Source: a virus
Length of the DNA stretch: 28,780 bases
Reading direction: 5' to 3' (one strand)
Virus record (IMG/VR): IMGVR_UViG_3300027508_000035
Coordinates: 1-28,780 of that record
The notes under the pieces are model-generated. The model ran no database searches, had not been told where the DNA came from, and worked only from the letters and a program-made list of their open reading frames with translations. Shown here in pieces: positions 1 through 28,780 of the stretch; the first letter of the stretch is position 1, and each line of letters starts with the position of its first letter. The position numbers and the translations under genes are program-made.

Positions 1-852
1 TTGGAAAAGGGCGCTAACAAAGTCTGGGGCGGTTTACCAAAAGACGCAAAGGTAGAGAACCTAGAAGGTGGCTCACAAGGTCTAAAGGGTGCAATGGAAT
101 TCTTAGCTATGCTTAAGAAGTCCATGCACGAGATGATTGGTGTTCCTGAGACTGCTCTTGGTCAAGCACAGCCTATCTCTAACACATCAGGTGTTGCGCT
201 ATCTATCCAGTTCCAACCTTTGATGAACCGCTATCACCAAAAGATTATTCAGTACGCACACGGCCTAGAGCGCGTTAACGAGCTTATCCTTCGTAGCATT
301 GCTATCAAGGAGCCTGAAGTATTTATATGGGACCCAACAAGAAACGTTAAACTTAAAAAGGGTCAGGTTGACCGTCTAGACCCTAACGACCCTATTACGT
401 ATCAAACTTACGTATTCTTCCCACAGCCTCTTCCACTAGACAAGTTGATTGCACTTAACGAAGTCCAGTCAATGCTATCCCTAGGCCTTGAGTCTAAGGA
501 AGGCGCTTTGCGTACTTTGGGTGAAGAGTTCCCAACTGAGAAACTTAATGAGATTCGTCAAGAGCTTCTTGATGACGCTACAGCCGATGGCGCACTTAAG
601 TTGCTACAGACCCAGATTGAACAAGAGATTGCTGAACTTACAGGCACTATGCCTAACCCTGAAACAGGAGGCGCCCCTGGTGCCCCTAGTGCAACTGGAG
701 CTCCTGGAGCCCCAGCAGTACTACCACCAACGATAGATGACGCGCTAGGTGCCGCCAATATGGGCGAAGCAGACCTGCGTAACAAGTTGGTAACTGAAGC
801 TTATGGAACTGTCCTCCCACAGAGGCGAGTACCAGAAGAGTACGAAAAATAA
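1..852 (+). CDS. Portal protein, C-terminal part (5' end outside window)
   Basis: The reading frame is open from base 1, so the true start lies upstream and the TTG at base 1 should not be taken as the start. The visible 283 residues look like the C-terminal half of a phage portal protein, the dodecameric ring at the capsid vertex through which DNA enters and leaves. The supporting segment is around residues 40-85, with MIGVPETALGQ, SNTSGVAL and QPLMNRYHQK; these are typical of the clip/stem region of portals next to N4-gp56-type capsid genes (family knowledge from memory). The C-terminus has a low-complexity Gly-Ala-Pro stretch at about residues 222-242 (GAPGAPSATGAPGAP), probably a disordered tail inside the capsid. 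A scaffold-like gene and the capsid gene follow, as expected. Confidence 0.8.
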   Translation: MEKGANKVWGGLPKDAKVENLEGGSQGLKGAMEFLAMLKKSMHEMIGVPETALGQAQPISNTSGVALSIQFQPLMNRYHQKIIQYAHGLERVNELILRSIAIKEPEVFIWDPTRNVKLKKGQVDRLDPNDPITYQTYVFFPQPLPLDKLIALNEVQSMLSLGLESKEGALRTLGEEFPTEKLNEIRQELLDDATADGALKLLQTQIEQEIAELTGTMPNPETGGAPGAPSATGAPGAPAVLPPTIDDALGAANMGEADLRNKLVTEAYGTVLPQRRVPEEYEK

Positions 853-861
853 AGGTTTAGC

Positions 862-890
862 CTGACATTTTTTGTATTTAGAAAGACAAT
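862..890 (+). promoter_or_regulatory. Possible sigma70-like promoter upstream of the scaffold gene
   Basis: A CTGACA box (862-867, five of six matches to TTGACA) is followed after exactly 17 bases by GACAAT (885-890, four of six matches to TATAAT). It lies in the 104-base gap between portal and scaffold genes, one of the longest gaps here, and would give a leader of about 60 bases before the ATG at 957. The pairing is read by eye and chance matches are common in A+T-rich DNA. Phage-encoded factors could use other signals. Confidence 0.35.
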
Positions 891-956
891 AGAATCAACG
901 TTTGGTCATTTGTGCTCTCACTTCGGAAAACGACCCCTAGAATGTAAAGGATAACT

Positions 957-1739
957 ATGGAAACAGCAGAAGTATCTAACGCTGATGCCTTCGCGGCAGA
1001 AGCAGGAGTAGTTCCAGTTGTAGCCCAGTCGTCAGACAACGCAGTTGTCGCTGACGCACCTACTACTAAGGCAACTTCTAAGTTTTATACAGAAGATGAC
1101 TTGGCAAAAGTAAGAAGCCAAGAAAAAGAAAAGCTCTACCCTCAGATTGATAAGTTGAAGGAAGAACTCGACGCCATTAAAAGAGAACGTGAAGCAGAAC
1201 TTGCTACACGTGCTGCAGAAGCAGAAGCAAAAGCTAAAGCTGAGCAGGAAGCTCTTGAAAGTGACATGGATGTTCGTACTTTGCTTAAGACCAAGGAACA
1301 AGAGTGGCAGGAGCAGTTGGAGCGTGAGCGTCAAGAGCGTGAACGTGCCTTTGCTCTTCTGGAACGCGAAAAATCTTTTGCTGACCTACAAACCTACCGC
1401 ACACAGCGTGTAGAAACAGAACGTGAAGCTATTATTCCTGAACTGCTAGACCTTATCAGTGGTAACACCCCTGATGAAGTTGACGCAAGTATTGCAGGTT
1501 TAAAAGAACGTTCAGCAAGAATTCTTGAATCTGCGCAGTCAGCTATGCAGAACGCAAGGAAAGAAATGACGGGGACAAGGGTAACCACGCCCCCGCTCGG
1601 ACAAATGGACACTAATATGGAGCAACGTAACTTTACGGCCGAGGATATCTCGTCCATGTCGATGAACGATTACGCAAAGTACAGAGAACGTATCATGAGC
1701 GACACTGCTCGTGGTAAATCTCGCGGCCTGTTCGGGTAA
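957..1739 (+). CDS. Capsid scaffolding-like protein
   Basis: A 260-residue, highly charged protein between portal and major capsid genes, the usual place of a scaffold that directs procapsid assembly and is then lost. Residues about 40-160 are rich in Glu, Lys, Arg, Gln and Ala with heptad-like spacing and almost no Pro or Gly, predicting a long coiled coil. The C-terminus becomes less charged, includes a Met/Asp/Tyr stretch (SSMSMNDYAKYRERI) and ends in a basic RGKSRGLFG tail, similar to the capsid-binding tail of scaffolds of this type. The ATG at 957 has AAAGGA at 946-951, five bases upstream. No protease motif is visible. Function is inferred from position and composition. Confidence 0.7.
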   Translation: METAEVSNADAFAAEAGVVPVVAQSSDNAVVADAPTTKATSKFYTEDDLAKVRSQEKEKLYPQIDKLKEELDAIKREREAELATRAAEAEAKAKAEQEALESDMDVRTLLKTKEQEWQEQLERERQERERAFALLEREKSFADLQTYRTQRVETEREAIIPELLDLISGNTPDEVDASIAGLKERSARILESAQSAMQNARKEMTGTRVTTPPLGQMDTNMEQRNFTAEDISSMSMNDYAKYRERIMSDTARGKSRGLFG

Positions 1740-1782
1740 ACCCAACAATCCCAAATTCCAACAAATAAGGAGTCACAAGTAA

Positions 1783-2853
1783 ATGGCATCTGGTATCACG
1801 GGTACAGGCAACTTAGCCGCAGCCCCAACAGCATACTCAGGCACTAACACCCAGCTGACTCAAGCGATTCAGACAATCTGGTCCAAGGAAATCTTGTTCC
1901 AGGCTATGCCTATCCTTCGCTTTGAGCAGTTTGCAGTCAAGAAGACTGAACTTGGTGTTGCACCTGGTCTACAAATCAACTTCATGCGTTACAACAACCT
2001 AGGCTTCGCAAGCGGTCTTGTTGAAGGTGTACGTATGCAGACAAACGCGTTGACTGCACAGCAGTTCTCAATCACAGTATCAGAGCATGGATATGCTCTT
2101 GCTGTATCAGAACTTCTTCTTAACGCATCATTCGATGACGTAATGGCATCAGCCTCACGTCTTCTTGGTCGTAACATGGCTATCTACCTAGACCAGCTAT
2201 CACGCGACACACTATATGCAGCGACTTCAACAATTTATGGTGAAGACCGCTCAGCACTTACAGCAGTTAACAACTGGTACGCAGATGGTACAACCGCTGC
2301 TAACCGCGCTGCTATGACAGGTACCTACTACATGACACCTCACACAGTGAAGGATGCAGTAGAGACCCTATCAACCAAGAACATCCCACGCCTCGGCGAA
2401 ACATACGTTGCGTTTGTTCACCCACACCAGAGCCGTAAGCTCCGTGACAATCCAGAATTTATTGAAGTCACTAAGTACGCTGCTCCAGGTAACTTTATGC
2501 TCGGTGAAATCGGTCGTCTATACGACTGCGTATTCATCGAAACCACACAGGTTCTTAAGGTTGCTGGCGGTGCTGGTGCTTCTTACACCACAGACACAAC
2601 TGTTGCTAACCCAACAGTAACTGCTGGTGGAGGTTACATCACTCCTGCTACAAAGACAGGTAATGGTGGTTCAGACCGCTACGCAGGTATCTTCATTGGA
2701 GATAACGCATTCGGTCACGCAATCTCTCTACCAGTTGAACTTCGCGATGGCGGAATTCTTGACTTCGGTCGTGAGCATGCTCTTGCTTGGTACTCAATCT
2801 TCGGTCTTGGTCTAATCACTGACCAGTCTGTAATCATTGCAGAAACCAACTAA
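1783..2853 (+). CDS. Major capsid protein, HK97 fold, N4-gp56-like
   Basis: A 356-residue protein that builds the icosahedral shell. It resembles the N4-gp56 family of major capsid proteins: a short N-terminal arm; a segment with SKEILFQAMPILRFEQFAV (about residues 35-55); then the P-loop/E-loop-like part with LVEGVRMQTNALTAQQ and the alternating strand SITVSEHGYALAVSELLL (about 75-110); a spine helix ending in YLDQLSRDTLYAA; and an A-domain with FVHPHQSRKLRDN and FIETTQVLKV. The C-terminus, with the Asp-Phe-Gly-Arg-Glu-His-Ala segment, also fits the family. No protease cleavage signal is evident. AAGGAGT at 1767-1773 supports the ATG at 1783. A hairpin follows the stop codon, as is common after highly expressed capsid genes. 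Confidence 0.88.
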   Translation: MASGITGTGNLAAAPTAYSGTNTQLTQAIQTIWSKEILFQAMPILRFEQFAVKKTELGVAPGLQINFMRYNNLGFASGLVEGVRMQTNALTAQQFSITVSEHGYALAVSELLLNASFDDVMASASRLLGRNMAIYLDQLSRDTLYAATSTIYGEDRSALTAVNNWYADGTTAANRAAMTGTYYMTPHTVKDAVETLSTKNIPRLGETYVAFVHPHQSRKLRDNPEFIEVTKYAAPGNFMLGEIGRLYDCVFIETTQVLKVAGGAGASYTTDTTVANPTVTAGGGYITPATKTGNGGSDRYAGIFIGDNAFGHAISLPVELRDGGILDFGREHALAWYSIFGLGLITDQSVIIAETN

Positions 2854-2866
2854 TTAGTTTTACCTA

Positions 2867-2897
2867 GGGGGCCTGGGCAACCAGGCCCCCACTTTAA
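2867..2897 (+). terminator. GC-rich hairpin after the capsid gene (terminator or stability hairpin)
   Basis: A perfect 10-bp stem, GGGGGCCTGG (2867-2876) with CCAGGCCCCC (2881-2890), closed by a GCAA loop (2877-2880) of the GNRA type. The following bases, ACTTTAACAG, hold only a short T run. It may therefore be a partial terminator or an mRNA 3'-end stabiliser rather than a complete intrinsic terminator, letting some transcription read into the next gene. Confidence 0.65.
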
Positions 2898-2921
2898 CAG
2901 TTACTAAATCGGAGGATATAA

Positions 2922-3287
2922 ATGGCAAGTAAAGTAAAACCGACGGATGTTACTGGTCGCGTACGTGAAGCGGCTCTAGAAGAAAATCTAGAGGCAATGC
3001 AAGAACGCGCATCGGAAATGTCTATGGCTACTGCCGAAGCACAAATCAAGCTTGAAACAGAAGTAGTAGATGCAACCGTACCAAACCGTGCAACAGTTAT
3101 TGTTGATGACCCAACAGTAATTAGCGAGTCAGAAGACTCAGTTGTAATCCGTGTTATCGAAACAATTGATTCTATGACACTAGGTGCAGGAAACTACTAC
3201 AGCTTTAAAGCTGGACAGAAGTACAAAGTGTCTCGTCAAGTTGCACAGCATCTTGAGGAAAAAGGTTATCTAGCTGGAGTAATCTAA
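2922..3287 (+). CDS. Small head-associated protein, function unknown
   Basis: A 121-residue protein directly after the capsid gene. The N-terminal half (to about residue 50) is charged and helical, rich in Glu, Ala and Met. The C-terminal half is beta-like with the pattern NYYSFKAGQKYKVSRQVAQH, followed by LEEKGYLAGVI. A C-terminal domain of this kind (strand, then a helix ending in a Gly-Tyr-Leu) often occurs in small proteins encoded just after capsid genes in actinobacterial and marine phages, but I cannot name the family with certainty. Candidates are a decoration protein or a small head-completion factor. The GGAGG at 2911-2915 is very strong, so high expression is likely. A hairpin follows the gene. 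Confidence 0.6.
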   Translation: MASKVKPTDVTGRVREAALEENLEAMQERASEMSMATAEAQIKLETEVVDATVPNRATVIVDDPTVISESEDSVVIRVIETIDSMTLGAGNYYSFKAGQKYKVSRQVAQHLEEKGYLAGVI

Positions 3288-3326
3288 GCAGTTAACGGAT
3301 TATCGAGCACTTAATTCGGCGGAGCG

Positions 3327-3356
3327 GCGGGCATTACTGCCCGCTTCTTCGTTTAC
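3327..3356 (+). terminator. Probable intrinsic terminator
   Basis: A 6-bp GC-only stem, GCGGGC (3327-3332) with GCCCGC (3339-3344), and a six-base loop ATTACT, followed by the pyrimidine-rich TTCTTCGTTT. It lies 39 bases after the small head gene and 36 bases before the connector gene start, and separates the capsid block from the connector and fibre block. The T tract is interrupted, so termination may be partial. Confidence 0.6.
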
Positions 3357-3380
3357 ATAGTCGTTAAAGGAGTGAATTAA

Positions 3381-4439
3381 GTGGCCTCAATGGCAGACCT
3401 TGTATCGAGAGTTCGTCTTGAACTTGGAGACTTACCTAAAGAATTTACCTTCACCGCTGATGGTGACGGTGTATTAAAAGATTTTTATTTAAACACTAAG
3501 CCTGTTGACCCATACACACTTTATGTCGCAGTTATTGACGACGTGGTCCCAGCACCCTTTGGTTATAAATTAGAAAAAGACCAAGGCATTATTCACTTTA
3601 AAGACCCCCTTATTGTTGGGGCAAAACTAGTTGTTAACGGAACTGGTTACAGATACTTTACAGATAGCGACATTGAGCGCTTTATTAATACTGCCGTAGA
3701 GCAGCACGTGTACGAAAGAACAGATAACTTTGGCAGCGCAATAAACCTTAAGATGATTCCTGGAGTTGAGGAATACCCAATTGCTATCCTTGCAACTATT
3801 GAAGCCTTGTGGGCTTTAGCTACTGATGCGTCCTTTGATATTAATATCACCGCGCCTGATGGCGTAGTGATTCCCCGTTCACAGCGCTATGCACAGCTGA
3901 CTAACACAATTCAGCAACGCTGGGAACAGTACCGTCAGCTGTGCGCTGCTCTTAATATAGGCCTATGGCGTATACAGGTTGGCACTCTTCGTCGTACTAG
4001 CCGTCACACTAATAAATTTGTACCTATATACAAGGGCCAAGAGATTGATGATGCTAGAAAACCAGAGCGTATGTATCTTCCTGTAGACCCAATGGGGTAT
4101 GAGCCTGTGCCTACAACAGCTGAGGTTTATGACATTGTTATGTACCAAGGCGACACATTTGAGCAAATTGTTGACTTTGCATTTAATATTACGGGTCTTA
4201 CATGGAAAGCAGAGATTCGCACCTACCCTAATTCACCATCTAAATATGCCACTCTAGATGTTACAATTTTAGATGCTGCACAAGGAAGGCTTAAGTTGTC
4301 GCTAGTAAGTGATAAAACTAAATATCTTCCTGTTCGTGCGTTCTGGGATTTGCAGGCAACTAAAGTTTCAGACCCTACATGGGAAAAAACGTACTTGAGA
4401 GGTCAAGTATTTGTAACTCAACAGGTAACGGTGGACTAA
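3381..4439 (+). CDS. Head-tail connector-like protein with C-terminal BppU-like Ig domain
   Basis: A 352-residue protein starting at GTG 3381, supported by AAAGGAG at 3366-3372. The N-terminal part (residues 1 to about 230) has features of head-completion/adaptor proteins: a short helix ([14 protein letters not shown]), a beta insertion, then [20 protein letters not shown] and a long helix with [17 protein letters not shown]. Residues about 251-352 look like a separate immunoglobulin-type domain of the kind at the N-terminus of siphophage BppU baseplate proteins, with QGDTFEQ, an IRTYP strand, a [11 protein letters not shown] strand and the closing WDLQATK. That domain usually occurs in tail-tip or baseplate proteins, so the protein could link connector and fibre functions. 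Domain calls are by eye; the connector role is inferred from position between capsid and tail genes. Confidence 0.6.
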
Positions 4440-4440
4440 A

Positions 4441-6774
4441 GTGGCAGATGAGATTATTGTCGTAGGCCCTGATAACAGCGATTGGTATCCAGGCGTAACT
4501 GGCCCTACCAGTGCAACGGGACCAACCGTACCTGTTGGTGTAACTGGCCCTACTGGACAACGCGGACCTACAGGTCCTGCTGGCGCAACAGGCGCAACAG
4601 GAGCCGCTGGTTTAACAGGCCCATCTGTAACAGGTCCAACTGGTCCTACAGGACGAACAGGCGCAACAGGTCCTACAGGTATTGCTGGAAGCGCTGGACC
4701 CGCTGGTGCCACAGGTCCTCAAGGTTATTCTGGTGTTCAAGGAGCAACAGGTCCTACAGGTGCACCTGGTCAAGGTTTAAATATTCTTGGCGAGTACCCA
4801 ACACTTAATGATTTAACAACAGCAAACCCAACTGGTAGTGCTGGTCAAGCTTATCTTCTTGCTAACGGCAATTTAATTATTTGGAGCGGCGGTCAGTGGA
4901 CTAACGTTGGAAACCTTGAAGGTCCAACTGGTGCTACTGGCGGTTCTGGTCCTACAGGACCACGTGGTCAACAAGGTCTTCAAGGTATTAATGGACCACA
5001 AGGTGCACAAGGTGACACTGGTCCTGTTGGTCCTACTGGCGCAACTGGTCCGCAAGGTCCGCAAGGTATTCAAGGAACACAGGGTCTTCAAGGCTTTGCT
5101 GGTCTTCAAGGTGTAACAGGTCCACAAGGTTTATCAATTACTGGTCCTACTGGTGCTACTGGTGCAACAGGCGCTGCATCGACAGTAATCGGTCCTACTG
5201 GTGCTGTAGGTGCTACTGGAGCTACTGGAGCAACTGGTGCTACTGGTGCTGCATCAACAGTGATTGGACCTACAGGTGCGACTGGTGCACAAGGAAATCT
5301 TGGACCTACAGGTCCACAAGGAAACATTGGTGCTACTGGTCCAACAGGTGCGGCATCTACTATTGCTGGACCAACGGGTCCAACAGGAACTACACGCCCT
5401 GTAACAAGTGTTACTTTTACTAATCAAGGTGTTTGGAGTTCACTTGGAACTTACGTTCTATATGACGGCGTAAGTTATGGAAGCGAAATCTGGGTATTAA
5501 CTAACCCAGCACAATTTACAGTTGGTGGAATACCAAGTGATAACGGAACTGGTTGGGCTCTTTATGTAAAGGGTGCTACTGGTGCTACAGGCCCTACAGG
5601 TTCTGCAGGTTTCCCTGGTGCTGTTGGTCCAACAGGTGCTCAAGGTCCACAAGGTACTCAAGGTGTTGCTGGTACAGCAGGTTCTACAGGTACTCCTGGA
5701 ACAACTGGTGCGCAGGGACCTACGGGTGCTACTGGTCCTGCTGGTTCTGGAATTTTTATTCTTGGAAGTTATGGCTCACTTGCTGCACTTCAAACTGCTC
5801 AACCTGTTGGAGCAACAGGTGACGGTTATCTTGTTAACGGTGTTCTATTTGTATGGGCTGGCTCTGCATGGGCAAGTGCTGGAGCAATCCAAGGTCCAAC
5901 AGGTTCTCAAGGCGGCATAGGTCCAACAGGTTCACAAGGTCCTCAAGGAAATATTGGCCCTACTGGTGCACAAGGTATTCAAGGTATTCAAGGTGTTCAA
6001 GGTCCGACTGGTGCAACTGGTTTAACTGGTTTAACTGGTGCAACTGGAGCGCAGGGTATCCAAGGTGTTACTGGTCCAACAGGTCCTCAAGGTATCCAAG
6101 GTGTAACAGGACCTACTGGTATCCAAGGTCGCGGTTTAGGTATTCTTGGTTCCTTCAACTCTTTTGCGGAACTTAACGCAGCATTTCCAACTGCAGCAAC
6201 TGGTGACGCATATCTTATTCAGGGTCAACTTTATGTTTGGCAAGGCAGCGCTTATGTAAACGCTGGTTTTGTTCAAGGACCTACAGGACCTACTGGTACC
6301 ACAGGTATAACTGGTGCCACAGGCCCTACTGGAGCAGCATCTACTGTTGCTGGTCCTACTGGAGCTACTGGTCCACTTCCATTTACAGTTATTGGAACTT
6401 GGCAGCAAGGTCTTTCTTATCAAGTTGGTCAAGCAGTTTTCTACGACACCCCAACTTTAAAGGGAACATACGTTCGTAGAAACAGCGCATCAACTGCTGG
6501 AATCACTCCTCTTGAAGACACAGCAAACTGGCAAGCAATTGTTGCTGCAACTATTGGTGTTACAGGACCAACTGGGCCACAAGGTTTAACAGGTTTAACT
6601 GGTATTCAAGGACCTACGGGTATTCAAGGTCCAACTGGCCCAACAGGAAATCAAGGTTTACTAGGTCCAACAGGCCCTACAGGCACTACACTATTGAACG
6701 TAGATGGTGGCAGCGCCGATACCAATTATGGCGGGGTTATAACTATCGACGGAGGAGACGTGAGCGGTAACTAA
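4441..6774 (+). CDS. Large modular collagen-like fibre protein
   Basis: A 777-residue protein dominated by Gly-X-Y triplets of the [12 protein letters not shown] type, expected to form a trimeric collagen-like stalk. The triplets are broken by globular modules. Three copies of a domain of about 50 residues lie at residues 111-160, 436-484 and 564-612, each with ILG, a helix, a G-x-(G/A)-YL core and a (I/V)-W near the end. Two modules at about 320-375 and 645-700 resemble carbohydrate-binding family 5/12 domains, each with an early Trp, a YDG or YDT and a late Trp. The C-terminus (about 747-777) carries [12 protein letters not shown], a tail I associate with phage fibre proteins. The start is GTG 4441, one base after the upstream stop. 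A tail fibre or head fibre for surface binding is likely; which of the two is not visible. Confidence 0.75.
4771..4920 (+). repeat. Globular fibre module, copy 1
   Basis: Residues 111-160 of the collagen-like protein. First of three paralogous modules, flanked on both sides by Gly-X-Y triplets. Shared positions with copies 2 and 3 include ILG, a Leu-rich helix, G-x-(G/A)-YL, an I-W or V-W strand and a G-x-x-(E/Q)-GPTG exit. Confidence 0.75.
5170..5370 (+). repeat. Triplet-breaking GAASTV(I)G interruptions in the collagen stalk
   Basis: Three closely spaced copies (5170-5193, 5245-5268, 5347-5370) encode Gly-Ala-Ala-Ser-Thr-Val/Ile-Ile/Ala-Gly. A fourth copy is at 6331-6354. Each shifts the register of the Gly-X-Y pattern and probably makes a flexible kink or hinge in the triple helix. 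The copies use different synonymous codons. Confidence 0.7.
5746..5892 (+). repeat. Globular fibre module, copy 2
   Basis: Residues 436-484 of the collagen-like protein. Same pattern as copies 1 and 3 ([22 protein letters not shown]), with one residue fewer than copy 1 in the turn before the VW strand. Confidence 0.75.
6130..6276 (+). repeat. Globular fibre module, copy 3
   Basis: Residues 564-612 of the collagen-like protein. [18 protein letters not shown] and LYVW match the other copies. By eye copies 2 and 3 are closer to each other than either is to copy 1. Confidence 0.75.
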
Positions 6775-7187
6775 TGGCAATTAAATTACAATTACGTCGT
6801 GCTACGGCGTTACAGTGGTCAACTACTAATCCCCTTCTTTCAGAAGGTGAACTTGGTCTTGAACTTGACACTGGAAGATTTAAAGTTGGCAACGGTACAC
6901 AGCTTTGGAGTGCGCTAGTATATGCCAGTGGTATTCAAGGACCAACAGGGCCTGCAGGCTCTAATGGTGTTGCGGGACCAACTGGTGCTGCGGGTTCAAA
7001 CGGTGCTGCGGGACCTACAGGACTTCGTGGACCAACAGGTACACCAGGACCAGCTGGAGATGGTGGACGTGGTGAACAACTAGTTATGGATGCTCAACTA
7101 GAACTTGGCATCTTTTTTCCTCGTTATTCACAGACACGAACCACTACAATTACTCAGACCGTTATCCAACCGATTACGTTAATTTAG
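6774..7187 (+). CDS. Mtd-N-like/collagen fibre protein
   Basis: A 137-residue protein whose ATG overlaps the upstream stop as TAATG, indicating coupled translation with the large collagen-like protein. Residues 1-50 (LQLRRATALQWSTTNPLLSEGELGLELDTG, then FKVGNG, TQLW) match the short N-terminal domain of phage fibre proteins named after the major tropism determinant. A collagen-like stretch of about 45 residues follows, and then a C-terminal segment of about 37 residues ending in a Thr-rich beta-like tail. It is far too short to carry a C-type-lectin variable domain as real Mtd does. It may be an adaptor whose collagen segment pairs with that of its neighbour. Fibre role: likely. Partner: inferred. 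Confidence 0.7.
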   Translation: MAIKLQLRRATALQWSTTNPLLSEGELGLELDTGRFKVGNGTQLWSALVYASGIQGPTGPAGSNGVAGPTGAAGSNGAAGPTGLRGPTGTPGPAGDGGRGEQLVMDAQLELGIFFPRYSQTRTTTITQTVIQPITLI

Positions 7188-7201
7188 GAAGGTAATATTT
7201 A

Positions 7202-10200
7202 ATGGCACGTAATATTGCGCCCGAGGATTATGTATTTAATCCAACGACAAAGACAATTACTATTGAGCGCTACATTAAGAAAATTCATTTCTTCCTTATT
7301 GTTAACGCAACAACTAACCAGGTTCTTTTCAACTTTTCAGACCCAAATACAACAGCAACAGTAACCTACATTTACCCAGACAACAGCATCTCAAACCCTT
7401 ATGGTCAACCAGACTATAAAACTGTTATTCAGCTAAATGCATCTCTTAGCACAACAGGCATGTCTGCAACGGACAACCTACAGATTGTTGTAGATGACGA
7501 ACACCAAAAGGTAGACTTTAGCGACGTTATGCTTGACGGAGCTCAGAAGCTTCGTGTCTCAGAACCACAATCTCTTATGGATACAGACTTTGAATACTCT
7601 GTACAGCCATCTAAGTGGGAAGCACTATTCTTACATAATAACTACCCATCATTCTTCCCTAAGGCAACTGGCGGTAACGCAATTGACCTTGTAACAATGG
7701 TTGGCGATGGAGCTCGTCCACGCTCAGTAATCACTGTTACCACAGCACTACCACACTCTTTATCTGCTGGTCAGGTAGTATCGGTTCAAGAGACTCTTAA
7801 TTTTCTTGCAGAAGGAACTTCTCTTGTAACAACAGTGCCTACTACAACCTCCTTTACCTATACTGCTCGCGGAATTGTTTCTGGAGATATTTTATCTGGA
7901 ACATTGACAAACGTATACGGTGGAGACATCTTTGATGGTGCTCATATCCCAGGTGGAAACGCACCTATCGGTGGAGTTTCAAATACTAAATCTTTTAGAG
8001 CAACAACTGATGGTGCCGCGCCTATTTCAAAGGTGACCGTAACATTTGACAACCCACACGGTGTTTACCCAGGTTCCCTAATTGTGGTTTCTGGAACTAA
8101 CAGCTTTGATGGTAACTGGTCAGTGACAGACGTACCAACAACACGTACTTTGTCTTTTCAACTAGACCGTCAACAGTCTGCTGTAACAGTTCCGCAGACT
8201 GCGTTAATTTTAACTAAGAGCGATGGTTATATCGTTCACCGACCATATGATGGTGGTGTTTCTCTTACAACAGCGACTAACACTATGGGTAACCAGGTTA
8301 TTCGTCAGACTCGCCGTTACTTCCGTTATCAGTCAGGTAAGGGTATTCAGTTCTCAACTGGTGGTCAGTTAACTCCAGTATTTGACGTAGAACAGATGTA
8401 CTTAAATGGCGGCACTATAGGCTCAGGAATTATTACAGTAAGAACTGTACAAGACCACGGTTTACAGGCTGGAGTAGGTATCCAGGTTGAAGGTGTTACA
8501 ACTCGCGCAGAGTACAACCCATACAACGGTAACTTTGTTGTCTCACGCATCATTGACGTTAACACATTTGAGTACACAACTAATCTAACTAGCGCTGTCT
8601 CTTTAGTTGACCAAAACCCAGCAGGAGTTAACGTCTATGTACACGCTCGTACTTGGTACGGAGCTGTTACTCGTGCAGGTTTGTATGACGACCAAAACGG
8701 TTTCTTCTTTGAATATGATGGACAAAAAGCGTTTGTTTGTCGCCGTCACTCTGAAAAAGAAGGCATTGGTCGTATTAACGTAACAGCTGATTCTTCATTT
8801 GTTACTGGTGTTAATACTCAATTCCGTAAGCAATTAGTAGTTGGAAATACAATTGTTATTAAGGGTGCAACATATAAAGTTGTACAAATTAACTCTGCTA
8901 CTTCTTTAAACATCGCACCTGCTTACAAAGGCCCTAACGGTATTAGAACTCGTTACTTAATTACTCAAACAGAACGATTCCCACAAGAAGAGTGGAACTT
9001 GGACCGATTTGACGGTACAGGCTCATCGGGTTATCAGTTGGATATGGGACGCATGCAGATGCTCTATATCGACTACACCTGGTACGGTGCTGGTGCTATC
9101 CGCTTTGGTATGCGTACCGTAAGTGGTCGCATTAACTGGTGTCATCGTATTGCCAATAACAACGTTAACAACGCTGCGTACCAACGTTCAGGTAACTTAC
9201 CTGCTCGCTATGAAGTTTCTAATGACCCATCACTCTTCTCAAAGATGTTAGCTGGTGGAGCTGCAGGAACAATCGGCGCACAGCTTGGTCCAAACGATAC
9301 AGTGCTGTGGGTTGAGAACACTCAATACTGGCCACCTGCAGGTTACCTATTAGTACGTGATGATACTAACGTAGAAATTATGCGTTACTCATCTGTAGGA
9401 GCATATGACCCTGTAAAGAAGTGCGCTCCTATCTTTATTGCGGAACGTCGTGCATCTGTTACACAAGTTTACCCAGATGTACCCTTCCAGTTTGCTGGAA
9501 CTAAATCACCAGTAACATTTGTACCTGACTCCTCTTACACAGGCGTTGGTGGAAATGCTCAGGTTGCGGTTCAGTCTATTACTCAGAACTGTGCACCTAT
9601 TATTAGCCACTGGGGTTCTTCTGTAATCATGGATGGTAAGTTTGATGATGATACAAGCTTTATCTTCACTGGTGGTATGACTAAGCTTCTTAACGTGCCA
9701 GCTGGTATTACTCGTCCACTAATTGCAGTACGTCTTGCTCCATCTGTAGATAACGCTATTGCTCGTAACTATGGTATTCGTGAACTTGCTAACCGCATGC
9801 AGTTAAAGATGAACTCTATTGGAGTTTCAACTAACGGACAGTTCCGTATTGACGGAATCCTAAACCCAGGAAGAATTGAATATACTAACTGGACTCCTGC
9901 TCAGTTGACTACTACACGTTCTTCAGTAACAGGTACCTCAGGAACGCTAAATATTACAGTAAATGACGCAACAGGTACTAACGGACTTGTTCCTGGTATG
10001 TTGGTATCAGGTTCTGGTATTGGAACTGCGGCTACTATTGCTTCAGTCGCTGCTAACCGTATTACTCTTTCTGTTCCGAATACTGGAACAGTCTCTGGAG
10101 GTATTACTTTTACACCTCGTCAAGGATTTACAGGTATTCCTAATGACTGGACTCGTGACCTTGTAGGTTCTGGTTCTCTTGCTCAGATTATCTACTTTGA

Positions 10201-10495
10201 TAACTCAGGCCCTGGAGCTGGTGGAGTTCAGACATCATCTGGTCTAATCACAGGTGGTGACTCTGTAGCATCCTTCTTCTCTGAAAACGGTGGTGGTGCT
10301 TCTAACTACAATATTTCCAACTACGACCTTACAAAGATTCGTGACCTTGGAAACTCAATCCTTGGAGGAAACGGAAACGTTTCTACCCCAGGGTACCCTA
10401 ATGGCCCAGATATCCTGGTCTTGACTGCAACCAACATTGGTTCTTCAGCAGCCAATATCTCAGCTCGTATCTCATGGACAGAGGCTCAGGCATAA
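7202..10495 (+). CDS. Large virion structural protein, fibre- or baseplate-associated
   Basis: A 1097-residue beta-rich protein. An N-terminal region is followed at about residues 124-150 by DTDFEYSVQPSKWEAL and NNYPSFF, a motif I associate with large structural proteins of T4-like marine phages. Then come repeated small beta modules of the type V-T-x-x-x-P-H-x-L-x-x-G...V...F at about 173-228, 273-321 and 407-463. A different module at 523-578 has FVTGVNTQF and a conserved G-N-T-I-V-I strand. An SGTLNITV module lies at about 907-971. The last 100 residues contain YDLTKIRDLGNSILGG and end in ARISWTEAQA, also typical of those large proteins. Good GGAAGG ribosome site before ATG 7202. Role in host contact or as a tail-attached structural protein is likely; exact position in the virion is unknown. 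Confidence 0.65.
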   Translation: MARNIAPEDYVFNPTTKTITIERYIKKIHFFLIVNATTNQVLFNFSDPNTTATVTYIYPDNSISNPYGQPDYKTVIQLNASLSTTGMSATDNLQIVVDDEHQKVDFSDVMLDGAQKLRVSEPQSLMDTDFEYSVQPSKWEALFLHNNYPSFFPKATGGNAIDLVTMVGDGARPRSVITVTTALPHSLSAGQVVSVQETLNFLAEGTSLVTTVPTTTSFTYTARGIVSGDILSGTLTNVYGGDIFDGAHIPGGNAPIGGVSNTKSFRATTDGAAPISKVTVTFDNPHGVYPGSLIVVSGTNSFDGNWSVTDVPTTRTLSFQLDRQQSAVTVPQTALILTKSDGYIVHRPYDGGVSLTTATNTMGNQVIRQTRRYFRYQSGKGIQFSTGGQLTPVFDVEQMYLNGGTIGSGIITVRTVQDHGLQAGVGIQVEGVTTRAEYNPYNGNFVVSRIIDVNTFEYTTNLTSAVSLVDQNPAGVNVYVHARTWYGAVTRAGLYDDQNGFFFEYDGQKAFVCRRHSEKEGIGRINVTADSSFVTGVNTQFRKQLVVGNTIVIKGATYKVVQINSATSLNIAPAYKGPNGIRTRYLITQTERFPQEEWNLDRFDGTGSSGYQLDMGRMQMLYIDYTWYGAGAIRFGMRTVSGRINWCHRIANNNVNNAAYQRSGNLPARYEVSNDPSLFSKMLAGGAAGTIGAQLGPNDTVLWVENTQYWPPAGYLLVRDDTNVEIMRYSSVGAYDPVKKCAPIFIAERRASVTQVYPDVPFQFAGTKSPVTFVPDSSYTGVGGNAQVAVQSITQNCAPIISHWGSSVIMDGKFDDDTSFIFTGGMTKLLNVPAGITRPLIAVRLAPSVDNAIARNYGIRELANRMQLKMNSIGVSTNGQFRIDGILNPGRIEYTNWTPAQLTTTRSSVTGTSGTLNITVNDATGTNGLVPGMLVSGSGIGTAATIASVAANRITLSVPNTGTVSGGITFTPRQGFTGIPNDWTRDLVGSGSLAQIIYFDNSGPGAGGVQTSSGLITGGDSVASFFSENGGGASNYNISNYDLTKIRDLGNSILGGNGNVSTPGYPNGPDILVLTATNIGSSAANISARISWTEAQA

Positions 10496-10563
10496 TGTTC
10501 AAAGTTTACAATGACCTCGTATTTAAAACTGATACACTTTTAATAGCCTCGAAAGGTAGGTAA
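10495..10563 (+). CDS. Possible 22-residue microprotein or coupling peptide
   Basis: The ATG overlaps the stop of the large structural gene as TAATG, and the frame stays open for 22 codons, starting MFKVYNDLVF and ending ASKGR, before a TAA at 10561-10563. The next real gene starts 5 bases later, and its ribosome site (AAAGGTAGG, 10552-10560) lies inside this frame. TAATG coupling is used by at least six well-supported gene starts in the window. It may be translated, or may only carry ribosomes to the next site. No known family. Confidence 0.3.
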   Translation: MFKVYNDLVFKTDTLLIASKGR

Positions 10564-10567
10564 AAAC

Positions 10568-10906
10568 ATGCCAGATTACAGCTCCCTTAGTACCCAGATT
10601 ACCGCTGTTAAAGAAGAAATTACAGCAAGCCTTGCCGCTGCTACTTATACAGCGCAAGACCTAATCTATGTGACTAAGTCACTAGAAACCCTAGGCACCC
10701 TACTAGGTGTTAATGACATTGTTGCTGCAACCGCTGACCGCGTAACAGTAATCAATACTGCTGGTACAACCCAAACTGGGCTTGTTAACTCTGCAGGTAC
10801 AACACAGGTTGCAGCAGTTAACGCTGCTGGAAACACCAAGGTCGCTGCTATTCAAGCAGAGTCCGCTAATCTAACCACACTAGCTTATATAGGAGTACTA
10901 GCATAA
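10568..10906 (+). CDS. Small fibre-associated protein with 11-residue repeats
   Basis: A 112-residue protein, helical and Ala/Thr-rich. Residues about 1-50 form a helical region (ITAVKEEITASLAAATYTAQDL). From about residue 59 there are four consecutive 11-residue units (TVINTAGTTQT, GLVNSAGTTQV, AAVNAAGNTKV, then a degenerate fourth), suggesting a hendecad coiled coil or a short trimeric stalk. The neighbours are a large structural protein and a glycine-rich adhesin, so a fibre-linker or fibre-collar role is plausible. Its stop overlaps the next ATG as TAATG. No specific family recognised. Confidence 0.65.
   Translation: MPDYSSLSTQITAVKEEITASLAAATYTAQDLIYVTKSLETLGTLLGVNDIVAATADRVTVINTAGTTQTGLVNSAGTTQVAAVNAAGNTKVAAIQAESANLTTLAYIGVLA
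10742..10873 (+). repeat. Hendecad repeats in the small fibre-associated protein
   Basis: Four tandem 33-base units, each encoding 11 residues around a (V/L)-(I/V)-N-x-A-G-(T/N)-T-(Q/K) core; the last unit is degenerate. Base-level similarity is lower than protein-level similarity. Confidence 0.6.
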
Positions 10907-11211
10907 TGCCAACAACAGTAACACGATTTAAAGCGGGTACAGCTGGTACCTCTGATGCTTCTCCATATGCAGTTCCAGCTTCAAACACTGCTATTATTAC
11001 TAACATCATTCTTTCAAATAAGACTGGCGCTACCCGTACGGTAACCATTCTTACTGGAGGAGTTTCATTTTGCACGGGTTTACAGGTACCAGCAAACGGT
11101 ACTGTAAATTTTGACGTTCGCACAGTTTTAAACGCCGCAGAAACCATTGCAGTAACAGCTGACGTAGCAGCCAGCGTTGATGTTTTAGTTTCAGGTGTAT
11201 TGATTTCCTAA
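10906..11211 (+). CDS. Small beta-rich virion protein, function unknown
   Basis: A 101-residue protein translationally coupled (TAATG) to the repeat protein before it. The sequence alternates hydrophobic and Thr/Val residues and should be all-beta: an N-terminal strand, PYAVPASNTAIITNIILSN, TRTVTILTGG, LQVPANGTVNF and a final VLVSGVLIS strand. This resembles the small beta-sandwich proteins found beside phage fibre genes, in which a 'default-value, unit-strength' pattern of strands serves as a cap or collar. One Cys only. No catalytic signature. Its role is inferred only from position in the fibre cassette. Confidence 0.6.
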   Translation: MPTTVTRFKAGTAGTSDASPYAVPASNTAIITNIILSNKTGATRTVTILTGGVSFCTGLQVPANGTVNFDVRTVLNAAETIAVTADVAASVDVLVSGVLIS

Positions 11212-11234
11212 ACAGATAAAGGACAGGTATATAA

Positions 11235-14200
11235 ATGGCTATTTCCTCAAGTAAAGAATTTATCGTATTTCCAAACGATAACTCTGGTCGCGTATATGTT
11301 AAAGAACAGGCCTTTACAGCCAGTGGTACCTGGACAGCACCTGCTGGTGTAACAAGCGCCCAGGTTATCCTAGTTGGCGGAGGCGGCGGCGGTGGTGGCG
11401 GTTCTCAAAACGTCGCAGGCGGCGGTGGCGGCGGTGGAAGCGTTGTTGTTCGCAACATTGACGTATCACCACTAACTACATACGCAGTTAGCATTGGTGC
11501 AGGTGGACAAGGCGGTCTTGGAGCTCAAAACGCTGCAGCCGATGTTACTAGCACACTCCCAGGCGGTAACGGTACTCCAACCTCATTTGGAACTATCACT
11601 GTTGCTAACCTATTAACAAATACAGATTTTGACTACAACGTACTAGGTTGGGACGGCGACGTATACTTCAAGTCCGCAACTGGTGTATCAGGCGCTTCCG
11701 CAATTACTGTGTACCCAAATGCTAACGGTATAACTGTTGGTCAATATGTAACAGGTGCAAACATTATTGCTAACGCAGTTGTAGTATCTATTACAGGTAA
11801 CATTGTTACCCTTTCAGGTGCTAACAGCGGTACTGTTTCAACAATTGTACGCTTTGACACAGGTAACACAATCCTACGTCCAGCCACAGTATTCTTTAAC
11901 AACATCTCTACAGCTGGCTCAGATGTTCTATCTAACCCACAGACTAACAACACTGCAGGTTCACCATACTTTACTAACCTATCTAACAACCTTTTGCAGC
12001 CAAACGTTGCACAGTTGGAAGACGCAACTGTTATCACAAATAACAATATCCGTCAGTTTGGTACTGCTCTAGCTACATTTAACATCACTAACGCAGGTGT
12101 TCCAGCAAAGCTTGCTGAAATGACTGGTGGATACTCAAAGACAGCTACAGCTCCTTTGACATCTCTAGTTCTAACACTTAACAATACTTTAAACGTATTC
12201 CCAGGTATGTTTGTAACTGGTGCTGCATTTGTAACAGGAACAGTAGTAAACAGCGTTGATAGCCCAACTCAGATTACTATTTCAAACGCTACAACTCAGG
12301 CACTTAACGGCACAACAATTGAAATTTCATACACTGGTGCACGTGGTATTAACGGCCTTATTTGCAGCACTGGTGGTTCTACCTCAGGTGGTTCGCCTAC
12401 ATGGGTGAGCTTCTCAAGCTTGAACTCAACAACTACCTCTAACGGTTTAACTACCTCAGCAGGTTCACAGGGTATTCCTTATATCCCAGGCCAGACATAT
12501 ACACTTTCTATGTATATTTCTACAAACGTAGATATAAGCTCAAGCACACCTATTCGCTTTGGTATCCGTTCAACAGGCGCTTCATTTAACGCTCAGTCAA
12601 ATGCTCGTTACAGCACCTCTGGAACAACATCTGGAGATACAGGCTCAATTGACGCTGGTCAGGCAAACGGATTCTTCTATCGTGAGGTTACTCCATCAAC
12701 CTTGACTGGTTTTGGTGGCACTTTTGCAACAACAGCAACTGCTTCTAGCGGTTCTACAACAATGACTGTTGCAGATGCTTCAGGTATTTTGCAAGGTATG
12801 GCTGTAACAGGTTCTGGTATTCAGGCAAGCACAGTTGTGTCTGCTATTGCTGGAACTCTTGTTACTTTGACTCTTGCTACTAACGCACCTATTTCAGGTG
12901 GCGCTGTAACATTTGCTAACCCAGCAACTGTTCAGATGCTTGGAGCTAACAGCACACCAACTCAAACAGGGTGGCGTCGTCTTTCAGCTACATTCACCAC
13001 ACCTGCAATTGCTTCTACTCTTGCTAATAGTCAGTATGCGTGGGGCTCAACACCTCAGTTTATTTACCCATCGATTCTATTCCAGCAGGGTACTACTAAC
13101 CACTGGATTGACAACATTCAGCTAGAAGCTGGAAACGCTACTACAACATGGCGCCCACCTACATACCGTGAAGCGGCTTCACTTTTGGTTACTTCAAACC
13201 AGGCTACAAACGGTAACCTTGAAACGGCTCACCGCTTTGTCAAGGCAACACCAAGTGTGCAGTATTCAGGTTCAGCGTTTGTTGTTGACACTGGTACCAA
13301 TAACTTCTACCGTCCAGTACGTGGATACCTTGAGTTCTTTGACAGAGATTACAACTCAATTATCCGTACAGAGGGTTCAAACGTTTACCTACCAATCAAC
13401 GGTGTTGCTTCACTAACACAGCAGATGCCAGCAGTTACCTACCCAGTACGTGTGGGCGTAACTGTTACAGCTCCTGTTAACGCAGCATTTGTTAAGTTTG
13501 GTATCACAAAGATTGCAGCAGCAACTACTGCAACTCTTGGACAAATTGAATACCACGTTATTGCTCCGCAACTTGAAGTTGCTGCAGCACCTACAACCTA
13601 CAAGGAAGTAGATAACGTAACATATTTCTACGCTGGACAGCCAGGTATTACACCTGTTGTAACAGCAGCAACTCTATCCGCAGAAGGCGGTGGAGGTGGA
13701 GGTACCTGGAACTCTAACAACCCAGTGTGGTTGTATGGTCTAGAAGGTGGCAACAACGGTGGTCACGCAGCTAACAACTCATCAGGTGCTATGACACTTG
13801 CTGGCGGCGGCGGCGGTTCCCTAACTGTTGGTGGTAACGCACTTACCTTTACACCAGCTTTCTCTACATCACCATCATCTGGTTGGAACACTACTGCTGG
13901 TTCATCACAGCAAACATGGCCAATGCGCGGAAACTTAGGTGGCGCAGCTTCATGGAACTCAGGAACTGGTAACACAGTAATTCCTGGTTGGGGCGGCGAC
14001 GGCGGACAAGGTCAACTTATAAGCAGCATTAACAGCAGCTCACCAATAGGTATTGCACTTGGTGGCGGAGGCGGTGGCGCTGGTTGGACTACTGGTTCAC
14101 AGCTTCAGACATCTCCAGGTCGCGGCAATGGCGGCGGCGGTAAGGGCGGCGGAACATGGCTTGTTAACGCAGCTGGCGCAGCTTCTGCTGACTACTACGC

Positions 14201-14897
14201 ACGTGGTCTTGATGCAGTTGCTAACTCTGGCGCAGGCGGTGGCGGTGGTGGTTCTAACTGGGGTAACGCTCCAGAAGTAATGCTTAACCACAACTCTGCA
14301 AACGCAGCAGTTAACTACGAAGCAATCTCATCTGACTACTTTAAGTGGACACCTATCTATAACGCAACAACCACTATTTCAGCGCAGGCTGGCTTCTATG
14401 GTTCAAACGTTCTACGTACAACCATCCAAGATGTTGGTAACGCAAAGGTGACAACTACATGGCAGACATTCCCAATCTTGCCACGTATCCCACTATTCTT
14501 CTCAGGTGTGGCTGCACGTCTAACAACTGCTCCAGCTGGTGTAACTAGCCCGCAATTCACAGGTACTCCAAAGCGTGTACGTCCAACAGTTCGCTGGAAG
14601 AACGACCGCAACCAGGTAATTCGTGAAGACCGTCCAGAATACAATATTCAGTTCTCTGGCGTTAACACAATCACTTACCTAGGAGCAACAGGCGCAACAT
14701 CAGGTAACTGGCAGACACTTATGGCCCCTGCAGATGCATCATACTTTGATGTATGCTGGGAGCTCTTGTACTTCGATGCAGGCGATGTTATCGACCTCGA
14801 CTTCGGCGGTTGCCAGTACCATGGCTACCAGTCATTTGGTGGTAACGGTGCAGACGGCTACGCACTAGTACGCTGGTTTGACAAGGCAGTTCTCTAA
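11235..14897 (+). CDS. Glycine-rich receptor-binding adhesin (large tail fibre protein)
   Basis: A 1220-residue protein, the largest here. Residues about 20-100 form a glycine-rich fibre domain: a strand with FTASGTWTAPAGVTSAQVILVG, then two poly-Gly runs (about 46-69), then VSPLTTYAVSIGAGGQGG. In the middle are several SGxxxITV-type beta modules and jelly-roll-like domains with the IDNIQLEAGNATTTWRPP signature (about 625-645) and a QLEVAAAPTTY echo near 790-800. A second poly-Gly region spans about residues 818-1005. The C-terminus (about 1020-1220) is another beta domain closing with GGNGADGYALVRW, the usual end of glycine-rich phage adhesins. Poly-Gly loops of this kind vary between phages and decide host range. 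Receptor unknown, probably a surface glycan. RBS AAAGGACAGG lies before ATG 11235. Confidence 0.72.
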   Translation: MAISSSKEFIVFPNDNSGRVYVKEQAFTASGTWTAPAGVTSAQVILVGGGGGGGGGSQNVAGGGGGGGSVVVRNIDVSPLTTYAVSIGAGGQGGLGAQNAAADVTSTLPGGNGTPTSFGTITVANLLTNTDFDYNVLGWDGDVYFKSATGVSGASAITVYPNANGITVGQYVTGANIIANAVVVSITGNIVTLSGANSGTVSTIVRFDTGNTILRPATVFFNNISTAGSDVLSNPQTNNTAGSPYFTNLSNNLLQPNVAQLEDATVITNNNIRQFGTALATFNITNAGVPAKLAEMTGGYSKTATAPLTSLVLTLNNTLNVFPGMFVTGAAFVTGTVVNSVDSPTQITISNATTQALNGTTIEISYTGARGINGLICSTGGSTSGGSPTWVSFSSLNSTTTSNGLTTSAGSQGIPYIPGQTYTLSMYISTNVDISSSTPIRFGIRSTGASFNAQSNARYSTSGTTSGDTGSIDAGQANGFFYREVTPSTLTGFGGTFATTATASSGSTTMTVADASGILQGMAVTGSGIQASTVVSAIAGTLVTLTLATNAPISGGAVTFANPATVQMLGANSTPTQTGWRRLSATFTTPAIASTLANSQYAWGSTPQFIYPSILFQQGTTNHWIDNIQLEAGNATTTWRPPTYREAASLLVTSNQATNGNLETAHRFVKATPSVQYSGSAFVVDTGTNNFYRPVRGYLEFFDRDYNSIIRTEGSNVYLPINGVASLTQQMPAVTYPVRVGVTVTAPVNAAFVKFGITKIAAATTATLGQIEYHVIAPQLEVAAAPTTYKEVDNVTYFYAGQPGITPVVTAATLSAEGGGGGGTWNSNNPVWLYGLEGGNNGGHAANNSSGAMTLAGGGGGSLTVGGNALTFTPAFSTSPSSGWNTTAGSSQQTWPMRGNLGGAASWNSGTGNTVIPGWGGDGGQGQLISSINSSSPIGIALGGGGGGAGWTTGSQLQTSPGRGNGGGGKGGGTWLVNAAGAASADYYARGLDAVANSGAGGGGGGSNWGNAPEVMLNHNSANAAVNYEAISSDYFKWTPIYNATTTISAQAGFYGSNVLRTTIQDVGNAKVTTTWQTFPILPRIPLFFSGVAARLTTAPAGVTSPQFTGTPKRVRPTVRWKNDRNQVIREDRPEYNIQFSGVNTITYLGATGATSGNWQTLMAPADASYFDVCWELLYFDAGDVIDLDFGGCQYHGYQSFGGNGADGYALVRWFDKAVL

Positions 14898-14907
14898 GGA
14901 GTAACTA

Positions 14908-15207
14908 ATGGCAAAATACGCATTAATTGATGGCAACGAGGTTAACCAAGTAATCGTTGCTGCAAATGAAGAAGGCTTGGGAGTTTTAGGTGATTTGTTT
15001 CCAGCAATTGAAATATCTCACCTAACTCCACAACCTTCTAAAGGTTGGACCTATGAGGGTGGAATCTTCTACCCACCTCGTCTACAGGCGTCTGCAAAGG
15101 CTCTGTGGGATGGAACAAACTTTACTAATTCAGAAATTATCGATGCTGAGGTTGTAGAAGAAACCTTAGCTATCGAAGAGAAACCCTCTACAAGAAAGAA
15201 GAAGTAA
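14908..15207 (+). CDS. Putative tail fibre accessory/assembly protein
   Basis: A 99-residue protein directly after the large adhesin, with AAGGAG before the ATG. It begins MAKYALIDGNEVNQVIVAA and contains SKGWTYEGGIFYPP, a combination typical of small proteins encoded next to fibre genes (the fibre-assembly or fibre-tip type, in which an N-terminal strand pair precedes a W-x-Y-x-G-x-x-F-x-P-P hook). The C-terminus is acidic and then ends in a basic STRKKK tail. It could be a chaperone for the adhesin or a virion component. Its stop abuts the next ATG with no spacer. Confidence 0.55.
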   Translation: MAKYALIDGNEVNQVIVAANEEGLGVLGDLFPAIEISHLTPQPSKGWTYEGGIFYPPRLQASAKALWDGTNFTNSEIIDAEVVEETLAIEEKPSTRKKK

Positions 15208-15591
15208 ATGGCTATTAGCTCACAACCTACAGTACTTACTCAGTCTAATGATGCTTACATCAACGTTGGAGTAACTGGCCGTTTGCAGACATTCTCTGCT
15301 TCTACAGGAACAGTTCCAATCAACCCTACTAACGGCTCATTCATCCGTATTGCTAACCCAGTCGGAGCGGTGACAGTTAACTTTACTGGTATCCCAGCTG
15401 GTTATGGAACATCATGGCAGGTAGAAGTTGCATCACGTGGTTCTAACGCAGTCGCATTTAACAACATTGTTTGGGATGGTGGCTCAGCGCCAACTATCGC
15501 ATCTGGAACAAATAAGACCGTTCTTGAGTTTTACTCATGGGACGGTGGAACAAACGTCTACGGTGCTGTTAAGTTCGCAACCCTAGCTTAA
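15208..15591 (+). CDS. Small beta-sandwich virion protein
   Basis: A 127-residue protein with an all-beta pattern (VLTQSNDAYINVGVTG, SFIRIANPVGAVTVNF, TSWQVEVASRGSNAVAF, NIVWDGGSAP, TVLEFYSWDGG). The final part, with a Trp-Asp-Gly-Gly turn and a closing hydrophobic strand, resembles the distal domain of phage fibres, here as a separate chain. It is the last gene before a strong terminator and so ends the fibre transcription unit. It may be a fibre tip, cap or decoration. No enzyme signature. The start at 15208 follows directly on the upstream TAA. Confidence 0.6.
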   Translation: MAISSQPTVLTQSNDAYINVGVTGRLQTFSASTGTVPINPTNGSFIRIANPVGAVTVNFTGIPAGYGTSWQVEVASRGSNAVAFNNIVWDGGSAPTIASGTNKTVLEFYSWDGGTNVYGAVKFATLA

Positions 15592-15608
15592 TAAAGTATA
15601 GATTAGCT

Positions 15609-15646
15609 CCCCGCCGTCCTTAGGGACTGGCGGGGCTTTTCTTTTT
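15609..15646 (+). terminator. Strong rho-independent terminator after the fibre cassette
   Basis: A 7-bp GC stem CCCCGCC (15609-15615) with GGCGGGG (15629-15635), extended by GTCC (15616-15619) with GGAC (15624-15627) across one bulged T, and a TTAG loop. It is followed by CTTTTCTTTTT (15636-15646). This is the clearest intrinsic terminator in the window. The glycosyltransferase gene starts only 18 bases after it. Confidence 0.88.
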
Positions 15647-15663
15647 GGGAGTACAATAAGTAC

Positions 15664-16722
15664 ATGAAAATCGCCGTCTACACCATTGCTTTAAATGAAG
15701 AACAGTTTGTACAACGCTGGTACGACTCCTGCAAAGAGGCCGACTACTTACTAATAGCTGATACTGGCTCAGTAGACAAGACTGTAGCAAAAGCTAAGAA
15801 GTTGGGTATCAACGTTCACGTTATCAGCATACGCCCCTGGCGTTTCGATGACGCACGTAATGCAGCGCTAGCCTTATTGCCTGATGATATTGATTACTGC
15901 ATCTCTCTAGATATGGATGAGATGCTAGCTCCTGGATGGCGTGAGGAGATGGAGAAGGCACCAGCGTGGGCAACTCGTATTAGATACGACTACACATGGA
16001 ATTTTAATCCAAACGGCACACCTGGTCTTACATTTGGTGGGGATAAGATTCACGCACGTCACGGATACCGTTGGGTTCACCCAGTACATGAGTGCTTGTA
16101 TGCGGACCGCCTTGAAGAAAAAGAATACTGGAGCAAGCTTGGTCTATGGCATAAAGCTGACGACACTAAGTCTCGCGGTCAATATCTCCCACTCCTTAAA
16201 CTATCTGTAGAAGAGGACCCGTACAACGACCGCAACGCTTACTACTACGCCCGCGAACTTTTCTTTCACGGTCAGCTAGAAGAAGCTAAAGTTCAGTTTG
16301 AACGTCACCTATCTTTACCTAAAGCTACGTGGAGGGCCGAACGCGCATCTTCTATGCGATACATTGCTAAGTGCTCTACTGATGAAGAAGAGAAACTTAA
16401 GTGGTGGAAGAAGGCTATGCAAGAGGAGCCTAATAAAAGAGAAGCATACGTGGAGCTAGCTCAATACCATTATGACAACGGTAGGTGGGGTGAGTGCCTA
16501 ACACTTTGCAAAAAAGCTTTAAATGTAAAAGACAGACAAATGGATTATCTTAATGAAGCCTTTGCTTGGGGCTCAATACCCTACGACTTAGCGGCTGTAT
16601 GTGCCTACTGGTTAGGTGAACGTACTCAAGCTTTGGAATACGGGGAGAAGGCAGTAGAGCTTAACCCTACAGATAAACGTTTAAATAGTAACCTAGAGTT
16701 CTACAGAGAGGGCGTTAAGTGA
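15664..16722 (+). CDS. GT2 glycosyltransferase with C-terminal TPR-like repeats
   Basis: A 352-residue enzyme. Residues 1-90 match the start of GT-A-fold family 2 glycosyltransferases: a first strand with NEE (11-13), ADTGSVD (32-38, nucleotide binding), RFDDARNAAL (60-69) and a metal-binding DMDE (83-86, the DxD motif). Residues about 100-190 form the acceptor part with WVHPVHE and LWHKAD. From about residue 205 to the end there are TPR-like helical pairs (AYYYARELFFHGQLEEAKVQFERHL; YVELAQYHYDNGRW; an ALEYGEKAVELNP unit), which may bind a protein acceptor. It would transfer a sugar from a nucleotide donor, either to a virion protein or to a host surface molecule. GGGAG at 15647-15651 supports ATG 15664. 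The stop overlaps the next GTG (GTGA). Confidence 0.82.
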   Translation: MKIAVYTIALNEEQFVQRWYDSCKEADYLLIADTGSVDKTVAKAKKLGINVHVISIRPWRFDDARNAALALLPDDIDYCISLDMDEMLAPGWREEMEKAPAWATRIRYDYTWNFNPNGTPGLTFGGDKIHARHGYRWVHPVHECLYADRLEEKEYWSKLGLWHKADDTKSRGQYLPLLKLSVEEDPYNDRNAYYYARELFFHGQLEEAKVQFERHLSLPKATWRAERASSMRYIAKCSTDEEEKLKWWKKAMQEEPNKREAYVELAQYHYDNGRWGECLTLCKKALNVKDRQMDYLNEAFAWGSIPYDLAAVCAYWLGERTQALEYGEKAVELNPTDKRLNSNLEFYREGVK

Positions 16723-17306
16723 GAGCTCATACACCTGGTGGTCGGTTTGATGCCGATTATGAAACCACCGACCTTCTTAAAGGTATCGACTCTGATTTAA
16801 AACACCCAGTAGGAACAAAAGCCCTCTGGTATATATTTGATTCCGTTAACTCTGATGTTGACCCACTATACGACGTAGGGCAAGACATCTCTTCTTCTAT
16901 GGGTGGCAAGGTTTGGACTGGTCCATACTCAGTGCCTGTAGTTAGAGCGGTTATCAAGCAGGGTGAGGCAAAGACTTCAGCGGTTGGTTACTACAACGCA
17001 GATACTCTCCATATGACTTTCAATATTGAAGACGTGCAGAAGTTTGCTCCTAACATCATTCTTCGCCCAGATATCAACAACCGTGACCGTGTGGTCTGGC
17101 GAGGTCAGGTCTATCGCCCATATGCCATCCAAGAGCGAGGCATTGTGGCAGACAGGTTTACTATCCTGAGCGTAGAATGTATTCAAGTAATGCCAGAAGA
17201 AATGGTAAACGACCCACAGTTTGCTGCATACTCCTCAGATGGAGATAGAGTGTTAAATGTCTTATATGGATATGGAAATTACGGAGACGGAAACTATGGA
17301 GTTTAA
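16719..17306 (+). CDS. Putative neck/head-closure protein
   Basis: A 195-residue protein starting at GTG 16719 and overlapping the glycosyltransferase stop by four bases, so the two are co-translated. It contains beta strands with [58 protein letters not shown] and [12 protein letters not shown]. An R-V-V-W-R-G-Q-V-Y strand before a closing beta pair is typical of small head-closure and neck adaptors, which accounts for the call. The C-terminus is short, Gly/Tyr/Asn-rich ([13 protein letters not shown]) and probably disordered. T4 gp14-like or SPP1 gp16-like roles are possible. The assignment rests on size, fold pattern and position upstream of the tail genes. Confidence 0.5.
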
Positions 17307-17308
17307 TT

Positions 17309-18334
17309 ATGCCAATTACTAAACCAACAATTGGAGCTACTGGTTGGGGTACAACTCTCAACACCGCTCTTGACGTTCTAGAAGCTCAAGTTTCTGGAAA
17401 GCAAGCTACATTTACTGGCTATGACCAAGAAATCCACGTTAGCCAAGTAGATGGAAACGACACTACTGGTAATGGTGACATTTTAAACCCAGTTGCATCT
17501 ATTACTAAAGCGCTTACTCTAGTAGCAGGTGATAGACGAACAGTCATTATTCACCCAGGAACCTATACTGAAAACCCCTCAATTACATATCAATACACAG
17601 TATTAACTGCCCCTGGTCTTGTTGGCGGAAACACTTTAATTTCTGGAACTGTAAGCACAAATACTGGTTGTACTATTGCAGGGTTAAAGATGACAAACCT
17701 AACCATCACTACCCCTACTGGTGCAGGAGTTCCATACATACTTAACTGCGATATCTCTGGAACTCTGACAAAAAGCAGTACTGCTACATACACGCTTATT
17801 CGTTTAACGGACTTTGGTACTGGAAGCATTACTGGAAGCGGAATAGTTGACATTTATGGTGGTAATACAAATCTTATAACTGTTAATAACGCAAGCGCAA
17901 ATGTACTTGTTAAAAACGGAAGCACTGTATCTCCAGTTTTAACTGCTGGAAGTTTAAGCCTAGTACAGACGGTAGTAGTTGCCGCAGCAACTAACGCTGT
18001 TACCTCTGCTGCTGGAACCGTCCTTACTTTAGCAAACTCTCAATTATTAACCTCAGCACTATCTAACGTTGCCCCAGTTGTACTAAACGGATTCTACTCA
18101 ATCCTTAATACCGTCTTTGATAAACCAACCTCAACCCTAGTTGCTCTTTCAGGAACAGGTGGTTCTTTAGGGTCTATTGACTACTTCCAGTATGTAAACG
18201 CAGATAGACTTCTTATGCAAAATGGAACAGCCCCTACAGCCAACCTAACAGGCGGAGGCATCCTTTATGTAGAATCTGGAGCCCTGAAATACAGAGGCTC
18301 TTCAGGCACAATTACAACGATTGGACCAGCATAA
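17309..18334 (+). CDS. Beta-helix tail fibre/spike-like protein
   Basis: A 341-residue protein with the N-terminal signature [25 protein letters not shown] (residues about 4-28; an W-G-x-x-L-N helix found at the base of several phage fibre proteins). It is followed by [22 protein letters not shown], then [15 protein letters not shown], the entry into a right-handed beta-helix of the DUF1565/pectin-lyase type. Many following strands of the ITVN, LVKNGS, LTLANS kind support a beta-solenoid to about residue 280, and the end has SGTIT. The helix may bind or cleave glycans; no catalytic residues can be picked out. It lies away from the main fibre cassette, between neck-type and microprotein genes. 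Confidence 0.68.
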
Positions 18335-18477
18335 TGGCTAAAGATACAAACCCATGTTGGGATGGCTACGTTCAAGTAGGCATGAAAATGAAGGGTGGCA
18401 AAAAGGTTCCGAACTGCGTCCCTGCAGGCTCTGGAAAAAAGAAAGTCGCTAAACCTAAGAAGAAAGTGAGCAAGTAA
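18334..18477 (+). CDS. 47-residue Lys-rich microprotein with CWDGY...VPNCVP motif
   Basis: A 47-codon frame whose ATG overlaps the upstream stop (TAATG). It encodes an N-terminal CWDGYVQVGMKMKGG, then KKVPNCVP, so two Cys (8 and 28) can pair. The C-terminus is very basic (GSGKKKVAKPKKKVSK). I remember a C-W-x-G-Y...V-P-N-C-V-P signature recurring in phage structural proteins, but cannot confirm the function. It is the first of three consecutive tiny basic proteins, all short, all with Cys motifs, and coupled. A role as a virion-packaged, DNA- or RNA-binding protein or as a structural zipper is speculative. Confidence 0.62.
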   Translation: MAKDTNPCWDGYVQVGMKMKGGKKVPNCVPAGSGKKKVAKPKKKVSK

Positions 18478-18696
18478 ATGTGTGCAGCATGTGGATGTGG
18501 TAAGAAGAAGGGCGAGCCAGGTTTTGGCAAAGGCCCAAAGTCCAAGTCAAAGGCTAAAGGCAAGGCTTGCACTTGCGGTACCTGTAAGGCATGTAAGGGA
18601 AAGAAGATGTCTCCTAAGCAGAAGAAGCTTGATGTAGACAAAGACGGCAAGCTAGAAGGCTCTGACTTTGCTGCCCTAAGAAAGAAGAAGAAGTAA
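18478..18696 (+). CDS. 72-residue Cys/Lys-rich protein with EF-hand-like loop
   Basis: Begins directly after the upstream TAA. Seven Cys are arranged as C2-x2-C5-x-C7 and C31-x-C33-x2-C36-x2-C39, a pattern that could bind zinc or another metal. The C-terminal part contains a canonical-looking 12-residue EF-hand loop, D52-V-D54-K-D56-G-K-L-E-G-S-D63, preceded by a helix (KKMSPKQKKL) and followed by FAALRKKKK. Only one loop is present, so calcium binding would need dimerisation. The rest is Gly/Lys-rich and disordered. No signal peptide. Unknown function; metal-dependent assembly or packaging is an inference. Confidence 0.65.
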   Translation: MCAACGCGKKKGEPGFGKGPKSKSKAKGKACTCGTCKACKGKKMSPKQKKLDVDKDGKLEGSDFAALRKKKK

Positions 18697-18836
18697 TGTG
18701 CGCTACCTGTGGCTGCATGAAGCCAAAAGATAAGCACGGCATGAAGTCCCTTAAGGAAGCTAACAAGAAGTTTGCTAAGAAAGCTGGCCCATCCAAGGCT
18801 AAGAAGTCTTCGATGGTTAAGAAAAAAGGCATGTAA
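18696..18836 (+). CDS. 46-residue Cys/Lys-rich microprotein, paralogous start
   Basis: The ATG overlaps the previous stop as TAATG. The N-terminus MCATCGC mirrors the MCAACGC of the preceding protein, suggesting a short conserved metal-binding or recognition head. The rest is a Lys-rich helix-breaking tail (KPKDKHGMKSLKEANKKFAKKAGPSKAKKSS) ending in VKKKGM. There is no second Cys cluster and no EF-hand loop. Followed within 18 bases by a GNRA hairpin terminator, so it ends the transcription unit that began with the glycosyltransferase. Confidence 0.6.
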   Translation: MCATCGCMKPKDKHGMKSLKEANKKFAKKAGPSKAKKSSMVKKKGM

Positions 18837-18853
18837 TAAAGAAGTAAGTAGTT

Positions 18854-18880
18854 GAGGGACCGAAAGGTCCCTCTTTGCTT
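18854..18880 (+). terminator. Intrinsic terminator with GAAA tetraloop
   Basis: A perfect 8-bp stem GAGGGACC (18854-18861) with GGTCCCTC (18866-18873) closed by GAAA (18862-18865), then TTTGCTTT. It ends the microprotein block. Confidence 0.82.
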
Positions 18881-18891
18881 TATCCTAGTAC

Positions 18892-18910
18892 TGAGCCCAT
18901 GCGGGGCTCA
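18892..18910 (+). promoter_or_regulatory. Second hairpin downstream of the terminator
   Basis: TGAGCCC (18892-18898) pairs with GGGCTCA (18904-18910) across an ATGCG loop. There is no T run after it (AAGCACC). It might be a leader element, processing site or backup hairpin in the gap before the next gene. The rest of 18911-18960 shows no clear promoter. Confidence 0.45.
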
Positions 18911-18960
18911 AAGCACCACCCCCTGCGATGTACTTTGCTTACTACTCCTATGGAGATGAC

Positions 18961-19128
18961 ATGCCTAAAGATAATCACGTTGACAAGGCTTCGGACGTTG
19001 AGTTCATTGAAGCTTTGGCCGAGAGTAATAAAGGCACGGGCGCAGGAGTGTGGAAAGCATTGCTACTAGGAGCGGCAGCTCGTGGGGTAATTACTGGTGT
19101 CAATAAAAAATCTAAAAAGAAATCTTGA
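18961..19128 (+). CDS. 55-residue protein with hydrophobic/glycine segment, unknown
   Basis: Two starts are possible. The upstream ATG at 18928 has no Shine-Dalgarno sequence. The ATG at 18961 has GGAG at 18952-18955 five bases away, so 18961 is preferred. The 55 residues hold an acidic helical N-half (KASDVEFIEALAES), a hydrophobic/glycine stretch (GVWKALLLGAAARGVITGV, about residues 29-47) and a basic tail (NKKSKKKS). The hydrophobic part is barely long enough to cross a membrane, and could be amphipathic instead. Its 3' end overlaps the next gene by 32 bases, which suggests co-translation with a neck or tail-completion gene. Function unknown. Confidence 0.5.
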   Translation: MPKDNHVDKASDVEFIEALAESNKGTGAGVWKALLLGAAARGVITGVNKKSKKKS

Positions 19129-19420
19129 TTCTAATTTAGAGTCCGCTGCACCTTCCCTTACGGCTAGCCTAAGGAAAGAAGCAGCTAATCGCGGCTGGCC
19201 AGATGACGTTTCTCAGGCCCTTTCCGTTGTGGTAAAGCAAGGTGTGTTTGCTGTTGATTACCCAGAAGAGTTTAAAGAAAAAATTGAAAACCTAGAGTAC
19301 GGCTCTGGCATGCAGGCCCCCGCGGCGGCTATACGTTCTTTTCAGTATCAAATGGAAAACTTTGCAGCACCTATTTACGAGAACCACCCTGAAGAGATGT
19401 TAAAAGAGGTGAAGCTATAG
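19097..19420 (+). CDS. Putative tail-completion (gp10-like) or neck protein
   Basis: A 107-residue mostly helical protein starting at GTG 19097, with a purine-rich GTGGGGT (19082-19088) upstream; the frame overlaps the previous gene. It contains GWPDDVSQALSVVVKQGVF, then DYPEEFKEKIENLEYGSG, then PAAAIRSFQYQMENFAAP. The order of a Y-P-x-x-(L/F) segment, an 'E-(Y/F)-G' motif and a Pro-rich 'aiRsF' run reminds me of HK97 gp10-type proteins, which lie between the connector and the tail terminator. This resemblance is weak. Position directly before the tail terminator supports a neck/tail-completion role. Confidence 0.45.
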   Translation: MSIKNLKRNLDSNLESAAPSLTASLRKEAANRGWPDDVSQALSVVVKQGVFAVDYPEEFKEKIENLEYGSGMQAPAAAIRSFQYQMENFAAPIYENHPEEMLKEVKL

Positions 19421-19421
19421 A

Positions 19422-20063
19422 ATGGGAAATCCGTTTCTAATTGCTGAGGACACCGCTCTTAAGACTCTTCTTCAAGGTATGACTGTGGGAGATGAGAAGA
19501 CAGCCTACCGCCCAGTTAAGGTGTGGTTTGGATACCCTGATGTTGAAGTTAGAGCACAGGAGTTTCCGTTTGTGACTATTGATTTGATAGACATGATTCC
19601 AGCTAATGACCGTCAGACATCAGGTCAACTGGTAGACAATGACTATCGCGGAACAGTCGCCCCAATAGCTGGCAAGACTTACCGCTATGAAGTACCAGTA
19701 GCTTTTGATTTGATATATCAAATAACAACCTATGCCCGTCACCCGCGTCACGACAGGGCAATGATGCTTCAATTGACGCACAAGTTTCCATCAAAGTATG
19801 GCGGTCTACTAGTTCCAAACGAACTAGGCACAGAGACCTCACGCCGTCATATGTTTCTTGATGGGTTTGCAAAACGAGATGCGGTAGACGGAGAAACTGG
19901 AAACCGCAGGTTGTTACGCAATATCTACACAGTAAGAGTAATCAGTGAACTTACTCCACTTGATGCAGGCCGTAGGGCTTCACGAGTTGAAGAAGTACTT
20001 GTTAACCTTCCTGAGTTAACGGACCAAACATCGAACATCCCTACTGGATTAACAAAAGTATAA
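19422..20063 (+). CDS. Putative tail terminator/tail completion protein
   Basis: A 213-residue protein one base after the previous stop. It starts MGNPFLIAEDTALKTLLQGM and contains PVKVWFGYPDVEVRAQEFPFVTIDLID, then YRYEVPVAFDLIYQITTYARH, and a closing beta unit with NIYTVRVISEL. An alpha/beta fold with an amphipathic first helix, a 'F-P-x-(V/I)-x-I' strand and a 'Y-(E/Q)-(I/V)-T-x-x-(A/S)-R' strand suits the tail terminators (lambda gpU or T4 gp15-like), which cap the tube and sheath at the head end. Its position immediately upstream of the sheath gene is the commonest place for this function. No enzyme motif. The start ATG 19422 has no ideal ribosome site, but is coupled to the upstream gene. 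Confidence 0.6.
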   Translation: MGNPFLIAEDTALKTLLQGMTVGDEKTAYRPVKVWFGYPDVEVRAQEFPFVTIDLIDMIPANDRQTSGQLVDNDYRGTVAPIAGKTYRYEVPVAFDLIYQITTYARHPRHDRAMMLQLTHKFPSKYGGLLVPNELGTETSRRHMFLDGFAKRDAVDGETGNRRLLRNIYTVRVISELTPLDAGRRASRVEEVLVNLPELTDQTSNIPTGLTKV

Positions 20064-20101
20064 AAAATGTCAAACTTGTTTAAAACAAAGGAGAAAATCT
20101 A

Positions 20102-21619
20102 ATGGCAGTTCTACGTCCAGGAGTTTACGTTGAAGAAACGTTAAACCCTGTCGCACCTGTAGTTGGTCCAAACTCAGCATCTGTCGGCGCATTCATTGGC
20201 GCAAACGACCGTGGTCCAATTGGAACACCTACACTAATTACATCTTGGAGCCAGTATTCAACACTGTACGGTACTTGGAACACAAGTACTGGAGCAGGAG
20301 CAGCTGGTAATGATTTACCACTTGCTGTATACATGTTCTTTACAAATGGTGGAAGCCAGTGCTACGTTAACCGCGTTGCTAACGGCGCAACATCAGCAAC
20401 TCGTTCACTATCAGACCGAGCAGTAAGCCCATCAGCAACACTTCAGATTCAAGCTAATAACGCTGGAGCATGGGGTAACAGCATTAACATCAGCATCGCT
20501 AACTCAGCAACAACAGGTCTATTTGATTTGTTCGTATACTACGGTGGCAATACAGATGCAAACCTAGTTGAGCGTCACGTTGACCTTTCAATGACAGCAA
20601 CAAATGCTCGTTATGCAACAGCTATTGTTAACGCAGCTTCTGGCTACGTACGTTTAACTGACCTTAACTCAGCAAACACAGGTACTACTCGTAATCCAGC
20701 TGTTGTAACAAACCAAACTCTATCTACTGGCATCAATGGAAACACTCTAGGTAATACCGATTATGCAACTGGTCTTACAAACTTTGACACAATAAAGCAG
20801 TCTTTAATTATGAACGTTCCTGGAAACTCGACTGTTCCTGTAGTTAATGCGGCTATTGGTTATGCAAACTCTCGTCAAGATGTGTTTGTAGTTATTGATG
20901 GTATCTATGATGAGTCTTCTACACAACTAGCTTTAGCTGCACAGTACACAGCAAGCTCACTTGCCGCTGTTTATTATCCAAACCTTGTTATCTCTGACCC
21001 AACACTTGCTCCTGGTTCTGGCACAGGCCGTACACGTGCAGTTGGTTCTGGCGCAGCAGTTATGGGAGTTATTGCAACAACTGATGCATCACGTGGAGTA
21101 TTCAAGGCCCCAGCTGGTCTTCTTGCTCGCCTATCAGGAGTTGTATCAATTGCAACTCTTACAAATGGTGAACTTGATACTCTTAACTCTGCAGCTGCTC
21201 CAGTAAACGCAATTAAGTTTGTACCTGGTTCAGGCATTGTAATCATGGGTTCACGCACACTCAAGGGTGGATATGTAGACAAGTACGTTCCTGTACGTCG
21301 TACACTTATCTATCTACGTAAGTCTCTTACAGACCTTACAGAGTTTGCAATCTTTGAGCCAAACGATGAAGCCTTGTGGAACCGTATCAACTCTTCAATC
21401 AGTACTTTCCTTACTGACTTCTGGAGCAAGGGCGGACTACGAGGCGCTACCCCACAGGCAGCGTTCTTTGTAAAGGTTGATGCACAAAACAACCCACAAA
21501 GCTCAATTGACAACGGGTACGTAAACATTGAAGTTGGCGTTGCTCTACAGCGTCCAGCTGAATTTATCATTATTAAAATTGGACAGTTTGACGGTGGAGC
21601 CACCGTTACTGTGGCGTAA
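20102..21619 (+). CDS. Tail sheath protein
   Basis: A 505-residue contractile sheath protein. The N-terminus RPGVYVEETLNPVAPVVGP, then SVGAFIGANDRGPIGTPTLITSW and YGTW, matches the start of P2 gpFI/T4 gp18-like sheath proteins. The C-terminal domain with IVIMGSRTLKGG, VPVRRTLIYLRKSLTDLTEFAIFEPND, LWNRINSSISTFLTDFW and a final FIIIKIGQFDG fits the conserved attachment domain that contacts the tube and neighbouring subunits. The middle (about residues 90-230) is an extra Thr/Ala/Asn-rich surface domain. AAAGGAG at 20087-20093 is an ideal ribosome site for ATG 20102. Together with the tube gene downstream it shows that the tail contracts. Confidence 0.92.
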   Translation: MAVLRPGVYVEETLNPVAPVVGPNSASVGAFIGANDRGPIGTPTLITSWSQYSTLYGTWNTSTGAGAAGNDLPLAVYMFFTNGGSQCYVNRVANGATSATRSLSDRAVSPSATLQIQANNAGAWGNSINISIANSATTGLFDLFVYYGGNTDANLVERHVDLSMTATNARYATAIVNAASGYVRLTDLNSANTGTTRNPAVVTNQTLSTGINGNTLGNTDYATGLTNFDTIKQSLIMNVPGNSTVPVVNAAIGYANSRQDVFVVIDGIYDESSTQLALAAQYTASSLAAVYYPNLVISDPTLAPGSGTGRTRAVGSGAAVMGVIATTDASRGVFKAPAGLLARLSGVVSIATLTNGELDTLNSAAAPVNAIKFVPGSGIVIMGSRTLKGGYVDKYVPVRRTLIYLRKSLTDLTEFAIFEPNDEALWNRINSSISTFLTDFWSKGGLRGATPQAAFFVKVDAQNNPQSSIDNGYVNIEVGVALQRPAEFIIIKIGQFDGGATVTVA

Positions 21620-21633
21620 AGGAGACCCAATAA

Positions 21634-22242
21634 ATGACAAGCAGCATAATCAATCGCCACTCAACACTGGCAACAGACCCGTTACGCTCGTTTCGGTTCT
21701 TCGCTAAGTTTGAGGTAGCAAAAGACGGTAAAGTCTTTGATACAAAAATCACCACATGGTCTGGCGGATTTAGCAGTATCAGTGGGTTGAGTATCAATAC
21801 TCAAGCCATTCAGTACCGTGAAGGTGGTTACAACACCACAGTACACCAGGTACCTGGTATGACTACCTTTACACCAATCACTATGCAACGTGGAGTATTG
21901 GCTGGTAATGACCAGGCAATCACATGGATGCGTGGTCTATTTGCAGCAGCATCTGGAGAAGGTATTGCTGTAAAGGGCGGCGCAGCAGGAGCTGCTGAAA
22001 GCTTCCGTGTTAACATCAAAGTGTTTGTAGCTGACCATCCAAACTCTGGGCCAACAGAGGCTCAGAAGTACAAGATGGGCTTCAAGATTCACAACGCATG
22101 GATTACTGCGCTAAACTATACAGACCTTAACGCAGCAGACGGCGCAATCTTGTTTGAGTCAATGACTCTAGTACATGAAGGCCTATCAGTCTTCTTTACT
22201 AAAGATGGCACTGAAGAAGACGCAGCAGGAAAAATTTCTTAA
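21634..22242 (+). CDS. Tail tube protein, T4 gp19-like
   Basis: A 202-residue inner-tube protein directly after the sheath gene, with AAAGGAG before the ATG. DPLRSFRFFAKFEV near the N-terminus (about residues 12-30), then FSSISGLS, QYREGGYNTTVHQVPGMTTF and ITMQRGVLAGNDQAI (about 50-90) are the strongly conserved strands of the T4 gp19/Afp1-type tube family. A final strand with HNAWITALNYTDLNA and MTLVHEGLSVFF completes the double beta-sheet fold. Subunits form hexameric rings through which DNA passes. A Gly/Ala-rich insert at about 109-125 is likely a surface loop. Confidence 0.9.
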   Translation: MTSSIINRHSTLATDPLRSFRFFAKFEVAKDGKVFDTKITTWSGGFSSISGLSINTQAIQYREGGYNTTVHQVPGMTTFTPITMQRGVLAGNDQAITWMRGLFAAASGEGIAVKGGAAGAAESFRVNIKVFVADHPNSGPTEAQKYKMGFKIHNAWITALNYTDLNAADGAILFESMTLVHEGLSVFFTKDGTEEDAAGKIS

Positions 22243-22267
22243 TTAACAACCCTTAGGAGCATAAATC

Positions 22268-23062
22268 GTGACTGATATTATTACAGACGCAGAACTAATA
22301 CAGAAATTTGCAGCAAAGGCTATGGAGGAGCCCGCACAAGTCATTAAGACGCGGGCCCCTTCAGAGTCTTCTGTTAAGTTGCCAGGTGGTTTCATTGAGC
22401 CAAATGGTGAAGTATCCAACACAGTTGAGGTACGAGAACTTAACGGAGCTGACGAGGAAGCTGTAGCAAAAGCAGGTACCTCAGGTAAAGCTCTCAATGT
22501 ACTTTTGCAAAGAGGCCTTGTAAAGATTGGCTCTAGGAACGCCGAGAAGGAAGACCTAGACTCTATCTTAGCTGGCGACCGAGACACCATCCTTCTAGCA
22601 ATTAGAAGAGTGACTTTCGGGGATGACATTAACCTTACCGCACGTTGTCGTGACTGCGGAGACTCTCAAGAGGTTTCTGTGTCTTTAGGCTCTGATGTTC
22701 CAGAAGTGGAACTAAAAGACCCAAAGGAAGATAGAACTTTTGAAATAGAAACAAAGAAGGGTAAGGCTGTAGTAGCCCTACCTAACGGTGTGACTCAAAG
22801 AAAGCTCATGGAGAACTTTGAAAGAACACCTGCTGAAGTAAACACTATTTTACTAGCTGGTTGCTTAGTATCACTAGACGGAGAACCATCTGAAGGTGCT
22901 ATAACTGCTTTATCTTTAGGTATGGCAGATAGAACCAAGCTTGTTGATGAAATCATCAAGCGTAACCCAGGTCCACGCCTTGGGGAGGTGACCAAGGCTT
23001 GTAAGGCATGTGGTGAGTTAATGGCTCTTCCGCTGTCCTTGCTTGACTTGTTTCGCATTTAG
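22268..23062 (+). CDS. Tail/baseplate assembly chaperone with zinc ligands, T4 gp26-like
   Basis: A 264-residue protein starting at GTG 22268, with TTAGGAG upstream. The core RDTILLAIRRVTFGDDINLTARC (about residues 106-127) matches the T4 baseplate-type (gp26/gp51-related) family I know from T4-like phages. Two CxxC pairs, C127-x2-C130 and C245-x2-C248, probably form one zinc site. The C-terminal helix ends LLDLFRI. It sits between tube and tape-measure genes, the standard place of tail-assembly chaperones (like lambda G/GT). In that position a frameshift product is common, and here a +1 frame opens across its end (next entry). Role: chaperone for tape measure or hub assembly, inferred. Confidence 0.7.
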   Translation: MTDIITDAELIQKFAAKAMEEPAQVIKTRAPSESSVKLPGGFIEPNGEVSNTVEVRELNGADEEAVAKAGTSGKALNVLLQRGLVKIGSRNAEKEDLDSILAGDRDTILLAIRRVTFGDDINLTARCRDCGDSQEVSVSLGSDVPEVELKDPKEDRTFEIETKKGKAVVALPNGVTQRKLMENFERTPAEVNTILLAGCLVSLDGEPSEGAITALSLGMADRTKLVDEIIKRNPGPRLGEVTKACKACGELMALPLSLLDLFRI

Positions 23063-23201
23063 TGAAACAGATTACGAAAGCCTGTTAGACCAGTACGAAA
23101 TTCTTACAAGAACTTTTGCTGGTTGGTCACTATCAGATATAAGAAGCCTCTCACCCAGAGAGCGTCTTAATTGGTTAGAGCGTTCTAGAAGGACTAGATA
23201 A
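23043..23201 (+). CDS. Overlapping +1 frame ORF, candidate frameshift extension of the chaperone
   Basis: A frame +1 to the chaperone is open from 23022 to the stop at 23199-23201, and its stop overlaps the tape-measure ATG as TAATG. The sequence after the overlap looks like a real protein: SETDYESLLDQYEILTRTFA, then WSLSDIRSLSPRERLNWLER, a Y...W...L-S-x-x-E-R...W pattern resembling the T-part of tail-assembly chaperones. The only usual start codon is TTG 23043, with no ribosome site. A +1 slip at TTT-C (23051-23054), where the same tRNA-Phe can re-pair, would instead fuse 48 residues onto the chaperone to give about 310 residues. Either way this sequence is probably translated. Confidence 0.65.
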   Translation: MTCFAFSETDYESLLDQYEILTRTFAGWSLSDIRSLSPRERLNWLERSRRTR

Positions 23202-25456
23202 TGTTAAATATGCCTAGCAGTTCCAGTAGTGGAAATGCTGCAAATAATATGCAGCGGTTTGAACAATCAAGCCGTGGTGCTCACTCTACCCTTTTACAAA
23301 TGGCTAGCACCATTGAGTACAGAATCAACAGCTCACTTAACGCTGCTGAAACAAAAATCACCCGCATGGGTGCAAAATTTAAAAATGCCTTTAGCGGTAT
23401 TGGTGGCCCAGGTGGCGCCAATACTGTTATGGCTGGTCCTACTTTCTCTACTCCACAAGCAGGTGGACCAGGCGGCCCCGCTGGCCCAGGTGGCCCAGGT
23501 GGTACAGGTCCTGCTGCTGCAGGTGCCCCTCAAGGTGGCGGAAATACAAATGTCTTCAGACAACCATCACCTGCGCAAATAGCTGCAGCTGGTGTCACTG
23601 CCGCTGCAATGGCTATGCCAGGAACAGACGATGCATTTAAAGCACAGCTATATACATCACGCGCTGCTATCTCTTTAGGTGGCGGAGGTCGAGTTCAAGC
23701 AGGTATGCCAGGTGTACTTGGTGGCCTCTCTGACATGAGCGGCAAGAACGGTGCTTACGACCAAACACGAGACTTCTTAAACAAAATAGCAAAAGCTGGC
23801 TTGATGAAAGACCCTCTTGATAATATGCGAATGATGGCTACCTTTGCACAAGGCGGTATCTATGGCGGTAATCAACAGAACATGCAACAAGTAGCTATGG
23901 GTTCTGCAGTTTTATCTAACATGACCCCTGGTATGGGTGGAGAAGGTGCTGCACAAGCAGTGGGCGCAATGAACCGCGGTAGAAGCGTTAACATGTTAAG
24001 AGCTGTAGGCATTAGAGTTCGTGATGAAAACGGAATGCCCCGTGACCCAAGAGCAATTATTGATGACTTGTGGAACAAACTTGAAAGTCAAAAGAGACGC
24101 ACTGGTGGGTCTGGTTCTACTCTTAATGATATTAAACTTTCTTTATTACCTGGTAACGCTATTGCTACCATGCTTGACAACCTTTTTGGTAATGACCCGT
24201 ACCTAAGAAAAATGATTGAAGACGGACTTCTACTTAAGGCGTCTACAGGCGGAGCACAGTTTGCTGGTATGAGCGGCGATAGGATGAAGAAACTATCCCA
24301 AGACGCAGGTCTTTCAACCTTTGCTGCAAATATGCAGGGACAAAGAACAGCTCAAGCATCAGAGTTTATCTCTACAACAGCCCCAGCTATTGCTGACGCT
24401 AAAGGTAGAGCAGACCAACTTATGTCTTATGTAAGTGGCTTCTTTACTGAAATGGATAAGTTTACTGGTCTTATATCTGCTCTTGGCGCAACGAAAGGTT
24501 TCTTTGAAACACTAGGTAGCGGCGGTAATGGAGCACTTAGTGCTCTTACTGGTTTCTTAGTTGGTAACCCTTTATCAAGGGGAATTGCGGGATTGTTTAA
24601 AGCTGAGGGCGGAGACGTAGATGAAAAGAGCCCTTACATTGTTGGAGAGCGCGGACCAGAACTATTTGTACCTAAAGAAGATGGATACATTGTTCCTAAT
24701 CACGATTTAAAGAACTACCCATTCCGCGGTGACGGTGGTTGGGTGTTTGGTAAGGATACAAAACTAAGTGATAAATCTTCAAACGAAGACTTTGCTAAAG
24801 CATTTTTAAAGAAAATTGGGGCTCCTCAAAGCCAAGACTCTATTGATGCTTTAAAGATATGGCAGAACCATGAGGGTGGTCACTTTAAAAACTCTGCTAA
24901 GTACAACCCACTTAATACGACTTTAGGTGGCAAGTACGGTTCAGAGTCTATGAACCACGTAGGCGTAAAGGTTTATAAGAGCTGGGAAGATGGGCTTAAT
25001 GCAACTATCGATACCCTTACTGGTAAGAGCGCAGACAAGCGCGGATATACAGACATTATTGAAGCGTTAAAAGCGGGTAAGAGTAAAGAAGATATTCTTG
25101 CTGCTATTAATAGTTCTGCTTGGGTTACAGGTAAAGTTGGTGGAAGTCCATATAATTTTGACGGCAAGACAACCCCAACAACTAACTCTGGTTGGTCTGG
25201 GATGCTTCCTGGCTCTAATAAAGATGGAGCTAGTGGAGTTTCTCTTGAAGACTACATCAATAAACAAACGTTAAAAAGTTTTGCTTCTGCAACCAAAGCT
25301 CAGTCTTTTGCTGAACCAGCCTCTTCTGCTAATACGTACAACATGGGTGGAGTAACTATTAAAATTGAAGGTGGCGGAAACCCAGGTGCAACAGCAGAAG
25401 CTCTTAAGCAGCTTCTATCTAGCCAAAACTTTAGCAAGCAACTAGGAGGACAGTAA
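23201..25456 (+). CDS. Tape measure protein with peptidoglycan-hydrolase-like domain
   Basis: A 751-residue tail-length ruler, also a DNA-ejection protein. The N-terminal part is helical. A Gly/Pro-rich linker lies at about residues 66-117, then helices continue to about 465. At about 470-495 is GGDVDEKSPYIVGERGPELFVP followed by IVPN, a signature of tape-measure C-termini. Residues about 530-655 look like a lysozyme/glucosaminidase-type domain: ALKIWQNHEGGHF (His557, Glu558), NPLNTT, a VKVYKSWEDGL strand-helix, YTDIIEALKAGKS and SSAWVTG, a pattern shared with phage tail lysins. It would cut peptidoglycan during DNA delivery. It is short for a contractile phage. ATG 23201 overlaps the chaperone extension; it ends overlapping the next ATG. 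Confidence 0.82.
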   Translation: MLNMPSSSSSGNAANNMQRFEQSSRGAHSTLLQMASTIEYRINSSLNAAETKITRMGAKFKNAFSGIGGPGGANTVMAGPTFSTPQAGGPGGPAGPGGPGGTGPAAAGAPQGGGNTNVFRQPSPAQIAAAGVTAAAMAMPGTDDAFKAQLYTSRAAISLGGGGRVQAGMPGVLGGLSDMSGKNGAYDQTRDFLNKIAKAGLMKDPLDNMRMMATFAQGGIYGGNQQNMQQVAMGSAVLSNMTPGMGGEGAAQAVGAMNRGRSVNMLRAVGIRVRDENGMPRDPRAIIDDLWNKLESQKRRTGGSGSTLNDIKLSLLPGNAIATMLDNLFGNDPYLRKMIEDGLLLKASTGGAQFAGMSGDRMKKLSQDAGLSTFAANMQGQRTAQASEFISTTAPAIADAKGRADQLMSYVSGFFTEMDKFTGLISALGATKGFFETLGSGGNGALSALTGFLVGNPLSRGIAGLFKAEGGDVDEKSPYIVGERGPELFVPKEDGYIVPNHDLKNYPFRGDGGWVFGKDTKLSDKSSNEDFAKAFLKKIGAPQSQDSIDALKIWQNHEGGHFKNSAKYNPLNTTLGGKYGSESMNHVGVKVYKSWEDGLNATIDTLTGKSADKRGYTDIIEALKAGKSKEDILAAINSSAWVTGKVGGSPYNFDGKTTPTTNSGWSGMLPGSNKDGASGVSLEDYINKQTLKSFASATKAQSFAEPASSANTYNMGGVTIKIEGGGNPGATAEALKQLLSSQNFSKQLGGQ

Positions 25457-26841
25457 TGCCATTGCCATTAGCAGTGCCACTAGCACTAGGAGCAATACGT
25501 ATTGGTGCCGCAGTCCTTGCTCGCTCACGTGCAGTAAGCGTGGCCAAAGTTGCGGTTAACGTTACTAAGACTGGAATAAAAAGTAATAAAACTACTGTTT
25601 TAAAATTAAGCAAAAACCCAGGAGTAAAAACTGCTGTTGTTAAAACAACTAAGAGCAAAGCAGGCACTACACTCAAGGGTGCTACAGCGGTTGCTGCTCC
25701 AAGCTTGGCTTCAAAGATTTATGGTTTTACAAGAGCTGGTATAGCCACTGCGGCTCGTGGTAGCGCTGGTCCTGTTGGTACTGGTGTTGCAGCTATTGGT
25801 GCACTAGCTTTAACTAAAATGTTAGCTAATAAAAACAAGACTGGTGCTGGGCCTAGCGGTTCTGGGGGGTCTGGCGGTAAAGGTGGAAAGGGTGGAAAAG
25901 GTGGAAAGGGTAAAGGCGTTAAAAAGACACCCCCAATTCCTACCCCTAATGGTTACAGTTTTAATCTTCCTCCACACAACTGGAGTCTTCCAACAAGAGC
26001 TCAGGATGTTATACCAGGCGATGTAGGTGGACAAGGTTACGCGTTTCACGGTAATCGACGCGGACGTATTTGGTATTACGACAATGCTGCTTCAACAACA
26101 TCTATTGATAGAACAACTGGTGAAGTTAGTAAAATTGGAGATAAACGCAAAACAGAAACTGGAAACTCAACTTATAAACCTGAGGGCACTTCAATAGTTG
26201 GAGACTCAACATATAAATATGGATTCCAATTTTTGTGGAACCCTGAGTCTGTCTCAGTTAGCGTTAACCGAAACATGGATATTACTCCTTCGGCTAGCGA
26301 TGTTTACACTTCAGTATCTGGTGCATTTCCTGGCCAAGAGAGCGTTAGTTTATCTATTACATTAGATAGAACTAACGATTTTGCGTGTCTTAGAAACTTC
26401 TATCATAATGCTGGAACCCTTAATGATGGAAACTACATAGACTTTACTCAATACTATACAAACGGTGGTAAGCACCCGTTAGCAAAAATTGAAGATTACT
26501 CACTACAGATTAAAAAACTTGCTGAACTTGGAACAATGGCGGACCTTGAGTATCTATTCAAAGCTATAAATGGTGATGGAAAGTTTGGAAACCAAGCAGC
26601 AGATGGTTGGGTAAACATGCTAGGAAAAAAGACAGCTGACCTAGGATACTTACAACCTACGCTTTTAGCCTTTGAATTGGGTGGAGATACTAATAATTTT
26701 AGTTCAATGAATAGCCTGTCTTATGTTGGATGGGCAAGTTCTTTATCTATTAATCACACATCTTTTGCTGAAAACATGGTCCCTCTAAGAACAGTAGTAA
26801 GCATCTCGTTTGATTGCTTTGCTGGCTCAATGATTGTATAG
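25456..26841 (+). CDS. Tail tube initiator/baseplate hub-like protein with basic N-terminal extension
   Basis: A 461-residue protein, TAATG-coupled to the tape measure. The N-terminal ~180 residues are unusual: a hydrophobic start (LPLAVPLALGAIRIGAAVLA), Lys/Val/Thr repeats, a second hydrophobic stretch near 113-123 and a Gly-Lys repeat linker (about 138-155). The C-terminal part from about residue 250 is beta-rich: YGFQFLWNPESVSVSVNRNMD, then PGQESVSLSITLDRTNDF, LQPTLLAFELGG, and a final TVVSISFDCF strand. A 'F-x-(W/F)-N-P-x-x-(I/V)' start and a repeat of the tube fold fit a protein that begins the tube at the baseplate (P2 gpU/XkdP-like or T4 gp48/54-like). Function inferred from place after tape measure and before the LysM-like gene. 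Confidence 0.55.
   Translation: MPLPLAVPLALGAIRIGAAVLARSRAVSVAKVAVNVTKTGIKSNKTTVLKLSKNPGVKTAVVKTTKSKAGTTLKGATAVAAPSLASKIYGFTRAGIATAARGSAGPVGTGVAAIGALALTKMLANKNKTGAGPSGSGGSGGKGGKGGKGGKGKGVKKTPPIPTPNGYSFNLPPHNWSLPTRAQDVIPGDVGGQGYAFHGNRRGRIWYYDNAASTTSIDRTTGEVSKIGDKRKTETGNSTYKPEGTSIVGDSTYKYGFQFLWNPESVSVSVNRNMDITPSASDVYTSVSGAFPGQESVSLSITLDRTNDFACLRNFYHNAGTLNDGNYIDFTQYYTNGGKHPLAKIEDYSLQIKKLAELGTMADLEYLFKAINGDGKFGNQAADGWVNMLGKKTADLGYLQPTLLAFELGGDTNNFSSMNSLSYVGWASSLSINHTSFAENMVPLRTVVSISFDCFAGSMIV
25875..25913 (+). repeat. Short tandem repeat encoding Gly-Lys linker
   Basis: Roughly 9-base units (GGTGGAAAG and variants such as GGTGGAAAAG) in tandem. They encode repeated Gly-Gly-Lys in the hub-like protein. 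The repeat could change length by slippage. Confidence 0.7.
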
Positions 26842-26850
26842 GAGATATCT

Positions 26851-27129
26851 ATGATAAAAGCAGGCTCTAGGTACGAGTTTTCTTTAGTTGATTTTTACTC
26901 TGTAGAAGCTGGCGCAAGTAAAAACCCAGTTGTGTTTTATGATTTTACCGAACTTGGTTACGTAACTTACGATACTCATAAATACATAACAGGGGAAAGA
27001 CTAGACTCTATAGCTGAAAAGTACTACAGACGACCAAGCCTATGGTGGTTGATTGCTGAGTTTAATCCTGAAATAGATGACTTTGAGAATATACCTAATG
27101 GAGCAATTCTAAGGATACCTAATGTCTAA
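26851..27129 (+). CDS. LysM-like small baseplate protein (gpX/gp53-like)
   Basis: A 92-residue protein. From about residue 38 to the end, YDTHKYITGERLDSIAEKYY, then RPSLWWLIAEFNPEID and IPNGAILRIP match the LysM/T4-gp53 fold: a 'D-(S/T)-(I/L)-A-x-(K/R)-Y-Y' helix, a tandem Trp pair, and the closing 'I-P-x-G-x-x-L-(R/K)-I-P'. In P2-like phages gpX (LysM) sits between the tube protein and the hub gpD, exactly as here. GGAG at 26841-26844 precedes ATG 26851. The gene overlaps the next by eight bases. It likely holds the hub complex together rather than binding peptidoglycan. Confidence 0.78.
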   Translation: MIKAGSRYEFSLVDFYSVEAGASKNPVVFYDFTELGYVTYDTHKYITGERLDSIAEKYYRRPSLWWLIAEFNPEIDDFENIPNGAILRIPNV

Positions 27130-28462
27130 TCAGGTACGAATTTCATTTCCTAATGGTGCTGATGACCCAACCTATGTATATTCAGCAACCTTAAAACAAA
27201 AGTTTTATGAGCATGAGGTAGCGGAGTTTACATTTAAAGACTGGGGATACGATTACGACAACATCCGACCAGGAACTCCAGTAGAAGCATCGTTCTTATC
27301 TATGGTAAATAGTAGAGACTTCTACGGGTACATTCACCATGTAGAGACTGACCAAACAGCGGGTAAAAACTTTATTACGGTTACCTGTATTGGTGGGTCT
27401 TTCCCATTAAAGCAGGCATCTCAAGGAGTGTACAAAGGCTACACAGCCGATATGGTTGTAGACGAGATTGCTAGTAAGCATGGTCTTGTTGCTATAACTA
27501 ACCCTCACCCCAGAGTGTTTGAACAGATATCTCATCCTGGGTTAACTGATTGGCAGATGCTTGTTAAGTTAGCTAAACAAATTGGATGGGGTTTAAGAAC
27601 TGAAAATACTGAAGTATACCTAAAACCTTTATTAGAAGACTATAAAGAACTTAGGGCTGAAGCACCTACTTTTACCCAAATACAGGTTGGTATGGGTCTC
27701 GGTAGCATCTATACTTTTAAACCAATTATTAGTGAGTCTTTAAGTTTTGATGGAGACATGAAAGCTGCTGTAGCTGTGGGCGGTGTAGATAAAAATAGTA
27801 AGTCTGCATATGCCGCTACTAAACAAAAAAGAAATAAAAGAACACGAGCAAAGTCTCAAGAAGAATTTTTTGATAGGTATAACACAGACGCTGTTACTAC
27901 AAACGCCGAGATTGCAGAATATGAGGCTGAAGCAGCAGAGCTAAGAAACGCGTTTCCATATAGAGCCGAAGCTGAGCTTATGGGCAGCCCGTCACTAAGA
28001 CCAGGTATGCCAATTTATTTAAATGGTTTGGGACCTAACTACTCTGGGTTTTGGACTGTACTAAGTACAGAGCATAAGATTAAAGAAGAAACAGTAAAGA
28101 ACTATGTTTACACAACTGTTGTTACTTTGGGCACTGATGGACTAGGTCAGGCTAACCGTTGGGAAGATGGGCAGGATATACAAAACCCTGTAGGTGAAAA
28201 CCGTGTCATTATTCCTAATAAGAAAAACACCAAAGTGAAGGCAAAGACTAAACTTGTTCGGACGGGAATTAAGTACACGCCTACAACAAAGGATAGTTTT
28301 GGAAAGATTAAAAATAGAAATAAACTAACCACTGCTAACAACAGCGCAGCTGTTTGGAAGACTGCAAACAAAGCAGTTGGAAAACGGACTGCCTCTACAG
28401 AACCAAAACGTACGGCTGCAACTGCCGCACGTGTGGCTAAGGCGGTGGCAAGAACTCGATGA
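27122..28462 (+). CDS. Baseplate hub protein, gpD/gp27-like, with long basic tail
   Basis: A 446-residue hub subunit. The N-terminal domain has strands with VYSATLKQKFYEHEVAEFTFKDW, then YDNIRPGTPVEASFL and FYGYIHHVETD (about residues 18-80), the usual layout of P2 gpD/T4 gp27 hubs. Next is GGSFPLKQASQGVYKGYTADMVVDEIASKHGL, typical of the second gpD domain, then ISHPGLTDWQMLVKLAKQIGWGL, a signature of these hubs, and a returning LMGSPSLRPGMPIYLNGL strand near 280-305. From about residue 360 the protein is Lys/Arg/Thr/Ala-rich with no predicted fold, ending AARVAKAVARTR. That tail is not part of normal hub proteins. It starts inside the LysM-like gene and ends overlapping the spike gene start. 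Confidence 0.85.
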   Translation: MSNQVRISFPNGADDPTYVYSATLKQKFYEHEVAEFTFKDWGYDYDNIRPGTPVEASFLSMVNSRDFYGYIHHVETDQTAGKNFITVTCIGGSFPLKQASQGVYKGYTADMVVDEIASKHGLVAITNPHPRVFEQISHPGLTDWQMLVKLAKQIGWGLRTENTEVYLKPLLEDYKELRAEAPTFTQIQVGMGLGSIYTFKPIISESLSFDGDMKAAVAVGGVDKNSKSAYAATKQKRNKRTRAKSQEEFFDRYNTDAVTTNAEIAEYEAEAAELRNAFPYRAEAELMGSPSLRPGMPIYLNGLGPNYSGFWTVLSTEHKIKEETVKNYVYTTVVTLGTDGLGQANRWEDGQDIQNPVGENRVIIPNKKNTKVKAKTKLVRTGIKYTPTTKDSFGKIKNRNKLTTANNSAAVWKTANKAVGKRTASTEPKRTAATAARVAKAVARTR

Positions 28463-28780
28463 AAGAATACAACGCTAAGTTCTATGGACTATACGAAGGT
28501 ATCTGTGCTGAGAACGATGACCCTGAAGGTGAGAACAAGATTAAGCTTCAGGTTCCTCAGGTCATGGGGCAGGAGATGACAGAGTGGGCTAGACCATGCC
28601 TGCCTGTAACTTCTAACTCTAATCACCCTGACCATAAGAAGCATCTAGCTGTTGAAGTAGCTGCTTTACTTAACGCTCATGCTGACCATGCAATTTCAGG
28701 GACCACTGGCGGAGCTACAGTTGCTACTTTTGGTTCTCATACTCACAGCTTTAGCTATACAGCGGCACACACTAATAACC
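28459..28780 (+). CDS. Baseplate spike/gp5-like OB-fold protein, N-terminal part (3' end outside window)
   Basis: The ATG at 28459 overlaps the hub stop (ATGA), and the frame is open to the window end (107 codons). Residues 1-50, KFYGLYEGICAENDDPEGENKIKLQVPQVMG, then EWARPCLPVT, are a clear OB-fold start of the T4 gp5/P2 gpV/VgrG type, which sits under the hub and carries the spike. After that, the usual strand sequence is replaced by a His-rich stretch (HPDHKKHLAVEVAALLNAHADHA, then GSHTHSFSYTAAHTNN). This may be an insertion or a different continuation. The end of the protein cannot be seen. Confidence 0.75.
   Translation, partial: MKEYNAKFYGLYEGICAENDDPEGENKIKLQVPQVMGQEMTEWARPCLPVTSNSNHPDHKKHLAVEVAALLNAHADHAISGTTGGATVATFGSHTHSFSYTAAHTNN

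Follow-up and report, generated by a model that had tools for sequence, protein, structure and literature searches.

A predicted +1 programmed frameshift in a phage tail assembly chaperone gene of the T4 gp26/gp51 family

Locus and reading frames

The locus described here raises a direct question: does the open stretch between the tail assembly chaperone and the tape measure encode a small protein of its own, or the end of a longer chaperone reached by programmed frameshifting? The window, meaning the whole stretch of DNA analysed, is a 28.8-kb virus record of 45% GC. On its forward strand lie a tail sheath gene (20102-21619; phrog_23, E 1e-46; PF17482), a tail tube gene of the T4 gp19 type (21634-22242; PF06841, E 3e-23), the gene for the chaperone (22268-23062; PF12322, phrog_150), which runs from a GTG at 22268 to a TAG and specifies 264 residues, the extension, and a tape-measure gene (23201-25456; phrog_10574, E 9e-7).

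From 23022 on, the frame +1 to the chaperone is free of stops until a TAA at 23199-23201, which overlaps the tape-measure ATG at 23201. The chaperone itself closes with TTG TTT CGC ATT TAG (23048-23062), of which TTG_TTT_CGC (23048-23056) is the putative shift site and TAG (23060-23062) a stop whose position is kept in nearly all relatives. An earlier note on this DNA had placed the chaperone, the +1 frame and the overlap between TAA and tape measure at these positions, and all of its coordinates proved correct on re-reading the sequence. Beyond the shift site the +1 frame specifies a domain of 48 residues plus stop (23055-23201), the counterpart of the T4 gp51 C-terminus and of P2 gpE'. If TTTC is read as one Phe step, the computed translation is a single protein of 310 residues, as the note had estimated.

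Comparison with homologous sequences confirms that this overlap frame (23022-23201) encodes protein and lacks a good start. It also makes it very probable that the chaperone gene yields two products, the longer one through a +1 slip at UUU_C.

Conservation of the slip site and extension

Two scans of viral contigs provided 104 distinct junctions, whose chaperones are 47-100% identical to that of the window and from which a divergent set of 49 representatives (<85% identity) was taken. An in-frame TTT-C near the stop, followed by an extension in the +1 frame, is present in 104/104, a count that is strong but non-independent, as the homologues share ancestry and quoted probabilities overstate independence. 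The TTT-C usually lies nine bases ahead of the stop (twelve in one relative, L064), and the commonest form of the junction in the window's family is TTG TTT CGN NTN TAR. The earlier note had proposed TTT-C as a +1 slip site, to be checked by aligning it and the overlap across homologues. That alignment was run, and both are kept together wherever the extension is in the +1 frame of the window's family.

The codons that flank the slip codon are constrained at the synonymous level, as measured against the codon usage of the chaperone genes themselves. The E-site codon is TTG in 45/49 representatives, and where the codon ahead of TTT encodes Leu it is TTG in 45 of 48 cases, compared with a background of 14% (z 23). 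An Arg codon after TTT is always CGN (48/48) and never AGR, which accounts for 36% of background Arg usage; a few relatives have CAA or CAG in the A site instead of CGN.

Within the extension, differences at the three codon positions of the +1 frame amount to 0.34, 0.17 and 0.53, and pN/pS is about 0.32. Its conservation in every one of the 104 junctions goes beyond chance. Its substitutions, read from these alignments, are those of a sequence that evolves as a protein, which bears out its earlier description as protein-like.

No conserved RNA structure was found 3' of the slip site, where the consensus fold of the homologues (alifold) has a z of about 0, and the efficiency of the shift may therefore be low. 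A mini-hairpin spanning slip and stop, spotted by eye in several relatives, did no better than control offsets.

Wider relatives

The +1 arrangement recurs well outside the window's family. For example, the Streptomyces phages BRock and LuckySocke and ten more distinct junctions all read CTR TTT CGN/CAG (12/12). Their +1 extension is open only from 26 bases ahead of the stop, and it is annotated as a small ORF beginning at an internal TTG. The junction is TTC TTT CGT in Streptococcus phage GXN1, TTT TTT CAC in Bacillus phage SP-15, TTT TTT AGT in Listeria phage LIS04 and TTT CTA in the huge phage LR756508.

Bacterial loci of 61-68% GC, from Streptomyces, Saccharothrix, Nonomuraea and MAGs, carry TTT-C and a +1 extension in 9/9 cases, and CTN occurs among their A-site codons. 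Elsewhere in these nine chaperones Phe is encoded by TTC 39 times and by TTT 3 times; as all nine have TTT at the shift site, codon preference is ruled out as the reason for it. The Streptomyces, Saccharothrix and Nonomuraea loci (L346-L352) are tail clusters, of a prophage or a contractile injection system, with the TTT-C +1 arrangement.

A second branch places the same domain in the other frame. Cyanophage annotations list it as a gene of its own, 'gp51', although it sits in the -1 frame and follows NNT TTT TTC. The heptamer T_TTT_TTC is present in 64/64 cyanophage representatives (<80% identity), 16 of which are without any start codon up to +44. A Glu codon 14 nt upstream is GAG in 46/63 cases against 395/1339 gene-wide (p 5e-12), a choice that creates an SD-like GAGGG. 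That spacing is close to the one at which the dnaX stimulator stands. Judged from these sequence features, the end of cyanophage gp26 is a candidate -1 programmed frameshift. Many cyanophages have an ATG at +5, shortly past the stop, and for this reason a separate start is possible case by case in individual sequences of the branch.

Other members of the -1 branch vary in the same respect. Synechococcus phages ACG-2014b and ACG-2014j and Desulfovibrio phage 7757 have no usable start for the extension; KVP40 and Atu_ph07 have T_TTT_TTC too, together with possible starts. The extension has an independent start in Vibrio phages (TAATG) and in the huge phage LR756511. Scanning with the protein of the Desulfovibrio phage turned up no relatives.

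The candidate cyanophage -1 loci are L148, L149, L253-L256, L262 and L265-L344. Lysobacter relatives (L354-L356) read TTT TTT TTG, carry the extension (MSRLYEEVHIIAMRYHW...) in the -1 frame and have an ATG at +8, an arrangement that could be a -1 slip or a separate gene. In Vibrio phages D531 and 207E48.1 and Aeromonas phage phiA8-29 (L258, L259 and L260) a -1 extension stands behind CTT TTC or CTT TTT, and phiA8-29 has no start ahead of the extension domain.

Frameshift or separate start

In the window, the sole ATG, GTG or TTG near the head of the extension frame is the TTG at 23043, and the bases that precede it, CTTCCGCTGTCCTTGC, hold no Shine-Dalgarno sequence. The view that the +1 frame lacks a good start, put forward on just these grounds, extends to the relatives. 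Up to +20 in the extension frame, 0/49 divergent representatives have an ATG and 25/49 have no ATG, GTG or TTG at all; the other 24 carry some TTG or GTG as a possible start, 8 with an SD-like core. Homologues in which the extension has an ATG of its own had been named beforehand as evidence against frameshifting; such an ATG is absent in the window's family but present in distant branches. Taken together, the alignments support programmed +1 frameshifting at TTT-C over a non-canonical start.

Three other routes to the extension can be weighed against this. The extension could be a separate small gene, translated without a frameshift from TTG 23043 or some other weak start through re-initiation or coupling. 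That TTG exists in the window, and the same domain has its own ATG in the Vibrio phages, LR756511 and many cyanophages, but the representatives of the window's family that lack an ATG (all 49) or any start codon (25) speak against it. It would also leave the invariant TTT-C, the synonymous preference for TTG and CGN and the use of TTT in TTC-using genomes unaccounted for, and we regard it as very unlikely. Still more improbable, to the point of being negligible, is that transcriptional slippage or a sequencing error made or mimicked the frame change: slippage of the polymerase is documented and accounts for some frame changes, but the T run at this site is three long, too short for efficient slippage, while an error would have to be common to 104 distinct junctions and to cultured phages from several laboratories.

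The +1 frame might, lastly, be entered by a -2 slip, as happens in phage Mu (PMC3498833), and -2 re-pairing would be possible on the TTT TTT of the relatives SP-15 and LIS04. At TTG_TTT_C, however, such a slip leaves tRNA-Phe on UGU, mismatched at the middle base, while a +1 move brings it onto the cognate UUC, and a UUU_C site has been demonstrated to act as +1 in PA-X (PMC3498833). A -2 slip is accordingly rated as extremely unlikely, and a +1 slip at UUU_C stays the preferred route.

A conserved block upstream of the slip site

Among the last hundred codons of the chaperone gene, synonymous conservation peaks further upstream, in a block at 22961-23008 (codons -30 to -15; codon z-scores up to 31) that the earlier note does not mention. 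Its core is GGGGAGGTGA (22982-22991), and just ahead of the core the consensus fold (alifold) has a small conserved hairpin, CCCAGG..CCTTGGG (22966-22984). The block includes GGAGGTGA, a perfect Shine-Dalgarno-like sequence whose distance ahead of the slip codon is constant: GGAGGTG stands exactly 67 nt 5' of TTT in 103/104 homologues. The GGAGGTG block is absent in the Streptomyces phages.

At 67 nt upstream, the block stands too far off to influence the slipping ribosome in the manner of prfB or dnaX elements. A role as the start signal for another ORF was rejected since downstream ATG and GTG codons in other frames soon meet stops, and a genome-wide repeat was rejected since the block has a single copy in the window. 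A CCACGCC/AGGC-AT-GYGG stem around the block, proposed by eye, was also set aside: T/C alternation at TGY breaks a pair in about half of the sequences, and the consensus fold does not choose this stem.

Chaperone family, fold and the T4 paralogues

The window chaperone scores 29.4 bits against PF12322 (T4_baseplate), for which the Pfam gathering cut-off is 24.5; T4 gp26 and gp51 score 216 and 178 bits. Alignment with hhalign to single T4 gp26 and gp51 sequences is weak (prob 26 and 1.5), and it is therefore the Pfam profile, together with the fold, that places the protein in the family. AF2 models were made of the 0-frame part of the window chaperone alone (pLDDT 86) and of cyanophage gp26 (pLDDT 86.6), and were searched separately. 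In both searches 2ob9, the tail assembly chaperone of HK97, comes first among solved structures (Z 6.9 and 7.9), the next best are 3fgx, yqbN 3klu and 5ir0, and unrelated proteins fall well below. Each score is modest (Foldseek E to 2ob9 of 0.3-0.8, Z <8), and it is the agreement of the two independent models that argues for a chaperone-like fold.

The window chaperone has two CxxC pairs (127/130 and 245/248). In its model (22373-23017) two similar-looking halves can be seen, each closed by a CxxC pair. The chaperone-like match falls in different halves of the window and cyanophage proteins, which hints at an internal duplication.

The extension has relatives of its own. Its profile aligns with the part of P2 gpE' that is reached by frameshifting (hhalign prob 77, E 2e-5), and PF06528 is detected in 18/33 extension members (best E 2e-4), with the window's own extension reaching only 12.8 bits. 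Against the profile of the cyanophage/T4 gp51 C-terminus (alignment A5) it gives prob 83.5 and E 8e-6. A PDB sequence search with either profile returned no match, and an NCBIfam search nothing meaningful.

T4 itself may be understood in these terms. Its genes 26 and 51 (L085:7803-9229) are paralogues, both belonging to PF12322. While gp26 is a short PF12322 protein, the match of gp51 stops at residue 201 of 249 and is followed by an additional C-terminal tail of about 48 residues, which aligns with the cyanophage extension (A5); in KVP40, annotators had likened a small ORF to the gp51 C-terminus. The simplest reading of these sequences is that T4 encodes the short (gp26) and long (gp51) forms as two genes, and it probably replaced frameshifting by gene duplication. 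T4 has been named an exception to the rule of tail-chaperone frameshifting and G/GT (PMC5009743).

The slip site could be real and the gene nevertheless a part of the baseplate hub, as annotated, rather than a tail assembly chaperone. Databases and the T4 literature do assign gp26 and gp51 to the baseplate hub or to its assembly (PMC3004832). Against this stand the match of both predicted folds to HK97 and other tail chaperones, and the position of the gene between those for tube and tape measure, along with a second domain that resembles P2 gpE'. T4 gp51, moreover, is essential yet absent from the particle; a T4 review gives its function as unknown and lists it with gp26 among the hub assembly chaperones (PMC3004832). 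A hub part is thus unlikely, and a tail assembly chaperone remains the favoured identity.

Proposed mechanism

Comparison shows a conserved slip site, an extension that is coding but lacks starts, membership of the T4 gp26/gp51 family and a predicted fold resembling that of chaperones; the slip, its efficiency and a division of labour between the two forms are inferred. Most ribosomes would read CGC ATT and stop at TAG 23060, producing the 264-aa short form. With tRNA-Phe in the P site on UUU (23051-23053), TTG in the E site and CGC awaited in the A site, the tRNA may slip one base forward to UUC (23052-23054), a better match for its anticodon. Translation in the +1 frame would then add the 48-residue C-terminal domain, for a total of 310 aa, and the predicted transframe peptide is ...LLDLFAFSETDYESLLDQYEILTR, with LLDLFAF at the junction. 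By analogy with lambda gpG/gpGT, for which the roles of the short and long forms are described (PMC5009743), the short form would be expected to coat the tape-measure protein, with recruitment of the tube protein falling to the added domain.

Comparison with known systems and significance

The window's chaperone gene resembles lambda gpG/gpGT and P2 gpE/gpE+E' in lying between tube and tape measure and in having a short form and a predicted frameshifted long one. Its extension is related to P2 gpE', and the predicted fold of its chaperone is similar to that of the HK97 counterpart. It differs in that lambda and P2 shift by -1 on a heptamer whereas the window's gene would shift by +1 on UUU_C, and in that its first part is a larger PF12322 protein with two CxxC pairs. 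With T4 gp26/gp51 it has a Pfam family in common, and the gp51 tail belongs to the profile that matches the window extension; T4, in contrast, has two separate paralogous genes, with the long form read in frame and no frameshift. Cyanophage gp26 and its 'gp51' ORF would likewise form a two-part product ahead of the next large tail gene, but the second part is in the -1 frame behind T_TTT_TTC, with the SD-like GAGGG 14 nt upstream.

The slip site itself matches +1 signals of eukaryotic viruses. The UUU_CGU of influenza PA-X was proved to be +1 by peptide sequencing, and the same work predicted a UUU_C class of sites with restricted E-site and A-site codons (PMC3498833); plant amalgaviruses use a UUU_CGN +1 signal (PMC5052127). 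PA-X (UCC_UUU_CGU) and the amalgaviruses (UUU_CGN) are like the window in having UUU_C at the P site, CGN in the A site and a constrained E-site codon. They differ in being RNA viruses translated by eukaryotic ribosomes, whereas the window belongs to a DNA phage that uses bacterial ones. Among tail genes, +1 had previously been suspected in one haloarchaeal case: the frameshift in a tail gene of myovirus HSTV-2 is called very likely +1, as cited in PMC5009743, which makes it like the predicted shift in the window, a +1 shift in a myovirus tail chaperone, with a site and family that are not comparable here.

The T4 gp26/gp51 family is probably the contractile-tail equivalent of lambda G/GT. Its two forms would be obtained in four interchangeable ways: by +1 slipping at UUU_CGN (the window's family, the Streptomyces phages and the high-GC bacterial loci), by -1 slipping at T_TTT_TTC (cyanophages and their relatives), by a separate start, or by paralogues in T4. 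T4 would then be no exception to the rule, and UUU_CGN would work on both bacterial and eukaryotic ribosomes. A literature search that covered few of the subscription journals found no report of frameshifting in the gp26/gp51 family or in cyanophage gp51.

This matters in several ways. T4 is the textbook contractile phage, and the proposal of gp26 as the short and gp51 as the long chaperone form is testable in a laboratory phage. A UUU_CGN signal known from eukaryotic RNA viruses and now indicated in bacteria would point to something inherent in the ribosome and not peculiar to a single lineage. Corrections would also be due in many deposited genomes: what is called 'gp51' in cyanophages would be the last part of a frameshifted protein, and the annotations of BRock, LuckySocke, SP-15, LIS04 and ACG-2014b/j either omit the extension or begin it at an unsupported codon.
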